A stretch of DNA of 64,000 nucleotides from Streptacidiphilus melanogenes. GTDB lineage: Bacteria > Actinomycetota > Actinomycetes > Streptomycetales > Streptomycetaceae. Position 1 is the stretch's first letter. Each line of letters starts with the position of its first letter. Where the stretch lies: the NCBI RefSeq assembly GCF_000787835.1, contig NZ_BBPP01000020.1, positions 73,283 through 137,282 on the forward strand, written 5' to 3'. The translations under genes were made by a program, and so were the position numbers. Positions 1-64,000 of this stretch are shown piece after piece. The notes under the pieces are model-generated. The model was given only the letters and a program-made list of their open reading frames with translations, was not told where the DNA came from and ran no database searches.

Positions 1-1127
1 GCCCGGGGGGGCGGGCGACCCGCGGCGCGCCACGACCGCCGCGGCACGATCTGCGGCCCGGCACCCCCGACGTCGGCTCCTTCCCGGTCTCGGCCTGGCT
101 CCGCGCCTCCCGCCGCGCACTCGGCGAGGCCCCGTCCGCCGCCTTCGCCTATGGCGACAGCCGGGGCCGTCCGGAGCTGCGGGCCGCGCTCGCCGACTAC
201 CTGGGCCGCGCTCGCGGCGTGGACGCCGCGCCCGGCCGCATCGTCGTCACCGCCGGCTACGTCCAGGCCCTCACCCTGCTCGCCCGGGTCCTGCCGGAGG
301 GCGCCTTCGCCCTGGAGGACCCGGGGCTGCCCTTCCACCGCGAGGCCGTCCGCTTCGCGGGCCGGGACGTGGTCCCGCTTCCGGTGGACCCCCGCGGTGC
401 GGAACCCGCCGCCCTGCCGTCCTCCGGCGTCGCCGCGGCGGTCGTCACCCCCGCGCACCAGTACCCGACCGGCGTCACCCTCCATCCGGACCGGCGCCGC
501 GCGCTGGTCTCCTGGGCCCGGGCGGCCGCCACGGTGGTCGTCGAGGACGACTACGACGGCGAGTTCCGGTACGACCGCCAGCCCGTCGGTGCGCTCCAGG
601 GCACGGCCCCGGACTGCGTCGTCTACGTCGGGACGGCGTCGAAGACCCTCGCCCCGGGCGTCCGCCTGGCCTGGATGGTGCTGCCGGGCCGGCTGGTCGA
701 GCCGGTCATGCGGGCCAAGCGCCTGACCGACTTCCAGTCGGAGGCCCTGGGGCAGCTGACGCTGGCGGAGTTCATCACCTCCCACGCGTACGACCGCCAT
801 GTGCGCGCGAGCCGCTCGCGCTACCGTCGCCGCCGGGACCTGCTGCTCTCCGCTCTGGAGGGCTACCCCCTGGAGGGCGTCGCGGCCGGTCAGCACGTGC
901 TGCTGGGCCTTCCCGGGGGCGCGCCCGCGGAGTCCCACCTGCTGCGTCAGGCGGCCGCGCGCAGCCTGGCCTTCGGGACGCTCGGCGACCACTGGCACGA
1001 CCGGTCGGCCCCGCACCGCGCCGGCCTCGTCCTCGGCTACGGGACCCCGGGGGACGGAGGCTTCCCGGCGGCCGTGACCGAGCTCGCCCGGCTGCTACGG
1101 GAGGAGACGGGCGGCCGACCTCGGTAA
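1..1127 (+). CDS. MocR/PdxR-type regulator, C-terminal aminotransferase part (5' end outside window)
   Basis: The reading frame is open from the first base (codons from position 3), so the start and the expected N-terminal GntR winged helix lie upstream of the window; 374 residues are visible. They form a fold-type I aminotransferase domain: a linker with RPGTPDVGSFP, then GDSRGRPELRAALADYL, the EDDYDGEFRY pyridine-nitrogen Asp region, and GTASKTLAPGVRLAW carrying the PLP-binding lysine. MocR/PdxR proteins sense PLP and usually control vitamin B6 or amine metabolism, often from a divergent target. The target here is outside the window, so the regulated pathway is unknown. Stop TAA at 1125-1127. 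Confidence 0.9.
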   Translation, partial: PGGRATRGAPRPPRHDLRPGTPDVGSFPVSAWLRASRRALGEAPSAAFAYGDSRGRPELRAALADYLGRARGVDAAPGRIVVTAGYVQALTLLARVLPEGAFALEDPGLPFHREAVRFAGRDVVPLPVDPRGAEPAALPSSGVAAAVVTPAHQYPTGVTLHPDRRRALVSWARAAATVVVEDDYDGEFRYDRQPVGALQGTAPDCVVYVGTASKTLAPGVRLAWMVLPGRLVEPVMRAKRLTDFQSEALGQLTLAEFITSHAYDRHVRASRSRYRRRRDLLLSALEGYPLEGVAAGQHVLLGLPGGAPAESHLLRQAAARSLAFGTLGDHWHDRSAPHRAGLVLGYGTPGDGGFPAAVTELARLLREETGGRPR

Positions 1128-1227
1128 GAGCACGAACCTGGTTGCTCATTCATCGTTCTTTCATTCAACGCCTAAGATGACCCGCGCCCCCGGAGGGTAA
1201 CGGGCGAATCGGGCGAAAAGGACGAAC

Positions 1228-2514
1228 GTGAGCCGAGCCGGCGAGGAGACGACGCTCTCCGACTACCGGGCGGATACCGGACGCATCGTGCGGTGGTTGC
1301 CGGTGCGCAGACACCACCTGCTCCTCGTCGCGTGGACCGCGCTCTGGTTCGTGCTGGTCGTCCCGAACGGCGGCGTGTCCTGGCACTACCTGCGCCAGGG
1401 TGAGCAGTTGCTCTTCGGCGGCCGCCCCGGCGGCGGGCTCTCGCTCTACGCGACGCACCCCGAACTGCAGATCGGACCGGTCAGCCTCGCCGCGGCCCGG
1501 CTGTTCCAGCCGTTCACCCCCGCGACCGGACAGCTGCTCGCCGAGGCGGCGATGTCCGTGCTCGGGTTGGTGATGCTGACCCTGGTCGGCCGCACGGCCG
1601 CCCTCCACTACCTGGGCACCGGCACCAACCACCGTCGCCTGCAACAGCGCATTCTCGTCGCGGGGCTGGCCTTCATCCCGATGTGGATCGAGGTCTCGGT
1701 CCGCTTCGCGCACCTCGACGACGTGCTGGCGCTGTTCTTCACCACCGTGGCGGTGCACTCGCTGGCACGGGGCGGCAGTTGGGCGGTGGCCGTCTGGCTG
1801 GCGCTGGCCGTCGACGCCAAGCCGACGGCGGTCCCCTTCGCGGTGCTGCTGCTGGCGCTGCCGCGCGGCACCCGACGCGGGCCGTTCCTGCTCTTCTGCG
1901 GTCTGGTCGCCGGGGCCTGGCTGCCCTTCTACCTCGGCAACCTGGGCTCCGTCTCGGCGGCGAAGTTCGCGATCCCCAACCAGCCCGCGTCCTCGCTGCG
2001 CTGGCTCGGCGTGACCACCCCGGGCACCCCGCCGTGGGACCGGCCGGCCCAGTTCGCGCTCGGTGGCGCGCTCGGCGCGCTCGCCGTGTGGCGCGGCCGC
2101 TGGCCGGCGGTGATCCTGCTCGGCGCGAACGCGCGGATCCTGCTCGACCCGAGCACCTACACCTACTACAGCGCCTCGGTCCTGCTCGGCACGCTGCTGT
2201 GGGACGCGGTGGGCCAGCGACGCCTGGTGCCCTGGTGGAGCTGGATCGCGCTGCTGGCGCTCTACGGCGGGACGCTGTTCATCCCGGACGACCGGGCGCG
2301 GGGCCTGGTCCGCCTCGGTTTCGTGGTCCTGTCGACCTGTTACGTGCTGCTCTGGCCCGCACCCGGCAGGAAGCGGCGGGGCGGACGGCCGCGCAGGCAG
2401 CGCCTCGCCGAGACGAGCACCCTGCACACGCCCGCGCTTCCCCGGCCCCGCCGCTCGGCGGAGGGCACCCGCGCGGCGTCGTGGACGGCCCTCCCTGCGA
2501 CGCACCCGCAGTGA
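1228..2514 (+). CDS. polytopic membrane protein, possibly a glycosyltransferase-87-like protein
   Basis: This 428-residue protein starts at GTG, preceded by an AAAAGGA ribosome-binding site at 1216-1222. About eight to ten hydrophobic segments follow a short cytoplasmic N terminus (LLLVAWTALWFVLVVP, AAMSVLGLVMLTLVG, GPFLLFCGLVAGAWLPFYL and others). The C-terminal 60 residues are Arg/Pro-rich and probably cytosolic. The pattern, with a loop holding YATHPELQIGP and a later DPSTYTYYSASVLLG, resembles actinobacterial DUF2029/GT87-like membrane proteins, but I see no decisive catalytic motif. It stands alone, facing the same way as the Nudix gene 79 bp downstream. Confidence 0.8.
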   Translation: MSRAGEETTLSDYRADTGRIVRWLPVRRHHLLLVAWTALWFVLVVPNGGVSWHYLRQGEQLLFGGRPGGGLSLYATHPELQIGPVSLAAARLFQPFTPATGQLLAEAAMSVLGLVMLTLVGRTAALHYLGTGTNHRRLQQRILVAGLAFIPMWIEVSVRFAHLDDVLALFFTTVAVHSLARGGSWAVAVWLALAVDAKPTAVPFAVLLLALPRGTRRGPFLLFCGLVAGAWLPFYLGNLGSVSAAKFAIPNQPASSLRWLGVTTPGTPPWDRPAQFALGGALGALAVWRGRWPAVILLGANARILLDPSTYTYYSASVLLGTLLWDAVGQRRLVPWWSWIALLALYGGTLFIPDDRARGLVRLGFVVLSTCYVLLWPAPGRKRRGGRPRRQRLAETSTLHTPALPRPRRSAEGTRAASWTALPATHPQ

Positions 2515-2581
2515 CGTTTCCGCAGCGGTGCGTCAAACCGGTGCACCGCATGCGCTCCCCCGAACGGGCCAGCGGAGCCGC

Positions 2582-2587
2582 TAGTCT
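2582..2587 (+). promoter_or_regulatory. probable -10 element of a leaderless promoter (Nudix gene)
   Basis: TAGTCT lies 6 bp before the ATG at 2594, the spacing expected if transcription starts at the start codon. No ribosome-binding site and no clear -35 are seen. Confidence 0.4.
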
Positions 2588-2593
2588 CGATCA

Positions 2594-3244
2594 ATGACAT
2601 CGACGACTGCCCGTTCTGACGGTTCGGCAGCTCCGGACCCCGCCGGTCCGGAGGCCCTGGCACAGCGGTTCCCGCGCCTGCACGCACCGCAGTTCTGGGC
2701 CTGGGGCGGCTACGACGCCCAGTTCTCCGTCCTGCTGCCCGAGGACCGGCTCGTCACCAACGTGCACCTGATCGGCTTCGCGCCGCTCCCGGGCGGCGGC
2801 GAGGGAGCGGACGCCCACGGCGTCGTGCTCTGCCGCGACGAACGCGACCACTGGTTCCTGCCCGGCGGCACCCGCGAGCAGGACGAGAGCGTCGACGAGT
2901 GCCTCGCCCGGGAGTTGCGCGAGGAGGCGGGCGCCCGTCTGCTCGCCGCCCCGGTGTGGATCGGCGCCCACCGCTGCGTCACCGACAACCCCGTGCCCTA
3001 CCGCCCGTGGCAGCCGCATCCGGAGAAGGCCTGGCTGTGGGGCTGGGGCGAGGTGGTCGTCGACTCCGACCCGACCAACCCCGAGGACGGCGAGGCGGTC
3101 GTCGAGGTTCGCGTCCTCCCGGCCCACGAGGCCCAGGAGTTGCTCGCCCATGGCCGTGACCGGTGGTGGGCGGAGCTCGTTGCCCTGGCCGTGGAGTCAC
3201 GCGAGGGACGCGCACGCACTGGGGAGCGCACGCCCGGCGCGTGA
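2594..3244 (+). CDS. Nudix hydrolase
   Basis: This 216-residue protein has a complete Nudix box (G-x5-E-x7-REUxEExGU): GTREQDE, seven residues, then RELREEAGA, encoded near 2869-2940. The family hydrolyses nucleoside diphosphates linked to another moiety, using Mg2+ bound by the box glutamates; the substrate cannot be read from sequence. There is no Shine-Dalgarno sequence, but a TAGTCT -10-like hexamer at 2582-2587 ends 6 bp before the ATG, so the mRNA is probably leaderless. The C terminus is Arg-rich. Confidence 0.88.
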   Translation: MTSTTARSDGSAAPDPAGPEALAQRFPRLHAPQFWAWGGYDAQFSVLLPEDRLVTNVHLIGFAPLPGGGEGADAHGVVLCRDERDHWFLPGGTREQDESVDECLARELREEAGARLLAAPVWIGAHRCVTDNPVPYRPWQPHPEKAWLWGWGEVVVDSDPTNPEDGEAVVEVRVLPAHEAQELLAHGRDRWWAELVALAVESREGRARTGERTPGA

Positions 3245-3405
3245 CGCCCCGCCGTGGGACGGCTTGCCGTGCGGAACCGTGAATGTCCCCTGTGCGTCTG
3301 TTACACCTGGTAAGCCCGATCTAGTGGGTTTATGGGCTTTGCCGCCGGACGAGAGGCGCGCGAGGGACGGGGAGCAGTGCGGTAGGACCGCGTGAGAGGA
3401 GAGGC

Positions 3406-4026
3406 ATGACTGGGCAGTCGACGCAGCGCCAGGCGGCGAGGTCGCCGGAGCGCACCGCCCAGCCGCCGAACCAGCGCGGGCTCCAGGGCCGGAGCGACGG
3501 CCGGGCCGACGGCCACGGCCACGGGCAGGCGCACGGGCAGTCGTACTCCCCCGGTGACCGGCCCGTGCCGGAGCGCGGCGGCTCCGGACGCGGCGGCCGG
3601 CTCGCCCGGCCGCAGGCGAGCTGGGTGCTGCTGGGGCTGCCCGTCCTCGGCGCGCTGGTCGACGAGGTGTCGGGCGCGCAGCTGGGCAGCCGGTTCTTCC
3701 TGGTCTGCTCGGTGCTGGCCTCCGCCTGGGCGGCGCTGCTGGTCACCCGCCGCGGCCTGTGGTGGGTCCTGCCGAGCCCGCCGCTGGTGATCGCCGCCGT
3801 GGCCTTCCTCGACCAGGTGCTGCTGCACCGTTCGGACTTCGCCGGCGACAAGTTCGGCACCGGCGTGCTGAAGTGCGCGGTCGAGGTGTTCCCGGCCATG
3901 CTCTTCGCCCTGCTCGCGGCCTTCGCGGCGCCCGCGCTGCGGCGCGTGCTGACCCGTCACCTCGCCGGCCGCGCGGCCGGGCGCGCCGCCCAGGTACCTG
4001 TCCCGCGAAGGAGCCACCATGGCTGA
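3406..4026 (+). CDS. DUF6542-type membrane protein
   Basis: This 206-residue protein has a long polar N-terminal region rich in Arg, Gly, Gln and His (about residues 1-70), then four hydrophobic segments (SWVLLGLPVLGALVDEV, FFLVCSVLASAWAALLV, WWVLPSPPLVIAAVAFL, FPAMLFALLAAFAAPAL). The layout matches Streptomyces proteins annotated DUF6542, of unknown function. Its 3' end overlaps the ATG of the LCP gene by 8 bp, so the two are almost certainly translated together, which suggests a cell-envelope role by association. GAGAGG precedes the ATG. Confidence 0.78.
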   Translation: MTGQSTQRQAARSPERTAQPPNQRGLQGRSDGRADGHGHGQAHGQSYSPGDRPVPERGGSGRGGRLARPQASWVLLGLPVLGALVDEVSGAQLGSRFFLVCSVLASAWAALLVTRRGLWWVLPSPPLVIAAVAFLDQVLLHRSDFAGDKFGTGVLKCAVEVFPAMLFALLAAFAAPALRRVLTRHLAGRAAGRAAQVPVPRRSHHG

Positions 4027-5692
4027 GCGCCCCCAGGACCGCCCGCACGGGCGCCCTCCGGGCCGACGCCCGGTCCGCCCCGAACACCGGCCGGAACACC
4101 GCCCCGGCGACCGCGCGGTCGGACGCCGCCCCGCGACACCGCTCGTCAAGGCCGGTCGGGCGGCCCTGGCCACCGCCTCGGCGGTGGTGCTGCTCGGCAG
4201 CGGCGTCTCCTGGATCACCTACCACTCGCTGGCGGACGGTCTGAACACCTCCGACGCGCTCGGTGTGACCCAGCGTCACGCGCCGCCCAAGCTCGACAAC
4301 TCCATCAACCTGCTGCTGATCGGGCTGGACAGCCGCAAGGACATGAACGGCAACGACCTGCCCAAGCAGTTCGTCGAGCAGGACCTGCACGCGGGCTCCA
4401 GCGACATCGGCGGCTACAACACCAACACGCTGATCCTGCTGCACATCCCCGCGAACGGCGGCAAGGTGCAGGCCTTCTCGATCCCGCGCGACGACTACGT
4501 CGAGACGCTCAACGGCGACGGCAGCTCCCAGGGCCACCACAAGGTCAAGGAGGCCTACGGCCTGGCCAAGGCCGCGATCGAGCCGAGGCTGAAGGCCCAG
4601 GGCCTGACCGGCGCCGCGCTGGAACAGCAGAGCCGCGAAGCCGGGCGTGAGGCGACCCTGGCCACGGTCCAGCAGTTCCTGGGCGTCCGCATCGACCACT
4701 TCGCCGAGGTCAACCTGCTCGGCTTCTACGACATCGCCAAGGTCGTCCAGCCGGTCACCGTCTGCCTCAAGCACGCCACCAAGGATCCGGCCATGGCCGG
4801 CCAGGGTTCCGGCGCCGACTTCCACGCCGGCTACAACACCCTGGACGCCGCCCAGGCCCTCTCCTTCGTCCGCCAGCGCCACAACCTCACCAACGGCGAC
4901 CTCGACCGGACCCACCGTCAGCAGGCCTTCATCTCCTCGGTGATGTACAAGCTGAAGCAGGAGGGCCTCTTCGACGACCTCGGCAAGATGCAGGGCCTGC
5001 TCGGCGTGGTGAAGAAGGACGTCGTGCTGGACTCGCAGTGGAACATCCTCGACTTCGCCCAGCAGGTGCCCAACCTGACCGGCGGGAACGTCGTCTTCAA
5101 CACCCTGCCGATCCAGGGCTTCGCCACCCGCAACGGCGAATCGGTCAACCTGGTCGACGAGCAGCAGATCCAGCGGATCATGCACCGCCTCACCTCCGTC
5201 GACCCGCACCCGAGCGCGGCGGCCCCCGCCGGCTCCTCCCCCGCCGCCCCCGACACCGCACCGCAGCCGGCCGGACCCGTCGCCCCCGCAACGGTGGACG
5301 TGCTGAACGCCTCCGGCATCACCGGCCTGGCCGCGCAGAAGCAGAAGGACCTCGTCGACGCCGGCTGGACGGCCGGACGCACCGGCAACGCCCCCTCCCA
5401 CGCCCGCACCGTCATCCGCTACGGCTCCGGCGCGAGCGCGGCCCAGGCGGCCAGGCAGATCGCGGCGAAGCTCGGCGTCCCGGCCACCCCCGCCGCGTCC
5501 ACGGGTCTGACCGCGGGCCACGTCGAGGTGCTGCTCGGCACGGACGCGGTGGGCGCGGCGCGCGCGAACACGGCCGCCGGCGGCGGCTCCGGGAGTGGCA
5601 CCGGGGGCTCCACGTCGGGCGACGCGGTGTCGAGCATCCCCTTCCAGGGCGCGTCGGTGGAGATGGGCCGGGGCATCCCCTGCGTGGATTGA
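4019..5692 (+). CDS. LytR-CpsA-Psr (LCP) family cell-wall polymer ligase
   Basis: This 557-residue type II membrane protein has a basic N terminus, one membrane helix near residues 45-68, an LCP domain from about 93 to 300 and a LytR_C domain from about 424 to 510. LCP landmarks include NSINLLLIGLDSR, the conserved SIPRDDYV arginine/aspartate pair that contacts the polyprenyl pyrophosphate head group, and ALSFVRQRH with DLDRTHRQQ. LCP enzymes move teichoic acids, arabinogalactan or other glycopolymers from undecaprenyl carriers to peptidoglycan outside the membrane. The gene overlaps the preceding DUF6542 gene by 8 bp. The Ala/Pro-rich linker before LytR_C is typical of actinobacteria. Confidence 0.93.
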   Translation: MAERPQDRPHGRPPGRRPVRPEHRPEHRPGDRAVGRRPATPLVKAGRAALATASAVVLLGSGVSWITYHSLADGLNTSDALGVTQRHAPPKLDNSINLLLIGLDSRKDMNGNDLPKQFVEQDLHAGSSDIGGYNTNTLILLHIPANGGKVQAFSIPRDDYVETLNGDGSSQGHHKVKEAYGLAKAAIEPRLKAQGLTGAALEQQSREAGREATLATVQQFLGVRIDHFAEVNLLGFYDIAKVVQPVTVCLKHATKDPAMAGQGSGADFHAGYNTLDAAQALSFVRQRHNLTNGDLDRTHRQQAFISSVMYKLKQEGLFDDLGKMQGLLGVVKKDVVLDSQWNILDFAQQVPNLTGGNVVFNTLPIQGFATRNGESVNLVDEQQIQRIMHRLTSVDPHPSAAAPAGSSPAAPDTAPQPAGPVAPATVDVLNASGITGLAAQKQKDLVDAGWTAGRTGNAPSHARTVIRYGSGASAAQAARQIAAKLGVPATPAASTGLTAGHVEVLLGTDAVGAARANTAAGGGSGSGTGGSTSGDAVSSIPFQGASVEMGRGIPCVD

Positions 5693-5779
5693 TCCGCGTT
5701 CGGTCCCGGTTGGTGGACGATTCCGTCTCAGGACCGGCACCCGGCTAGGAGAACGGGAAACACGTAAGACACACTTGTT

Positions 5780-5793
5780 GTGATTGATCGCAC
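5780..5793. promoter_or_regulatory. candidate Crp-type site upstream of crp
   Basis: GTGATTGATCGCAC has GTG and CAC arms 8 bp apart and sits 65 bp before the crp start. It fits the E. coli TGTGA-N6-TCACA pattern in the left arm and only partly in the right. Autoregulation is an inference. Confidence 0.35.
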
Positions 5794-5857
5794 TGTTTCC
5801 CGGTCGGGCATGATGGGGACCGAACCTCAAGCCTGCACGGCCGACTAGGAGGACCGA

Positions 5858-6532
5858 GTGGACGACGTTCTGCGGCGGGCACCGCTCTTCACCGCACTGG
5901 ACGACGAGCAGGCCGCCGAGCTGCGTGCCTCCATGACGGAGACGACGCTGAGCCGCGGCGAGTCGCTGTTCCACGAGGGCGACCCCGGGGACCGGCTCTA
6001 CGTCATCGTCGAGGGCAAGCTGAAGCTGCACCGGGCGTCGGCCGACGGCCGCGAGAACATGCTCGCGGTGGTGGGGCCGAGCGAGATGATCGGCGAGCTG
6101 TCGCTCTTCGACCCGGGCCCGCGCACCGCGACCGCCTCGGCGCTGACCGAGGTCAAGCTGCTCGGCCTCGGCCACGGCGACCTGCAGCCGTGGCTGGCGA
6201 CCCGCCCCGAGGTGGCCATCGCTCTGCTGCGCGCGATCGCGCGCCGCCTGCGCCGCACCAACGACGTCATGTCGGACCTGGTCTTCTCCGACGTCCCCGG
6301 TCGTGTCGCCAAGGCCCTGCTGGACCTGTCCCGCCGGTTCGGCGTCCCCTCCGACGAGGGCATCCACGTGGTGCACGACCTCACCCAGGAGGAGCTGGCC
6401 CAGCTGGTGGGCGCGTCCCGCGAGACGGTCAACAAGGCCCTCGCCGACTTCGCCCAGCGCGGCTGGCTCCGCCTCGAGGCTCGCGCCGTCATCCTCCTCG
6501 ACGTCGAACGCCTCGCCCGCCGCTCGCGCTGA
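5858..6532 (+). CDS. crp: Crp/Fnr-family cyclic-nucleotide-binding transcriptional regulator
   Basis: This 224-residue protein starts at GTG after the ribosome-binding site AGGAGG. The N-terminal cNMP-binding beta roll (about 1-125) includes FHEGDPGDRLYVIVEGKLKL and GELSLFDPGPRTATASA, close to the cAMP phosphate-binding cassette. A dimer helix follows and then a winged helix (about 165-215) with TQEELAQLVGASRETVNKALADF as the recognition region. Length and sequence match Streptomyces Crp (SCO3571 in S. coelicolor, from memory), which affects germination, development and antibiotic production. Its neighbours toward wblA are also conserved. A possible Crp site lies upstream at 5780-5793. Confidence 0.93.
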   Translation: MDDVLRRAPLFTALDDEQAAELRASMTETTLSRGESLFHEGDPGDRLYVIVEGKLKLHRASADGRENMLAVVGPSEMIGELSLFDPGPRTATASALTEVKLLGLGHGDLQPWLATRPEVAIALLRAIARRLRRTNDVMSDLVFSDVPGRVAKALLDLSRRFGVPSDEGIHVVHDLTQEELAQLVGASRETVNKALADFAQRGWLRLEARAVILLDVERLARRSR

Positions 6533-6549
6533 CGTTCAGCTGCACTGTC

Positions 6550-6654
6550 CAGGGGCGCGAGGAACCGCGCGAGAAACCAACCTGTGCGGATGGCCCTGAT
6601 CGATGAGGACCATCCGCCCATCGGTGGCTTGTCGCGCAGTTCCTCGCGCCCCTG
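6550..6654. repeat. dispersed intergenic hairpin element, copy 1
   Basis: 23-bp arms at 6550-6572 and 6632-6654 (beginning CAGGGGCGCGAGGAAC) are inverted with one mismatch around a 59-nt loop. The loop holds a second inverted repeat, GCGGATGG/CCATCCGC. It lies between the convergent ends of crp and the MBL gene, where it could terminate both. A related copy lies at 11309-11414. Confidence 0.75.
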
Positions 6655-6665
6655 AGGTGTTGCCC

Positions 6666-7445
6666 CTACTTCTTTTCTCTCAGGTACTCCAGCTGCGCCC
6701 GCACGGACCACTCCGCCGCAGGCCACAGGGAACGGTCCACGTCCGCGTAGACGTGGGCGACGACCTCCGACGGGGTCGTGTGCCCCGCCTCGACCGCCGC
6801 GGCGACCTGCGCCAGGCGGGACTCGCGGTGGGCGAGGTAGTACTCGACCGCGCCGAGGGCGTCCTCCAGGACGGGGCCGTGGCCGGGAAGGATCGTGCGG
6901 GCCTCGCGCGTCTCCGCGAGCGCGCGGAGGCGGGTGAGGGAGTCGAGGTAGTCGCCGAGGCGGCCGTCGGGGTGGGCCACCACCGTCGTGCCGCGGCCGA
7001 GGACCGTGTCCCCGGTGAGCAGCGAGCCCTCCGCGGGAAGCGTGAAGCAGAGGGAGTCCGAGGTGTGGCCCGGCGTCCCGACGACGCGGAGCTCCAGGCC
7101 GCCGATCTGCAGGACGTCCCCGTCGGCCACGCCCTCGGAGCCCAGCCGCAGGCCCGGGTCCAGCGCGCGGACCCCGCTGCCGCTCAGCGCAGCGAACCGC
7201 GCCGCGCCCTCCGCGTGGTCCGCATGCCCGTGCGTCAGCAGCGTCGCCGCGACGCGTCGGCCCTGGGACTCCACCGCGGCCAGGACCGCGGCCAGGTGGC
7301 CCTCGTGCAGGGGGCCGGGGTCGATGACGACGGCCTCGGACGAGCCGGGCTCGGCGAGGATCCAGGTGTTGGTGCCCTCGAGCGTCATCGGGGACGGGTT
7401 CGGCGCCAGGACCAGCGTCGCCCGCTCCGTCACGACGGTGCTCAC
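6666..7445 (-). CDS. MBL-fold metallo-hydrolase
   Basis: I choose the GTG at 7445 (259 residues), which overlaps the upstream Nudix stop in a GTGA junction. The metal-binding signature THGHADHAEG is present, with later ligands in GTPGHTSDS, LTGDTVLG and LPGHGP, and the sequence begins with the glyoxalase II-like NPSPMTLEGTNTWIL. The protein is close to actinobacterial MBL/LACTB2-like enzymes. These use two metals to hydrolyse thioesters, phosphodiesters or RNA, so the substrate is uncertain. The Nudix/MBL overlap gives translational coupling and resembles the vertebrate NUDT/LACTB2-type pairing only superficially. Confidence 0.9.
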   Translation of the reverse strand: MSTVVTERATLVLAPNPSPMTLEGTNTWILAEPGSSEAVVIDPGPLHEGHLAAVLAAVESQGRRVAATLLTHGHADHAEGAARFAALSGSGVRALDPGLRLGSEGVADGDVLQIGGLELRVVGTPGHTSDSLCFTLPAEGSLLTGDTVLGRGTTVVAHPDGRLGDYLDSLTRLRALAETREARTILPGHGPVLEDALGAVEYYLAHRESRLAQVAAAVEAGHTTPSEVVAHVYADVDRSLWPAAEWSVRAQLEYLREKK

Positions 7446-8305
7446 AGCTGCCCCCGCAGGGCCAGTCCCGGGTGGCCGGGCCAGCTGACCACGATCGCGC
7501 CGTCGTCCTCGATGCGGGCCTGGGCCAGGATCGGGTCGATCGAGCGGGCCTTCGCCGCGGCCAGCGCCGCGTCCGGTGTGGTGAAGGGGGTGAGCTCGCG
7601 CAGGGTGGTGATGGTCGGCGGCAGCATGAAGAACTCGCCCGCCGCGTGGTGCGCCGCGGCCTCCTCGGGGGAGATCCACACGACGCGGTCCGCCTCACCG
7701 GGGACCTCCGCCGTGCGCTGGCCCTCGGGGACGGTCGCAACGAAGAACCAGGTGTCGTAGCGGCGTTCCTCGAACTCGGGGGTGATCCAGCGGGACCACG
7801 CGCCGAGCAGATCGCTGCGCAGCACCAGGCCGCGCGAGGCGAGGAACTCACCGAAGGAGAGCTCGTGGGCCTCCAGCGCGGCGCGCGCCGCGCGCCACTC
7901 CTCGCCGGAGACGTCGGCGACGACGGAGGCCGCGTCGGGGCCGGCCAGCAGGACGCCGGACTCCTCGAAGGTCTCCCTGACCGCCGCGCAGACGATCGCG
8001 CGCGCCTCGTCGGCGGGCACGCCCAGCCGCTCGCCCCACGCCGCCGCGTCCGGACCGGCCCAGCCGAGGCCCGGCGCGCTGTCGCGCGGGTCCACCGCGC
8101 CGCCGGGGTAGGCGTACGCGCCGCCCGCGAACGCCATCGAGATGCGGCGGCGCAGCAGGTAGGCCTCCACGGCCTCGCCGTGCGCCCGCAGCAGCACCAC
8201 CGTCGCCGCGCGGCGCGGCTGCACGGGGGTGAGCTCGCCGCGGGCCTGCGCCGCGATCCGGTCCGCCCAGCTCGGCGGGAGTCGATCATTCCGTCGATCA
8301 CTCAT
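7442..8305 (-). CDS. Nudix hydrolase, NUDT19-like
   Basis: This 287-residue protein has a split Nudix motif: YPGGAVDPRDSAPG, an insertion of about 35 residues, then AAVRETFEESGVLL with the REUxEExG glutamates. The insertion between the G-loop and the catalytic helix is typical of NUDT7/NUDT19-type CoA diphosphatases, so CoA or acyl-CoA is a plausible substrate. It is first in a two-gene operon with the MBL hydrolase (4-bp overlap). The ATG at 8305 gives MSDRRNDRLPPSWADRI, a natural N terminus. Confidence 0.87.
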   Translation of the reverse strand: MSDRRNDRLPPSWADRIAAQARGELTPVQPRRAATVVLLRAHGEAVEAYLLRRRISMAFAGGAYAYPGGAVDPRDSAPGLGWAGPDAAAWGERLGVPADEARAIVCAAVRETFEESGVLLAGPDAASVVADVSGEEWRAARAALEAHELSFGEFLASRGLVLRSDLLGAWSRWITPEFEERRYDTWFFVATVPEGQRTAEVPGEADRVVWISPEEAAAHHAAGEFFMLPPTITTLRELTPFTTPDAALAAAKARSIDPILAQARIEDDGAIVVSWPGHPGLALRGQL

Positions 8306-8377
8306 GGCCGGATCGTACGGCGCAGGCTTCGAAAATCACACCGCACCCTGACGCGGTGAGCGCCTCAGCGGCGAGCG

Positions 8378-8842
8378 TTACGCGCGGACCCTGACCTGGA
8401 TCTCGACCTCGACCGGCGCGTCCAGCGGCAGCACCGCGACGCCGACCGCGCTGCGGGCGTGCACGCCCGCGTCGCCCAGGACCTCGCCCAGCAGCTCGCT
8501 CGCGCCGTTGACGACGCCCGGCTGGCCGGTGAAGTCGGGGGCGGAGGCGACGAAGCCGACGACCTTGACGACGCGCTCGATGCGGTCCAGGTCGCCGATG
8601 ACGGACTTGACGGCCGCCAGCGCGTTGATCGCGCAGATCCTCGCCTGCTCCTTGGCCTCCTCGGCGGTGACCTCGGCGCCGACCTTGCCGGTCAGCGCGA
8701 GCTTGCCGGCCACCATCGGGAGCTGACCCGAGGTGTAGACGAAGTCGCCGGTCTGCACGGCGGGGACGTAGGCCGCCAGCGGGGGGACGACCTCGGGCAG
8801 TTCCAGGCCCAGCTCGGCCAGGCGGCTCTCAACCTTGCTCAT
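8378..8842 (-). CDS. RidA/YjgF-family protein
   Basis: This 154-residue protein starts at the ATG at 8842. RidA family members form trimers and hydrolyse reactive enamine/imine intermediates made by PLP enzymes. The sequence fits the YjgF/RidA beta-alpha fold: YTSGQLPMVAG, ICAINALAAVKSVIGDLDRI and a strand ending VEVEIQVRV. The Arg of the canonical C-terminal substrate-binding motif (RxxVxV) is not obvious, as often in the longer actinobacterial branch (about 150 residues rather than 130), so deaminase activity is uncertain. It follows the DUF4177 gene by 2 bp. Confidence 0.88.
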   Translation of the reverse strand: MSKVESRLAELGLELPEVVPPLAAYVPAVQTGDFVYTSGQLPMVAGKLALTGKVGAEVTAEEAKEQARICAINALAAVKSVIGDLDRIERVVKVVGFVASAPDFTGQPGVVNGASELLGEVLGDAGVHARSAVGVAVLPLDAPVEVEIQVRVRA

Positions 8843-8844
8843 GG

Positions 8845-9003
8845 TTACTGCTTCTCCCGCTTCAGGTACGCCACCAGCTGCTCGGGGTTGTTCGGGCCCG
8901 GAACGACCTGGACGAGCTCCCAGCCGTCCTCGCCCCAGGTGTCCAGGATCTGCTTGGTCGCGTGCACCAGCAGCGGCACCGTCACGTATTCCCACTTGGT
9001 CAT
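8845..9003 (-). CDS. small DUF4177-type protein
   Basis: This 52-residue protein (MTKWEYVTVPLLVHATKQIL...) has the WEY strand start and the DGWELVQVVPGPNN core typical of DUF4177 domains, which are small beta-alpha-beta proteins of unknown function. It is complete between the ATG at 9003 and the stop 2 bp before the RidA gene, so the two form an operon. In Streptomyces the same small gene sits between RidA and the ArsA-like ATPase genes, supporting a real coding sequence. Confidence 0.85.
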   Translation of the reverse strand: MTKWEYVTVPLLVHATKQILDTWGEDGWELVQVVPGPNNPEQLVAYLKREKQ

Positions 9004-9097
9004 GACACGGACTCTAGCCCGTCCACCGGATGCCCATTGGTTACGCTCGACCGGACGGCAGCATTGACGTGACGCGATCGCCAGGGAGGCACGGCTC

Positions 9098-10132
9098 ATG
9101 CCCGCAGCTCCACCTGCAGGTCCGGACTGGGAGGGCGTCCGCCTCCACGTCGTCACCGGCAAGGGAGGCACCGGCAAGACCACGGTCGCGGCGGCGCTCG
9201 CGCTGGCGCTGGCGAAGGAGGGCCGCCGGACCCTGCTCATCGAGGTCGAGGAGCGCCAGGGCATCGCGGAGCTCTTCGGCATCGCCGCGCTGCCCTACGA
9301 GGAGCGCAAGGTGGCCGCCGGCCGCGGCCACGGCGAGGTGTACGCGCTGGCCATCGACATCGAGCAGGCGCTGCTCGAGTACTTGGAGATGTTCTACAAG
9401 CTGGGCCGCGCGGGCAAGGCGCTGCGCAAGCTCGGATTCATCGACTTCGCCACGACCATCGCGCCCGGTCTGCGGGACGTGCTGCTGACGGGCAAGGCCT
9501 GCGAGGCCGTCCGCCGCCGCCGTCCGGACGGACGGCGCGTCTACGACGCGGTGGTCATGGACGCCCCGCCGACGGGCCGGGTGACCCGGTTCCTCAACAT
9601 CAACACCGAGGTGGCGGGCCTGGCCAGGGTCGGGCCGATCCACAACCAGTCGCAGGCGGTCATGCGGGTGATCCAGTCCCCGGAGACGGCCGTGCACCTG
9701 GTGACGCTGCTGGAGGAGATGCCGGTGCAGGAGACCGTGGACGGCGTGTCCGACCTGCACGCGGCGAACCTGCCGGTGGGCGGGGTCTTCGTGAACATGG
9801 TCCGTCCGCCGGTGCTGGACCAGGCGGCGCTGCTGGCGGCCGAGGACGGCCACGAGGAGGAACTGGCCCTCGCGCTGACGGAGGGCGGGCTGGGCGGACG
9901 CCGCACGGCCGCGAACGGCGGCGGCCCCGGACCGACGGTGCGCAAGCTCGTCGGACCGCTGCTCGCGGAGGGCCGCGAGCACGCCGCGCGCGTCGAACTG
10001 GAGCGCGCCCAACGAGCAGACATCCAGGGGCTGCGGCTCCCCACCTACGAGCTGCCCAAGTTGTCGGGCGGTGTCGACCTCGGCGGCCTCTACCGGCTCG
10101 CCGCCGAACTGCGGACCCAGGGGGCGGCATGA
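9098..10132 (+). CDS. ArsA/GET3-family ATPase, first of a tandem pair
   Basis: This 344-residue protein has a deviant Walker A P-loop, GKGGTGKTT, near residues 21-29, and the switch-like segment VVMDAPPTGRVTRFL. The family includes ArsA and Get3, which couple dimeric ATP hydrolysis to arsenite efflux or membrane-protein targeting. There is no ArsB, ArsC or ArsR nearby, so arsenic resistance is unlikely; actinobacteria carry this paired form next to wblA. The final ATGA overlaps the next gene by 4 bp, indicating translational coupling and probably a heteromeric complex. Confidence 0.9.
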   Translation: MPAAPPAGPDWEGVRLHVVTGKGGTGKTTVAAALALALAKEGRRTLLIEVEERQGIAELFGIAALPYEERKVAAGRGHGEVYALAIDIEQALLEYLEMFYKLGRAGKALRKLGFIDFATTIAPGLRDVLLTGKACEAVRRRRPDGRRVYDAVVMDAPPTGRVTRFLNINTEVAGLARVGPIHNQSQAVMRVIQSPETAVHLVTLLEEMPVQETVDGVSDLHAANLPVGGVFVNMVRPPVLDQAALLAAEDGHEEELALALTEGGLGGRRTAANGGGPGPTVRKLVGPLLAEGREHAARVELERAQRADIQGLRLPTYELPKLSGGVDLGGLYRLAAELRTQGAA

Positions 10133-11295
10133 CGTCGACGGGCACAGCGTCACCGGAACCGTTGACCACCCGTCAACTGGACGTGGACGCGCTGCTGGAC
10201 GACCCGGGGAGCCGGATCATCGTCTGCTGCGGCAGCGGCGGCGTCGGCAAGACCACCACGGCGGCGGCGCTGGGACTGCGGGCGGCCGAACGGGGCCGGA
10301 AGGTCGTGGTGCTGACGATCGACCCGGCCCGGCGGCTGGCGCAGTCGATGGGCCTCACCGAGCTCGACAACACCCCGCGCGTCGTCAAGGGCGTCACCGG
10401 GCCGGGTGAACTCCAGGCCATGATGCTGGACATGAAGCGGACCTTCGACGAGGTCGTGCTGGCCGCCGCCGACGCCGAACGGGCCCGGCAGATCATGGAG
10501 AACCCCTTCTACCAGTCCCTGTCCTCCGGCTTCGCGGGCACGCAGGAGTACATGGCGATGGAGAAGCTGGGCCAGCTCCACGCCACCGGGACGTGGGACC
10601 TCATCGTCGTCGACACCCCGCCGAGCCGCTCCGCGCTGGACTTCCTGGACGCCCCGAACCGCCTGGGCTCGTTCCTGGACGGGCGGCTGATCAAGGTGCT
10701 GACCGCTCCCGCGAAGGTGGGCGGGCGCAGCGCGATGAAGATGCTGAACGTCGGCATGACGATGTTCACCGGCGTGCTCAGCAAGGTCCTTGGTGCGACG
10801 GTGCTCCAGGACGTCTCCACGTTCGTGGCGGCCATGGACTCCATGTTCGGCGGCTTCCGCGAGCGCGCGGACCGGACGTACGCGCTGCTGCAGGCGAAGG
10901 GCACGGCGTTCCTCGTCGTGGCCGCGCCGGAGCGGGACGCGCTCCGGGAGGCGGCGTACTTCGTCGACCGCCTGGAGGCCGACCACATGCCGCTGGCCGG
11001 CCTCGTGCTCAACCGCGTGCACGGCACCGGCGCCCCCCAGCTCAGCGCGGAGCGCGCGCGGGCGGCGGCGGAGGCGCTGGACGAGGCTCCGCCCGGGGAC
11101 GCGGAACAGCTGGCCGCGGGACTGCTGCGGCTGCATGCGGAGCGCATGCAGATCATCGCGAGGGAGCGCCGCATGCGCGACCGCTTCGCGTCCGTCTACC
11201 CGGACGTGCGCGTCGCCGAGGTCGCCGCCCTAGCCGGCGACGTCCACGACCTCGACGGCCTCCGCGCGGTCGGTTCCCTGCTGGCAGGCGAGTAA
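10129..11295 (+). CDS. ArsA/GET3-family ATPase, second of a tandem pair
   Basis: This 388-residue protein has the P-loop CGSGGVGKTTTAAAL near residues 37-46 and the switch/Walker B region LIVVDTPPSRSALDFLD. A Met-rich stretch follows (SAMKMLNVGMTMFTGVLSKVLG), which recalls the hydrophobic client-binding region of Get3-like proteins. It overlaps the first ATPase by 4 bp. The two are divergent in sequence, so they probably form a heterodimer rather than a recent duplication. The substrate is unknown. Its 3' end faces wblA across a long hairpin element. Confidence 0.9.
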   Translation: MTSTGTASPEPLTTRQLDVDALLDDPGSRIIVCCGSGGVGKTTTAAALGLRAAERGRKVVVLTIDPARRLAQSMGLTELDNTPRVVKGVTGPGELQAMMLDMKRTFDEVVLAAADAERARQIMENPFYQSLSSGFAGTQEYMAMEKLGQLHATGTWDLIVVDTPPSRSALDFLDAPNRLGSFLDGRLIKVLTAPAKVGGRSAMKMLNVGMTMFTGVLSKVLGATVLQDVSTFVAAMDSMFGGFRERADRTYALLQAKGTAFLVVAAPERDALREAAYFVDRLEADHMPLAGLVLNRVHGTGAPQLSAERARAAAEALDEAPPGDAEQLAAGLLRLHAERMQIIARERRMRDRFASVYPDVRVAEVAALAGDVHDLDGLRAVGSLLAGE

Positions 11296-11308
11296 GCCGA
11301 CGCGACCT

Positions 11309-11414
11309 CAGGGGCGCGAGGAACTGCGCGAGCAACCACCGGTGTGCGGGTGGCCCTGCGCGTGAGGGGCTCTACCTGCGTGGGTGCCTTGTCGCGCAGT
11401 TCCTCGCGCCCCTG
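11309..11414. repeat. dispersed intergenic hairpin element, copy 2
   Basis: Perfect 23-bp inverted arms at 11309-11331 and 11392-11414 surround a 60-nt loop. Arms and parts of the loop match the element at 6550-6654. It lies between the convergent ArsA and wblA genes and may act as a bidirectional terminator. Confidence 0.78.
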
Positions 11415-11434
11415 GGGTGGTGCAACTGCGGGTC

Positions 11435-11752
11435 TCAGCCCGCTTCGGCGAAGTCCACGGCGACGACCGCGTAAGCCTGCTCGTACTCGCTGCGCGCGGT
11501 CTCCAGCAGGCGGCGCCACGAGACGACCGTCGGGCGCCGACGCAGCAGCGCTCTGCGCTCCCGCTCGGTCATGCCCCCCCAGACACCGAACTCGACACGG
11601 TTGTCCAGAGCGTCAGCCAAGCACTCGGTCCGCACCGGGCATCCGGTGCACACCGCCTTCGCGCGGTTCTGTGCCGCCCCCTGGACGAACAGTTCGTCCG
11701 GATCACTGGTGCGGCAGGCGGCCTGCGCACTCCAGTCCTCAACCCAGCTCAT
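11435..11752 (-). CDS. wblA: WhiB-family iron-sulfur regulator WblA
   Basis: The chosen ATG at 11752 follows a GAGAGGA ribosome-binding site; 105 residues. The four cluster cysteines are C13, C35, C38 and C44 (CTGCPVRTEC), followed by the GVWGG turn at 56-60 and the basic ERRALLRRRP segment. WhiB-like proteins bind a [4Fe-4S] cluster and act with the principal sigma factor. The sequence and the position between the ArsA pair and a class A PBP identify WblA, a pleiotropic regulator that in Streptomyces represses antibiotic production and is needed for normal aerial development. Its long upstream region (about 390 bp, shared with the PBP gene) suggests complex control. Confidence 0.94.
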   Translation of the reverse strand: MSWVEDWSAQAACRTSDPDELFVQGAAQNRAKAVCTGCPVRTECLADALDNRVEFGVWGGMTERERRALLRRRPTVVSWRRLLETARSEYEQAYAVVAVDFAEAG

Positions 11753-12139
11753 GCTGGCGCCGTCCTCTCCCGAATCGAGGCTCCCCCACGGCGGCAACGG
11801 CGAATATGCCGTTGCCAGTTGAGGACGTTACGGAAGAAGTGCGCGTTGCAACAGCCCCTTGGGGCCCAATCCTTATGGCCCATTTGGACTATGCGTGCCC
11901 GGGAGGTCACCCGTTGGAGTGATCGCAGGTCGTCGGCCGCTTCGGGCTTCGGGTGCCCGTTCTGGCGTTACCGCCCGCCCATCCGCCTGGCATATGCCAG
12001 GCATTCCCCCGCGATTCGGTCATCTCTCATCACCCACAAGAGTGAATCAAGAGGGCGCACAGCAAGTTGTCGCACGCTTGTGACAAGAGTAGGCGAACAC
12101 CTGGCCAGCTGTCCGAGGAACGCCGCGTAAGGTGCTCCC
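11753..12139. promoter_or_regulatory. divergent wblA/PBP promoter region
   Basis: No coding sequence is seen in these 387 bp between divergent wblA and the PBP gene. The region is less GC-rich than its flanks. It contains the perfect 18-bp palindrome GCCTGGCATATGCCAGGC at 11985-12002. Nearer the PBP gene is an imperfect inverted repeat, TTGTCGCAC...GTGACAA, at 12067-12086. Regulators of wblA such as BldD and AdpA are known in Streptomyces, but I cannot assign these sites to them. Confidence 0.55.
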
Positions 12140-14425
12140 ATGGCAGCGAAGCGCAAGGTGACCCCACTCCGGCAGATCTCGCTCGGCGCCCGACTTCTGG
12201 GTGCGAGCGTGCTGGCCGGTGGCCTGGTGGCCGGCCTGGCCCTGCCGGCCGTGGGAGCGCTGGGGCTGGGGGCGAAGTCGGCTGTCAACGACTTCAACAA
12301 CCTCCCGGCCGACTTCACCCAGCCGCCGCTGTCCCAGGCCTCGTACATCTACGACGACGAGAACAACGTCATCGCCAAGGTGTACTCGCGCGACCGCACC
12401 GTCGTCAGCGAGAGCCAGATCGCGCCCGCGATGCGCCAGGCGCTGGTCGACATCGAGGACAACCGCTTCTACCAGCACGGCGCCGTCGACCTGCGCGGCA
12501 TGCTGCGCGCGCTGACCAACAACGGCGGCGGCGGCGCCACCCAGGGCGGCTCGACGCTGACCCAGCAGTACGTCAAGAACGTCTTCGTCGAGGAGGCGGG
12601 CAACGACCAGGCGAAGGTGCTGGAGGCACAGCGGCAGACCGTCGGCCGCAAGATCCAGGAACTGAAGTACGCGATCAAGGTCGAGGAGACCCTGACCAAG
12701 GACCAGATCCTGACCAACTACCTCAACATCACCTTCTTCGGCGAGCAGGCCTACGGCGTCGAGGCCGCCTCCGAGCGGTACTTCGGCGTACACGCGAGCC
12801 AGCTGAAGGTGCAGCAGGCGGCGCTGCTGGGCGGCATGGTCCAGTCGCCCACCTACTACGACCCGATCGTCTACCCGGACGTCGCGCTCAAGCGCCGCAA
12901 CACCGTCCTGGAGAAGATGGCCGAGTACGGCTCGATCACCGCCGCGCAGGCCAAGGCCGCCGAGGCGACGCCGCTGGGGCTGAACCCGCACAAGCCCCAG
13001 GAGGGCTGCATCACCGCGAACCACAACGGTGAGGCCTTCTTCTGCGACTACGTCGAGCACGTGATCCTCAAGGACCCGGCCTTCGGCAAGACGCAGTCCG
13101 ACCGGCAGGCACTGTGGGACCAGGGCGGTCTGCAGATCCACACCACGCTGGACCCGAAGGCGCAGGCGGCGCTGAACAGGTCGGTGACCTCCCACGTCTA
13201 CGCGGGCGACAAGGCGGCCGCCGCGATGTCGATGGTGCAGCCGGGCACCGGCAAGATCCTCGCCATGGGCCAGAGCCGCCCGTACGGCGTGGGGCCGCAG
13301 GCCGACATCACGACGATCAACTACAACGTCGACGCGACGATGGGCGGCGGCTTCGGCTTCCAGACCGGTTCGACGTTCAAGCCCATCACCGCCGCCGCGG
13401 CGCTGGACCAGGGTCTGAACATGAGCACCACCTACCCGTCGCCCTACTCCGCCGACTACCCGTCGATGACGGACTGCAGCGGCAACACCCTCGCGCCGGT
13501 CCCGAACGACCACAACGACAGCCACAGCCTGGTCGGCCCCTACAACATGGCCAAGGCCATGGCGCTGTCGGTCAACACCTACTTCGTCTCCCTGGAGCAG
13601 GCCACGGGCCTGTGCAACGTCGCCACCATGGCGAACAAGCTGGGCCTCAAGAGCCAGGCGTCGGAGTACAAGACGCCCGGCCAGCTCGACCCGCTCCAGG
13701 TGGTCCAGTCGATGACCCTGGGCACCAACGACATCGCCCCGCTGCAGATGGCCGCGGTGTACGCGTCCTTCGCCGCCCGCGGCGTGTACTGCAGCCCGAC
13801 CGCGATCACCTCGGTGACCACCGCGGACCACAGGACGCTGGCGGTGCCGACGGCCAACTGCCAGCAGGCGATGCAGCAGGGCACGGCGGACGCCATCAAC
13901 TCGATGCTGGCGGGCGTGGTCAACGACGGTACCGGTGCGGTGGACGCCTTCCGGGACGGCCGCCCCAGCGCCGGCAAGACGGGTACCACCGACAAGAGCG
14001 CCAGCGTCTGGTTCATCGGCTACACCCCGGAGATCGCCGCGGCGACCGTCGTCTCCGACACCGCGAAGCTGGAGCCGCTCGACGACGGCCAGCTGATCGG
14101 CGGCAGCGCGGTCCCCTACAACACGGCCTTCGGTAGCACGCTGGCCGGCCCGATCTGGCGTCAGGCGATGACCGACGCGCTGGCCGGCGTCCCGCAGAGC
14201 AACTTCACCACGGTTCCGCTGCCGGACTCCCCGAACCCGTCCAACGACGGAAAGGGCGCGAAGGGCGGCAACACCGGCAAGGGTGGGAAGCACGGCAAGA
14301 ACGGCGGGGCCACCGGCAACACGGTCCTCGGCGCCACCGGCTTCGTCGGCATCGCCGGCGGCAACAACGGAGGAGCCGGGGGTGGCGGCGGCGCCGGCGG
14401 TCCGGGCGGGATCATCGGCCACTGA
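12140..14425 (+). CDS. class A penicillin-binding protein (bifunctional transglycosylase/transpeptidase)
   Basis: This 761-residue membrane protein has an N-terminal helix (about 20-45). A GT51 glycosyltransferase domain follows with EDNRFYQHGAVDLRGMLRA and GGSTLTQQYVKN, then a penicillin-binding domain. Its active-site motifs are SxxK in GSTFKPI (about 410), SxN in SVNTY (about 477) and KTG in AGKTGTTD (about 613). It polymerises lipid II and cross-links peptides outside the membrane. The last 60 residues are a Gly/Lys/Asn-rich tail, low in complexity. It is the known neighbour of wblA in Streptomyces (SCO3580-like, from memory). Confidence 0.94.
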   Translation: MAAKRKVTPLRQISLGARLLGASVLAGGLVAGLALPAVGALGLGAKSAVNDFNNLPADFTQPPLSQASYIYDDENNVIAKVYSRDRTVVSESQIAPAMRQALVDIEDNRFYQHGAVDLRGMLRALTNNGGGGATQGGSTLTQQYVKNVFVEEAGNDQAKVLEAQRQTVGRKIQELKYAIKVEETLTKDQILTNYLNITFFGEQAYGVEAASERYFGVHASQLKVQQAALLGGMVQSPTYYDPIVYPDVALKRRNTVLEKMAEYGSITAAQAKAAEATPLGLNPHKPQEGCITANHNGEAFFCDYVEHVILKDPAFGKTQSDRQALWDQGGLQIHTTLDPKAQAALNRSVTSHVYAGDKAAAAMSMVQPGTGKILAMGQSRPYGVGPQADITTINYNVDATMGGGFGFQTGSTFKPITAAAALDQGLNMSTTYPSPYSADYPSMTDCSGNTLAPVPNDHNDSHSLVGPYNMAKAMALSVNTYFVSLEQATGLCNVATMANKLGLKSQASEYKTPGQLDPLQVVQSMTLGTNDIAPLQMAAVYASFAARGVYCSPTAITSVTTADHRTLAVPTANCQQAMQQGTADAINSMLAGVVNDGTGAVDAFRDGRPSAGKTGTTDKSASVWFIGYTPEIAAATVVSDTAKLEPLDDGQLIGGSAVPYNTAFGSTLAGPIWRQAMTDALAGVPQSNFTTVPLPDSPNPSNDGKGAKGGNTGKGGKHGKNGGATGNTVLGATGFVGIAGGNNGGAGGGGGAGGPGGIIGH

Positions 14426-14435
14426 GAGCACGACG

Positions 14436-14482
14436 ACGCGTCAGGGGCGCGGGGCTGCGAGAGCCCCGCGCCCCTGACGCGT
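14436..14482. terminator. bidirectional GC-rich hairpin terminator
   Basis: A perfect 21-bp stem (14436-14456 and 14462-14482) around a 5-nt loop lies between the convergent PBP and YqeY-like genes. There is no T tract, as is common in streptomycetes. Confidence 0.8.
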
Positions 14483-14503
14483 TCGTGTGCGGTGGCGCTT
14501 CGG

Positions 14504-14971
14504 CTAGCCGTTCAGCGCCTGCTTGACGGCGGCGGCGACGCGGCCGCCCTCGGCGAGGCCCTTGACCTTCGGGTTGACGATCTTCATGACCGCGCCCATC
14601 GCCCGAGGCCCCTCCGCGCCGGACGCAGCGGCCTCGGAGACCGCGGCGGCGACGATCGCGGCGAGCTCCTCGTCGCTCAGCTGCTTCGGCAGGTATTCGG
14701 CGAGCAGCTCGCCCTCGGCGCGCTCGCGCGCGGCGGAGTCCGTGCGACCGCCCTGCTCGAAGGCCTCCGCCGCCTCACGCCGCTTCTTCGCCTCACGGGT
14801 GATGACCTGCAGCACCTCCTCGTCGCTGAGCTCGCGCGCGGTCTTGCCGGCCACCTCCTCCTTGGTGATGGCGGCGAGGGTGAGCCGGATCGTGCCGGAG
14901 CGGAGGTCGTCGCGGGCCCGGATCGCGGCGGTGAGGTCCTCCTGGAGCTGCTGCTTGAGCGTGGTGGTCAT
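14504..14971 (-). CDS. GatB/YqeY domain protein
   Basis: This 155-residue, all-helical protein (TTLKQQLQEDLTAAIRARDDLRSGTIRLTLAAI, then ELSDEEVLQVITREAKKRREAAEAFEQGGR) matches the YqeY family. It shares the helical tail domain of the amidotransferase subunit GatB that contacts tRNA. Free-standing YqeY proteins have no firmly assigned function. The GAMGAVMKIVNPKVKGLAEGGRVAAAVKQAL end is characteristic. The gene stands alone; its ATG at 14971 faces the metallophosphoesterase gene across about 140 bp. Confidence 0.92.
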   Translation of the reverse strand: MTTTLKQQLQEDLTAAIRARDDLRSGTIRLTLAAITKEEVAGKTARELSDEEVLQVITREAKKRREAAEAFEQGGRTDSAARERAEGELLAEYLPKQLSDEELAAIVAAAVSEAAASGAEGPRAMGAVMKIVNPKVKGLAEGGRVAAAVKQALNG

Positions 14972-15113
14972 GGGGCAAGTCTGACACCTGGGCCCGGCCC
15001 GCCGCCCGGATTAACGTGCGACGAGCCGAGCACGGTCCCCGGCGGTCGCGCTGTTGGGACCGATGACCGCCCCGTCGTACCGGGCGTCTCGGGGCGTCTG
15101 CCACCATGGACGG

Positions 15114-16073
15114 ATGCGCACCCGATACGCCGCTCCGCTGAAGGCCCTTGGAGTCACCGCCGCCGTCGGCGCGGCCTGCGTCGGCTACGCCGCCGCGTAC
15201 GAGGTGCGCTCGTTCCGGCTGCGACGGATCGAGGTCCCGGTGCTGCCGCCGGGGGCGAAGCCCATGCGGGTGCTGCAGGTGTCCGACATCCACATGGTGA
15301 ACGGGCAGCGCAAGAAGCAGATCTGGCTGCGCGGCCTGGCGGCGCTCCGCCCGGACCTGGTGATCAACACCGGCGACAACCTCTCCGACCCGGAGGCGGT
15401 GCCGCAGACGCTCGACGCGCTCGGCCCGCTGCTCGACTTCCCCGGCGCGTACGTCTTCGGCTCCAACGACTACTACGGCCCGCAGCCCAAGAGCCCCACC
15501 CGCTACCTGACCGCGATGCTCAGCGGCAACCACGGCATGAACAACGCCGACGGCTCCGCGCGGCGCGGCATCAAGGGCGCGATCCACAACCCGTGGACGG
15601 AGCTGCGCGACGGCTTCGACGCGGCGGGCTGGCTCGACCTCACCAACCGGCGCGGCGGTCTCAAGGTCAACGACGTCGAGCTGGAGCTGACGGGTCTGGA
15701 CGACCCGCACATCCGCCGTGACCGCTACGCGGCGGTGGCGGGCGGCCCCTCCCCGGACGCCGACGTCTCCTTCGGCGTCGTCCACGCCCCCTACCTACGC
15801 GTCCTGGACGCCTTCACCGCGGACGACTACCCGCTGATCCTCGCCGGGCACACGCACGGCGGACAGCTCTGCGTCCCCTTCTACGGCGCGCTGGTCACCA
15901 ACTGCGACATCGACCGCGGGCGGGTCAAGGGCCTCTCCACGCACGCGGCGGGCGGCCGCCGCAGCTTCCTGCACGTCTCCGCGGGCTGCGGCACCAACCG
16001 CTACACCCCGGTCCGCTTCGCCTGCCCGCCGGAGGCGACCCTGCTCACGCTGCGCCCCCGGGCCCGGGCCTGA
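15114..16073 (+). CDS. calcineurin-like metallophosphoesterase
   Basis: I chose the ATG at 15114 (319 residues) because an internal N-terminal hydrophobic segment, LKALGVTAAVGAACVGYAAAYEV, then starts at residue 8 as a signal anchor. Metallophosphoesterase motifs follow in order: VSDIHM, NTGDNLS, GSNDYYG (GNHE-like, with Ser-Asn in place of Gly-Asn), VVHAP and LAGHTHGGQL. The metals are probably Mn/Fe. This YkuE-like branch is membrane-associated and may act on lipids or cell-wall precursors. An upstream ATG at 15054 is possible but less likely. Confidence 0.9.
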   Translation: MRTRYAAPLKALGVTAAVGAACVGYAAAYEVRSFRLRRIEVPVLPPGAKPMRVLQVSDIHMVNGQRKKQIWLRGLAALRPDLVINTGDNLSDPEAVPQTLDALGPLLDFPGAYVFGSNDYYGPQPKSPTRYLTAMLSGNHGMNNADGSARRGIKGAIHNPWTELRDGFDAAGWLDLTNRRGGLKVNDVELELTGLDDPHIRRDRYAAVAGGPSPDADVSFGVVHAPYLRVLDAFTADDYPLILAGHTHGGQLCVPFYGALVTNCDIDRGRVKGLSTHAAGGRRSFLHVSAGCGTNRYTPVRFACPPEATLLTLRPRARA

Positions 16074-16085
16074 GAGCGGCGGGGG

Positions 16086-17096
16086 TCAGACCTCGTACGC
16101 CCCGTCGATCGCGCCGATGTCGACGCCGTCGAGACCGAGTGCCCTACGGTTCCTGACGCCCGCGACCGACTCCTCCAACGCGCCCGTCAGCCAGTTGTGC
16201 TGACGGGAGGTCTCGTCTGCGACGCGCAGCAGCCGTCCCACCGCGGGTGAGCGGTTCTCGCGGCGCGTGACCAGATGGACCTCGATGAACGCGGCCGGCG
16301 TCACCGGGAGCCAGAGCAGCCCGCTCGGCAGGCCGATGCGGCCGGAGTAGCCGACCATCGTGACGGCCGCGCCGGAGGCGACCGGGGTGTAGGAGGCGTC
16401 GAAGTCGAGGCCCCGGTAGAGCACCTCGGGGCGCGCGCCGGCCCGGGCGCAGATCTCCATGATCTCGTCGTAGTGGCCGGGGTTGTGGGTGCGCGGGTGG
16501 AGCAGCAGCTTGAGACCGTCCAGTGCGGCGGGGTCGATCGACTCGGCGTCGTCCGCGGCGAGCGGGTGCTCGCTGCTGATCACGATGCCCTGGCGCTCAC
16601 GGCGCAGCAGCGTCAGCTCGACGTCGTCCGGCAACGCCTCGGGCTGCGCGGAGCGGACCAGGCCGACGTCCAGGGTTCCGGCGGCGACGGAGTCGATGAT
16701 GTCCGCGAAGGCCATCACCCGCGCGGAGACCTCGATGCCGGGGGCCTCCTCGCCCATCGCGAGCAGCAGCTGCGGCGCGGTCTCGTACCCGGCGCTCATG
16801 CCGTAGCCGAGGCTGACGCTGCCCATCCGCCCGTCCGCGAAGGCGCGGACCCCGCGCCAGAGGCTGTCCGCCGCCTCCAGGAGCGCGGGCCCGCGCTCCA
16901 GCAGCATCCGGCCGGCCTCGGTCGGCTCGACCTTGTGCGTCGTGCGCACGAGCAGCTCGACGCCGAGCTCGCGCTCCAGCTCGCGCACCTGCCGGCTCAG
17001 CGCAGGCTGCGCGATGTGCAGGCGCTCGGCGGCACGGGTGAAGTTCCGTTCCTCGGCGACGGCCAGGAAGTACCGCAGGCGGCGCAGCTCGGACAT
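16086..17096 (-). CDS. LysR-family transcriptional regulator
   Basis: This 336-residue protein begins with the winged helix MSELRRLRYFLAVAEERNFTRAAERLHIAQPALSRQVRELE, an unmistakable LysR HTH. An effector-binding domain follows (GSVSLGYGMSAGYETAPQLL and later strands). No divergent partner is next to it, because the upstream side holds tRNA genes, so its target cannot be inferred from position. The C-terminal 25 residues extend beyond the usual domain end. Stop 12 bp from the convergent metallophosphoesterase. Confidence 0.9.
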   Translation of the reverse strand: MSELRRLRYFLAVAEERNFTRAAERLHIAQPALSRQVRELERELGVELLVRTTHKVEPTEAGRMLLERGPALLEAADSLWRGVRAFADGRMGSVSLGYGMSAGYETAPQLLLAMGEEAPGIEVSARVMAFADIIDSVAAGTLDVGLVRSAQPEALPDDVELTLLRRERQGIVISSEHPLAADDAESIDPAALDGLKLLLHPRTHNPGHYDEIMEICARAGARPEVLYRGLDFDASYTPVASGAAVTMVGYSGRIGLPSGLLWLPVTPAAFIEVHLVTRRENRSPAVGRLLRVADETSRQHNWLTGALEESVAGVRNRRALGLDGVDIGAIDGAYEV

Positions 17097-17248
17097 GCGT
17101 CCATCTTAGGAGCCCGGTCATGCCGGTACGGCATGAAGGGACCGGGCAGTCTCACGAACAGCCGCTGAACGAGGGTGCCCACGTCGCACCCTGCGGAATC
17201 GGATTTCGTGCCTGGGCAGGTGGTCCGCTACAGTAATGCTCGTTGCAC

Positions 17249-17322
<74 letters not shown>

Positions 17323-17336
17323 CTGGTGAAACCGCG

Positions 17337-17372
17337 AGTAGGGCGGGCTCCTGTCAAGGAGCCCGCCCTACT
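17337..17372 (+). terminator. terminator of tRNA-Pro copy 1
   Basis: A perfect 15-bp stem (17337-17351/17358-17372) with a 6-nt loop sits 14 bp after the tRNA. The following CTGCTTTGG is weakly T-rich. Confidence 0.8.
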
Positions 17373-17438
17373 GCTTTGGCATCGCATCGTCCCGTCGGAA
17401 GCAGCCCGCCGGGTCCGGTAGAGTTCGTGTCGTTGCAC

Positions 17439-17512
<74 letters not shown>

Positions 17513-17522
17513 CTTCGCAAAG

Positions 17523-17567
17523 GCCGGAGGCCCTGTCGATCCACGTCGACAGGGCCTCCGGCTTTTT
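17523..17567 (+). terminator. terminator of tRNA-Pro copy 2
   Basis: A perfect 17-bp stem (17523-17539/17546-17562) with a 6-nt loop is followed by TTTTT. It also serves the convergent methyltransferase gene, whose stop codon begins at 17567. Confidence 0.88.
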
Positions 17568-18334
17568 CACGCCTTCCGCGCCTCGATCAGGTGGCGGGTG
17601 GAGTGGGCGAGGAAGAGGCCGTCGCGGCGGATCTCGGCGTCCAGGGCGCGAAGCCGGTCGAGGCACTTCCCGGTGGAGAAGTCCGGGACGGTCCAGAAGA
17701 CCTTGCGCAGGAAGTAGACGACCGCGCCGATGTCGTAGAACTCCATGCGCAGGCGTGCGGTGCGCAGGTCGACGACCTCCAGGCCGACGGCGCGGGCCTC
17801 GGCCGTCTCCACATCCGGATGGCGGTCCTCACCGGAGGTGGGCCAGGGGCCGAGGAAGTACTCGGTGAGCTCCAGGGAGGTCGCCGGCCCGACGTGCTGG
17901 GCGAAGTAGGTGCCGCCCGGGCGCAGGACACGGGAGATCTCGTCCCACGGGGTGGAGGCCGGATGGCGGGAGGTGACCAGGTCGAAGGCGCCGTCGGCGA
18001 AGGGGAACGTGCGCTCGTCCGGGGTGGCGACGACCACGACGCCGCGGGGGTGGAGCAGGTCGGTGGCCTTGGCCCGGTTCGGGGGCCAGGCCTCCGTGGC
18101 CGCCATCGTCGGCGGATAGCTGTCGGTGGCCCCGGCGAGGACCTCGCCGCCGCCGGTCTGGACGTCGAGCGCGGACCGCACGCCGCGGAGGCGCTCGCCG
18201 AGCAGGTGCTGGTATCCCCACGGGGGCCGTTCCTCGGTCGCGCGGCCGTCGAGCCAGGAGAAGTCCCAGCCGTCGACGGAGACGGAGTCGGCCTCGCCGA
18301 TGAGGTCGTCGAAGGTGCGGGCGGAGTGGTCCAT
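17567..18334 (-). CDS. SAM-dependent methyltransferase, class I
   Basis: This 255-residue protein starts at the ATG at 18334 (MDHSARTFDDLIGEADSV). It has a Rossmann methyltransferase core: SALDVQTGGGEVLAG (motif I, with Gln-Thr in place of Gly-Cys), DLLHPRGVVVVATPDE, FPFADGAFDLVTSRHP and EISRVLRPGGTYFAQHVGP. The family resembles UbiE/COQ5-like small-molecule methyltransferases; the substrate is unknown. It faces the tRNA genes and is divergent from poxB, sharing a 144-bp region. Confidence 0.88.
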   Translation of the reverse strand: MDHSARTFDDLIGEADSVSVDGWDFSWLDGRATEERPPWGYQHLLGERLRGVRSALDVQTGGGEVLAGATDSYPPTMAATEAWPPNRAKATDLLHPRGVVVVATPDERTFPFADGAFDLVTSRHPASTPWDEISRVLRPGGTYFAQHVGPATSLELTEYFLGPWPTSGEDRHPDVETAEARAVGLEVVDLRTARLRMEFYDIGAVVYFLRKVFWTVPDFSTGKCLDRLRALDAEIRRDGLFLAHSTRHLIEARKA

Positions 18335-18430
18335 GATCGGGAGTATGACCCCGGCGGCGCGCCACGCGCGCGCGAAATACGGCCCGGGGCCGGTGGGGAG
18401 GGGGCAGGATCGAGCGGGGACGAACGGCTG

Positions 18431-18464
18431 AGCCCAGTCCAGCCCAGCCAGCCCAGCCCAGCGG
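18431..18464. repeat. AGCCCAG microrepeat upstream of poxB
   Basis: AGCCCAG recurs four times in 34 bp, directly before the poxB ribosome-binding site GGAGGGAG. It is a short slippage-type repeat and may affect spacing of the promoter and leader. Confidence 0.5.
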
Positions 18465-18478
18465 AGGGAGCGGAGCCC

Positions 18479-20233
18479 ATGGCCGACCGCACGGTCGCCG
18501 AGCAGATGATCACCGTCCTGCGCCAGGCAGGCGTGCGCCGCGTCTACGGGGTGGTCGGGGACAGCCTGAACCCCGTCGTCGACGCCATCCGGCGCAGCGA
18601 GGGTGCACTCGAGTGGATCCACGTCCGCAACGAGGAGGCCGGGGCGTTCGCCGCGGCGGCGGAGGCGGAGACCACCGGTCGGCTCGCCGTCTGCGCCGGC
18701 TCCTGCGGACCGGGCAACACGCACCTGATCCAGGGCCTCTACGACGCGCACCGCTCCCGGGTGCCGGTGCTGGGCCTCGCCTCGCACATCCCCTCCACCC
18801 AGATCGGCACGGACTTCTTCCAGGAGACGCATCCCGAGCGGGTCTTCGTGGACTGCTCGGGCTACTGCGAGATGGTGAGCACGCCCGGCCAGCTGCCGCG
18901 GGTGCTGCGCACGGCGGTGCAGCACGCCCTCGGGGCGGGCGGAGTGTCGGTCGTGGCGTTCCCCGGCGACGTCGCGGCGCTGCCCGTCGCGCGGCCGACG
19001 GGCGTGAGCGCGTTCCTGCAGCCGGACCAGCGGGCGACCGCCGTACCGGCGCAGGCCCAGGTGGAGGCGCTGGCCGAGGCGATCAACGCGGCCAGCAAGC
19101 CCGTGCTGTTCGCGGGCGCGGGCGTGCGCGGCGCGCATGCCGAGGTGATGCGGCTGGCGGCGACGATCCAGGCCCCGATCGGCCACTCGCTGCGCGGCAA
19201 GGAGTGGATCCAGTTCGACAACCCCTACGACGTGGGCATGAGCGGCCTGCTCGGCTACGGCGCCTGCCACGACGCGCTGCACGAGGCGGATCTGGTGCTG
19301 CTGCTCGGCACCGACTTCCCCTACGACTCGTTCCTGCCGGGCCGCCACACCGTCCAGATCGACCACGACCCGACCCGCTTCGGGCGGCGCACGCCGCTGG
19401 ACCTGGCCGTCCACGGCGACGTGGCGGCCACGCTGCGTGCCGTGCAGCCGCTGGTGAAGCCACGTCAGGACCGGTCCTTCCTGGAGGAGATGCTGCGTCG
19501 GCACGGCGCGGCGCTGGAACGGGTCGTCGGCGCCTACACGAAGAACATCGAGCACCACACCCCGATCCACCCCGAGTACGTCGCCGCGATCCTCGACGAC
19601 GTGGCCTCGGACGACGCGATCTTCACCGTCGACACGGGCATGAACAACGTCTGGGCCGCCCGCTACCTCACACCGAACGGACGACGCCGCGTCATCGGCT
19701 CCTTTCTGCACGGCTCGATGGCGAACGCGCTGCCGCACGCGATCGGCGCACAGCTGGCTCACCCGGATCGCCAGGTCGTGGCGCTGGCGGGCGACGGCGG
19801 GCTCGGCATGCTGATGGGCGAGCTGCTGACGCTGAGGAAGTACGCGAAGCGGGCTCCGGTCAAGGTCGTGGTGTTCAACAACGGCGCGCTCGGAATGATC
19901 AAGCTGGAGATGATGGTCAGCGGCTACCCCGAGTACGAGATCGACAACGGCGACGTCGACTACGCCGCGATCGCCCGCGCCTGCGGCATCCACGGCGTGC
20001 GCGTCACCAGGCCGACGGAGGTCGGCGCGGCCCTCGCCGAGGCCTTGGCCGTCCCCGGCCCGGCGCTGGTCGACGTGGTCACCGACCCGAACGCCCTCTC
20101 CCTCCCGCCGACCATCACCGCCGCCCAGCTCAAGGGCTTCGCCCTGGCCGCAGGCCGGACCGTGCTGGACGGCGGCGTCGGCAAGATGATCGACCTGGCG
20201 CGCAGCAACCTGCGGAACATCCCGCGGCCGTGA
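18479..20233 (+). CDS. poxB: thiamine-pyrophosphate enzyme, pyruvate dehydrogenase (quinone)/pyruvate oxidase type
   Basis: This 584-residue protein is collinear with E. coli PoxB (572 residues). The N-terminal domain holds GVVGDSLNPVVDAIR and the TPP-activating glutamate (E52 in RNEEAGAFAAA), plus CAGSCGPGNTHLI. A central FAD domain has DNPYDVGMSGLLGYG. The C-terminal domain holds the TPP motif GDGGLGMLMGELLTL...VVFNN, starting near residue 440. PoxB converts pyruvate to acetate and CO2 and passes electrons to quinone at the membrane. The start ATG follows GGAGGGAGCGGAG. Choice of substrate among pyruvate-like acids is inferred from similarity. Confidence 0.92.
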   Translation: MADRTVAEQMITVLRQAGVRRVYGVVGDSLNPVVDAIRRSEGALEWIHVRNEEAGAFAAAAEAETTGRLAVCAGSCGPGNTHLIQGLYDAHRSRVPVLGLASHIPSTQIGTDFFQETHPERVFVDCSGYCEMVSTPGQLPRVLRTAVQHALGAGGVSVVAFPGDVAALPVARPTGVSAFLQPDQRATAVPAQAQVEALAEAINAASKPVLFAGAGVRGAHAEVMRLAATIQAPIGHSLRGKEWIQFDNPYDVGMSGLLGYGACHDALHEADLVLLLGTDFPYDSFLPGRHTVQIDHDPTRFGRRTPLDLAVHGDVAATLRAVQPLVKPRQDRSFLEEMLRRHGAALERVVGAYTKNIEHHTPIHPEYVAAILDDVASDDAIFTVDTGMNNVWAARYLTPNGRRRVIGSFLHGSMANALPHAIGAQLAHPDRQVVALAGDGGLGMLMGELLTLRKYAKRAPVKVVVFNNGALGMIKLEMMVSGYPEYEIDNGDVDYAAIARACGIHGVRVTRPTEVGAALAEALAVPGPALVDVVTDPNALSLPPTITAAQLKGFALAAGRTVLDGGVGKMIDLARSNLRNIPRP

Positions 20234-20241
20234 CCGGCGGT

Positions 20242-20832
20242 TCAGCAGTAGGTGAGCGGGCAGTTGCGGCGCAGTGAGTGCTGCGCCGCACGCAGGTGGA
20301 GCGCGACATGGAAGGCCGCTGCGAGGTCCGCGCTCCAGGGGCCAGGGTGCGCGGCAGCGTGCTCACGCGCCGGGCCGTCCCCGAACCAGAGCGTCAGCTC
20401 GAGGTTGTCGGACGTCGCGGGTATGGCGTCCGTCGGCAGAGCCAGCACGGCCGCCAGGCGCTCCGCCAGCGCCAGCACCTGCGGGGCGCCGGACACCAGC
20501 GCGTCGTCCGTGTAGGCGGTGGGCACCGGCAGCTCGACGGAGTGCTCCAGGCTGCACGGAACCAGGACCGACCAGTCGGACAGCGTGCGGGTCTGCTCGG
20601 GTGTCAGATGCTCGTCACACAGGGCGACGAAACCGTCCATCGGCGTGGACAGCTTCTCCTCGAAGGACAGCCCTGAGCCGCGCACGAACTCCGCCTCCGC
20701 GGGCACAGAGTCGTACGGCGGCAGCCCGCGTCGGGCCAGCTCGCCGTTCAGGGCTGCGGCGAGCTCGCCGAGGCCGCCCTCACCCTCGCCGAACCACTCG
20801 TCCGCGGCGACGCTCACCAGATAGATGCCCAT
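20242..20832 (-). CDS. conserved hypothetical protein
   Basis: This 196-residue protein starts at the ATG at 20832 (MGIYLVSVAADEWFGEGEG). It is soluble, acidic and lacks membrane or signal segments. Distinctive stretches are ELARRGLPPYDSVP, DWSVLVPCSLEHSVELPVPTAYTD and LWFGDGPAREHA. I recognise the type as a streptomycete hypothetical but know no function. It ends 8 bp from poxB on the opposite strand and begins 44 bp after the glutaminase stop on the same strand, so it may be the second gene of a glutaminase operon. Confidence 0.75.
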   Translation of the reverse strand: MGIYLVSVAADEWFGEGEGGLGELAAALNGELARRGLPPYDSVPAEAEFVRGSGLSFEEKLSTPMDGFVALCDEHLTPEQTRTLSDWSVLVPCSLEHSVELPVPTAYTDDALVSGAPQVLALAERLAAVLALPTDAIPATSDNLELTLWFGDGPAREHAAAHPGPWSADLAAAFHVALHLRAAQHSLRRNCPLTYC

Positions 20833-20876
20833 GGCTCGGAAGCTACCTCGCGGCACTGACAACGCGGGGCAGCCCC

Positions 20877-21812
20877 TCAGAACACCGACCAGCCCGAGAG
20901 TGTGGTGAGGGCGTCGAGCGCGGCGACGGCCGCGACGGAGTTGCCGGCCGGGTCGAGGGCGGGGCCCCAGGCGCAGACGGCGGCGCGGCCGGGGAGGACG
21001 GCGAGGATGCCGCCGCCCACCCCGGACTTGCCGGGGAGGCCGACGCGGTAGGCGAAGTCGCCGGCCGCGTCGTAGGTGCCGCAGGTGAGGAGGATGGCGT
21101 TGATGCGCTTGGCCTCGCTGCGGGTGAGCAGCCGGGTGCCGTCGGCGCGCAGGCCGTGGCGGGCGAGCACGAGGCCGGCCCGGGCGAGGTCCCCGCAGGA
21201 GGCGGCGATCGCGCAGTGCGCGTAGTACTCGGCGAGGACCGTGTCGACCTCGTTGACCAGGTTGCCGTGGCTGGCGATGAAGTGGGCGAGGGCGGCATTG
21301 CGGTGGCCGTGCTCGGCCTCGGAGGCGGCGACCTCCGGGTCGGTCCGCAGGGAGTCGTTGCCGGACTCCGCGCGCAGGAAGTCGACGACCGTGTCCGCCG
21401 CGTGGCCGTCGGTCAGGCTGTGCAGGCGGTCGGTGACGACGATCGCACCCGCGTTGATGAACGGGTTGCGCGGGATGCCGTGCTCGGTCTCCAGCTGGAT
21501 CAGGGAGTTGAACGGGTTGCCGGAGGGCTCGCGGCCGACGCGCTGCCACAGCTCCGCCTCGCCGCCGTCCGCGAGGGTCAGTATCAGTGTGAGCAGCTTG
21601 GAGATGCTCTGGATGGAGAAGGGGCGTTCCCAGTCCCCGACGCCGAAGACCTCGCCCTCGACGGTGGCGAGGGCCATGCCGAAGGTCTCCCCGTCCTCGC
21701 GGGCGAGGGCGGGGATGTAGTCGGCGACCCGGCCCGTCCCGGCGGTCCGCAGGGCGGCCGCCATGCAGGCGTCGAGCAGTTCCCGGTAGTCCACGGCGTT
21801 GTCCACCCGCAC
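20877..21812 (-). CDS. glsA: glutaminase
   Basis: This 311-residue protein (GTG at 21812) has the serine-dependent beta-lactamase-like fold of glutaminases (EC 3.5.1.2). Seen are the nucleophile motif S69-I-S-K72, NPFINAGAIV, ESGNDSLRTDPEV, the GNLVNEVDTVLAEYYAHCAI helix and GLPGKSGVGGGI near the C terminus. It hydrolyses glutamine to glutamate and ammonia in the cytosol. Length matches the family (about 310). The start is uncertain because there is no strong ribosome-binding site; a second GTG lies two codons downstream. Divergent from a TetR gene with a shared operator. Confidence 0.92.
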   Translation of the reverse strand: MRVDNAVDYRELLDACMAAALRTAGTGRVADYIPALAREDGETFGMALATVEGEVFGVGDWERPFSIQSISKLLTLILTLADGGEAELWQRVGREPSGNPFNSLIQLETEHGIPRNPFINAGAIVVTDRLHSLTDGHAADTVVDFLRAESGNDSLRTDPEVAASEAEHGHRNAALAHFIASHGNLVNEVDTVLAEYYAHCAIAASCGDLARAGLVLARHGLRADGTRLLTRSEAKRINAILLTCGTYDAAGDFAYRVGLPGKSGVGGGILAVLPGRAAVCAWGPALDPAGNSVAAVAALDALTTLSGWSVF

Positions 21813-21854
21813 ATTCTCGCCGACGGCACGGGGACGCCGGGGCACCGGGTATGT

Positions 21855-21874
21855 ACTATGGCGTGGAACATAGT
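21855..21874. promoter_or_regulatory. TetR-type operator between glutaminase and tetR
   Basis: ACTATG (21855-21860) and CATAGT (21869-21874) form an inverted repeat with an 8-bp centre. Each arm read outward is CATAGT, a plausible -10, so the site could block both promoters. Confidence 0.5.
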
Positions 21875-21897
21875 TACTCGTCAGTAGGAGTCTGCCG

Positions 21898-22530
21898 ATG
21901 GCGGCGTCCGCGAACCGGCCGACCGGGGCGCAGCGCACCGGGACGACGCGGGACCGCATGCTGCGCAGCGCGGTCATGTTGCTGGAGGAGCACGGGGCCA
22001 GCGCCACCAGCGTCGACCGGGTGCTCGCCCACAGCCGCGCGCCGCGCGGCTCCGTCTACCACCACTTCCCCGGCGGCCGTGCCCAGTTGATCGACGAGGC
22101 GGTGACCGCCGCGGGCGGCTTCGTCAGCGGTCTGATCCACGCCGCCGCACAGCGGGCCGAGACCCGCGAGGACGTGCTCGCGGCCGTCGACGCGTTCTTC
22201 GCGCTGTGGCGCGGACGGCTGCTGGAGCGGGGGTTCCGCGCCGGCTGCCCGGTCGTCGCCGTCGCCGTGGAGACCAACGACGACGCGCCGCAGCTGGCCC
22301 GCACCGCCGCAGCCGTCTTCGGCGACTGGCGCGAGGCGCTGGCCGCGCTGCTCACCGCGCACGGGCTCGCGCCGGAGCGGGCGCGCCGGCTTGCGGGCCT
22401 GGTCATCGCCTCGGTCGAGGGCGCGGTGGCGATGTGCAAGGCGGAGCGGAGCATCACGCCGCTCGACGACGTCGCCGCCGAGGTCCACGCGCTGCTGGCG
22501 GCCGCGCTCGGTGTCCGCGGGAACCGCTGA
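21898..22530 (+). CDS. TetR/AcrR-family transcriptional regulator (LmrA/YxaF-like)
   Basis: This 210-residue protein starts at an ATG with GTAGGAG upstream. The N-terminal HTH spans about 15-65 (TRDRMLRSAVMLLEEHGASATSVDRVLAHSRAPRGSVYHHF). The ligand domain has FRAGCPVVAVAVETND, typical of the LmrA/YxaF branch. Such repressors respond to lipophilic ligands. The next gene, an enoyl-CoA hydratase, begins 46 bp downstream on the same strand, so the two probably form one unit and an acyl-CoA or fatty acid may be the signal. The operator candidate is at 21855-21874. Confidence 0.92.
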   Translation: MAASANRPTGAQRTGTTRDRMLRSAVMLLEEHGASATSVDRVLAHSRAPRGSVYHHFPGGRAQLIDEAVTAAGGFVSGLIHAAAQRAETREDVLAAVDAFFALWRGRLLERGFRAGCPVVAVAVETNDDAPQLARTAAAVFGDWREALAALLTAHGLAPERARRLAGLVIASVEGAVAMCKAERSITPLDDVAAEVHALLAAALGVRGNR

Positions 22531-22576
22531 ACGGCACACGCATACGCACCACCCCCACCAGAAGGAGTGACCGTCC

Positions 22577-23266
22577 ATGCCCACGCTGCCCACACCGCCC
22601 GCGCTCGACCGCGACGGCGAGGTCTTCGTCCTCGACCTCGGCGACGGCGAGAACCGCTTCCATCCGGACTGGCTGGTCGCCGTCAACGCGCTGCTCGACG
22701 AGGTCGAGCGGGCGGAGGGACCGAAGGCCCTGGTCACCGCCGCCACGGGGAAGTTCTTCTCCAACGGCCTGGACCTCGACTGGCTCTTCGCCCACGCCGA
22801 CCAAGCCGGCTGGTACGTGGAGACCGTACAGGCGCTCTTCGCCCGCGTGCTGACGCTCCCCTTCGTCACCGTCGCCGCGCTCCAGGGGCACACCTTCGCC
22901 GCCGGGGCGATGCTCTCGCTGACCCACGACCTGCGGATCATGCGCGCCGACCGCGGCTTCTGGTGCCTGCCCGAGGCCGAGATCAACATCCCCTTCACCC
23001 ACGGCATGTCCGCCCTGATCCAGTCGCGGCTGGCCCCGCAGACCGCGCACACGGCCATGGTCACCGCCCGCCGCTACGGCGGCGTCGACGCGCTGACCGC
23101 GGGGATCGTGGACGCGACCGGCGACGAGGCGGGGCTGCGCGGCGCCGCGATCGAGCTGGCCCGGCCGCACGCGGCCAAGGCGGGCCCGACGGTCGGCACG
23201 ATCAAGGAACGGATGTACGGGCCGGTGCTGGAGGCGCTGCGCGAGAAGGACGTCGCGCTGGGCTGA
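22577..23266 (+). CDS. enoyl-CoA hydratase/isomerase-family protein
   Basis: This 229-residue crotonase-fold protein starts at an ATG after GAAGGAG. The CoA oxyanion segment ALVTAATGKFFSNGLDLDWLF and the second oxyanion loop LQGHTFAAGAMLSLTHDLRIM are clear. The usual catalytic glutamates of hydratases (in GGG...E and PE...G) are partly kept in CLPEAEINIPF, as in enoyl-CoA isomerases such as peroxisomal ECI-type proteins. It is shorter than typical hydratases (about 260). It probably acts on unsaturated fatty acyl-CoA under the adjacent TetR gene. Confidence 0.88.
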   Translation: MPTLPTPPALDRDGEVFVLDLGDGENRFHPDWLVAVNALLDEVERAEGPKALVTAATGKFFSNGLDLDWLFAHADQAGWYVETVQALFARVLTLPFVTVAALQGHTFAAGAMLSLTHDLRIMRADRGFWCLPEAEINIPFTHGMSALIQSRLAPQTAHTAMVTARRYGGVDALTAGIVDATGDEAGLRGAAIELARPHAAKAGPTVGTIKERMYGPVLEALREKDVALG

Positions 23267-23318
23267 GCGCTCACGACGCCGACCGCGCCCCACCGGCCGG
23301 GGGAAAGACCTGTTCCAG

Positions 23319-23349
23319 GTGGAGTCATGCCGCCCCGGCATGACTCCAC
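23319..23349. terminator. hairpin, likely terminator of the enoyl-CoA hydratase gene
   Basis: A perfect 14-bp stem, GTGGAGTCATGCCG and its complement, closes a 3-nt CCC loop. It lies 53 bp after the stop. There is no T tract; an operator role for the next gene is the alternative. Confidence 0.65.
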
Positions 23350-23390
23350 GTCGCGTTGCCGGCGGCGCGCGGCCCGCTGACCGTGGAGGG

Positions 23391-24461
23391 GTGACGGACC
23401 GTACGGAGACGCTGGGGAGCTGGTGGGCGGAGCTGCCGCCCGCCGCCGGGTCGGCGGTGATGGCGACCGGGATCATCTCGGTCGGGCTGCACCTGGTCGG
23501 GCAGGAGGGGCTGTCGCTCGCCCTGCTCGTGCTCGGCTGCGTGGCGTGGCTCGGGCTCGCCGCCGACTTCGGCCTGCGGCTGCTGCGGGAGCACGAGCGG
23601 TGGGAGCACGAGGCGGACACCCCGCCCGCGCTGACCGCCGTCGCGGCCACGGGTGTGCTCGGCACGCGCGTCTCGGCGCTCGGCTCCGGCTGGCAGCCGC
23701 TCGCCGTCGCCGCGCTGGTGATCGCCGTGCTCTGCTGGGCGCTGCTGCTGCCGCACGTGGTCCGCCACTGGCAGCGGCACGGCATGCCGGGCGCGGTCTT
23801 CCTCGTCTGTGTCGCGACCCAGGCCCTGGCCGTCCTGGGCGCGACGCTGGCGACCTCGCTCCCGGCCACCTGGCTGGCCTGGGCGGCGCTGGTCTGCTTC
23901 GTGCTCGGACTGGTCCTGTACGGGGTGGCGTTCACCCGTTTCGACCTGCGCCAGGTCGCGACCGGCGCGGGAGACCACTGGATCGTGGGCGGCGCCCTCG
24001 CGATCTGCGCCCTGACGGGCGCGAAGCTGCTCGCCGTCCCCTCGTGGCACCGCGGCGATCCGCACGCCGCGCTGCAGATGGTGACCGAGGTCCTGCTCGC
24101 CCTCGACATCGCCTGGTACCTGGTCCTCGCCGCCGCGGAGCTGCGCTGGCCCCGGCACCACTACGACGTGCGGCGCTGGGCGACGGTCTTCCCGATGGGC
24201 ATGACGGCGGTGGCGACACTCTCGGTCGGTACCGCCGCACATGTGGGTTGGCTGCGAACGCCGGGTCAGGTCCTGCTGTGGATCGCCGTGGCCGCCTGGG
24301 TCCTCGCCCTGGTCGGGCTGCTCCGGAGCATCGCCCCGGACCGCCCGGACCGCCCGGGCAACCAGCCACCCCGGCGCACCCCCGCCGGAAGAACGCAAAG
24401 CCGGCCCCCCGGCCTGGGCGACGACCCCTTGGCCCGCAGGGACTTCGACCCGGACCGCTGA
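23391..24461 (+). CDS. TDT-family (tellurite resistance/C4-dicarboxylate/SLAC1-like) transporter
   Basis: About ten membrane helices and the family signature PPAAGSAVMATGIISVGLH near the N terminus, plus WATVFPMGMTAVATLSVGTA in the last third, identify the TehA/Mae1/SLAC1 superfamily. These proteins are channels or transporters for organic or inorganic anions across the inner membrane. I take the GTG at 23391 (356 residues, VTDRTETLGSWW); GGAGGG abuts it, so the start is uncertain and the GTG at 23319 is possible. The C-terminal 45 residues are Pro/Arg-rich and cytosolic. Confidence 0.82.
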   Translation: MTDRTETLGSWWAELPPAAGSAVMATGIISVGLHLVGQEGLSLALLVLGCVAWLGLAADFGLRLLREHERWEHEADTPPALTAVAATGVLGTRVSALGSGWQPLAVAALVIAVLCWALLLPHVVRHWQRHGMPGAVFLVCVATQALAVLGATLATSLPATWLAWAALVCFVLGLVLYGVAFTRFDLRQVATGAGDHWIVGGALAICALTGAKLLAVPSWHRGDPHAALQMVTEVLLALDIAWYLVLAAAELRWPRHHYDVRRWATVFPMGMTAVATLSVGTAAHVGWLRTPGQVLLWIAVAAWVLALVGLLRSIAPDRPDRPGNQPPRRTPAGRTQSRPPGLGDDPLARRDFDPDR

Positions 24462-24545
24462 TGGCCTGCCGTGCGGCACCAGCCCAACGGCGCAACCTGC
24501 GGCGCCGCCGCCCGCCTCGGCCGGAGGCACCCGAGGCAAGGACCC

Positions 24546-24674
24546 TCAGCGGCGCGGGTTCTCGGCCGACGCGGTGGCCGGGAGGAACGTCGGACGCGCG
24601 GCGGCAGGGGCCGGGGCGGTAGCCGGCTCGACGGACGCGGCGTCAAGGCCGGGCCGCCCGGCCCCTCGCCTCAT
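24546..24674 (-). CDS. repeat-encoded small ORF, copy B (uncertain)
   Basis: This is the second 42-residue frame, 135 bp downstream of copy A and starting 7 bp after its stop. It keeps the same start context (TGAGGGTCCATGAGG) and ends AENPRR like the MFS protein. Conservation of start, frame and stop across copies may simply reflect recent duplication. Confidence 0.22.
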   Translation of the reverse strand: MRRGAGRPGLDAASVEPATAPAPAAARPTFLPATASAENPRR

Positions 24675-24680
24675 GGACCC

Positions 24681-24809
24681 TCACCGGCGGCGGTTCTCGG
24701 CAGGGGCGGTGGTCGCGAGGTCCGTCGGACGCGCGGCAGCAGGCGCCGCGTCGGTAGCCGGCTCGACGGACGCGGCGTCAAGGCCGGGCCGCCCGGCCCC
24801 TCGCCTCAT
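24681..24809 (-). CDS. repeat-encoded small ORF, copy A (uncertain)
   Basis: This 42-residue frame (MRRGAGRPGLDAASVEPATD..., ending PAENRRR) starts 7 bp after the MFS stop, with TGAGGG just upstream of the ATG. It is in the same frame as the MFS gene and repeats its C-terminal ARPTDLATT...AEN sequence. Translation by reinitiation is possible, but it may be a non-coding duplication product. Confidence 0.25.
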   Translation of the reverse strand: MRRGAGRPGLDAASVEPATDAAPAAARPTDLATTAPAENRRR

Positions 24810-24815
24810 GGACCC

Positions 24816-26180
24816 TCACCGGCGCGGGTTCTCGGCCGACGCGGTGGTCGCGAGGTCCGTCGGAAGCGCGGCGGCAGGGGCGGCGGCCGGGAGGTCTGTC
24901 GGACGCGCGGCGGCGGCCAGGCGGCGGGCGCAGGCGCGGTTCTGGACGACCGCGTTCGCGGCGACCGCTCCGCCCATGACCAGCCAGCCCACCGGACCGG
25001 CCGCCATGACCGCGCCGGTCAGCAGCGGCGGCCCCGCCGACTTCTGGATCGCCTGCGACATGCCCGCGACACCGAGGTACGCGGCCCGTGAGCGCTCCGG
25101 CGCGAGCAGCACCGACAGCTCCCAGGAGCTGACCGAGCGGAGCAGCTCCGCGACCGTCACCAGGACCGCGGCGGCGAGCAGCGCGAGTGACGCGCCGAGC
25201 GCGCCACCGCCCGTCGCGGTGGCGAGGAGCACGCAGGTCAGCAGCAGGGCCGCGCCGTAGAGCAGCACCGAGCGCACCGCCCCGCGCGGGCCCTCCGCGG
25301 CCGTGGAGACCCGCAGTTGCAGCACCACCACGAGCACGGTGTTGATCGCGAGGAACGCGGGCACGAGCGCGTGCGGCGCGGTGGTGTGGGCGACCAGCCA
25401 GAGCGGCAGGCCGACGTTGAGCACGGAGTCGTCGAGGCAGAGGGGGATGTCGCGGAGCACGAAGAGGAGGTAGCCCGGGTCCCGCCAGGGGCTGCGCGGG
25501 GCGTCGGCCTCCGCAGCCGGTGCCGCGACCGCTGCCGGGACGGAGTCGGACGAAGCGACCGGAGCCGTCGTCGTCCGAGCTGGGCCGGGCTCGGCGGTGC
25601 GCCAGACCAGGGCGGCCGCCAGCAGGTAGGAGAGGCCGTTGCCGAGGGCGAGAGCCCGGTACGCGGAGTCGGTGCCGAAGGCGAGGCCGAGCGCGGCGAT
25701 GCCGGCGCCGACGGCGTAGCCCGCGTTCGCGGTGGTCCGGGCCAGAGCCTGGTAGCCGGTGCGGCGCTCGCCCGCGACGCGGGTGGCGAAGAGCATCTCC
25801 AGCATCTTCGCCCCGCGCTCGCCGAGCGCGGTGACCGCCACGACGGGGAGCAGCACGGCGATCCCGTGGCCCAGGACCAGGCCGGCGACCGCCGCGAGAC
25901 GCAGCAGGTGACTGGCGATCAGCAGGCCCCGGGCCGGGAAGCGTCCGGCGAGCCAGCCGGCCAGCGGGGATCCGGCGATCCCGGCGATCCCGGCGACGCC
26001 GAGGAGCAGGCCGATCTGACCGGCGTCCAGGCGGGAGACGAAGGTGAAGTAGAGCACGGCCGACGCGGCCCAGACCCCGGTGCCGGTCCGGTCCACGAAC
26101 TGGGCCAGCAGCATGGTCCGCGCGTCGCGTCCGCCCGGCGGTCGGCGCAGCTGCGCCCAGATCCCGTCCTGCCTGTCCAC
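24816..26180 (-). CDS. MFS transporter, probable efflux
   Basis: The GTG at 26180 has a strong GGGGGAG ribosome-binding site (26185-26191); 454 residues. About twelve membrane helices are visible, starting DARTMLLAQFVDRTGTGVWAASAVLYF, with the MFS loop motif-like GWLAGRFPARGLLIAS after helix 2. The family exports or imports small molecules using the proton gradient; the substrate is unknown. The C terminus is Ala/Pro/Thr-rich and belongs to a tandem repeat extending past the stop. A palindromic operator lies 29 bp upstream of the start. An alternative ATG at 26210 would overlap that operator. Confidence 0.9.
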   Translation of the reverse strand: MDRQDGIWAQLRRPPGGRDARTMLLAQFVDRTGTGVWAASAVLYFTFVSRLDAGQIGLLLGVAGIAGIAGSPLAGWLAGRFPARGLLIASHLLRLAAVAGLVLGHGIAVLLPVVAVTALGERGAKMLEMLFATRVAGERRTGYQALARTTANAGYAVGAGIAALGLAFGTDSAYRALALGNGLSYLLAAALVWRTAEPGPARTTTAPVASSDSVPAAVAAPAAEADAPRSPWRDPGYLLFVLRDIPLCLDDSVLNVGLPLWLVAHTTAPHALVPAFLAINTVLVVVLQLRVSTAAEGPRGAVRSVLLYGAALLLTCVLLATATGGGALGASLALLAAAVLVTVAELLRSVSSWELSVLLAPERSRAAYLGVAGMSQAIQKSAGPPLLTGAVMAAGPVGWLVMGGAVAANAVVQNRACARRLAAAARPTDLPAAAPAAALPTDLATTASAENPRR

Positions 26181-26208
26181 GTCGACTCCCCCGGATCCAT
26201 TTATCTTC

Positions 26209-26227
26209 ATATCAAGAAACTTGATAT
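26209..26227. promoter_or_regulatory. palindromic operator of the MFS gene
   Basis: ATATCAAGAAACTTGATAT is a perfect inverted repeat of 8-bp arms with an AAA centre, 29 bp before the MFS GTG. AT-rich ATCAA/TTGAT half-sites are typical of ArsR- or MarR-type repressors. No such regulator is adjacent. Confidence 0.6.
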
Positions 26228-26529
26228 CGAGATGCTAGTCGCAGCCCCGCGGGGTGGTCAACGTCACTCGAACGTCCCAGCTGACTGACTTTCAGTCGAA
26301 CTGCTGTCGCCGACGCCCCAGAATGGGGACATCTGACGACATCACAGGTGCGCACCCACAAACGGCACGGAACGCACCAGGACCATCCGAACCAAAGAAT
26401 CGAACGTATGGGAACCAATCAGCCTGGTTCGGCCGTCGTATGGGCCGTATCAGATCACCCTGTGATCGCTTCTTTCACTTGTGCCCTCGCTCTCTGACCG
26501 ACCAGGGCCGATCCAGCCGGAGCAGTGCA
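26228..26529 (+). promoter_or_regulatory. gene-free upstream region of the esterase gene with inverted repeats
   Basis: This 302-bp region is lower in GC than its surroundings. It holds three small perfect inverted repeats: GACTGA-CTT-TCAGTC (26283-26297), GAACCA-N7-TGGTTC (26412-26430) and GATCAC-CCT-GTGATC (26453-26467). The last is 62 bp before the esterase ATG. No convincing gene is seen. Confidence 0.45.
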
Positions 26530-27669
26530 ATGACCCAGCCCTTCACCCCGCCGCAGGAGTCCCTCCCGGCCAGGCGGCGACGGCCGCGGCCGCGGCGGCG
26601 GCGCGCGTTGATATGGACGGCGGTCGTGGCCTGCCTGGCCGCGGTCGTGGGCCTGGCGATCCCGGTGATGAAGCACTACGAGATCCCGCCGTTCAGTCAG
26701 AAGGGCCAGCCACTGAGCTTCGACACCCCGGCCCCGCACGGCGGGAGCGGCGGTCGCGACGGCGGCGGGGACGGCAAGGTGGCCGGGGTCGACGCGCTGA
26801 CCGAGCTGCCGACGGGCCCGGAGGCCCCGTGGCGGGTCGAGCACACCCTCGACGACGGCACCCACATCGGCGTGATCACCTACACCGGCCCGAAGTCCGG
26901 CTACACCGGCAAGGTCTGGGTCTGGGCCCCCAAGCAGTACAGCGACCCGAAGTACGCGCACAGCGGCTTCCCGGTGATGATCGCGCTGCCCGGCGGGCCG
27001 GGATACAACGACAACTACTGGAAGGACCCCGGCCTCAAGCTGGAGCAGAGCATCACGTCCTGGTCCCAGCAGGGCAAGAGCCTGCCGTTCCTGGTGGTCA
27101 TGCCGGTGCTCAACCCGGGCCCTGACGTCCACGACCACTACTGGGACGGCAGCGACATCCCCGGCCAGCCCAAGATGGGCACCTGGCTGATGGACGACGT
27201 CCCGAACCTGATGCGGCAGAACTTCCGCACCTACAAGTCGCGCGACGGCTGGGGCTTCATGGGCTCGTCCAGTGGCGGCTTCGTCGGCCTCAAGGCCGTG
27301 CTGCAGTACCCGGACCGGTTCAAGGCCGCGCTGGTGTCCGGCCCGGACATCGTGCCGGACTCCCCGTTCTGGAAGGGCCACCCCAAGGAGCAGGCCGCGA
27401 ACAACCCGGTGCTGCTCTCCAAGCAGCTGATCGCGCGCGGCGGCCCCGACGTCTACATCGCCTTCCAGTACGGCACCAAGGAGGGCTCGGGCGAGATCGG
27501 CGCGGTCACCCGCTACCTCAAGCAGTTCGGCAACAAGGGGCCGATCCACACGATCGTGAACGTGATCCAGGGCGGCCGGCACAACGCCTACACGTACGTC
27601 CCCGCCATGGGCACCGGCCCGATCACCTGGTTCAGCCAGCACCTGCTGGGCCCGAAGCCGTCCTCGTGA
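26530..27669 (+). CDS. secreted or membrane-anchored esterase (antigen 85/esterase D-like alpha/beta hydrolase)
   Basis: This 379-residue protein starts at an ATG after CGGAGC. A very basic N terminus (RRRRPRPRRRR, Tat-like in charge) precedes one hydrophobic helix (about 27-47), so it is a signal anchor or secreted protein. The catalytic domain has the oxyanion/nucleophile region WGFMGSSSGGFVGLKAVLQYPDRF (serine in GSSSGG), ALVSGPDIV and the terminal histidine in GGRHNAYTYVP. This order matches the esterase_phd/Ag85 group, which act on acyl esters outside the cell. The poly-Gly linker is near 75-90. Confidence 0.87.
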   Translation: MTQPFTPPQESLPARRRRPRPRRRRALIWTAVVACLAAVVGLAIPVMKHYEIPPFSQKGQPLSFDTPAPHGGSGGRDGGGDGKVAGVDALTELPTGPEAPWRVEHTLDDGTHIGVITYTGPKSGYTGKVWVWAPKQYSDPKYAHSGFPVMIALPGGPGYNDNYWKDPGLKLEQSITSWSQQGKSLPFLVVMPVLNPGPDVHDHYWDGSDIPGQPKMGTWLMDDVPNLMRQNFRTYKSRDGWGFMGSSSGGFVGLKAVLQYPDRFKAALVSGPDIVPDSPFWKGHPKEQAANNPVLLSKQLIARGGPDVYIAFQYGTKEGSGEIGAVTRYLKQFGNKGPIHTIVNVIQGGRHNAYTYVPAMGTGPITWFSQHLLGPKPSS

Positions 27670-27675
27670 GGAGCG

Positions 27676-27691
27676 TGTGACGACGCTCACA
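27676..27691. promoter_or_regulatory. perfect CRP-type palindrome
   Basis: TGTGACGACGCTCACA matches the classical TGTGA-N6-TCACA consensus exactly and is extended one base by flanking G/C. It lies 6 bp after the esterase stop and upstream of the sigma-factor remnant. Confidence 0.5.
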
Positions 27692-27719
27692 CGAGCATCC
27701 GTCACAAGCGGGCCGCCGC

Positions 27720-28259
27720 TCCCGTCGGGAGGGTGAACGCGCCCTGCGCGAGGCCTTCGGCCTGCCCCACGGGGAGATCGCGGAGATCCTGGAACGGACC
27801 GAGGACTCCTGCCGTCAGCTGCTGAGCCGCGCCCGCCGCCGGGTGGCCGTGGAGCGGCCCCGTCCCCCGGCGGCCGGACCGGCAGACGCCCGGCCGCTCG
27901 TCGACGCCTTCCTCGCCGCGGCCCGCGGCGGCGCCATGGGGCGGCTCCGGGCGCTGCTGCGCGAGGACGTCGTGGTCACCACGGACGGCGGCGGCCTGGC
28001 CCGCGCCGGACGTCACCCCGTCCACGGCGCGCGGAAGGCGGCCTGGCTCTTCACCAAGGTCTTCGAGCGGTTCTACGCCGACGCCGAGATCAGCCACGCC
28101 CGGTACAACCACGCGCCGGCGATCGTCCTGCGATCGCCGGCGCGGGTGGTGGTGTACGTGTTCGACCTCGACGCAGCGGGGCGGATCTCCCGGGTCTACG
28201 CCCTGGTCACCCCGGACAAGCTACGGCACCTCAGGAACGGTGCACCGTCAGCGGGATGA
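27720..28259 (+). pseudogene. remnant of an ECF41 (SigJ-like) sigma factor
   Basis: Translation in this frame gives part of sigma region 4 (ERALREAFGLPHGEIAEILERTEDSCRQLLSRARRRV in pieces), then a SnoaL-like domain. The ECF41 hallmarks are there: TTDGGGLARAGRHPVHGARK and TPDKLRHL near the end. Sigma region 2 is missing. The frame is closed by TGA at 27678, and no start codon precedes region 4; the first in-frame GTG is 27843, inside the linker. The upstream part therefore seems deleted. A shorter SnoaL-like protein from 27843 (138 residues) could still be made. The last 29 bp overlap the convergent secreted-protein gene. Confidence 0.75.
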
Positions 28260-29187
28260 ACGGGGTCGCCGGGTTGGCGACGCCGTCCCAGTTGAGCAGC
28301 TCCAGGCGCGAGGCGACGGTGGCGGTCTTGGCCGTGTAGTCGAGGACGCGCACGCGCAGCTCGAAGGTCGCGGTGCTTCCGGCACGCAGACCGTTCACGA
28401 GCACGCTGTGGTTGGTCGTGGTCTGCCAGTGGCCCGTGGCGGCGGAGCCGACCCAGACGTCGACCGCGAGCTTGGCGCCGGTCGGCTGCGAGACCAGGGG
28501 CAGGAACCACCAGCCCTGCTTGAGATCGGCGCCGGTCCGGTTGGTGATCTTCACGGACTCGTAGGCCGGGCGACGGGTCGACAGGCTTCCGTCACCCTGC
28601 AGGCTCTCGACCATCGGACCGCCGGTCCCCTTCGCGAGGGTGAAGTCGACCTCCTTCTTCACGGAGAGCTCGGTGCCGCGGTTGACGCCGACGTCGAAGC
28701 GGAGCACGTCGTCGTTGAGCGGCCAGGCCTTGGTCGCCACGACCGAGAGCTTCCAGGTGAAGGTGGCGTGGGCCGGCAGGGTGAAGACGCCCCACATGTC
28801 GTTCTTGAGGTAGAAGCCGCCGGTGTAGCCCGGGGTCTGCGCGTGGAAGACGGTGGTCGTCGCGGGCGTCGTGCCGAGCGCGGTGACGGTGGCGTTGACC
28901 TCGCCGGCCGCGAGGTGGACGGCGCCCTTGGCGGTCGCGGCCAGGTTCCCGCTGAACCTCTGGGCCACACCGGTGGTGTTGGTGACCGTGACGATCTCGG
29001 TCCGGGCGGCGCCGCCGGGCTTCAGGGCCGTGCCCGGCGCGGTCGGGGTGACCGACAGCTGGAGCGCCGGCTTGGCCGGAGCGGGCGTCGCGGCGTTCGC
29101 CGCGGCCGGGAAGGCCAGCGCGGCGGAGCCGAGCAGCGCGGAGGCCGCGACGGCGGCGGCGACGGGGCGGGTGAGGCGAGCGGACAT
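28231..29187 (-). CDS. secreted protein of unknown function
   Basis: This 318-residue protein starts at the ATG at 29187, after a GGGAG ribosome-binding site. A classical Sec signal peptide (RLTRPVAAAVAASALLGSAALAFPAAANA, cut after ANA or AAA near residue 31) is followed by beta-rich sequence with repeated EIVTVTNTTGVAQ- and SVKITNRTGADLKQGW-like strands. This suggests two immunoglobulin-like or DUF11-like modules. There are no cysteines, no anchor and no catalytic motif. It is probably an extracellular matrix or adhesion protein. Convergent with the sigma-factor remnant, overlapping by 29 bp. Confidence 0.82.
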   Translation of the reverse strand: MSARLTRPVAAAVAASALLGSAALAFPAAANAATPAPAKPALQLSVTPTAPGTALKPGGAARTEIVTVTNTTGVAQRFSGNLAATAKGAVHLAAGEVNATVTALGTTPATTTVFHAQTPGYTGGFYLKNDMWGVFTLPAHATFTWKLSVVATKAWPLNDDVLRFDVGVNRGTELSVKKEVDFTLAKGTGGPMVESLQGDGSLSTRRPAYESVKITNRTGADLKQGWWFLPLVSQPTGAKLAVDVWVGSAATGHWQTTTNHSVLVNGLRAGSTATFELRVRVLDYTAKTATVASRLELLNWDGVANPATPFIPLTVHRS

Positions 29188-29390
29188 CGGAGGCTCCCGG
29201 AACGGACTGCGGCGGTGTGTGACGGCGGCTCGGGGCGGTGGGTCGTTCGCTGCGCTCCCGGCGAGAAGAAAAGTAGCGACGGGACGATCTTGGAAACATG
29301 CGCGCACTGTCACAGGCGCGCAACAGGCGGCGCGTCGTGCCGCACGGATATGGGGAAGGGCCGGGGCCCGGCGGCGGATAGGCTTGGCCC

Positions 29391-30800
29391 ATGTCTGCAG
29401 CCACCCCGGTCCGTGTCCGCTTCGCCCCGTCGCCCACCGGCATGTTCCATGTCGGCGGCGCCCGCTCCGCTCTGTACAACTGGGCCGTGGCGCGACAGTC
29501 CGGCGGCGTCTTCGTGCTGCGCGTCGAGGACACCGACGCGGCGCGCAACAAGCCGGAGTGGACCGACGGCATCATCAACGCGCTCGCGGCGATCGGCATC
29601 CACCAGGACGACCCGACCTTCGAGGGCCCGTACTTCCAGTCGCACAACGCCGAGCGTCACCGCGAGGCCGCCGCGCAGCTGAAGGCCGCCGGTCACGCGT
29701 ACTACTGCGACTGCACCCGCGAGCAGCTGACCGCCCGCACCGGCTCCGAGCACCTCGGCTACGACGGCTTCTGCCGCGACCGCGGCCTCGCGTACGCCGA
29801 GGGCCGCGCGCTGCGCTTCCGCACGCCCGACGAGGGCGAGACCGTCGTCAAGGACGTGGTCCGCGGCGACACCGTCTTCCCGAACAAGGCCATCGAGGAC
29901 TTCGTCATCGCCCGCGGCGACGGCTCCGCCGTCTTCCTGCTGGCCAACGTCGTCGACGACCTCGACGAGAAGATCACCGAGGTGATCCGCGGCGAGGAGC
30001 ACCTGTCCAACACCCCCAAGCAGCAGCTGCTCTGGGAGGCGCTGGGCGCGACCCCGCCGGTCTGGGCGCACCTGTCGGTGATCGTCAACGAGAAGCGGCA
30101 GAAGCTTTCCAAGCGGCGCGACAAGGTCGCCCTGGAGGACTACCTGGCCGAGGGCTTCCTGCCGGAGGCCATGGTCAACTACCTGATGCTGCTGGGCTGG
30201 TCCCCGGGCGAGGACGAGGAGATCCTCCCCTTCGACGAGCTGGTCCGCCGCTTCCGGATCGGGGACGTCAACACCTCGCCGGCCTTCTTCGACATCAAGA
30301 AGCTGACGGCCTTCAACGGCGAGTACATCCGCGCGCTCTCGCCCGAGCAGTTCCTCGCGGCCTGCGCGCCGTACCTGACGGCCCCCTACGCCAACTGGGC
30401 CCCGGAGCAGTTCGACCAGGCGCTCTTCGAGACGGTCGCCCCGCTGGCGCAGACCCGCCTCGCGGTCCTGTCGGAGATCACGGCCAACGTCGACTTCCTC
30501 TTCCTCGACCAGCCGGTGGCCGACGAGGCCTCCTGGTCCAAGGCGATGAAGCCGGGCGCGGACGCGATCCTGCGCGACGCGCGCACCGCGTTCGAGAGCG
30601 TGGCATGGGCGGCGGAGCCGCTGAAGGAGACGCTGCTGGCCGTCGGCGAGCAGCACGGGCTGAAGCTGGGCAAGGCCCAGGCCCCGGTCCGGGTGGCCGT
30701 CACCGGCCGCACGGTGGGCCTGCCGCTGTTCGAGTCCCTGGAGGCGCTGGGCCGCGACCGCGTCCTGGCCCGCCTGGACGCGGCCATCGCCAAGCTGTAG
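29391..30800 (+). CDS. gltX: glutamyl-tRNA synthetase
   Basis: This 469-residue class I synthetase charges tRNA-Glu. It has the HIGH-like motif [20 protein letters not shown] at residues 10-29, LRVEDTD, the CDC...C metal-site segment [26 protein letters not shown] and the KMSKS-like [10 protein letters not shown] helical anticodon-binding domain completes it. FHVGGAR rather than the usual LHVGLVRTAL, and isolation from leuCD and tRNA-Glu genes, suggest this could be a second, divergent GltX. The main streptomycete copy would then be elsewhere; that is inference. Confidence 0.92.
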
Positions 30801-30828
30801 TCGCAGGACAGCTGTGGTCACAGGGCAA

Positions 30829-30872
30829 GAGGGGCGCGGGGCTCTGCTGGTCGGCGGAGCCCCGCGCCCCTC
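30829..30872. terminator. bidirectional GC-rich hairpin terminator
   Basis: A perfect 16-bp stem, GAGGGGCGCGGGGCTC and its complement, has a 12-nt loop. It sits between the convergent gltX and phosphotriesterase-like genes. Confidence 0.8.
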
Positions 30873-30878
30873 GCTCGC

Positions 30879-31790
30879 CTACAGCGCCAGCGCCCTCGCG
30901 GGATTGGCGACCGTGATCGCCGTCTCGGCCTCATGGCCGAACTCCCGCGCCAGGCGCGGCCAGAGGACGCGGGGGAGGTAGGGGAGCCCCGGGCCCTCGC
31001 CCGTCGTCGCGCGGGCCGAGGCGACGACCGTGTCGCCGCCGACGAGGACCCGGTCCGCGTGCCCGGCATCGATCAACCCCGCCAGCGCGTCGAACAGCCG
31101 CCAGTCCGTGGCGTGATGGGCGCGCGAGGGCCCTTCGAAGCCCAGGAAGCAGCCCGTCGCCGCCAGTTCGCGCAGCCCGCGGTCGTCGGGGAACCGGTTC
31201 AGATGGCCGAGGATCACCGACGCCGGCGCGACGCCCAGCTCCCCGCAGAGCAGCTCCGCCACCTCGAGCCCGGAGGTGCCGTGCTCCAGGTGGACGCCGA
31301 CGGTCACCCCGGTGGCCTGGTGGGCCTCCGCCGCCGCGGCCATGGTCCAGCGGGCGTGGGCGTCGAGGCCGTGGTAGCCGCCCGCCACCTTGACGAGCCC
31401 CGCGCGGACGCCGGGTGCGCCCGCGATTCCCTCCGTCAGCTCGCGGACGAACACCTCCGCGAGGCGCGGTCCCGCGACCTCCGCGAGCACGTCGCCCGCG
31501 TAGTGGCGGGCCTGGTGCAGCCCCGTCGCGGCGACCAGGTGAACGTCCGACTCCCGTGCCAGAACGGGCAGTTCCGCCGCCCGCCGACCCAGGCCGTACG
31601 GGGTCCACTGGACCACGGTCCCGCCGCCGAGGCGGGCGAACTCCACCAGCTCCGCACGCGCCGCCGCGACGTCGTCCAGCTCCTGGCCGGGCAGCTGCGG
31701 CGAGCAGAGGAACAGGTGGTCGTGCGCGTCGACCCGACCCAGCACACCGGGATCCAGATCCCCGAGCACGGTCCGGACGACAGGCGTCAC
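30879..31790 (-). CDS. phosphotriesterase-like metal-dependent hydrolase (lactonase candidate)
   Basis: This 303-residue TIM-barrel protein belongs to the amidohydrolase superfamily. The binuclear-metal ligands of the phosphotriesterase group are in order: H23 and H25 in DAHDHL, K134 in VKVAGG (carboxylated lysine), H168 in GVHLEH, H196 in LGHLNR and D253 in VGGDTV. Many bacterial members are lactonases rather than organophosphate esterases. It overlaps the upstream CMD-family gene by 4 bp (ATGA), so both are translated from one mRNA under the divergent CGNR regulator. A lactone-degrading pathway is inferred from this pairing. Confidence 0.87.
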   Translation of the reverse strand: MTPVVRTVLGDLDPGVLGRVDAHDHLFLCSPQLPGQELDDVAAARAELVEFARLGGGTVVQWTPYGLGRRAAELPVLARESDVHLVAATGLHQARHYAGDVLAEVAGPRLAEVFVRELTEGIAGAPGVRAGLVKVAGGYHGLDAHARWTMAAAAEAHQATGVTVGVHLEHGTSGLEVAELLCGELGVAPASVILGHLNRFPDDRGLRELAATGCFLGFEGPSRAHHATDWRLFDALAGLIDAGHADRVLVGGDTVVASARATTGEGPGLPYLPRVLWPRLAREFGHEAETAITVANPARALAL

Positions 31791-32206
31791 GCGCTCTCCC
31801 CCTCCGCCGCCGCGAACGCGGCGCCCGCCGCGCGCAGGCCCGCCAGGGCCTTCGGGACGCCGACGTACGGCGCCAGGTGCACCATGCTCTCGACGATCTC
31901 CTCCCGGCTCATGCCGATCCGCAGGCTGCTCCGCACGTGGCCGGTCAGCTGGGGCTCCACGCCGCCCAGCGCGGTGAGGGCGGCGAGGTTGAGCAGCTGA
32001 CGGTCCCGCAGCGCGAGACCGTCGCGCTGGTAGGTGCCGCCGAAGAGGGCCGTGACCACCCAGTCGGCGAAGCCCGGCGCCAGCCCCTCAAGGGCCGGCA
32101 GCGCGGACTGTTGCGTGGCGGCGTCCTGCACCTCGTCGAGCAGCGCGTATCCGGCCTCCCGGTCGAGCGTGGCGCGGGTGAATCCGTCCGGTGTCCGGCT
32201 CTGCAT
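31787..32206 (-). CDS. carboxymuconolactone decarboxylase-family protein
   Basis: This 139-residue all-helical protein matches gamma-carboxymuconolactone decarboxylase: LALRDRQLLNLAALTALGGVEPQLTGHVRSSLRIGMSREEIVESMVHLAPYVGVPKALAG. It lacks the CxxC of AhpD-type peroxidases, so it belongs to the PcaC-like branch. PcaC acts in the protocatechuate branch of the beta-ketoadipate pathway, but no other pca genes are present. The GGGGGAGG ribosome-binding site precedes the ATG at 32206. First gene of a two-gene operon with the lactonase-like hydrolase. Confidence 0.9.
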   Translation of the reverse strand: MQSRTPDGFTRATLDREAGYALLDEVQDAATQQSALPALEGLAPGFADWVVTALFGGTYQRDGLALRDRQLLNLAALTALGGVEPQLTGHVRSSLRIGMSREEIVESMVHLAPYVGVPKALAGLRAAGAAFAAAEGESA

Positions 32207-32230
32207 CTGTCCGCCTCCCCCTGGTCGGCT

Positions 32231-32249
32231 GTAACGGCTGAGCCGTTAC
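32231..32249. promoter_or_regulatory. CGNR-regulator operator 1
   Basis: GTAACGGCTGAGCCGTTAC is a perfect 8+3+8 palindrome 24 bp upstream of the CMD-family ATG. It overlaps a plausible -10 of that operon. Confidence 0.62.
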
Positions 32250-32272
32250 CGATGGCCAGGACCCTAGCACTC

Positions 32273-32294
32273 GTAACGCCTCAACCGTTACGAT
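32273..32294. promoter_or_regulatory. CGNR-regulator operator 2 with leaderless promoter
   Basis: GTAACGCCTCAACCGTTAC (32273-32291) repeats operator 1 with changes only in the centre, 42 bp away centre to centre. It overlaps the -10-like TACGAT (32289-32294), which ends 7 bp before the regulator's ATG. Confidence 0.6.
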
Positions 32295-32301
32295 TTCGCG
32301 C

Positions 32302-32925
32302 ATGCCCGACGACGACCTCGCCTTCCGCCTCGACTGCGGGGCGACGTGGCTCAACCTGCTGGCGACCCAGGGACGCTTCCCCACCGCGTCACCCGTCGAG
32401 CGGATCGCGACGCCCGACCGGCTGGCCCGCTGGCTCGCACTGCACGAGCTCACGCCGGTGGAGCCGGTGACCGAGGACGACGTCCGGCTGGCCCAGGGGC
32501 TGCGCAAGCCGATCCGAGCCGTCGCGTCGGCGCAGGTCACCCACCGGTACGTGCCGGGCGCGGCGATGCGGGAGCTGGCACGGTTCCTGCGGGACCACGA
32601 CGACCCGATCCGGCTGCTCCACGGGGACGACGAGGAGAGCGGCGCGGACGGCGGGCGGATGCTGCGCGCCGCGCCGCCCACCACAGCCGCCGCACTGTCG
32701 CGCGTCGCGCGGCAGGCCGTCGACCACCTGACCGGCCCCGAACGGCTGACCCTGCGGACCTGCCCGGAACAGGACTGCCTCGGCCTCTTCAGCGACCCCA
32801 CCGGGCGCCGTCGCTGGTGCCCGTCCCCGGCGTGCGCGAGTCGCGGACGGGTCCGCGCGCTGCGGGCGCGCCGCGCGGCGGAACCCAAGAAGTCGGACGA
32901 TATGACTACTTCCGGCCCTGGATGA
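32302..32925 (+). CDS. CGNR zinc-finger/ABATE-domain transcriptional regulator
   Basis: This 207-residue protein has an N-terminal ABATE-type domain (FRLDCGATWLNLLATQGR...DRLARWL, then LRKPIRAV) and a C-terminal treble-clef finger. The finger reads RTCPEQDCLGLFSDPTGRRRWCPSPACASRGRVRALRARR in pieces. The family CGNR motif is altered to CASRGR. Such proteins are autoregulated DNA-binding repressors with unknown stress-related ligands. The gene is divergent from the CMD/lactonase operon, with two matching palindromes between, and seems leaderless. Geosmin synthase starts 29 bp after its stop on the same strand. Confidence 0.87.
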   Translation: MPDDDLAFRLDCGATWLNLLATQGRFPTASPVERIATPDRLARWLALHELTPVEPVTEDDVRLAQGLRKPIRAVASAQVTHRYVPGAAMRELARFLRDHDDPIRLLHGDDEESGADGGRMLRAAPPTTAAALSRVARQAVDHLTGPERLTLRTCPEQDCLGLFSDPTGRRRWCPSPACASRGRVRALRARRAAEPKKSDDMTTSGPG

Positions 32926-32945
32926 CCGTTTTTCCGGCGGGGTAG

Positions 32946-35186
<2,241 letters not shown>

Positions 35187-35196
35187 GTGCGACCTG

Positions 35197-35224
35197 CCAG
35201 GGGCGCGGGGAACCGCGCCCCTGG
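35197..35224. terminator. bidirectional hairpin terminator
   Basis: CCAGGGGCGCGG-GGAA-CCGCGCCCCTGG is a perfect 12-bp stem with a GGAA loop. It sits between the convergent geoA and TauE/SafE genes and belongs to the same GGGGCGCGGGG class as other hairpins in the window. Confidence 0.8.
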
Positions 35225-35231
35225 ACAGTGC

Positions 35232-36020
35232 TCAGCCCAGGGCGACGCGGACGATCGCCACGACGCCGACGGCGACGATCACGCCGCGCAGCACCGGTGC
35301 GGGCAGCCGCCTGCCCACCAGCGCGCCGAGCTGGCCGCCCACGACCGAGCCGGCGGCGATCAGCAGCGCCGCGCGCCAGTCGATCGGGCCGTCGACGATG
35401 AAGAAGACCGCCGCGATCCCGTTGACCGCGAGCGCCAGCACGTTCTTCACGGCGTTGATCCGCTGCAGCTCCAGCTCCAGCAGCACGCCCATCAGTCCGA
35501 GCAGCAGGACGCCCTGGGCCGCGCCGAAGTAGCCGCCGTAGATGCCGCACAGGTAGACGCCCAGCAACAGCGCCCGGCCGCCGTACTCGGGACGCGGGCG
35601 GGTCTCGGCGCGGGCCGCGAGGCGCTTGGCCAGCAGCGGCTGGACCAGGACCAGCACCAGCGCGGCGGCGATCAGAACCGGTACCGCCGCCTCGAAGGCC
35701 TTGGCCGGCAGCGCCAGCAGCAGCACCGCGCCCGTCAGCCCGCCCGCGAGCGCGGCCGCGCCGAGCCGCCGCAGCAGCGGCGCCAGACCCGTCAGCTCCC
35801 GCCGGTACCCGAGCACGCCGCTCACCGAGCCCGGCACCAGCCCCAGCGTGTTAGACACGTTCGCCGTCACCGGCGGCAGACCCGCCGCGAGCAGCACCGG
35901 GAAGGTGATCAGCGTCCCCGAGCCGACCACGGTGTTGATCATCCCGGCTCCGACGCCGGCCAGCGCGACCCCGGCCTGGGTCCAGCCGGACGCTCCGGCC
36001 AGCCCGGCGGCGGTCGTCAT
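35232..36020 (-). CDS. TauE/SafE-family sulfite/organosulfur exporter-like membrane protein
   Basis: About eight membrane helices and the family pattern AGVGAGMINTVVGSGTLITFPVLLAAGLPPVTANVSNTLGLVPG at the start, with GGYFGAAQGVLLLGLMG in the second half, identify TauE/SafE. These export sulfite, sulfoacetate or related anions. I use the ATG at 36020 with GCGGAG 5 bp upstream (262 residues); ATGs at 36035 and 36047 are also in frame. It stands alone here, about 12 kb from the sulfonate uptake operon, so a functional link is speculative. Confidence 0.87.
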   Translation of the reverse strand: MTTAAGLAGASGWTQAGVALAGVGAGMINTVVGSGTLITFPVLLAAGLPPVTANVSNTLGLVPGSVSGVLGYRRELTGLAPLLRRLGAAALAGGLTGAVLLLALPAKAFEAAVPVLIAAALVLVLVQPLLAKRLAARAETRPRPEYGGRALLLGVYLCGIYGGYFGAAQGVLLLGLMGVLLELELQRINAVKNVLALAVNGIAAVFFIVDGPIDWRAALLIAAGSVVGGQLGALVGRRLPAPVLRGVIVAVGVVAIVRVALG

Positions 36021-36185
36021 GACAGCTCCGCTCATTCCACACCCCATTGTTCGTCGATCCGGTCCGAACAGGTGTCGGTACCGGTCGCGGTTCGTGAACC
36101 GAGCTTCTCATCCAGCTCCCATAAAGCTCCCACGGCCGTCTCAGGCCGGCGGGGAAGTCTCGATATGCGAAACGGGAGGAAGGGG

Positions 36186-37160
36186 ATGGCGATGGACACG
36201 GCCGTACGAAAGTTCGCCGCGCTGGCCGCCGCGGGCCTGATCGTCACCGGCACCGGCGCGGGCGTCGCCACGGCCTGGGCCTCCACCCCTCACGGCAGGA
36301 GTCGCGCCGCCGCGGGCTCCAGCGCGTCCCCGTCCGCCTCGGCGAGGACCACCGCGTCCGCCACACCGAGCAGCACCGTCACGGCCAAGGCGTCCGCGTC
36401 GACGAGCCCGAGCAGGGAGGCGACGGCCGTCGCCTCCCCGTCGCCCTCCCCGACACCCACGGCCACGTCCGGCGGGAACGTGCCGCTGACGACGAAGGGG
36501 CAGTCCCAGGTCCTGGCGGCGTCACAGCAGACCGCCAAGGTCGGCGCGATCTTCTCCTCGTCCTCGATCACCCCCGGCAACCACCACTGCACCGCGAGCG
36601 TCGTGGACAGCCCCGCAGGCGACCTCATCGTGACGGCCGCACACTGCCTCGGCGCGGGCCCGACCGGCGCGGTCTTCGTCCCCGGGTACCGCGACGGCAG
36701 CGCGCCGAACGGCGTCTGGCACATCAGTCAGGTCGTCGAGAACTCCGCCTGGACCGGCGACGGCGACCAGGACGACGACGTCGCCTTCGCCGTGGTCGCC
36801 CCGCAGGACGGCAGGAGCCTGGAGACGGCGGTCGGCGGCGGCTACGACCTCTCGACCTCCGGCACGACCTCGGCAACGGTCCAGCTGACCGGCTACCCCT
36901 CGGCCACGGACGAGCCCATCACCTGCACCGGCGACGCGGCGGCGTTCTCGCAGACGCAACTCGTCATCGACTGCACCGCCTTCACCGGCGGCACCAGCGG
37001 ATCGGCGTGGATCGCGGGTTACGACGCCGACGCGGACGCGGGCAGCATCATCGGCGTCGTCGGCGGCTACCAGCAGGGCGGCGACACCGCGGACGTCTCG
37101 TACAGCATCGTCTTCGGGTCCGACACACAGGCGCTGTACGAGCAGGCGCTGTCCCAGTAG
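36186..37160 (+). CDS. secreted trypsin-like serine protease
   Basis: This 324-residue protein has a signal peptide (about 1-33, ending AWA), a Ser/Thr/Ala/Pro-rich linker (about 35-100) and an S1 chymotrypsin-fold domain. The catalytic triad is readable as H153 in TAAHCLG, D198 in DQDDDVAFAVV and S271 in GGTSGSAW. Cysteines flank the histidine (HHCTAS...AAHC) as in streptogrisin-like enzymes. The serine motif is GTSGSAW rather than GDSGGP, as in many actinobacterial V8/trypsin relatives. A GGAGGAAGGGG ribosome-binding site precedes the ATG. The long linker suggests cell-wall passage or O-glycosylation. Confidence 0.9.
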   Translation: MAMDTAVRKFAALAAAGLIVTGTGAGVATAWASTPHGRSRAAAGSSASPSASARTTASATPSSTVTAKASASTSPSREATAVASPSPSPTPTATSGGNVPLTTKGQSQVLAASQQTAKVGAIFSSSSITPGNHHCTASVVDSPAGDLIVTAAHCLGAGPTGAVFVPGYRDGSAPNGVWHISQVVENSAWTGDGDQDDDVAFAVVAPQDGRSLETAVGGGYDLSTSGTTSATVQLTGYPSATDEPITCTGDAAAFSQTQLVIDCTAFTGGTSGSAWIAGYDADADAGSIIGVVGGYQQGGDTADVSYSIVFGSDTQALYEQALSQ

Positions 37161-37169
37161 TTTCCCCCC

Positions 37170-37721
37170 GTGCGATTCGACGCCGTACCCAAGCCCCCGA
37201 CCGTCGCCGCCAGGCCGCGGGACCCGAGGGGCTACCCCGTGCCCGCCATCACGCCGTACGAGGAGGGCGAACACCGCTTCGCGCGGACCGACTACGAGAA
37301 GAGCGCCGCGTGTGCGCGCGAGCGCCTGTGCTCGGTGTGCGGGACGCCCATGCCGGTCGACGCGCCCGTGTGGCGGGTCGTCGGGGCGGCCGAGGCGGAG
37401 GCCATCGGCGCCGCGCTCGCCGCGGCGGCGCCGTACCGGAACCTCGCGCCGACGTGGGAGGGGCCGGGGCACCGGGCCTGCATGCTCTACGCGTCGATGG
37501 TGTGCCCGTATCTCGCGCGGCCGCAGGCGCGCCGCAAGGTGCTGGACCGGGGCACCGCGCGCGGCGCCACCGGCGCCGTCGTCGGGTTCGCCGACTACGA
37601 GTACGCGGTGACGGACACCCAGGTCCTGTTCCGCTTCCTCGGCGTCGTCGAGTTCCTTCCCCACGACGACGCCGCGACGGCGCACCTGGCAGCGCTGGAG
37701 CAGGAGATCGCTCAGCGGTAG
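37170..37721 (+). CDS. conserved hypothetical protein with cysteine motif
   Basis: This 183-residue protein starts at a GTG 9 bp after the protease stop. It contains RLCSVCGTPMPVDAPVWRVV and, 40 residues on, GHRACMLYASMVCPYLARPQARR. This gives a C-x2-C...C-x8-C pattern that may bind zinc. The end carries an acidic LEQEIAQR helix. I recognise similar streptomycete hypotheticals but no function. Its last 10 bp overlap the convergent lipoprotein gene. Confidence 0.75.
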   Translation: MRFDAVPKPPTVAARPRDPRGYPVPAITPYEEGEHRFARTDYEKSAACARERLCSVCGTPMPVDAPVWRVVGAAEAEAIGAALAAAAPYRNLAPTWEGPGHRACMLYASMVCPYLARPQARRKVLDRGTARGATGAVVGFADYEYAVTDTQVLFRFLGVVEFLPHDDAATAHLAALEQEIAQR

Positions 37722-38818
37722 GCGGGCAGGCCCGGCACCGAGGAGATCAGCTTCGGTGCCGCGGAGCCGTCGATCGGCAGGACCGCGACGCCGTTCGGCG
37801 TGCGCACCGCGACGGTGCGGCCGTCCGGGGAGACCGCGGGCTCGGTGTAGTCGGTGGTGGCGTGCGGGGTGATGTCGACCGCGGTCGTGCCGGCGGCGGA
37901 CGAGCCGGCGGGGGAAGTGCCGAAGTGCTCGACGAAGATGTGGTCGTGGCCGCCGACGGAGCGGACGAAGACCACGCCCTCGTCGACCTGGCCGGGGATC
38001 GGGGCCGGCTCGGAGCCGTTGGTCATCACGGAGCCCTGCTGGCGGATGTAGTCGTCGCGGATGTAGACGTCGCCGGTGCCGGTGTTGGCGTAGACGGTCG
38101 TGCCGTTGGTGGTGCCGCTGCCGTTGATCCAGGTGTTGCCGGTCTGCGGGAGCGGGGCGGCGGTGCTGCCGGCCTCTCCGGCGAGCGAAAGGCGAGCGGG
38201 CTTGCCGCCCGTGGTCGGCACCTCCATCAGAACGCTGCCCGCGCCGCTGCCGGCGACGAAGAAGAGGTTGTTGCGCGGCATGTTGCCGTAGCCCGGGTCG
38301 GCCTTGACGACCTGCCAGGCGGGGTGGGACCAGGTCTGTCCGCCGGGGTTGCGGGCGACGACGACGCGGCCGCTGCCGTCGGCGTTGGCGGTGTCGAGGT
38401 TGCCGTTCCCGTCGATGAAGGCGGCCCTGCGGCCGTCCGGGGACCAGGCCAGGTCGCGCACGACGACGCCGAAGTCGACGACGGCGCCGTTCATGACGAC
38501 CTTGGTGGTGCCGTTGCTGATGGTCAGCATGGTCCCGCCGGTGCCGTTGACGGAGACGGGCGCGCCCGTCCTGCCGCCGGTGGAGCCGCCCGTGGACCCG
38601 CCGGAGGTCCCACCCGTACCCGAGGCGCCGCCCGTGCCGCCGGGGCCTCCGGTGCCCCCGGTCGGGGTCGACGCGCTGGCGCCGCCCGAAGCGGCCTGGG
38701 TCGGGCTCGCGGAGGCCGCGGCGCCGGTACCGGTCTTCGGGTCGCAGGCGGTGAGCAGGCCACTCGCCGTGACGGCTGAGACGAGAGCGATCGCGACGGC
38801 GATGCGGCGAGTACGCAT
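37712..38818 (-). CDS. lipoprotein with WD40/PD40-like beta-propeller repeats
   Basis: This 368-residue protein has a lipoprotein signal peptide with lipobox LLTAC (acylated cysteine at 25). A collagen-like Gly/Thr/Ser/Pro stretch follows (about 40-88, many GGTGG and GGSTGG units). The globular part has propeller-type repeats, such as RDLAWSPDGRRAAFIDGNGNL and EPAVSPDGRTVAVRTPNGVAVL. TolB/PD40-like propellers bind proteins or peptides at the cell surface. No enzyme motif is seen. The flexible Gly-rich linker would let the propeller reach through the cell wall. Confidence 0.83.
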   Translation of the reverse strand: MRTRRIAVAIALVSAVTASGLLTACDPKTGTGAAASASPTQAASGGASASTPTGGTGGPGGTGGASGTGGTSGGSTGGSTGGRTGAPVSVNGTGGTMLTISNGTTKVVMNGAVVDFGVVVRDLAWSPDGRRAAFIDGNGNLDTANADGSGRVVVARNPGGQTWSHPAWQVVKADPGYGNMPRNNLFFVAGSGAGSVLMEVPTTGGKPARLSLAGEAGSTAAPLPQTGNTWINGSGTTNGTTVYANTGTGDVYIRDDYIRQQGSVMTNGSEPAPIPGQVDEGVVFVRSVGGHDHIFVEHFGTSPAGSSAAGTTAVDITPHATTDYTEPAVSPDGRTVAVRTPNGVAVLPIDGSAAPKLISSVPGLPAYR

Positions 38819-38966
38819 GGTGGGTCCCCTTGGTCGGGCAGTCTCGTGGTCTCTGAGCTGACGCTCTGAGAAGAGACTGCCCGGCGCGCATCGTGGATCC
38901 GTGCGCCCCCTGTCACAGCCGCGCTACAGCGGCCGCGACACGGGCCCGGCTGGGGTTCGCCGACCG

Positions 38967-40118
38967 TCAGTCGACGTCGATCTGACCGCCGTTCAGCTGC
39001 TTGCGCGCGGGGCGCGGGTCCTCGTCGCCGTTGCCGGACGGCGTGCCGAGGTTGCGGCGCACCGAGTCGAGGATGGTCAGGCCCTGGCCGACCAGTCCGG
39101 CGGCGATCTCTCCGAGGCCGTCCGCGCCGTTGAGCACGTTGACGTTGGCTCCGGCCAGACCGCCGGCCGCCTCCTTGACGATCAGCGGCAGCTGGTCGAT
39201 CAGCATCCGGTCCAGGGCGACGCGGTCGTGCGAGGCGGCCGCCTCCGCCTGGATCTTCATCCGCTCGGCCTCGGCCAGTGCCAGCACGCGGATGCGCTCG
39301 GCCTCGGCCTCGGCGGGCTTGACGATCTCCGCGACCAGCTGCTGCTGCCGCAGCTCGGCCGCGCGCTGGGCCAGCTCGGTCTGAGCCGCCAGCACCTCCT
39401 GCTGCGCGTGCGCCGCGGCCAGCGGACCGGCCTGGGCCGACTGCGCCTGGGCGCGGTCGACCTCCGCGCTGTACTGGGCCTTCACGACCGCCGTCTGCCG
39501 GGCGTACTCGGCCTGGTTCCGGGTGGCGGCCTGCTCCGCCTCGGCCGCGGCCTGGGTCGCCTGGGCCTGCGCGACCTGCGCGGCCCGCTGGATCGCGGCC
39601 TTGTGCGGCGCGGCCATGGCCTTGATGTAGCCGGCGTCGCCGTCGTCGATGGACTGGATCTGCAGCGAGTCGACGATCAGGCCGATCTTGGCCATCTCGG
39701 CCTTGGAGGTCTCCAGCACCTCCGTCGCCAGCTTCTGCCGCTCGGTGACGATCTCCTCGACCGTCATCGAACCGATGATCGACCGCAGGTGGCCGGCGAA
39801 GATCCGGCCGGTCAGGACCGCCATCTGGTCCTGGTCGGAGAGGAAGCGCTGACCGGCGTTGACGATGCTCTCGTGGTCGTTGCCGACCTTGAACGCGATC
39901 ACGGCACGCACCGTGAGCGCGATGCCCTGGCGGGTCACGCAGGTCTCGGCGACCTCCGCCTCGCACATGGCCAGGGTCAGGAACCGGGTCTTCCGGAAGA
40001 CCGGCAGCACGAACTTGCCGTGCCCGGTCACGACGCGGAACGGAGCCCCCTCCAGCCCACGCCTGCCACCGGAGATCAACATCGCCTCGTCCGGGGCGGG
40101 AACGCGGTAACCGAACAT
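38967..40118 (-). CDS. SPFH-domain (flotillin/stomatin-like) protein
   Basis: This 383-residue protein starts at the ATG at 40118, after GAGGAGACGAGAAGG. The N-terminal SPFH (band 7) domain spans about 1-190 (TRQGIALTVRAVIAFKVGND, SIIGSMTVEEIVTERQKLATEVLETS, IGLIVDSLQIQSIDDG). A long Ala/Glu/Gln-rich coiled coil (about 195-320) and a flotillin-like C terminus with VLNGADGLGEIAAGLVGQGL follow. Flotillins scaffold membrane microdomains. No transmembrane helix is clear, so attachment may be through the SPFH face. The NfeD-like gene lies 99 bp upstream on the same strand. Confidence 0.9.
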   Translation of the reverse strand: MFGYRVPAPDEAMLISGGRRGLEGAPFRVVTGHGKFVLPVFRKTRFLTLAMCEAEVAETCVTRQGIALTVRAVIAFKVGNDHESIVNAGQRFLSDQDQMAVLTGRIFAGHLRSIIGSMTVEEIVTERQKLATEVLETSKAEMAKIGLIVDSLQIQSIDDGDAGYIKAMAAPHKAAIQRAAQVAQAQATQAAAEAEQAATRNQAEYARQTAVVKAQYSAEVDRAQAQSAQAGPLAAAHAQQEVLAAQTELAQRAAELRQQQLVAEIVKPAEAEAERIRVLALAEAERMKIQAEAAASHDRVALDRMLIDQLPLIVKEAAGGLAGANVNVLNGADGLGEIAAGLVGQGLTILDSVRRNLGTPSGNGDEDPRPARKQLNGGQIDVD

Positions 40119-40217
40119 CCTTCTCGTCTCCTCGTCCAAGAAATCCTGGACCCTCGCGGTATCCCCCGTGAGGGAACATCTCGCGGGTATGTCTACACCC
40201 AGGGGGTGGACCCGGGT

Positions 40218-40448
40218 CTACACCCCGCCGTCGAGTGAATCCGTCCACTCGATCACATCGACCTGCCGCGCGCCGCGCGACTCGATCACCAACACCGTGG
40301 TACCGGCTGCGAGTGGCTCCTCCGACCAAGCCAGAAAGGCCTCGGAGCCGCCACGGACACGCACCAGCACCTCCCCCGGGCCCGCACTGCCGCGGGTACC
40401 GATGAGCAGGCGCCCGGTGCAGCCGATCACCGCCTCGTCCGCCGGCAT
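40218..40448 (-). CDS. small NfeD-C-terminal-like OB-fold protein
   Basis: This 76-residue protein (GCTGRLLIGTRGSAGPGEVLVRVRGG, then AWSEEPLAAGTTVLVIESRGARQVDVIEW) resembles the soluble OB-fold domain at the C terminus of NfeD proteins, the usual operon partners of SPFH proteins. The membrane and protease parts of full NfeD are absent. It lies upstream of the SPFH gene on the same strand. The pairing supports both assignments: SPFH scaffolds and NfeD OB folds are thought to act together at membranes. Confidence 0.78.
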   Translation of the reverse strand: MPADEAVIGCTGRLLIGTRGSAGPGEVLVRVRGGSEAFLAWSEEPLAAGTTVLVIESRGARQVDVIEWTDSLDGGV

Positions 40449-40719
40449 GCCCCGCGCTCCTTCCGGTCGTCCCGCGGGTCGTCGTCCCGCGTTTCCCCCG
40501 CTCGTCCGGGAATCACGACCCTAGCGCGAATCCCCGCAGCCCAGCAGGTTGCGGACGGGCTGGATTGCGGACGGCGGTTGCCCTCCTATCCTGGTCTTAG
40601 CCATTTACATATTGCTTACGCGTTGCGTCGCCAGGCTCCGATTGCGGAGAGCCGTGCGCCCACCGGCGCTCAGGCCCGCCGAAATCGCCGACCTACCTTG
40701 TCGGATTGAGGTGATCCCT

Positions 40720-42402
40720 TTGGCAACGTCGACCGCGCCTCCCACCAAGGGAGGCCAGCACGCGTTGAAACGCGACATCGGGCTGATCGGTCTGACCTGG
40801 ACATCGGTAGGGTCGATCATCGGCTCGGGCTGGCTCTTCGGCGCGCTGTTCGCCGCCCAGGCCGCCGGCACGGCGGCGCTCGTCTCCTGGGGCATCGGCG
40901 CCGTGGCCATCATCATCCTGGCCTTCGTGCACGCCGAGCTCGGCGCGGCCTATCCGGTGTCGGGCGGCACGGGCCGGTTCCCGCACTACGCCTTCGGTAC
41001 GGTGGCGGGCGCCTCCTTCGGCTGGTTCTCCTGGCTGCAGGCGGTCACCGTGGCGCCGATCGAGGTCCTGGCGGCACTGAACTACCTCTCGGTCCACGCG
41101 AGCTGGATCCAGACCGGCAAGAACCACCTGACCGGCGCCGGTTACGCACTGGCCGTCGCCTTCATGGCCTTCTTCGTCGTCGTCAACTGGCTCGGCATCA
41201 AGTTCCTGGCCCACACCAACAGCGCAGCGACCTGGTGGAAGATCGCCATCCCGGTGCTGACCATCCTGGTCTTCGCGGCCACCGCCTGGCACAGCAACAA
41301 CTTCGGCTACCAGGGCTTCTCACCCTTCGGCTCGGAGGGCATGCTCTCCGCGATCAGCACCAGCGGCATCATCTTCGCGCTCCTGGGGTTCGAACAGGCG
41401 GACCAGCTCGCCGGGGAGAGCCGGAACCCGAAACGCGACATCCCCGTCGCCGTCATCGGGTCGATCCTGCTCGGCGCGCTGATCTACATCATGCTGCAGG
41501 TGGTCTTCATCGCCGCCCTGCCGCACAGCGCGTTCGCGCAGGGATGGGCCAACCTGAGCTTCACCGGCAAGACGGGCCCGTTCGCCGGTCTGGCCACGAC
41601 GATCGGTGTGGGCTGGCTGGCGACCATCCTCTACATCGACGCGGTGGTCTCCCCCGCCGGCACCGGTCTGATCTACACCACCGCGACGTCCCGCGTCTCC
41701 TACGGCCTGTCCCGCAACGGCTACGTGCCGGAGGCCTTCGAGAAGACCACCAAGCGGGGCGTGCCGTGGTTCGGTCTGATCTTCGCCTTCGTGATGGGCC
41801 TGGTCGTCTTCCTGCCGTTCCCCACCTGGCAGAAGCTGGTCGGCTTCATCACCTCCGCGTCGGTGCTGATGTACGCGGGCGCGCCGCTCTCCTTCGGCGC
41901 CCTGCGCAAGAACGACCCCGACCGCTACCGGCCCTACCGGTTGCCGGGCGGCCACTTCTGGTCGCCGGTCGCGTTCATCGTCGCCAACATGATCATGTAC
42001 TGGTCCGGCTTCGACACGTTGTGGCGGCTGGGCATCGGCATCCTGCTCGGCTACGTGCTGCTCGGCACGTCCGTGACGTTCAAGCTCAACTCCAAGTCGC
42101 CGCACATGGACTGGCGGTCCGCGCAGTGGCTGCCGGTCTACCTGATCGGCATCGGCATCATCTCCTGGCAGGGCCGCTACTGCAGCTCCGGACCGGCCAC
42201 GACGACCTCGTGCGGTGCGGCGAACAACATCCCGCTCTGGTGGGACATGGTCATCATCGCGGGGTTCAGCCTGGCCATCTACTACTGGGCCCAGGCGGTC
42301 CGGCTGCCCAGGGAGGAGACCCAGGAGTACATCGGGGACGTGGAGGTCGCGGAGGAGCCCAAGGGCTACGTGGCGCCTCCCCCCGACTCCCCCTCCACCT
42401 GA
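40720..42402 (+). CDS. APC-family amino acid permease
   Basis: About twelve to fourteen membrane helices begin with LTWTSVGSIIGSGWLFGALFAAQAAG, the APC-family helix 1 (GSIIGSGW). A helix-6 region, IIFALLGFEQADQLAGESRNPKRDIPVAV, holds the substrate-gate signature and FEQ/E...NPKRDIP. The family imports amino acids with protons or exchanges them. I use the TTG at 40720 (560 residues) because GAGGTGA lies 7 bp before it; a GTG at 40711 is in frame. The C-terminal half adds two extra helices. The substrate is not readable. Confidence 0.88.
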   Translation: MATSTAPPTKGGQHALKRDIGLIGLTWTSVGSIIGSGWLFGALFAAQAAGTAALVSWGIGAVAIIILAFVHAELGAAYPVSGGTGRFPHYAFGTVAGASFGWFSWLQAVTVAPIEVLAALNYLSVHASWIQTGKNHLTGAGYALAVAFMAFFVVVNWLGIKFLAHTNSAATWWKIAIPVLTILVFAATAWHSNNFGYQGFSPFGSEGMLSAISTSGIIFALLGFEQADQLAGESRNPKRDIPVAVIGSILLGALIYIMLQVVFIAALPHSAFAQGWANLSFTGKTGPFAGLATTIGVGWLATILYIDAVVSPAGTGLIYTTATSRVSYGLSRNGYVPEAFEKTTKRGVPWFGLIFAFVMGLVVFLPFPTWQKLVGFITSASVLMYAGAPLSFGALRKNDPDRYRPYRLPGGHFWSPVAFIVANMIMYWSGFDTLWRLGIGILLGYVLLGTSVTFKLNSKSPHMDWRSAQWLPVYLIGIGIISWQGRYCSSGPATTTSCGAANNIPLWWDMVIIAGFSLAIYYWAQAVRLPREETQEYIGDVEVAEEPKGYVAPPPDSPST

Positions 42403-42440
42403 TCCCTGATCCCGGCCCGATCCCGGGCGACTCCGCTTCA

Positions 42441-42471
42441 GACCGCCTCGCCGCACCTCGGCGAGGCGGTC
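42441..42471 (+). terminator. terminator of the permease gene
   Basis: A perfect 13-bp stem (GACCGCCTCGCCG and its complement) with a 5-nt loop starts 38 bp after the stop. The remaining 150 bp before the next gene hold no feature I can name. Confidence 0.78.
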
Positions 42472-42627
42472 GAGCACGCTCCGCGGCGGCCCAGCGTCAA
42501 TGCTGCGACGCGCGGCGTAGCCCAGACGGGTGATGGACGGCTCCGAAACGTAGTCGGCTGGCTACGATCAGCCGTGCGGAGCGGGCCCGCGTCGAGGCCG
42601 CCGCGCCTGCCGACGAGGAGCCGTCCG

Positions 42628-43440
42628 ATGTCCCAACTCCCGGCCGACACCGTGAAGAACGCGGGGGTCGCGCTGTCCGCGCCGCAGTTGCCGATGCAGG
42701 CGGCGCGCTGCCAGTACGAGGGGCTGCCGATCCACGCCCGTCCGCCGTTCGGCGTGCTCCGCCCCACCCGCCGTATCCGCGAGCACGCGCGGATGCGGCT
42801 CGCGGGCGTGCCCGCGCGCGGACGGCCGTCCGCCTACGAGGTGGGCAGCTGGGTGACGGTCCGCAGCGCCGAGGAGGTCCGCGCCACCCTGGACGCGGGC
42901 GACCGGCTCGGCGGCCTCTGGTTCACCGGGTCCCAGTGGTCCTTCTGCGGCGGCACCTACCAGGTCGAGCACACCGTCCGCAGGATGCTGGACGACCACT
43001 ACCGGATGCGCCGCATCTCCCGCACCGTCACGCTCCGCGGCGCCACGTGCGCCGGCGCAGGCCCCGACGACCAGGGCTGCGGCCTCGGCTGCGCCCTCCT
43101 CTTCCGCGACGACTGGCTGCGCCCGGCGAACGCCCCCGGGACGCCCCCCGCGCCGGAGCGGTACGCCACGGTCCGCAGCCTCCAGGAGATCCAGCAGACC
43201 CTCGGCCCCGACGGCACCCTCCTCGGCGTCCCCTTCCACGCCGCCATGGCCCGCTACGTGGGCCGCCGCCTGCCCGTGCTGCGCCAGGTCGTCCCCCGCG
43301 CCCTGCCGCGCTGGCAGTACCCGGTCGGCGAGTGGTACCAGCTCGACGGGCTCCGGTGCCTGGGCGAGCCGCTCGCGGGGCTCGGCTGCGACCGGCAGTG
43401 CGCCCTGCTGTGGCACCGGTCCTGGCTCGACCTCGAATAG
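42628..43440 (+). CDS. conserved cysteine-containing protein with a tandem duplicated module
   Basis: This 270-residue protein starts at an ATG with CGAGGAG 8 bp upstream. Two modules of about 85 residues follow an N-terminal segment. Module 1 (about 72-162) has WVTVRSAEEVRATLDAGDRL, FCGGTYQVEHTVRRM and GATCAGAG...CGLGCALLFRDDWL. Module 2 (about 178-268) has YATVRSLQEIQQTLGPDGTL, YVGRRLPVLRQVV and GLRCLG...CDRQCALLWHRSWL. Each pairs an S-x-E-E/Q-I/V-x-x-TL start with a CxxxC-ALL(F/W) end, suggesting a small metal or disulfide knot. Related proteins occur near natural-product and polysaccharide genes, but I know no function. Confidence 0.75.
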   Translation: MSQLPADTVKNAGVALSAPQLPMQAARCQYEGLPIHARPPFGVLRPTRRIREHARMRLAGVPARGRPSAYEVGSWVTVRSAEEVRATLDAGDRLGGLWFTGSQWSFCGGTYQVEHTVRRMLDDHYRMRRISRTVTLRGATCAGAGPDDQGCGLGCALLFRDDWLRPANAPGTPPAPERYATVRSLQEIQQTLGPDGTLLGVPFHAAMARYVGRRLPVLRQVVPRALPRWQYPVGEWYQLDGLRCLGEPLAGLGCDRQCALLWHRSWLDLE

Positions 43441-43470
43441 CCCGGGCGGCCCCGGGCGGCGGAGCGGCCC

Positions 43471-44286
43471 TCAGCCGCGGTACGAGGCGCTGCGCGGCGC
43501 GTCCAGGCCCGCCAGGTACTCCTCGAACCTGATCCGCCCATACGGCTCCCCCGGCACCAAATTCTCCCCCGCGCGGAACGCGCCGAAGACCCGGCCGGGG
43601 ACGCCCACCGGCAGCACGGGCCGGCGGCCACGGCCCGTCGCGGCGAGGTAGACCCGGGCCAACTCCCGCGCGTCGCGGACCTCGGGCCCCCCGATGTCGG
43701 GCGCGCGCCCGTCCACCGGCTCCGCGAGCGCCAGCTCGGCCAGCCGGACCGCGACGTCCCGGACGTCGATCGGCTGGAAGCGCAGCGCGGGAACCGGCGC
43801 CGCCGGCGCCTTCGCCGAGAAGGCGAAGAGCGCGCGCAGCAGGTCGTGGAACTGCGTGGCACGCTGGACCGTGAACGGGAGTCCGGACGCGGCGAAGACC
43901 TGCTCCGCGGCGAGCTTCGCCTTGTAGTAGCCGAACGGGATGCGGTCGACGCCGACGATCGAGACGTAGACGAGGTGCGGCGGCGCGGCGGCCCCCCGCG
44001 CCGCCGCGACGACCGTGCGCGCCATCGCCTCCTCCTCCCCACGGCGGAAGCCGCTCGCGCAGTGGATGACGGCCCGTGCCCCGCGCACCGCCTCCGCCGC
44101 GCCCGCGCCCGCGCCCGCGCCCGAGCGCAGGTCGGCGGTGGCCCACTCGTACGCCTCCGCCCCGCTCCCTGGACGCGGCCTGCGACTGACCACCCGCACG
44201 GGCTGCCCCTCCGTCGGCAGCCGCCCCACGACCGCTCTCCCGAGCACACCCGTCCCGCCGGTCACCACGATCCGGTCCTGGTCCAT
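43471..44286 (-). CDS. NmrA/SDR-like NAD(P)-binding protein
   Basis: This 271-residue protein starts at the ATG at 44286. The extended-SDR Rossmann motif VVTGGTGVLGRAVVGRL at residues 7-23 binds NAD(P). VVSRRPRPGSGAE suggests NADP preference, through arginines after strand 2. The catalytic region has PHLVYVSIVGVDRIPFGYYKAKLAAEQVF, with a YxxxK-like pair (YYKAK). Atypical SDRs of this kind act as redox sensors or reductases. A long Gly/Ala run (GAGAGAGAAEAV) is a low-complexity insertion. It stands alone. Confidence 0.88.
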   Translation of the reverse strand: MDQDRIVVTGGTGVLGRAVVGRLPTEGQPVRVVSRRPRPGSGAEAYEWATADLRSGAGAGAGAAEAVRGARAVIHCASGFRRGEEEAMARTVVAAARGAAAPPHLVYVSIVGVDRIPFGYYKAKLAAEQVFAASGLPFTVQRATQFHDLLRALFAFSAKAPAAPVPALRFQPIDVRDVAVRLAELALAEPVDGRAPDIGGPEVRDARELARVYLAATGRGRRPVLPVGVPGRVFGAFRAGENLVPGEPYGRIRFEEYLAGLDAPRSASYRG

Positions 44287-44475
44287 CCCCGCGCCTCGCT
44301 TCCGCTCCGAGCTGGTCTTCTCCAGTGTGGACAGGGCAGTCCCCGGAAACGTGACACGGCGGGGCGGCGCGCGTCGGCAACCACCCGAAATCCGTTGTCC
44401 GGGCGGATCTTGAGGCTGATAGCCTCCCCTGCCCGACGGGCCCGTGATCGGCCCGGGAGACAGAGGGGGACATAC

Positions 44476-46230
44476 GTGAACCGACCGACGCGTCGTCACG
44501 GCCGGGCGGGCACCGCCCTGGCCGGACTGCTGCTCGCGGGGGCATCCGCGACGACGGCATCGGCGCAGAGCCCGACCGATCCGACGATCCCGACGCCGAC
44601 CCTGCCGGCCCAGGCGGTGCACACCGTGCCCGCGAACGCGGACGGCTGCGGGAGCGACCCGGTGGGCTGGCTGAAGGACAGCGGCTTCGAGATCGGCGTG
44701 CCGCGCTCCACCCAGAACGGGATCAGTTTCCAGGGGGCCGTCCACGTCTGGGACCTCGACGGATCCCAGCAGGGCGACTCGGTCGCACCGCCGGAGCCCC
44801 TGGCGACCATCGCGGTCGCCTCACCGGCGAGCGTCACCTACCAGTCCGGCCACACGTACGGCTGGTACGCGCAGACCTACGACGGCAGCGCCTACTCGGA
44901 GCCGACGGAGTCCTGCTATTTCAAGGTCGACTCGACCCCACCGACCTCGCCGGTGATCACGAACCCGGACTTCCCGCCGGTCGGCGCGCCAGGGGAGCCG
45001 GGCAAGGCGGACGGCCAGCCCACGACCTTCACCCTCGCCGCCGGACACGACAACCTGCCGACCGGCTGCACGGACGCCTCGGCGCCCGACTGCGCCTCCA
45101 GCGGACTGGACCACTACCAGTACGCCCTCGACACCCAGAGCGGCTGGACGAACCTGCCAGTGGCCGCGGACGGCCAGGCGACCCTCACGCTGGCCCCGCA
45201 CTGGGGGGTCCACACGCTGTACGTGCAGTCCGTCGACGCCGCCGGAACTCCGAGCCAGGTGCCCTCGGCCTACACGTTCTTCGTTCCCTGGCAGCTCCCG
45301 GGCGCGACCACGGCGAGCCTGACCGGCCCGGCCACCGCACCCCGGGCCGTCCCGCTGCACCTGGTCGGACAGCTGGGCGGCGGCTACCACAACCCCGGTC
45401 AGGTCCTCCACGTCACGCGCACCGACCTGCTGCACCCGCACGGCGTCGCCCTCCCCGACGTCGTGCTGGGCACGGACGGCACCTTCACGGTCACCGACGC
45501 CCCGCAGGTGGGCGGCGCGGACACGTACACGGTCAGCTACCCGGGCGACGCCGCCTACGCGCCGGCCACCGCCTCGGCCACAGTCCAGGTGAGTCGCACG
45601 GCCGCCGCGTTGTCGGTGGGCACGAACGCGTCCTCCTACTCCTACGGCGCCACCGCGACCGTCACCGCCCACCTCGGCACGACGTTCGACGGCCGTACCG
45701 TCTCGCTCTACGCGCAGCCGCACGGCGCGGCCAAGGTACTGCTGAGGACGGGCTCGGTCGACGCGAAGGGCAACCTGGCCGTCTCCTACCGGCTGACCTG
45801 CAACACCGTCTTCACGGCGACCTTCGCCGGGGACTCCCGCTACGCGCCCGCCACCGCCTTGCGCTCGGTGTCGACGGGCGCCGCCCTGTCCGAGCGGGTA
45901 ACCGGCTCCTACGGCACGCAACTGCGCGGCGCGACGCGGTACCTGCTCGTGCACCACGGCGCTACCGCCTCCGTCACCGCCACGCTCACTCCGGCCGCGC
46001 CCGGCTCCTGCGTGCAGTTCGAGTTCCAGCGCTGGACCGGCGGGGCATGGAGGACGACCTCCACGACCACCTGCCACGCGGTCAACAGCGCGGGTGTCAC
46101 CACGCTGGGGCTCGACCTGCGCGGGCTGACCGGGGCCACGCTGCGCATCCGGGCGGAGTACGTCCCGGCCGCCGGCGCGGCCAACGCGGCGACGTGGGGC
46201 GGATGGGCGTACCTGGCCGTCCACCCGTAG
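44476..46230 (+). CDS. large secreted beta-sandwich (Ig-like repeat) protein
   Basis: This 584-residue protein starts at a GTG after GAGGGGGA. A signal peptide (about 1-33, ATTASAQ) precedes several beta-sandwich modules: FYVDSTPP-like linkers (CYFKVDSTPPTSPVI) and Big/Ig-like units with VTATLTPAA, GDAAYAPATASATVQVS and GDSRYAPATALRSVS. Four cysteine pairs are possible. No catalytic motif or membrane anchor is seen, so an extracellular adhesion, matrix or binding role is inferred. The M20 peptidase gene begins 92 bp downstream on the same strand. Confidence 0.85.
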   Translation: MNRPTRRHGRAGTALAGLLLAGASATTASAQSPTDPTIPTPTLPAQAVHTVPANADGCGSDPVGWLKDSGFEIGVPRSTQNGISFQGAVHVWDLDGSQQGDSVAPPEPLATIAVASPASVTYQSGHTYGWYAQTYDGSAYSEPTESCYFKVDSTPPTSPVITNPDFPPVGAPGEPGKADGQPTTFTLAAGHDNLPTGCTDASAPDCASSGLDHYQYALDTQSGWTNLPVAADGQATLTLAPHWGVHTLYVQSVDAAGTPSQVPSAYTFFVPWQLPGATTASLTGPATAPRAVPLHLVGQLGGGYHNPGQVLHVTRTDLLHPHGVALPDVVLGTDGTFTVTDAPQVGGADTYTVSYPGDAAYAPATASATVQVSRTAAALSVGTNASSYSYGATATVTAHLGTTFDGRTVSLYAQPHGAAKVLLRTGSVDAKGNLAVSYRLTCNTVFTATFAGDSRYAPATALRSVSTGAALSERVTGSYGTQLRGATRYLLVHHGATASVTATLTPAAPGSCVQFEFQRWTGGAWRTTSTTTCHAVNSAGVTTLGLDLRGLTGATLRIRAEYVPAAGAANAATWGGWAYLAVHP

Positions 46231-46322
46231 CGGGGCGCCCGCCCGCAGGACCGGATCGTAAGGTGGGGACACCACCGGTCCACCTCAGGGATCCACCGCC
46301 GCACCCACAAGGAGCGCTCTCC

Positions 46323-47708
46323 ATGTCGCAGACCCCCACTCCCCCGCCCGGACAGGCCGAACTGGCCGCGGCCGTCGCCGGGCTGATGCCGCGGGCGCAG
46401 GCGGAGCTGGCCGAGCTGGTCTCGTTCCGGTCCGTCGCCGACCCGCGGCAGTTCCCCGTGGAGGAGTGCGAGAAGGCCGCGCGGTGGGTCGCGGACGCGT
46501 TGGGCGCGGAGGGCTTCACCGAGGTCGCGCTGCTGGACACCCCTGACGGGACGCAGTCCGTCTACGGTGTGCTGCCCGGCCCCGAGGGTGCGCCCACGGT
46601 GCTGCTGTACGCGCACTACGACGTGCAGCCGCCGCTGGACGAGGACGCCTGGGTCTCCCCGCCGTTCGAGCTGACCGAGCGGGACGGGCGCTGGTACGGC
46701 CGCGGCGCGGCCGACTGCAAGGGCGGCCTGCTGATGCACCTGACCGCGCTGCGCGCGCTCAAGGCGAACGGCGGCGTGCCGGTCACCGTCAAGGTGATCG
46801 CGGAGGGCTCCGAGGAGCAGGGCACCGGCGGCCTGGAGCGCTACGCCGAGGCCCACCCGGAGCTGCTGACCGCCGACGCGATCGTCATCGGCGACACCGG
46901 CAACTTCCGTGTCGGCCTGCCGACCGTCACCGCGACCCTGCGCGGCATGACCATGGTCGAGGTGGCCGTGCGCACGCTCGGCGGCAACCTCCACTCGGGC
47001 CAGTTCGGCGGCGCCGCGCCGGACGCGCTGGCCGCGCTGATCCGCATGCTGGACTCGCTGCGCGACGAGACCGGCGCGACGGTCGTACGCGGCCTGGAGG
47101 CGGAGGCCGCGCAGAGCTGGGAGGGCCTGCAGTACGGGGAGCCGGACTTCCGTTCCGACGCCAAGGTCCTCGACGGCGTCGGCCTGATCGGCACCGGCAC
47201 CGTCGCCGACCGCGTCTGGGCGCGCCCGGCGGTCACCGTCCTCGGCATCGACTGCCCGCCCGTCGTCGGCGCCACCCCGTCGGTCCAGTCGGCCGCCACC
47301 GCGCTCGTCTCGCTGCGCGTGCCGCCGGGCCTCGACGCCGTCCGTGCGGAGGAGGCCCTCACCGCCCACCTCACGGCCGCCGCGCCCTGGGGCGCGCAGG
47401 TCGAGATCACCTCCCGCGGCCAGGGCCAGGCCTTCCGTGCCGACACCTCGAGCCCGGCGTACGCCGCCATGGCGACCGCGATGTCCGCGGCCTACCCGGG
47501 CGAGCAGATGCAGATCGCCGGCCAGGGCGGCAGCATCCCGCTGTGCAACACCCTCGCCACGCTCTACCCCGAGGCGGAGATCCTCCTGATCGGGCTGAGC
47601 GAGCCGGAGGCCCAGATCCACGCGGTCAACGAGTCCGTCTCCCCCGAGGAGCTGGAGCGCCTCTCGCTCGCCGAGGCGCTCTTCCTGCGCTCGTACGCGA
47701 AGCGCTAG
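46323..47708 (+). CDS. M20-family metallopeptidase (dipeptidase type)
   Basis: This 461-residue protein starts at an ATG after AAGGAG. Zn ligands of the M20 family are in order: VLLYAHYDVQPP (His and the catalytic Asp two residues on), GRGAADCKGG (bridging Asp), AEGSEEQGTGGL (catalytic Glu-Glu), IVIGDTGNF (Asp) and IHAVNESV (His) near the C terminus. The lid domain carries LGGNLHSGQFGG. Actinobacterial relatives are annotated dipeptidases or CNDP-like; specificity is unknown. It probably acts in the cytosol. Confidence 0.93.
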   Translation: MSQTPTPPPGQAELAAAVAGLMPRAQAELAELVSFRSVADPRQFPVEECEKAARWVADALGAEGFTEVALLDTPDGTQSVYGVLPGPEGAPTVLLYAHYDVQPPLDEDAWVSPPFELTERDGRWYGRGAADCKGGLLMHLTALRALKANGGVPVTVKVIAEGSEEQGTGGLERYAEAHPELLTADAIVIGDTGNFRVGLPTVTATLRGMTMVEVAVRTLGGNLHSGQFGGAAPDALAALIRMLDSLRDETGATVVRGLEAEAAQSWEGLQYGEPDFRSDAKVLDGVGLIGTGTVADRVWARPAVTVLGIDCPPVVGATPSVQSAATALVSLRVPPGLDAVRAEEALTAHLTAAAPWGAQVEITSRGQGQAFRADTSSPAYAAMATAMSAAYPGEQMQIAGQGGSIPLCNTLATLYPEAEILLIGLSEPEAQIHAVNESVSPEELERLSLAEALFLRSYAKR

Positions 47709-47716
47709 TCGCGCAC

Positions 47717-47758
47717 CGCGTCGGGCCCGGCTGCTTCGGAGCAGCCGGGCCCGACGCG
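47717..47758 (+). terminator. bidirectional hairpin terminator
   Basis: An 18-bp perfect stem (47717-47734/47741-47758) has a TTCGGA loop and is followed by TT. It separates the convergent M20 peptidase and TauD-like genes. Confidence 0.85.
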
Positions 47759-47793
47759 TTCCGGCGGTCCGCCGAGGGGGCAGGTGCGGACGG

Positions 47794-48696
47794 TCAGGCC
47801 ACAGCCGGGGTGTAGTGCTCGGCCTCGTCGCCCTCGACGACGTAGCTGCCCCGGCCGTCCACGCCCACGGGCACGTCTCCGGCGACGGTGACGCGGTGCA
47901 GCAGGCGCGGCAGGTCGCCGTAGTCGTCCGGGGCGTAGTGCTGGGTGGCGCGGTTGTCGAAGAGGACCACGTCGCCCGGGTTCCAGGCGATGCGGACGAT
48001 GTTCTCCGGGCGCGTCACGTAGGACTGGAGCACCCGCAGCAGCTCCTGCGACTGCTCGCTGTCGAAGCCGAGCAGTGTGCGGGCGAAGCCGCCGATGAAG
48101 AGGCCGCGGTCACCGGTCTCGGGGTGGACCCGGACAACCGGGTGCGCGGTGCGGTACTTGCGCGAGACGAACTGCCTGCGCCGCTCCGCGGCCCGCTCGT
48201 CGCGCGGGACGGCGTAGTCGTACTCGTTGCTGTGGACCGCCCAGGCCCGGTCGGCGAACTCCCGCAGCGGCTCCGGCAGGTCCTGGTACGCGGCCTGGGA
48301 GTTGGCGATCAGGGTGTTGCCGCCGTAGGGCGGCACGACGATGCTGCGCAGCGTCGACGCCTTGGGGGGCGTGCGGACGAAGGTGACGTCGGTGTGCCAG
48401 CGGTTGGCGCGCTGTCCGGCCTCGCCGTCGACGGTCAGCACGTTGGGCTGCCCCTCGGCCGAGGGGACGGTCGGGTGGGCGGTGGTCAGCTCGCCGAAGA
48501 GCGAGGCGAACCGCTGCTGGCCGTCGTCGTCGAGCTGCTGGTCCCGGAAGACCAGGGCCTTGTGTTCGAGCAGGGCCGCGTTGATCTCGGTGACGAGCGC
48601 GGGGTCGAGCTCCCCGGTGAGATCGACGCCGAGGATCTCGGCGCCGATCCGGCCGCCGATGCGGCGGACGTCGAATCCGGTACTGGTGCTGGACAT
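47794..48696 (-). CDS. TauD/TfdA-family Fe(II)/2-oxoglutarate dioxygenase
   Basis: This 300-residue enzyme has the facial triad H101-x-D103 (RWHTDVTF) and H253 (RATQHYAPDDYG), with R268 in LLHRVTV as the 2-oxoglutarate-binding arginine. It is the last gene of a sulfonate-type ABC operon, 46 bp after the permease stop. TauD-type enzymes hydroxylate the carbon next to the sulfonate, releasing sulfite as a sulfur source. An alkylsulfonate, taurine or sulfate ester substrate fits the context, but TfdA relatives act on other acids. Confidence 0.92.
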   Translation of the reverse strand: MSSTSTGFDVRRIGGRIGAEILGVDLTGELDPALVTEINAALLEHKALVFRDQQLDDDGQQRFASLFGELTTAHPTVPSAEGQPNVLTVDGEAGQRANRWHTDVTFVRTPPKASTLRSIVVPPYGGNTLIANSQAAYQDLPEPLREFADRAWAVHSNEYDYAVPRDERAAERRRQFVSRKYRTAHPVVRVHPETGDRGLFIGGFARTLLGFDSEQSQELLRVLQSYVTRPENIVRIAWNPGDVVLFDNRATQHYAPDDYGDLPRLLHRVTVAGDVPVGVDGRGSYVVEGDEAEHYTPAVA

Positions 48697-48742
48697 GCTG
48701 GTTCCCTTCTACGGTTGTACGGCTGAGCGTTCGTCGGACGGG

Positions 48743-49651
48743 TCAGGGGAGTCGCCAGGCGCCGAGACGGCGTTCGACGGCGACGAGCAGTTGGTTGAAG
48801 AGCACGCCGAGCACGGCGATGGTGACGATCCCCGCGTACATGTCGGGGATCGCGAAGTTGAACTGCGCGGAGTTGATCAGGTACCCGAGGCCGGCCTTGG
48901 CGCCGACCATCTCCGCCGCCACCAGCACCAGGATCGAGACGGCCCCGGCAAGCCGGATTCCGGTGAAGATGGTGGGCACGGCCGCCGGAAGGATCACCTT
49001 CTGGAAGATGCGCGGCGCCGACAGGTCCATGGACCGGGCGAGCCGCAGCAGCGTCGGGTCCACCTCCCGCACCGCGCTGACGGTGTTGAGCAGGATCGGC
49101 CAGGTGCAGGCGTAGAGGACGATGGCGATCTTCGAGGTCTCGCCGATGCCGAGCAGCAGGATGAAGACCGGCAGCAGGGCGAGCGCCGCGGTGTTGCGGA
49201 ACAGCTCCAACAGCGGCCCGAGCAGCGCGGCGACGGGCCGGTACCAGCCGATCAGCAGCCCGAGCGGCACACCGACCAGCACGGCCAGGCCGAAGCCGCT
49301 GAGCGAACGGACCAGGCTCGCCTGGGTGTTGGCCCAGAGCTGGCCGTTCGTCGCGAGGGTCCACCAGTCCTCGACGACGACGGAGAACGGCGGCAGGAAG
49401 GTGGAGTCCACCAGCCCCACCCGTGGCGCGACCTCCCACAGCACGAGCAGCGCGACGATCGCGACGGACTTGGTGACGCCGCGCAGCAGCAGCCCCGCGA
49501 GGCGGCGGCCCCACCGGCGGCCACCGGGACATGCGAGTCGGCGGGCGGGCGCACGAGGCGCTGCCGCCACCGCCGCCGCGTCCGTGGGCCGCGCCGACGG
49601 GTGCACGACGGTGCCGCCCTCCGCCACCCGCGTGTTCGTGGTGCTGCTCAT
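48743..49651 (-). CDS. ABC transporter permease, sulfonate/nitrate/taurine type
   Basis: This 302-residue protein has six or so membrane helices and the BPD permease EAA-type loop near residues 190-215. It also carries RVGLVDSTFLPPFSVV and LVRSLSGFGLAVLVGVPLGLLIGW, typical of SsuC/TauC/NtrB. It overlaps the upstream ATPase gene by 4 bp. With the ATPase and the lipoprotein it would form an importer at the membrane. The N terminus (about 1-60) is Ala/Arg-rich and cytosolic. Confidence 0.92.
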   Translation of the reverse strand: MSSTTNTRVAEGGTVVHPSARPTDAAAVAAAPRAPARRLACPGGRRWGRRLAGLLLRGVTKSVAIVALLVLWEVAPRVGLVDSTFLPPFSVVVEDWWTLATNGQLWANTQASLVRSLSGFGLAVLVGVPLGLLIGWYRPVAALLGPLLELFRNTAALALLPVFILLLGIGETSKIAIVLYACTWPILLNTVSAVREVDPTLLRLARSMDLSAPRIFQKVILPAAVPTIFTGIRLAGAVSILVLVAAEMVGAKAGLGYLINSAQFNFAIPDMYAGIVTIAVLGVLFNQLLVAVERRLGAWRLP

Positions 49652-50463
49652 GCGACCGCCCTCTCCTTCTCCAGGCGCTGCGCGAGGGCGACCTCGTCGC
49701 GCAGCAGACTCCAGATCTCGTGCCGGTGCCGGGCGAACTCGGGACTGGAGCGCAGGTCGTCCGCCTCGTGACGGCGGGCGCCCAGACCGATCGGCACGAC
49801 GTGCTTGACCCGGCCCGGCCGGGAGGTGAGCACGGCCACGCGCTGCCCGAGGTGGACGGCCTCGTCGATGCCGTGGGTGATGAAGACGACGGTCTTGCCG
49901 GTGCGCTCCCAGATCCGCAGCAGCTCGTCCTGGAGCGTCTCGCGCGTCTGCGCGTCGAGTGCGGCGAACGGCTCGTCCATCAGCAGCACGTCCGGGTCGT
50001 AGGCGAGGCTGCGGGCGATCGCGACGCGCTGGCGCATGCCGCCGGACAGCTCGTGCGGGTGCCGGTCCTCGAAGCCGGCCAGGCCGACCAGCTCCAGGTG
50101 CTCGCGGGCCCGCGCCGCCCGTTCACGGCGGGGGACGCCCGTCGCCTCCAGGCCGAACTCGACGTTGCCGCGGGCCGTGCGCCAGGGCAGCAGGGCGTAC
50201 TGCTGGAAGACGATCCCCCGGTCCAGGCCGGGCCCCGTCACCGGGACGCCGTCGAGCAGCACCCGTCCGCTGCTGGGAGTGGTCAGGCCGCCGAGGAGGT
50301 CCAGCAGCGTGGACTTGCCGCAGCCGCTGGGCCCGACCACGACCAGGAACTCCCCGGCCGCGATCTCCAGGTCCACCCCGTCCAGGGCGACCAGGTCGGC
50401 GGCCCCGCCCCGCCCGGGGAAGACCTTTCCGACGTTCTCGAATGCGATCCTCGTCGTCGTCAC
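49648..50463 (-). CDS. ABC transporter ATP-binding protein, SsuB/TauB type
   Basis: This 271-residue ATPase has the Walker A GPSGCGKST, the Q-loop VFQQYALLPWRTARGNVEFG (an SsuB/TauB hallmark), the signature LSGGMRQRVAIARSLAYDPDVLLMDEP with Walker B, and the switch His in VFITHGIDEA. It energises the permease encoded by the next gene, which it overlaps by 4 bp. The binding-protein gene ends 4 bp upstream, so the whole operon is tightly packed. Confidence 0.94.
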   Translation of the reverse strand: MTTTRIAFENVGKVFPGRGGAADLVALDGVDLEIAAGEFLVVVGPSGCGKSTLLDLLGGLTTPSSGRVLLDGVPVTGPGLDRGIVFQQYALLPWRTARGNVEFGLEATGVPRRERAARAREHLELVGLAGFEDRHPHELSGGMRQRVAIARSLAYDPDVLLMDEPFAALDAQTRETLQDELLRIWERTGKTVVFITHGIDEAVHLGQRVAVLTSRPGRVKHVVPIGLGARRHEADDLRSSPEFARHRHEIWSLLRDEVALAQRLEKERAVA

Positions 50464-50467
50464 CGTC

Positions 50468-51493
50468 TCAACTCCCGGGCCTGTAGCCGTTGTACGCGTT
50501 GGTGTAGAGGGAGGGCGCGGTGACCGACCCCTTGGGCACGGTGCCCCGGTCCGCGAGCCAGTCGAGCCAGAGCTGGAACTCGGCGTCGGTGATCCGGCCG
50601 CCGGTCTCGGCGACGCCGAAGGACTGGAAGTACTTCAGCGGCGCCGTGTTCTCGTTGCGCCCGCGCCTGCGGACGATCTCGGTCATGCGCGCCACCACCT
50701 CGTCGCGCGGGGTCCGCCGGGCCCACTCGATGGCCTTGGCGGTGCCGGTGACGAAGGTCCGTGCGGTGTCCGGGTTCTGCCGCAGGAAGCGCTTCGTCAT
50801 GACGTAGGTGCCGGCGCTGAACGCGCCGAGCAGCTGGTAGTCGGTGAAGAGGGGCCGGATGCCGCCCTTCGCCAGTGCCGTGTCGCGCAGAATGCCGCCG
50901 AGCACGGCCACCTGGATCTGCTTCTGCCGCAGCGCCTGCTCGGTGCTGACGGGCGGCAGCACGACCGGCTCGACCTGGGCGATCTCGGCGGGGCTGAGGC
51001 CCTGCCGCTTGAGGTAGATGTCCAGCATCGCCTCGTCGTGCGCGCCGAGGGTGTTGACGCCGACCTTGGCCCCGAGCAGGTCCCGTCCGGAGCGGATCGG
51101 GCTGTCCTTGAGCACGTAGAAGCCGTTGTAGGAGTACTGGTCGACGCCGTAGTAGCTGATCACCGCCTGCACGGGTGCGTGGGAGGCGACCAGCTTGACC
51201 ACCGCGCCGTTGAACGCGCCGCCGAAGTCGACCTGGCCGGTGGCGGCCGACTGGATGTCCTGCGGGCCGCTGATGGTGTCGCCCACCCAGTCCAGCCTCA
51301 CGTCGCCGAAGTAGCCGAGGTCCTCGGCCAGTTCGGGCAGCAGCACCTGGCCGGCCCAGCCCTGGTAGCGCAGCTTCTTCGTCTGCCCGCCACCGCCCGG
51401 CTCGCCTGCGGCGGCGGCCCCGCACCCGGCCAGCGTGACAGCGGCGGCGGAGCCGCCCAGGAGGGTGAGGAAACGGCGTCTGGAGGCGTGCAT
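50468..51493 (-). CDS. substrate-binding lipoprotein of the sulfonate ABC importer
   Basis: This 341-residue protein starts at the ATG at 51493, after GAAAGG. The N terminus MHASRRRFLTLLGGSAAAVTLAGC has twin arginines and a lipobox, LAGC, so a Tat-exported, lipid-anchored protein is likely. The mature part has the SsuA/THI5-like fold (FGGAFNGAVVKLVASHAPVQAVISYYG, VGVNTLGAHDEAMLDIYLKRQGL). It delivers a sulfonate-type anion to the permease. It is the first long gene of the operon and sits about 130 bp downstream of an intrinsic terminator. Confidence 0.9.
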   Translation of the reverse strand: MHASRRRFLTLLGGSAAAVTLAGCGAAAAGEPGGGGQTKKLRYQGWAGQVLLPELAEDLGYFGDVRLDWVGDTISGPQDIQSAATGQVDFGGAFNGAVVKLVASHAPVQAVISYYGVDQYSYNGFYVLKDSPIRSGRDLLGAKVGVNTLGAHDEAMLDIYLKRQGLSPAEIAQVEPVVLPPVSTEQALRQKQIQVAVLGGILRDTALAKGGIRPLFTDYQLLGAFSAGTYVMTKRFLRQNPDTARTFVTGTAKAIEWARRTPRDEVVARMTEIVRRRGRNENTAPLKYFQSFGVAETGGRITDAEFQLWLDWLADRGTVPKGSVTAPSLYTNAYNGYRPGS

Positions 51494-51624
51494 GGCGAAG
51501 GACCCTTTCTCGGGGGAACGGAATTCGGGCAGGCAGAATTCACGGCAGGTCGGACGGGGAAATCCGGCGCAACGGCGGGCAACATTCGCGCAATACCGGC
51601 GCCAGGCGCGTCGGGAAATGAAAA

Positions 51625-51653
51625 CGCCGCGCACGGGACACACGTGCGCGGCG
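51625..51653 (-). terminator. intrinsic terminator in the leader of the sulfonate operon (possible attenuator)
   Basis: On the minus strand, a perfect 11-bp stem (CGCCGCGCACG and its complement, 7-nt loop) is followed at once by TTTTCATTT. It lies between the leader-peptide stop (51699) and the binding-protein start (51493), so it would end transcription before the operon unless prevented. T tracts are rare in this genome, which makes this one notable. Confidence 0.75.
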
Positions 51654-51698
51654 AACAGGAAGGCCAGGTCAGCCAGGAGCGGCTACCGACCGGTCAGT

Positions 51699-51782
51699 TC
51701 ACCGACCGGCGGCACAGAGGGCGCTCGCCTCGCGTCGCAGATCGACGTGGCGGCGCAGTGCGAAATTCGCGGACTGGCTCAT
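51699..51782 (-). CDS. 27-residue leader peptide upstream of the sulfonate operon
   Basis: The ATG at 51782 opens a 27-codon frame, MSQSANFA then LRRHVDLRREASALCAAGR, ending TGA. The core R-x-HVDL-R-R-x-x-S-A-L-C matches a short conserved peptide seen repeatedly upstream of actinobacterial sulfur-assimilation and sulfonate uptake operons, which databases name putative leader peptide. Its single cysteine codon is near the end. The stop lies 46 bp before a terminator hairpin, so stalling on cysteine, arginine or other codons could control read-through. No strong ribosome-binding site is visible, so the start may be leaderless. Confidence 0.72.
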   Translation of the reverse strand: MSQSANFALRRHVDLRREASALCAAGR

Positions 51783-51852
51783 GGGCGAAAGCGTCGCAGC
51801 AATTCCCACCCGTCGTCAATACATTCCGGGGCGGCGTCTCGCTTTTCGAGAA
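51783..51852 (-). promoter_or_regulatory. promoter region of the leader-peptide gene
   Basis: A TTGACG hexamer reads on the minus strand about 40 bp before the leader ATG, a possible -35; the -10 is not clear. The region ends at the stop of the winged-helix regulator. Confidence 0.3.
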
Positions 51853-52218
51853 TTACTCGGACTCCGATGTTTCCCCGTCGCCCTCCTCCTCGGCGTGGGC
51901 CCGACCCTGGGCGGTGAGGGCGGTGAGTGCGGACAGGTGGCACTCGAAGGCGCTGCGCCCCTTGGCCGTCAGGGACAGCCAGGTGCGGGGGCGGCGACCG
52001 ACATGGCCCTTACGGACACGGACGTAGCCCAACTCCTCGAGCGCCACGGCAGCCTTGGACAGCGTCGGCGCGGCGATCTGGCAGGCGTCGGAGACGGTCG
52101 CGAAGTCCGCCTCGCCGCAGCCGGCCAGGAAGGCGGCCAGCTTGAGCCTGGGCAGCGTGCCGAACGCCTCGTCGGGCAGCGGGGAACGAGAGGTCTCGCG
52201 CACTACGGCTTGGTCCAT
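51853..52218 (-). CDS. winged-helix (HTH_27/MarR-like) transcriptional regulator
   Basis: This 121-residue protein has a winged helix with LPRLKLAAFLAGCGEADFATVSDACQIAAPTLSKAAVALEELGYVRVRKGHVGRRPRTWLSLTAKGRSAFE, the compact HTH_27 pattern. It ends with an acidic tail (EEEGDGETSESE). The upstream membrane-protein gene overlaps it by 16 bp on the same strand. These two-gene units are common in Streptomyces and the regulator is normally autoregulatory. A matching palindrome array lies at 52675-52697, upstream of the pair. Confidence 0.88.
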   Translation of the reverse strand: MDQAVVRETSRSPLPDEAFGTLPRLKLAAFLAGCGEADFATVSDACQIAAPTLSKAAVALEELGYVRVRKGHVGRRPRTWLSLTAKGRSAFECHLSALTALTAQGRAHAEEEGDGETSESE

Positions 52219-52652
52219 CCGGTGAGTCGGTACCAGGTCTCCACACCGATGATCACACCGAAGGAGACGTTCCCCCAGTCCGGGCTGCCGGCCAGGTAGA
52301 ACGCCCCGGCGACGAGGACGGCGGCCAGGAGGAACCAGCGGGACGCCCGGCGCCGGGAACGCGTCGCGCAGGTGTCCGACAACGGGACCAGCCCGCCGCG
52401 GCGCCAGCGGCGCACCAGCTCCGCATAGACGGCGAAGTGGGCGACGAGCAGGACGATCCCGGCGATGCCGCAGGCCGAGGCGGCCGCCTGGTTCCTGCCG
52501 ACCAGATCGGACACCCCGACCGCGGCCATGGCCAGGCCGAAGCTGGCGCCCATGAAGCCGGGGAACCAGCGCGGGACGCGCGGCGGGGCAGCCGACCGAC
52601 GGGTCTCCACGGCGATGCGCAGAGCCTCTTCCGGGCTCAACTCAGCAGTCAT
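52203..52652 (-). CDS. small membrane protein paired with the winged-helix regulator
   Basis: This 149-residue protein has four hydrophobic segments (FPGFMGASFGLAMAAVGVSDLV, SACGIAGIVLLVAHFAVYAELV, RWFLLAAVLVAGAFYLAG, WGNVSFGVIIGVETWYRL) after a short soluble N terminus. Its function is unknown. Translation is coupled to the downstream regulator by a 16-bp overlap. The ATG at 52652 lies about 23 bp from the operator-like repeats, so the promoter is probably directly repressed. Confidence 0.8.
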   Translation of the reverse strand: MTAELSPEEALRIAVETRRSAAPPRVPRWFPGFMGASFGLAMAAVGVSDLVGRNQAAASACGIAGIVLLVAHFAVYAELVRRWRRGGLVPLSDTCATRSRRRASRWFLLAAVLVAGAFYLAGSPDWGNVSFGVIIGVETWYRLTGWTKP

Positions 52653-52674
52653 GCTTGAAGACTAGAGCATTTTG

Positions 52675-52697
52675 TTTCCAAAAGGAAAGTACTTTCC
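52675..52697. promoter_or_regulatory. operator-like TTTCC/GGAAA repeat array between divergent genes
   Basis: TTTCC-AAAA-GGAAA (52675-52688) overlaps the perfect 14-bp palindrome GGAAAGTACTTTCC (52684-52697). It lies between the membrane-protein/regulator pair and a methyltransferase gene and covers the latter's -35 position, so it could control both. Confidence 0.6.
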
Positions 52698-52726
52698 GTC
52701 AGCCTGGCCCCGCTATCGTTCCCGGG

Positions 52727-53347
52727 GTGACCACTCCCTACGACGCCTTCGCCGTCCGCTACGCCGAGCAGTTCCGCGACACCCTTCACGACCGGGTCCT
52801 GGAGCGTGCGCTGCTGCGCGCCTTCGCCGAGCTGGTGCGGACGAACGGGAACGGCGAGGTCGCGGACCTCGGCTGCGGCCCGGGCCACATCACCGCCCAC
52901 CTGCGTGAGTTGGGCCTCAAGGCGTTCGGCGTGGACATCTCCCCGGCGATGGTCCGACTGGCCCGGGAGGCCAATCCGGGCCTGCGGTTCGAGCTGGGCT
53001 CGATGGCCGCACTGGACATCGCGGACGGCTCCCTGGGCGGGGTGCTCTCGCGCTCGTCCGTGATCCACACCCCGCCGCAGGACCTGCCCGTCGTCCTCGC
53101 GGAGATCGGCCGCGTTCTCGCCCCGGGCGGACACCTGCTGATCAGCCTCTTCGCCACCGACGATCCCTCGATCCCGTCGCAGTCCTTCGACCACACGGTG
53201 ACGACGGCCCACCGGTGGTCGCCCGACCACCTGGCCGGAATGCTGCGGGACGCCGGAATGGGCGAAGTGGCCCGCACCCTCTGCGAGCCACAACCCACCG
53301 ATCGACGTCAGTTCCGGGAGCTGCAACTCCTCTCGCGCAAGGGCTAG
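52727..53347 (+). CDS. SAM-dependent methyltransferase, class I
   Basis: This 206-residue protein starts at a GTG 7 bp after a TATCGT -10-like hexamer, so it is probably leaderless. Motif I is VADLGCGPGHITAHLRELGLKAFGVDIS, and motif post I to II is FELGSMAALDIADGSLGGVLSRSSVIHTPPQ. EIGRVLAPGGHLLISLFATDD is the fourth strand region. Small-molecule methyltransferases of this type have broad specificity. It is divergent from the winged-helix regulator pair and may be under its control. Confidence 0.9.
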   Translation: MTTPYDAFAVRYAEQFRDTLHDRVLERALLRAFAELVRTNGNGEVADLGCGPGHITAHLRELGLKAFGVDISPAMVRLAREANPGLRFELGSMAALDIADGSLGGVLSRSSVIHTPPQDLPVVLAEIGRVLAPGGHLLISLFATDDPSIPSQSFDHTVTTAHRWSPDHLAGMLRDAGMGEVARTLCEPQPTDRRQFRELQLLSRKG

Positions 53348-54196
53348 TCAGCCCGCCTTCGGCTCGCGCTCGTACAGCCGGCGCGACCAGACGTAGGAGA
53401 CCGCCGCGACGCCCACGCACCAGGCGACCGTGACGACCCCGTTGTCGCCGATCTTCGTGCCGGTCAGCAGCCCGCGCAGGGTCTCGTTGACCGGCGTGAA
53501 GGGCTGGAACTCGGCGAACCAGCGCATGCCCACCGGCAGTGAGGAGGTCGGGACGAACCCGCTGCCGAGGAACGGCAGCAGCATCAGGAACATCGGCGCG
53601 TTGCTCGCCGTCTCCACGCTCTTGGACGACAGCCCCAGCCCGACACAGAGCCAGGTGACCGCGAAGGTCAGCAGCAGGATCACACCGAGGGCGGCGAGCC
53701 AGTCGACCGCGTTCGCGTGCGGCCGGAACCCGACGGCGATCGCCGCGCCGGTGACGACGGAGACGCCGATCAGCGTCTGGACGGTCGCGCCGACGACGTG
53801 TCCGGTGAGGACCGACGAGCGGGCGACCGCCATAGTGCGGAACCGGGCGATGATGCCCTCGGTCATGTCCTGGGCCACGGCGATCGCGGTGCCCTGCGCC
53901 GCGCCGGCCACGGCCATCAGGATGATGCCGGGGGCGACATAGGCCGCGTACGCCGCCCGGCCGCCGTGCATGCCGGGCGGCATCCCGCCGCCCAGGCCCG
54001 ATCCGAGCGTGCCGCCGAAGACGTAGACGAAGAGCAGCAGAAAGACCAGGGGCATCATCGTGACCATGAGCGTCAACGATGGATAGCGCTGCATGTGACG
54101 CAGGTTGCGGCGCAGCATGATCCGCGCGTGCGCGAGGGCGTGGGATCGGGTGTCGTCGGTGTCGGCCGTGGGCCGGGTGGCGGTGACGGTGGTCAT
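53348..54196 (-). CDS. ABC-2-type transporter permease, DrrB-like
   Basis: This 282-residue protein has six membrane helices, starting LMVTMMPLVFLLLFVYVFGG. The ABC2 pattern includes YVAPGIILMAVAGAAQGTAIAVAQDMTEGIIARFRTMAVARSSVLTG and MFLMLLPFLGSGFVPTSSLP. DrrB-type proteins form an exporter with DrrA ATPases, often for drugs or lipids. It begins 2 bp after the ATPase stop and ends the three-gene operon. There is no self-resistance target or biosynthetic cluster nearby. Confidence 0.92.
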   Translation of the reverse strand: MTTVTATRPTADTDDTRSHALAHARIMLRRNLRHMQRYPSLTLMVTMMPLVFLLLFVYVFGGTLGSGLGGGMPPGMHGGRAAYAAYVAPGIILMAVAGAAQGTAIAVAQDMTEGIIARFRTMAVARSSVLTGHVVGATVQTLIGVSVVTGAAIAVGFRPHANAVDWLAALGVILLLTFAVTWLCVGLGLSSKSVETASNAPMFLMLLPFLGSGFVPTSSLPVGMRWFAEFQPFTPVNETLRGLLTGTKIGDNGVVTVAWCVGVAAVSYVWSRRLYEREPKAG

Positions 54197-54198
54197 GG

Positions 54199-55149
54199 TC
54201 AGGCCCCTTTCCTTCCGGTGAGGGCGAAGAAGACGTCGTCGAGGTCGGGGGTGTGCACGGCGAGCGCCTCGACCTCGACCGAGGCGTCGTTCAGCCGCTG
54301 GAGCAGTGGCCACAGGGTGCTGACCCGGGCGTCGCCCGGCAGTTGGAGGGTGAGCCCCTCGTCGTCACGGCCGCCCGCCGGGCCGAGGACCCGTGCCGCG
54401 GCCTCCAGCTGGGCGCGGTCGGCGAAGGACAGCTCGATGTGGCCGCCGGGGATCCGCGCCTTGAGCTCGGCCGGCGTCCCCTCGGCGACGATCCGGCCGC
54501 CGTCCAGCACCGCGACGCGGTCCGCGAGCTGGTCGGCCTCCTCCAGGTACTGGGTCGTCAGCAGCAGCGTCGTGCCGGCGGCGACCAGGCCGCGGATGAT
54601 GTCCCACATCGTGCGGCGGCTGCGTGGGTCCAGGCCGGTGGTCGGCTCGTCGAGGAAGATCACCTTCGGGTCGCCGACCAGCGTCATGGCGAGGTCGAGC
54701 TTGCGCTTCATGCCGCCGGAGTAGGTCGAGGCGGGCTTGTCCCCGGCCTCGCCGAGCTCGAACCGCTCGAGCAGCTCCTCCGCCGTGCGGCGGCCGACGC
54801 GCTTCGGCAGCAGGTGCAGATCGGCCATCAGCATCAGGTTCTCGCGGCCGGTCAGGTAGCCGTCGACGGCGGAGAACTGACCGGTGACGCCGATCGCACG
54901 CCGGACGGCCTGCGCTTCCTTCACGGCGTCCCGGCCTGCGATGCGGATCTCGCCGGCGTCGGGGCGCAGATAGGTGGTCAGCAGGTGGACCGCGGTGGTC
55001 TTGCCGGCCCCGTTCGGCCCCAGCAGGGCCAGGACCGTGCCCTGCCGGACCGTCAGGTCGATGCCGTCGAGCACGACCTTCTCGCCGAAGGCCTTGTAGA
55101 GGCCGCGGGCCGAGATCGCGGCAGTGTCGTCGTGCGTGGAGGTGTTCAT
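54199..55149 (-). CDS. ABC transporter ATP-binding protein, DrrA-like
   Basis: This 316-residue ATPase has the Walker A GPNGAGKTT, the signature YSGGMKRKLDLAMTLVGDPKVIFLDEPTTGLDPRSRR with Walker B, and the DrrA C-terminal domain (PGGHIELSFADRAQLEAAARVLG). It energises the downstream permease. Its ATG overlaps the stop of the DUF4097 gene by 1 bp (TGATG), giving coupled translation. The substrate is unknown; the DUF4097 partner suggests a membrane-stress or efflux system. Confidence 0.94.
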   Translation of the reverse strand: MNTSTHDDTAAISARGLYKAFGEKVVLDGIDLTVRQGTVLALLGPNGAGKTTAVHLLTTYLRPDAGEIRIAGRDAVKEAQAVRRAIGVTGQFSAVDGYLTGRENLMLMADLHLLPKRVGRRTAEELLERFELGEAGDKPASTYSGGMKRKLDLAMTLVGDPKVIFLDEPTTGLDPRSRRTMWDIIRGLVAAGTTLLLTTQYLEEADQLADRVAVLDGGRIVAEGTPAELKARIPGGHIELSFADRAQLEAAARVLGPAGGRDDEGLTLQLPGDARVSTLWPLLQRLNDASVEVEALAVHTPDLDDVFFALTGRKGA

Positions 55150-56042
55150 CAGACCTGCTCCTCGTGGCGGAGGACGCGGCGGACGATGACGTCGCCGAGC
55201 TTGGTGGAGGCGTGGATCTCGACCTTGTCGGCCGGCTCGCCGCCCTGGGGCGCGGGAGCGGTGGCGAGGTCGCCCAGGACACTGCCGACGGTGGTGTCGA
55301 GGTCGAGGAGGGCGGCGCTGCCGTCGCGGACGCCGACCTCGACGCTGCCGTTCTGGGTGGTGGCGGAGACGTTGCCGCGCACGACCTCGCCGATGCGGAC
55401 CTCGCCGTTCGCGCCGGTTGCGGTGATGTCGCCGAGGGCGCGCTCGATGTTCGCCGAGCCGTTGGAGACCCTGACACTGGCCGCACCGGTGACGAGGCCG
55501 ATCCAGATCTTGCCGTTTCCGTTGGTGATGTCGGCGGTGCCGTCGACGGCGGTGAGCCGGATGTCGCTGGAGCCGGTGTGGATCTGGGCGTTGCCGACGA
55601 CTTGGCCGACGACGACGCGGCCGACCCCGTTACGGAGGTTGACCGAGCCGGTCCGGTCGAGCTGGACGGCGCCGAGACCGGTCTTCACGGCGACGGTGCC
55701 GAGGGTGCCCTCCGCGTCGAAGTCGCCGAGCTCGGCCTCGCCGCGGACGTCGGAGCCGGCGGGCAGCTGGATCAGCACGTCGACGGACTCCGGCCGCTTG
55801 CCGCTGAAGTTGACGAACCGGCTGAGCGGCTTCTTGCTGACGATCCTGAGCGTGCGGGTGGTCTCGTCGTACTCGACGCGGGTGTTGTCCGCGGCCCTCG
55901 CGTCGGCGGGCTGGTCCGGATCGCTGGGCCGGATCTCGACGGTGGTCTCGGCGTGGTCGGAGGCGGTGAGGCGGACCTGGGCGACGTAGAGGTCGAGGAC
56001 GACGGCGATCGGGGCGGGGGTGGCGAAGCTGGAGAGCGACAT
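55149..56042 (-). CDS. DUF4097-family beta-solenoid-like protein
   Basis: This 297-residue protein has repeated short beta strands typical of DUF4097, with segments such as GRVVVGQVVGNAQIHTGSSDIRLTAVDGTADITNGNGKIWIGLVTG and ASVRVSNGSANIERALGDITATGANGEVRIGEV. No signal peptide or membrane helix is seen. In many streptomycetes a DUF4097 gene precedes a DrrA/DrrB pair; its role may be to sense or gate the exporter. It is the first gene of the operon, and five TGGCACCA-type motifs lie upstream. Confidence 0.92.
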   Translation of the reverse strand: MSLSSFATPAPIAVVLDLYVAQVRLTASDHAETTVEIRPSDPDQPADARAADNTRVEYDETTRTLRIVSKKPLSRFVNFSGKRPESVDVLIQLPAGSDVRGEAELGDFDAEGTLGTVAVKTGLGAVQLDRTGSVNLRNGVGRVVVGQVVGNAQIHTGSSDIRLTAVDGTADITNGNGKIWIGLVTGAASVRVSNGSANIERALGDITATGANGEVRIGEVVRGNVSATTQNGSVEVGVRDGSAALLDLDTTVGSVLGDLATAPAPQGGEPADKVEIHASTKLGDVIVRRVLRHEEQV

Positions 56043-56393
56043 CTCGGGTTCCTTTGCGGAGGGGCTCGGAAGGCCCGGGCCGGCCGGGCCGTTCTTGATG
56101 GCTCAAGATTGGCACCACTCTGGCACCATTGCAAGCCCTTCTGGCTCATTTTGGCATCGCTGCAGCTCAGCGATGGTGCCATCTACGGGGAGGACTGGCA
56201 CCACGTGGCACCACGAGCTGCGCCGTGCAGCCTCGGCCGTCACTGGGGGCCGATAAACTACTGGTCGGTAAATGCCATGCGCAGAACAAGGATTGGCCAC
56301 TTCATGGTCGCCCCGCGTTCCCCTGCGACCAGGAGGGTCGGCTGCGGGCCGTCCCCGGCCCTCCCACCCGTCGTTCTCAGGCCAGGAGTTCGC
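56043..56393. promoter_or_regulatory. gene-free region with the TGGCACCA array
   Basis: Between the DUF4097 and phosphatase genes (351 bp), TGGCACCA occurs at 56110, 56121, 56196 and 56206, and its inverse TGGTGCCA at 56174. The paired copies are 11 and 10 bp apart, one helical turn. The array is 68-170 bp upstream of the DUF4097 start. The rest shows no gene; GGCATCGCTGCAGCTCAGCGATGGTGCC also has inverted halves. Confidence 0.6.
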
Positions 56394-57041
56394 ATGCGAG
56401 GAATCCGCCGTCTCGTCGTCGCCGCCGCGACCGTCACCGCGGCCGCCGCGCTGGGCGCAGGCGTCGCCACCCCGGCGGGCGCCGCGACCGTGTCGCCCGC
56501 CGCCGAGGCGGCCGCCACGTCGGCTGCCAGGACGGCCGACGCCACTGTGAGCTACTCCCAGTGGCTGTCCGACGCGACCGCCGCCACAGCGCCCGCGCTG
56601 AGCTACCTTCAGCAGCGCGTCGCCGCGGGCACGTTCCACGGGACCCCGGCGATCGTGCTGGACATCGACAACACGTCGCTCGCGTCGTACTTCTACCCGA
56701 CCACCTACCCGACCCCGGCCAACCCGCCGGTGCTGCAGCTGGCGCAGTACGCGGCCGCCCACGGCGTGAAGGTCCTCTTCGTCACCGCCCGCCCCGACCT
56801 GATCGACCTGGCCACCGAGATCAACCTCACCGCGGTCGGCTACACCGTCGACCACCTCTACAGCCGCAACCCGCTGCAGCTGCTGGAATCGATCCAGACC
56901 TTCAAGACGGACACCCGCAGGAAGCTGGTGGCCGAGGGCTACGACATCGTCGCCAACGTCGGCAACAACACCACCGACCTCGACGGCGGCTACGCCGACG
57001 CCGCGTTCAAGCTGCCGGACTACGACGGCCTGCTGTCCTGA
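56394..57041 (+). CDS. secreted HAD-superfamily acid phosphatase
   Basis: This 215-residue protein starts at an ATG after CAGGAG. The Sec signal peptide (about 1-31, ATPAGAA) is followed by an acid phosphatase (class B/plant-type) HAD domain. The nucleophile motif is D90-I-D92-N-T in VLDIDNTSLAS, motif II is FVTARPD, and the lysine is in the DTRRKLVAEGYDI region. The last acidic pair (NTTDLDGG) precedes the C-terminal strand. The enzyme would dephosphorylate organic phosphates outside the cell, useful under phosphate limitation; no PHO box is evident. Confidence 0.9.
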   Translation: MRGIRRLVVAAATVTAAAALGAGVATPAGAATVSPAAEAAATSAARTADATVSYSQWLSDATAATAPALSYLQQRVAAGTFHGTPAIVLDIDNTSLASYFYPTTYPTPANPPVLQLAQYAAAHGVKVLFVTARPDLIDLATEINLTAVGYTVDHLYSRNPLQLLESIQTFKTDTRRKLVAEGYDIVANVGNNTTDLDGGYADAAFKLPDYDGLLS

Positions 57042-57185
57042 GCCGTCCGACCCCCGAGGCCTGACCGACCCGCCGAGGCCGGCCCGCCGGGGTGACGCTC
57101 GCCACCCGCCGTCCCGGCACCCGCGTACTAGGGTGCCGGGGTGTGCGGATCCGGGACCAGGCCCCGGGGTGAGGAGAGCGAGCGG

Positions 57186-58655
57186 GTGCAGGGTGCGCTG
57201 CTGAACGGACGGTACGAGCTGCACGAGCCGCTCGGCACAGGCGGAATGGCGACCGTCTGGCGCGGCGTCGACCGGGTGCTGGAGCGTCCCGTCGCGGTCA
57301 AGGTGCTCAGCGAGGGCCTGGCCGAGGACTCCCGGTTCGCCGAGCGCTTCGCCCGTGAGGCGCGTCACGCCGCGAGCCTGGCGCACCCCGCCATCGTGAC
57401 CGTCTTCGACACGGGCGAGGACGAGAGCGGCACGCCGTACCTGGTGATGGAGCTCGTCGACGGCCGCACCCTGGCCGAGCTGCTGGAGCGGACGCCGCGG
57501 CTGCCGGTCGAGCGCGCGGTGGCGATCGCGTCGGCGGTCTGCGAGGCGCTCCAGATCGCGCACGCCGCCGGGCTGGTCCACCGGGACATCAAGCCGGGCA
57601 ACATCATGGTCGCGGACGGCGGCCAGGTGAAGGTCGTCGACTTCGGCATCGCCAAGGCCGGCAACGACGCGGCGCAGCTCACCGGCACCGGCTCGGTGCT
57701 CGGCACCGCCGCCTACCTCGCCCCCGAGCAGGCCACGGCCTCGGGTGTGGACGGCCGGGCCGACCTCTACGCCCTCGGCTGCGTGCTGGTGGAGATGCTG
57801 ACCGGCCGGCCGCCGTTCGTCGGCGCCACGCCGGTCGAGGTCGCCTGGATGCACGTGAGCGAGCGGCCCGCCCCGCCCTCCTCCCTGCGGCCGGACATCC
57901 CGGCCGCGCTGGACGCGGCGGTGCTGGCGCTACTGGAGAAGGAGCCGGGCCGCCGCCCGGCCGACGCGGCGTCCGCCCGCACGGAACTCCAGGCGGCCGT
58001 GACCGGCCACGGCGCGGCCACCGCCTGGATGCCACCCGTCCCCGGCCCCGCGCCGCTGAACCGGACCATGGCGATGCCCCCGCTGGACCCGTCCTCCGGT
58101 CCGGTGCCGGCCGTGGAGCCCGCATACCGGTCCCGCCCCCGACGTCGACGGACCGGGCTGATCGCGGCCGCCGTCGTCGCCGTGCTGGCCTGCGTCGGCG
58201 CGGCGGTGGCGTCGCAGTCGTCCGGCTCCGGCACGCCGACGGCCGGCGCCGCCTCGGGCGCACCGGTCTCCGCGCCGCCGTCCGCCGCGCCCACCTCTGC
58301 GGCTCCCGCCGCCGCGGCGCCCTCGCCCAGGCCCACCGGCGCCGCAGGCATGATCGCGTCGCTCCGGGACGCCGTGGCGGCGGCGAACCTCACCGAGGCG
58401 CAGCAGCATCCGCTGCTGGGCGCGCTCGACAAGGCCTCCCAGGACCTGACCGCCCTGCGGCCCGGCGACGCCGCACAGGCGATCCACGACGCCCAGCGCG
58501 ACCTGCGCAAGCTCTCCAGAGAGCATGCCGTCGACAGGTCCACCAACCACACCTGGTCGGTGAAGCTCGCTTCGATCAGCACGGCTCTGCGCAAGCTCGC
58601 CTCCGCCGACGGCCAGGACGGCGGCGGCGCCGGTGCGGGTACCGGTCCAGGCTGA
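57186..58655 (+). CDS. serine/threonine protein kinase, membrane-anchored
   Basis: The GTG at 57186 (489 residues) has GAGGAG 9 bp upstream; a GTG at 57141 lies 6 bp after TAGGGT and could be a leaderless alternative. The kinase domain (about 5-260) has the Gly loop GTGGMATVWRG, K39 in VAVKVL, the catalytic loop H132-R-D134-I-K-P-G-N139, DFG at 152-154 and APE in YLAPEQA. One membrane helix (about 323-345) follows a proline-rich stretch. The extracellular part is Ser/Ala/Pro-rich, then helical, without PASTA repeats. The signal sensed is unknown. Confidence 0.93.
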   Translation: MQGALLNGRYELHEPLGTGGMATVWRGVDRVLERPVAVKVLSEGLAEDSRFAERFAREARHAASLAHPAIVTVFDTGEDESGTPYLVMELVDGRTLAELLERTPRLPVERAVAIASAVCEALQIAHAAGLVHRDIKPGNIMVADGGQVKVVDFGIAKAGNDAAQLTGTGSVLGTAAYLAPEQATASGVDGRADLYALGCVLVEMLTGRPPFVGATPVEVAWMHVSERPAPPSSLRPDIPAALDAAVLALLEKEPGRRPADAASARTELQAAVTGHGAATAWMPPVPGPAPLNRTMAMPPLDPSSGPVPAVEPAYRSRPRRRRTGLIAAAVVAVLACVGAAVASQSSGSGTPTAGAASGAPVSAPPSAAPTSAAPAAAAPSPRPTGAAGMIASLRDAVAAANLTEAQQHPLLGALDKASQDLTALRPGDAAQAIHDAQRDLRKLSREHAVDRSTNHTWSVKLASISTALRKLASADGQDGGGAGAGTGPG

Positions 58656-58658
58656 CCC

Positions 58659-59132
58659 TCAGCCGATGTACGGCTCGGTCCGCTCCCCGCTCAGCCCGTG
58701 GGCGATCCGCAGCCGCATCGACGGGTGGATGTCGAGCGCGTCCAGGTCCGCCGGGGCGACCCAGCGGACCTCCTTGGACTCGCTGCTGGTCCGCAGCCGA
58801 CCGCCGACCGGACGGGCCCGGAAGCAGATCGAGAACTGCTGCCGGACCTCCCCGTCGTCGTAGGCCATCACGTGCTCCGGGTCGGTGTAGAGGCCGACCA
58901 GGCCCTCGACCTCCACGACGATGCCGGTCTCCTCCTCCACCTCGCGCACCACGGTCCGGGCGATCCGCTCCCCGATGTCGTGCCCGCCGCCGGGCAGCGC
59001 CCAGCGGTCGTTGTCGGTGCGCCGGATCAGCAGCAGGTCGCCCTCCGCATTGCGCACCACCGCGACCACGGAGGGCACGACGGAGTTGGCCCGCGGCGCG
59101 GCGGGGTCGCGGTAGTAGTCGGTCCTGGCCAT
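58659..59132 (-). CDS. Nudix hydrolase
   Basis: This 157-residue protein starts at the ATG at 59132, after GGAGGAG. The Nudix box is clear: GGGHDIGERIARTVVREVEEETGIVV, with G-x5-E, REVEEETG and a following hydrophobic. Strands before it (VVPSVVAVVRNAEGDLLLIRR) and the ending EVRWVAPADLDALDIHPSMR are typical of MutT-like enzymes. It removes nucleoside diphosphate derivatives; the substrate is not readable. The 16-bp tandem repeats at 59150-59200 lie directly upstream. Confidence 0.9.
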   Translation of the reverse strand: MARTDYYRDPAAPRANSVVPSVVAVVRNAEGDLLLIRRTDNDRWALPGGGHDIGERIARTVVREVEEETGIVVEVEGLVGLYTDPEHVMAYDDGEVRQQFSICFRARPVGGRLRTSSESKEVRWVAPADLDALDIHPSMRLRIAHGLSGERTEPYIG

Positions 59133-59149
59133 ACGGGCGATTCTCCTCC

Positions 59150-59200
59150 ACATCTCCTCGGCTCCACATCTCCTCGGCTCCACGTCTCCTCGGCTCCACG
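59150..59200. repeat. 16-bp tandem repeat, three copies
   Basis: ACATCTCCTCGGCTCC is repeated at 59150, 59166 and 59182 (one change in the third), plus three bases of a fourth. It lies in the 76-bp gap between the DUF3237 and Nudix genes. Confidence 0.8.
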
Positions 59201-59208
59201 AACCGGCG

Positions 59209-59670
59209 CTAACCGACGGCGTAGGCCCGGTAGCGGACCGCCTCGGGGAGGCGGCCGCCGGTGGCGACGGCGAGGGTGCGGTTGAGCCAGGCGTAGCGGG
59301 CGTCGCCGGTCTCGAAGCGGCAGAAGAGACGGAAGTAGTACTCGGCGGGGTCCACCGGCTCACCCACGGAGAGCCGGTGCAGGACCTCGGGCGGGCCGTG
59401 GCGCACGCCGCTGGTGCTGAGGCAGAGGTGCGCGCCGTCGTGGGTGCGGAGCGTGGACCGCGTGTCGATGCTGGCCATCCCGTCGGCGTGCAGCACCTGC
59501 CAGTCCGCGCCACCGGGGAGGATCTCGCCGGAGAGCCGAGGCCCCTCGAACGTCCCGCCGACGATGTTGATCACGCGCCGGCGGCCCCAGTGGGAGTCCC
59601 CCAGGTCGAGCAGCGGGTCGAGGCGGACGTCGAAGTCGGCGAGGTGCTCCAGGTTCACCGCACGCTCCAC
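59209..59670 (-). CDS. DUF3237-family protein
   Basis: This 153-residue beta-rich protein matches DUF3237: FDVRLDPLLDLGDSHWGRRRVINIVGGTFEGPRLSGEILPGGADWQVLHADGMASIDTRSTLRTHDGAHLCLSTSGVRHGP. The family is thought to be small-molecule binding or isomerase-like and often accompanies flavin monooxygenases, but no reaction is proven. It overlaps the upstream FAD monooxygenase gene by 16 bp, so translation is coupled. Its conserved Asp and His residues could support catalysis on an aromatic product. Confidence 0.87.
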   Translation of the reverse strand: MERAVNLEHLADFDVRLDPLLDLGDSHWGRRRVINIVGGTFEGPRLSGEILPGGADWQVLHADGMASIDTRSTLRTHDGAHLCLSTSGVRHGPPEVLHRLSVGEPVDPAEYYFRLFCRFETGDARYAWLNRTLAVATGGRLPEAVRYRAYAVG

Positions 59671-60821
59671 GAGGGGCGCTCGTTGAGCAGAGCCGGGTCG
59701 AAGCCCGCCGTGCGCTTGTAGGAGGCGGCGATCTCGGTGCGCTCCTCGAGCGGCACGACCTGGTCGATGTCGTCGAATCCCTCCGGGGCCCGCTCGTGGG
59801 CGAGCCGCATGACGATCTCCGGTCCCTGGCGCCGGTTGGCGAGCTGGAGTGCGGCGGTCGCCGGACGCCGCAGCGCCTCGTAGGCGGCGGCCCCGCCGGT
59901 CGTGGCGAGCGAGTGGGCGAGCACCCGGGCGTCGATGATCGCCTGGGACGCCCCGTTCGAGCCCACCGGGTACATGGCGTGGGCGGCGTCGCCCAGCAGC
60001 ACCACGTCGTCCTTGGCCCAGAACGGCAGCGGCTCGCGGTCCACCATGGGGTACTCGTAGGCGGCCTCGGCCGCGGTGACGAGCCCGGGGACGTCGAGCC
60101 AGTCGAAGGTCCAGTCGGCGAAGTGCTCCACCACGGCGGCGAGGTCCGCGGAACGGTTCCAGTTGCCGCGCTCGGGCGGCTCGCCGTCGAGCGGGCGCTC
60201 GGCGATCCAGTTGACCAGCCGTCCGTCCCCGATCGGGTAGGCGACGAACTTCTGCGTGCCGTCACCCGCCATGATCATCGAGCGGCCGGTCAGGAACGGC
60301 TCCGCGCAGGTCGTCCCCCGCCACAGCACGAGCCCGTTCCACGGTGGCGCGCCCTCGTCGGGGAAGAGCGCGGCCCGGACGGCGGAGTGGATCCCGTCGG
60401 CCCCGACGAGCAGGTCGGAGTCGTGCCGCAGACCCTCCACGCGGGTGCCGGTCCGCACCGCGCGCGGGCCGAGCCGCTCGCGGACCGCGTCGAGCAGCAT
60501 CATCTGCAGCGCGCCACGGTGCACGGAGTACTGCGGCCACCGGTATCCGGCGGCGAGCCCGCGGGGCTCGGACCAGATCGCCTGCCCGTACCGGTTGAAG
60601 TACGCGAGCTCGGCGGTGGCGACCCCGATCGCGGCCAGCCGCCCGGCCAGCCCGAGCTCGGTCAACTCCCTTACCGCGTGCGGCAGGAGGTTGATTCCTA
60701 CGCCGAGCGGACGGATCTCCTCGGCCGCCTCGTGGACGACGACGTCCTCGAACCCTGCCGTGTGCAGGCTGAGCGCGGTGGCGAGACCGCCGATGCCGCC
60801 GCCCGCGATGGTGATCCGCAC
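59655..60821 (-). CDS. FAD-dependent aromatic-type monooxygenase (salicylate hydroxylase-like)
   Basis: The GTG at 60821 (388 residues) follows GGGAGGG. The dinucleotide-binding motif GGGIGGLATALSLHTAGF opens the protein, DLLVGADGIHSAVR is the DG motif and VVLLGDAAHAMYPVGSNGASQAIIDARVL is the GD motif of class A flavoprotein monooxygenases. These use NADPH and oxygen to hydroxylate aromatic acids. The overlap with a DUF3237 gene and the divergent MarR gene suggest an aromatic-degradation or detoxification module. The substrate is inferred. Confidence 0.92.
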   Translation of the reverse strand: MRITIAGGGIGGLATALSLHTAGFEDVVVHEAAEEIRPLGVGINLLPHAVRELTELGLAGRLAAIGVATAELAYFNRYGQAIWSEPRGLAAGYRWPQYSVHRGALQMMLLDAVRERLGPRAVRTGTRVEGLRHDSDLLVGADGIHSAVRAALFPDEGAPPWNGLVLWRGTTCAEPFLTGRSMIMAGDGTQKFVAYPIGDGRLVNWIAERPLDGEPPERGNWNRSADLAAVVEHFADWTFDWLDVPGLVTAAEAAYEYPMVDREPLPFWAKDDVVLLGDAAHAMYPVGSNGASQAIIDARVLAHSLATTGGAAAYEALRRPATAALQLANRRQGPEIVMRLAHERAPEGFDDIDQVVPLEERTEIAASYKRTAGFDPALLNERPSWSVR

Positions 60822-60847
60822 AGTGCCCTCCCGAGGGCCCTCGGAGT

Positions 60848-60869
60848 GATTGTTACGGCCGTAACAATC
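60848..60869. promoter_or_regulatory. perfect 22-bp MarR-type operator
   Basis: A perfect 22-bp palindrome with core TGTTACGGCCGTAACA lies between the divergent monooxygenase and MarR genes, 26 bp from the monooxygenase start and 15 bp from the marR start. It is a strong candidate for shared repression. Confidence 0.75.
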
Positions 60870-60884
60870 TCCTACGGAGTGGCC

Positions 60885-61409
60885 ATGCGCAAGACTTCTG
60901 CCGTGGAACGCCCCGATCTCAAGTACGCCGCCTACGCCCGCGAGCGACTGGCAGCCATGCCGCCGCCCGCCGATCCGGAGGCCTTCTCCCTCGCCTACCA
61001 CCTGCTGCACCTGTCCTACCTGGTGGTCGCGGACCTGGAGAGCCAGGTACACCGCCCGCGCGGCTGGACCCTCCCCGGCTTCCGGCTGATGTTCAAGCTC
61101 TGGCTGCTGGGACCCACCCAGCCGGCCCGGCTCGCGGAGATCTCGGCCATGTCCCGCGCCGCCGTCACCAACGCCGTCAACACCCTCGAACGCGACGGCC
61201 TGGTCGAACGGCGCCCGGTCCCCGACGACCGCCGCGCCGTCGAGGCCGCGCTCACCCCCAAGGGGGAGCAGGCGGTCCGGGAGGCCTTCGCCGACCAGAC
61301 CCGCCGCGAGCAGCAGTGGTTCACCGCCCTCAGCCCGGACGAGCGGTCCGTCCTCACCGACCTGTTGGTCCGCGTGCTGGCCAACAGGCCCCAGGACACG
61401 GAGACCTGA
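60885..61409 (+). CDS. MarR-family transcriptional regulator
   Basis: This 174-residue protein starts at an ATG after ACGGAG. The winged helix has LMFKLWLLGPTQPARLAEISAMSRAAVTNAVNTLERDGLVERRPVPDDRRAVEAALTPKG, with the DDRR wing of MarR proteins. MarR dimers typically release DNA on binding phenolic ligands, which fits the divergent aromatic monooxygenase. The perfect palindrome at 60848-60869 is the likely site. N-terminal helices include LAYHLLHLSYLVVADLES. Confidence 0.92.
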   Translation: MRKTSAVERPDLKYAAYARERLAAMPPPADPEAFSLAYHLLHLSYLVVADLESQVHRPRGWTLPGFRLMFKLWLLGPTQPARLAEISAMSRAAVTNAVNTLERDGLVERRPVPDDRRAVEAALTPKGEQAVREAFADQTRREQQWFTALSPDERSVLTDLLVRVLANRPQDTET

Positions 61410-61559
61410 GCCGCGGGCCCGGTCGCCGCCTGCCGTCCGAGACGGCAGGCCAGACGTCAGGGAACGACGTGGTGCCGACCCCCGGTGCGCGGGATGGTCG
61501 AGGGGTAACAGGTGCCTCGCGCGACGTCACCGCCGCGCGGAGAACAGGGGAGCACACGC

Positions 61560-62348
61560 ATGACGGAAGCCGCTCAGGCCGCCGACTCGCAGGTCCGGCA
61601 GCAGATGGTCGACAACTGCCTCTGGGGGGTGCAGAACCAGGCGCAGATCCACTACGCCGAGACCCGCCCGATGCCCATCAACATCCCGAAGGGCAGCCTG
61701 CCCATCACCACCGACTGCTCGGGGTTCGCCACGCTGATGGCGAAGTGGAGCGGGGCCGGGGACCCGAACGGGAGCGGGTTCAACGGCCAGGGTTACACCG
61801 GCACGATGCTTCAGCACTGCCAGCACATCAGCGCGGCGGAGACGCTGCCCGGCGACCTCGTGGTCTTCGGCGCCGACTCCGGCACGCACGTGGTCGTCCT
61901 GGTCGAGAGCGCGGCCGGCGGGCTGGGCGCCATGTGCGTCTCGCACGGCCAGGAGGCCGACCCGATCAAGGTCTCGCTGGAGGTGGAGTCGAAGTCCCAC
62001 GCCGGCCAGCCGCTCACCTACCTGCGCCTGCCGGACGCCGGCGGCACGCCCACCCCGCCGCCGCCCAGCTCGAACGGCAACCCGTTCTGCCCGCTCGCCG
62101 TGGACGGCAGCTTCGGGCCGCAGAGCACCAAGGCGCTGCAGTGGGTGCTGGGAGTCGCTACCGACGGCGACTTCGGCCCGGCGAGCAAGCGGGCGCTGCA
62201 GGCCCACCTCCACGTCGCCGTCGACGGCGAGATCGGCCCGATCACCGTGCGGGCGCTGCAGGCGCACGTCGGCGCTGCCCAGGACGGGCAGTGGGGGCCG
62301 AACACCACCAAGGCGCTGCAGACGTCGCTCAACGCGGGCCGCTTCTGA
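61560..62348 (+). CDS. endolysin-like peptidoglycan hydrolase with peptidoglycan-binding repeats
   Basis: This 262-residue protein starts at an ATG after GGGAGC. The catalytic half (about 15-155) resembles NlpC/P60 or CHAP-like cysteine peptidases: TTDCSGFATLMAKWSGAGDPNGSG with the nucleophile cysteine, and DSGTHVVVLVES with the histidine. A Pro-rich linker leads to two or three peptidoglycan-binding modules (FGPQSTKALQWVLG, FGPASKRALQAHLHVAVDG, GPITVRALQAHVGAAQDGQWGP). No signal peptide is seen, as in phage endolysins. It overlaps the convergent NB-ARC gene by 20 bp. Confidence 0.85.
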   Translation: MTEAAQAADSQVRQQMVDNCLWGVQNQAQIHYAETRPMPINIPKGSLPITTDCSGFATLMAKWSGAGDPNGSGFNGQGYTGTMLQHCQHISAAETLPGDLVVFGADSGTHVVVLVESAAGGLGAMCVSHGQEADPIKVSLEVESKSHAGQPLTYLRLPDAGGTPTPPPPSSNGNPFCPLAVDGSFGPQSTKALQWVLGVATDGDFGPASKRALQAHLHVAVDGEIGPITVRALQAHVGAAQDGQWGPNTTKALQTSLNAGRF

Positions 62349-63987
62349 GGCCAGGCCCGGACCGCAGCCGCGGTGCGACGCAGATGCGGCTGGTCACCGG
62401 CGGTGAGGAGGGAGACTTGACCGCCGGTCGGGCCGAGGGGTGGCCGAGGCTGTCGCCGGCGACAGCCTGGCCACCCCGCTCGCGTTCACCGCTCGGGCGG
62501 TGCGACTGCCGCTCGGACGCGGTCACGGGCGCGGGTGCTGTCACGGGCCCGGGCCCCCGCGGGAGCACCGGTACGGGCACGAGCAGAGGCACGCGCTTCG
62601 GCGCCACCGGCGCGGAGGCGCCCTCGTCGGCCGGACCTGGGACCTCACCGTGCAGACCGGCCTGCTCCGCGGCGTAGTCGCGGAGCAGGCCGTTGAGGAG
62701 CAGGCGGCCGTGTTCGTCCTGCTCCACCAGGTGCGCCTGCGACAGGCGCGCCACCGCCGCGTCGAGCGCATCGGGGGTGAGACCGGCCGAGGCCGTGGCG
62801 GCCTGCCGGTCGACGGCCGTTCCCGGAGCGGTCCCGAGCAGTCGGAACACCAGCGCGGCCGCCGGATCCAGCCGCCGGTAGGACCACGAGAAGACCGCCC
62901 GGACGTCGGCAGCCGGGTCCCCGGCGGTGAGCACGGTCAACCGGCGCCCGCGCGCCCGCAGTTCGTCCGCCGTGCAGGCCAGGGGCCGCGCCGGACGCGT
63001 CTGGACGACGGCCGCGACCACGCCCAACGCCAGAGGCAGCCGGGCGCACCGCTCGACCAGCTCGCCCACGGCCTCCGGCTCGGCGGCCGCCCGTTCACGG
63101 CCGATCCGGTCCGCCAGCAGGGTGCGCGCCTCGGCGAAGTCCAGCACGTCGAGGTCGATCGGCCGGGCGCCCTCGACGGCGAGCAGGCCGGCGAGCCGGT
63201 CCCGGCTCGTCACGACGACCAGGTTGTACGAACCCCCGGGAAGCAGCGGCCGGATCTGGTGCGCGTCCGACGCGTTGTCCAGGATGATCAGCATCCGTCG
63301 GTTCGCCAGCGCGCTGCGGTAGAGCGCCGCCCGAGCGGCGAGGTCCTGCGGCAGCCGGTCGGCCGGGATGCCGAGCGCGTTCAGCAGTCCGTCGATCGCC
63401 TCGCTCGCGGTCATCGGCGCGCGGTCGCGGCTGAAGCCGCGGAGGTCGACGTAGAGCTGACCGTCGGGAAACCGCTCGGCCACGCGGTGCGCCCAGTGCA
63501 GGACCAGCGCCGACTTTCCCACGCCGGGCATGCCGCTGATCACCCCGATGCCCGCCGTTCCCGGCGCACCCCCGGCGTCCGCGACATCCGCAGCAAGCCG
63601 GTGCAGCGCCGCGAGCTCGCGGGCGCGCCCGACGAATCCAGGGACGGCGGCCGCCAGTTGGCGTGGAACCACCCGGTCGCCGTCCCGGGGGACCGCCGCG
63701 CCGTGCGCACCCGTCAGCCCGTCACTCGCCGGTCGGCCCCGAGCCGCGTCGACCAGTTCCGCGCGCCGCAGCCCGTCCAGGCCCAAGCCGTCGGCGAGCA
63801 GGTAGGCCGTACGCGGATACGGCCGTCGACGGCCGTGCTCCAGATGGTTGATGCTGCGCACGCTCACCCCGGATACCTCGGCCAGCTGCTGCTGCGTCAG
63901 CCCGGCGGCCGCCCGTAAGCGCCAGAGCGCGTCACCGAACCCGTCCGGTCTTCCGGTCTCCGGACACACGTCTCCCCTTGTCGTCAT
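62329..63987 (-). CDS. XRE-HTH/NB-ARC regulatory ATPase, lacking the usual TPR region
   Basis: This 552-residue protein begins with an XRE helix-turn-helix (GDALWRLRAAAGLTQQQLAEVSGVSVRSINHLEHGRRRP, about 17-75). It continues with an NB-ARC domain: P-loop GMPGVGKSALVLHW (about 152-165), RMLIILDNASDAHQ, VVVTSRDRLAGL and RLPLALGVVAAVV. A winged-helix remainder ends near 450. Streptomycete AfsR-like and XRE-NB-ARC proteins usually continue into TPR repeats (700-1000 residues). Here about 95 Pro/Ser/Arg-rich residues of low complexity follow, so the end may be truncated or frameshifted. It may sense a ligand or stress; the role is unknown. Confidence 0.85.
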   Translation of the reverse strand: MTTRGDVCPETGRPDGFGDALWRLRAAAGLTQQQLAEVSGVSVRSINHLEHGRRRPYPRTAYLLADGLGLDGLRRAELVDAARGRPASDGLTGAHGAAVPRDGDRVVPRQLAAAVPGFVGRARELAALHRLAADVADAGGAPGTAGIGVISGMPGVGKSALVLHWAHRVAERFPDGQLYVDLRGFSRDRAPMTASEAIDGLLNALGIPADRLPQDLAARAALYRSALANRRMLIILDNASDAHQIRPLLPGGSYNLVVVTSRDRLAGLLAVEGARPIDLDVLDFAEARTLLADRIGRERAAAEPEAVGELVERCARLPLALGVVAAVVQTRPARPLACTADELRARGRRLTVLTAGDPAADVRAVFSWSYRRLDPAAALVFRLLGTAPGTAVDRQAATASAGLTPDALDAAVARLSQAHLVEQDEHGRLLLNGLLRDYAAEQAGLHGEVPGPADEGASAPVAPKRVPLLVPVPVLPRGPGPVTAPAPVTASERQSHRPSGERERGGQAVAGDSLGHPSARPAVKSPSSPPVTSRICVAPRLRSGPGLRSGPR

Positions 63988-64000
63988 ACCGTCCTCCGCC

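Follow-up and report, generated by a model that had tools for sequence, protein, structure and literature searches.

Mycobacterial poly-Cys leaders, as described by Canestrari in 2020, reportedly mask the downstream ribosome-binding site (RBS) by RNA structure. Poly-Cys leaderless ORFs of M. smegmatis have been shown to respond to cysteine, according to the accessible text of three reports (PMC9031893, PMC9094748, PMC13236596). Leader peptides in front of cys operons without terminators were listed in 2005, when their mode of regulation was unknown, and the accessible part of the same source gives trp and leuS as ribosome-mediated attenuators of Actinobacteria (PMC1262725). The end-product amino acid is usually represented by at least two regulatory codons in attenuators of this type, as stated in the accessible part of PMC1183508. 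For S. lividans, the accessible text of PMC8079986 lists eight attenuators, none of them for cysteine.

Here we analyze a leader found in a 64,000-nucleotide stretch of Streptacidiphilus DNA (hereafter the window, meaning the whole stretch). An earlier note on this DNA had cautioned that the general idea of a leader peptide before sulfur genes is not new; it is indeed already known, and the peptide belongs by profile match, marginally, to the catalogued NCBIfam family NF042934, which is class-wide and found mostly before sulfur genes. We propose that the locus is a ribosome-mediated transcription attenuator sensing charged tRNA-Cys and controlling a TauABCD-like sulfonate operon, which sequence comparison and modelled folds make, in our judgment, somewhat probable. 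What is new is the complete predicted attenuator fold, the invariant UGU codon and a terminator that, within the operon type, was found only in Streptacidiphilus; no account of the invariant UGU or of the Streptacidiphilus attenuator was found in the open-licence papers searched. The antiterminator, the invariant UGU and the probably leaderless start go beyond what the earlier note foresaw. Four elements of the model are inferred: that the transcript is leaderless, that the ribosome stalls at UGU, what the signal is, and in which direction it regulates. With this proposal a catalogued leader-peptide family would acquire a mechanism that can be tested by mutating specified bases.

The leader, its operon and its terminator

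The genes and signals of the locus are as follows.

52218-51853, same direction as the leader: upstream regulator gene (HTH_34)
51790..51819, minus strand: putative promoter, consisting of TTGACG (51819-51814), 18 nt, GACGCT (51795-51790), and 7 nt before the ATG
51782-51699, minus strand: leader ORF of 27 codons, peptide MSQSANFALRRHVDLRREASALCAAGR (ORF reading and NF042934 match)
51714..51716, minus strand: single Cys codon UGU, codon 23, the proposed sensor codon (UGU throughout the family cores)
51621..51653, minus strand: intrinsic terminator, 11-bp stem and TTTT (hairpin scans and stem conservation)
50468..51493, minus strand: sulfonate/taurine-type ABC substrate-binding protein, SsuA/TauA-like, ATG at 51493 (PF09084)
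49648..50463, minus strand: ABC ATPase of the taurine/nitrate type (PF00005; best NCBIfam match a taurine ATPase, under cut-off)
48743..49651, minus strand: ABC permease, SsuC/TauC-like (PF00528; NCBIfam matches under cut-off)
47794..48696, minus strand: TauD-family dioxygenase (PF02668, 213 bits)

The operon shares the minus strand with the leader and begins with the binding protein, which ATPase, permease and TauD follow in that order. Against the named NCBIfam models all three transporter proteins score under the cut-off (54.4 of 163.5 bits for the binding protein with TIGR01728), and it is the combined content of binding protein, ATPase, permease and TauD that points to a sulfonate or taurine uptake operon. 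The previously proposed start of the binding protein at 51493, after the leader and the hairpin, coincides with the ATG of this TauABCD-like operon.

The 27-codon ORF claimed at 51699-51782 is likewise confirmed, on the minus strand, and contains only one Cys codon and no run of them. Read from its ATG, it matches NF042934, annotated as “putative leader peptide”, with 27.5 bits against a curated cut-off of 27 (E 1.7e-6); the score is marginal, being 26.6 bits if the leader is read from the upstream GTG (51809) and 25.9 in a six-frame search, both below 27. With NF042936 (the Ms4527A family) it scores 18.1 bits against a cut-off of 45. No Rfam model matched the leader at its gathering score, the whole 64 kb giving just two tRNAs, and none matched in five orthologous leader loci.

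A scan of named genomes for relatives of the binding protein yielded 118, of which the best 80 were kept; a leader was recognized by pattern within 1600 bases upstream in 39 of these best 80 and not in the other 41, some of which have short upstream sequence. The 39 comprise two from Streptacidiphilus (S. anmyonensis and S. jiangxiensis) and 37 from other genera, mainly Streptomyces, with Streptantibioticus, Kitasatospora and Amycolatopsis; together with the window and the Streptacidiphilus genome G012 they make up 41 leaders of the TauABCD-like operon type. In 40 of these 41 the start codon (ATG or GTG) stands 11 codons before the His, and in 39 TTGAC lies 35-38 nt 5' of it. This spacing suggests a leaderless transcript, so that the leader RNA of the window probably starts at the ATG; the -10 element was assigned by eye as TAnnnT-like. 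A leaderless start for the whole of NF042934 was considered and dropped, as TTGAC occurs 30-44 nt before an in-frame start in only 63 of 152 family leaders, those of the TauABCD-like type included, and it is claimed for that type alone.

The intrinsic terminator is placed between the leader ORF and the first gene of the operon. Its hairpin (51653-51625, minus strand), whose TTTT end had been recognized beforehand, comprises 10 G-C pairs and one other, 11 in all, with TTTTCATT directly after it, and is one of only two in the 64 kb that combine at least 10 pairs with a U-tract, the other lying behind a tRNA pair. A simple scan over 9 kb finds 3 terminator-like sites, hardly above the mean of 1.8 in shuffles. 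As a separate observation, two tRNA-Pro (CGG) genes occur in tandem at 17249-17563 of the window, then a 19-pair terminator starting at 17522. The operon is present in 4 of the 14 Streptacidiphilus genomes examined, and all three besides the window retain the terminator hairpin; in G012 the U-tract is poor (TTCT) and the upper stem has changed from CACG/CGTG to CCTG/CAGG, with a bulged A.

The 37 leaders from other genera keep the peptide and UGU, 35 of them also TTGAC, and a comparable terminator is absent from them: a loose scan gives weaker candidates in 11, and a strict one flags a single locus, L150. Such a terminator is also missing from L029, a Streptacidiphilus leader that precedes a different operon. 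The anticipated order of leader, terminator and sulfur operon stands for the TauABCD-like operon within the genus, where three other Streptacidiphilus keep the hairpin, and is not supported as a general scheme by the 37 leaders beyond it. The terminator was also rejected as a feature of NF042934 as a whole: strong terminators within 170 nt are found in 8 of 254 distinct members (246 being without one) versus 2-5 in five shuffled sets. Three of the eight belong to the window clade, three to another clade (L033, L039, L040) and two are single (L150, L241). The three of the other clade, from one genus in another family of the order, have a terminator of their own, GCCTCCGAAATATTCGGAG, before an apparent luciferase-like monooxygenase gene; an additional upstream pairing is open to the first part of this terminator in L039 and L040.

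Spread of the family and its invariant UGU codon

At E 3e-4 NF042934 matches occur in all 14 genomes of the genus, in 5-12 places each, and at 1e-6 in 60 of 61 genomes of the family and 73 of 148 of the class, the window genome being included throughout. None of 14 control genomes has a match at either threshold; relaxing the search to E 10 brings up weak matches in 10 of the 14, all of them short of the cut-off. The proteins encoded downstream were tallied by Pfam (E 1e-5) for 83 of 104 listed, with 21 near-duplicates left out by hand and 5 loci without an ORF. These include rhodanese (18), luciferase-like monooxygenase (15), PLP enzyme (13), nitrite/sulfite reductase (8), FMN reductase (7), NMT1 binding protein (6), TauD (3), arylsulfotransferase (3), sulfatase (1) and cysteine dioxygenase (1); 13 downstream proteins also match models of cysteine synthase, which belongs to the PLP family. 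The profile searches and this tally uphold the statement in the earlier note that the motif recurs upstream of actinobacterial sulfur genes, and the sulfur-gene neighborhood indicates that the signal of the leader family is very probably sulfur or cysteine supply. Family leaders also occur as back-to-back pairs on opposite strands within about 600 bases (G000:C99:71887-72473 and G008:C43:256166-256678).

The last Cys codon of the core is UGU in all 197 distinct 36-base cores, which come from 261 entries (some loci entered twice) carrying at least 24 GTDB family labels. TGT is also found in 87/87 distinct cores from 120 oriented loci and in L014, which the pattern had missed; in 100/100 further HMM hits, hand-picked from genus, family and class lists with their codons unseen, the codon being taken where the HMM match ends; and in 41/41 leaders of the TauABCD-like operon type. 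Against this, TGT makes up 63 of 394 Cys codons (16%) in the long ORFs of 64 loci and 12 of 106 in the window, and the other Cys codons of the leaders are predominantly TGC, both inside the cores (100 versus 17 TGT) and after them (52 versus 15). The Asp, Leu, Arg and His of the core use several synonymous codons, with Asp in 197 of 197 (GAC 138, GAT 59), Leu in 193 and Arg in 195, including 7 AGR codons. Between UGU and the stop codon there are 1-4 codons in 156 of the 197 cores.

For E. coli attenuators, selective charging between isoacceptors has been given as the reason for codon bias (PMC1183508, accessible part). Of 73 tRNA hits in the source genome, two are tRNA-Cys genes, and GCA is the anticodon of each; preferential charging among isoacceptors that differ in anticodon therefore cannot account for UGU. 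The sequences of the two genes, at G000:C46:2402-2472 (L324) and G000:C81:81959-82030 (L360), are clearly different. The codon may instead be kept because it is read by wobble or because of a nascent-chain effect. RNA pairing was also considered as the cause and rejected, as the 5-, 6- and 7-mers that end in TGT have no excess of reverse complements at 9-150 nt downstream (2, 1 and 1 observed against shuffled means of 5.3, 1.3 and 0.5); upstream, the counts are 16, 7 and 5 against 15.0, 4.4 and 0.98, the last equaling the maximum of 200 shuffles, a weak hint. The question is why one synonymous codon, normally about 1 in 6, was never replaced in the cores examined, with the tRNA-Cys anticodons being identical.

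We tentatively suggest, as a conjecture with rather less than even chances, that Actinobacteria share a cysteine sensor in which the core HVDLxRxxSAx would prime the ribosome, such that one wobble-read UGU suffices to measure Cys-tRNA. The same sensor would be coupled to lineage-specific output modules, which in Streptacidiphilus would be an intrinsic-terminator attenuator. The contrast between Streptacidiphilus and Streptomyces suggests in the same vein that a translation sensor can persist through an exchange of its output module.

The coding core itself has a folding tendency. In the window (51714-51764, minus strand) and in family cores it folds more stably than recoded versions, the mean z against synonymous recoding lying between -1.2 and -1.3 for three groups and between -0.5 and -0.8 for another four, with the codon pool taken from the family members themselves; against dinucleotide shuffles it is -2.07 for 26 leaders of the TauABCD-like type and -1.06 for 171 others. 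The use of CGA and CGT, both rare Arg codons, in the TauABCD-like type would be explained by a hairpin in the coding region. In a family-wide covariation analysis of this hairpin no column pair stands out. Among the HVDLRR group, analyzed on 46 hand-chosen sequences of 124 listed, 11 cells are changed on both sides and the covariation score is 0.134 (each reached in 0/500 shuffles); both-side change is found in only 2 pairs (342/500 shuffles as high), further pair types number 7 (197/500), and sliding the partners by 1-3 columns yields as many as 12 cells changed on both sides. The family-wide covarying hairpin was hence rejected and is kept as a side feature only.

Predicted alternative folds and the proposed switch

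The elements of the predicted switch, all on the minus strand, are as follows.

51709-51701 and 51693-51685: two copies of CCGGTCGGT (ACCGACCGG on the plus strand)
51684..51714: hairpin H1, the anti-antiterminator, with the stop codon UGA in a UGAA loop (pairing conservation)
51697..51704: 5' strand of the antiterminator, CGGUGAAC, made of the last sense codon, the stop codon and two bases
51662..51691: hairpin B, nested in the antiterminator, its 5' arm overlapping the 3' arm of H1 (predicted folds)
51649..51656: 3' strand of the antiterminator, GUUCGCCG, overlapping the base of the terminator 5' arm

Folding was compared in the window, S. anmyonensis, S. jiangxiensis and G012, close relatives of which two are almost identical in the leader region; the nascent RNA was taken up to the terminator loop. 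Across these four sequences H1 keeps 51 of 52 pairs, with G-U/G-C exchanges, and the antiterminator CGGUGAAC:GUUCGCCG keeps 31 of 32. The duplex is predicted at -11.0 to -11.3 kcal/mol, and at -8.9 in S. jiangxiensis, where pairing is with AUUCGCCG over 7 bp. The segments UGUGCCGCCGGUCGGUGAAC and UUCGCCGCGC are common to all four (one base, C or U, varies after GAAC), and the paired segments form conserved islands within a spacer that diverges. The stalled-state folds all contain a nested hairpin, the bases of hairpin B differing in S. jiangxiensis and G012. Copy 1 of CCGGTCGGT lies in the 5' arm of H1, and copy 2 in its 3' arm as well as in the 5' arm of hairpin B; hence, the suspicion that the repeat at 51685 and 51701 takes part in alternative folding is borne out, in that the copies sit in arms of mutually exclusive predicted hairpins.

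In all four sequences the nascent RNA with the ribosome edge at nt 78-80 gives the antiterminator a probability of 0.70-0.98. In the naked nascent RNA H1 reaches 0.90-1.00 and the antiterminator 0-0.08, and with the ribosome at the stop codon the antiterminator falls to 0. Thus, in the predicted folds the antiterminator excludes the terminator depending on ribosome position, with a moderate shuffle control: of 1000 spacer shuffles for each sequence, 61, 29, 5 and 11 attain an equally strong toggle, or 88, 50, 38 and 32 under a less strict measure. We take this control of the modelled toggle as suggestive, not decisive; as shuffled spacers can reach the toggle, the case rests on conservation, any one sequence being weak evidence. 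For the full-length RNA the terminator is the preferred equilibrium fold in every state (P 0.84-0.99 for a ribosome at UGU), and the switch would therefore need to be kinetic. An alternative antiterminator drawn from the coding core, in which CGTGACGCGAGCG pairs to the 5' arm of the terminator, seemed attractive for S. anmyonensis and S. jiangxiensis and was rejected, since by eye it fails in the window and since a ribosome at UGU would cover CGTGACGCGAGCG, giving the wrong sign of regulation.

A hairpin across the leader stop is predicted at P > 0.5 in 27 of the 41 leaders of the operon type (mean 0.60; raw fold probabilities with no shuffle baseline), and the segment from 5 bases before UGU has a mean folding z of -1.12 in 26 leaders of the TauABCD-like type and -0.21 in 171 others. 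By these folds H1 is common in the TauABCD-like operon type, and the terminator is local to Streptacidiphilus.

The leading edge of a ribosome usually lies 15-16 nt from the P site. We propose that transcription starts at the leader ATG and that a ribosome follows the RNA polymerase at once. With enough cysteine it would pass UGU, reach the stop codon and cover CGGUGAAC; after its release H1 would form around the stop codon. With CGGUGAAC covered or H1 formed, the terminator would fold and transcription would end near 51621. When cysteine is short, the ribosome would wait at UGU with its leading edge near leader nt 79, blocking the 5' arm of H1 and leaving CGGUGAAC free. This strand would then pair with GUUCGCCG at the terminator base before the terminator 3' arm is made—the polymerase would read through. 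Control of read-through by translation of the leader, as the earlier note had it, is the best reading of the predicted folds, with the terminator losing its place as part of a general scheme.

The downstream switch would be unchanged if the ribosome were stalled at UGU by the nascent HVDLxRxxSAL through contacts in the exit tunnel, with cysteine or a different sulfur metabolite as the trigger. Ahead of UGU it is the amino acids that are conserved, their codons being varied, and there is one Cys codon, unlike the classical runs. However, the coding-region hairpin of the HVDLRR group explains part of the codon choice, the residue conservation could serve both levels, and no description of the core as an arrest motif was found in the literature searched; we regard such an arrest peptide as unlikely, though the best of the alternatives to sensing of charged tRNA-Cys.

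Translational attenuation of the mycobacterial type, in which a ribosome stalled at Cys opens a structure hiding the RBS of the binding protein and the terminator is incidental, appears improbable. It has been reported for poly-Cys leaderless ORFs of M. smegmatis (PMC9031893, PMC13236596, accessible text), and the 246 family members without a strong terminator would suit it. Yet predicted access to the Shine-Dalgarno sequence hardly differs between naked and stalled states in the window (0.44/0.45), S. anmyonensis (0.09/0.14), S. jiangxiensis (0.19/0.24) and L200 (0.19/0.32); these are the few usable sequences, four of 6 rows, L153 and L174 being left out as mis-picked sites.

Slightly less probable still is family-wide Rho-dependent control of a TnaC-like kind, in which release at the leader stop would expose C-rich RNA and stalling protect it, the intrinsic terminator having taken over in Streptacidiphilus. 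Over 197 members, C minus G does rise abruptly at the leader stop, where +0.04 gives way to +0.18, strong terminators are as rare as counted above, and Rho was already suggested for terminator-less cys leaders (PMC1262725, accessible part). However, the excess of C over G may be general to the 5' UTRs of these genomes, and the window itself carries an intrinsic terminator.

That the hairpin merely ends an upstream transcript and the leader ORF is not regulatory is very unlikely: the HTH_34 gene runs in the same direction, and S. anmyonensis and S. jiangxiensis also have it ahead of the leader, but no homologue of it was found upstream of the G012 leader (where the reading frame, by eye, resembles a histidine kinase), yet the leader, H1, the antiterminator strands and the terminator stem persist there, and the leader has its own conserved promoter-like -35. 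From this comparison it is the leader that the terminator accompanies, rather than the gene upstream.

Comparison with described systems

The attenuator proposed here shares with NF042934, catalogued as cis_reg_atten, the core HVDLxRxxSAxC and the sulfur-gene neighborhood. It differs in kind from that entry, an amino-acid profile whose name points to attenuation with no mechanism given and which cannot record UGU, H1 or the antiterminator. The mycobacterial poly-Cys leaderless ORFs (NF042936) are similar in being short, probably leaderless ORFs before sulfur genes with a Cys codon near the end; they have a Cys run and translation attenuation, whereas the leader of the window has one Cys and a predicted intrinsic terminator and antiterminator. 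Upstream of cysS in Rhodobacterales, uORFC-8-2 likewise combines a uORF with Cys codons, hairpins and an intrinsic terminator, but its Cys codons are in tandem with UGC dominant, the phylum and gene are different, and the HVDL core is not mentioned in the accessible text (PMC8632094).

With the classical attenuators (trp, his, leu, ilv) the locus has in common a leader ORF and a mutually exclusive anti-antiterminator, antiterminator and terminator, which in our prediction would be toggled by ribosome position. With its one Cys codon among 27 it departs from the usual attenuator form of two or more regulatory codons; unlike the classical cases, the leader of the window has a single regulatory codon, a conserved peptide core and an antiterminator strand that would be drawn from its last codon and stop codon.
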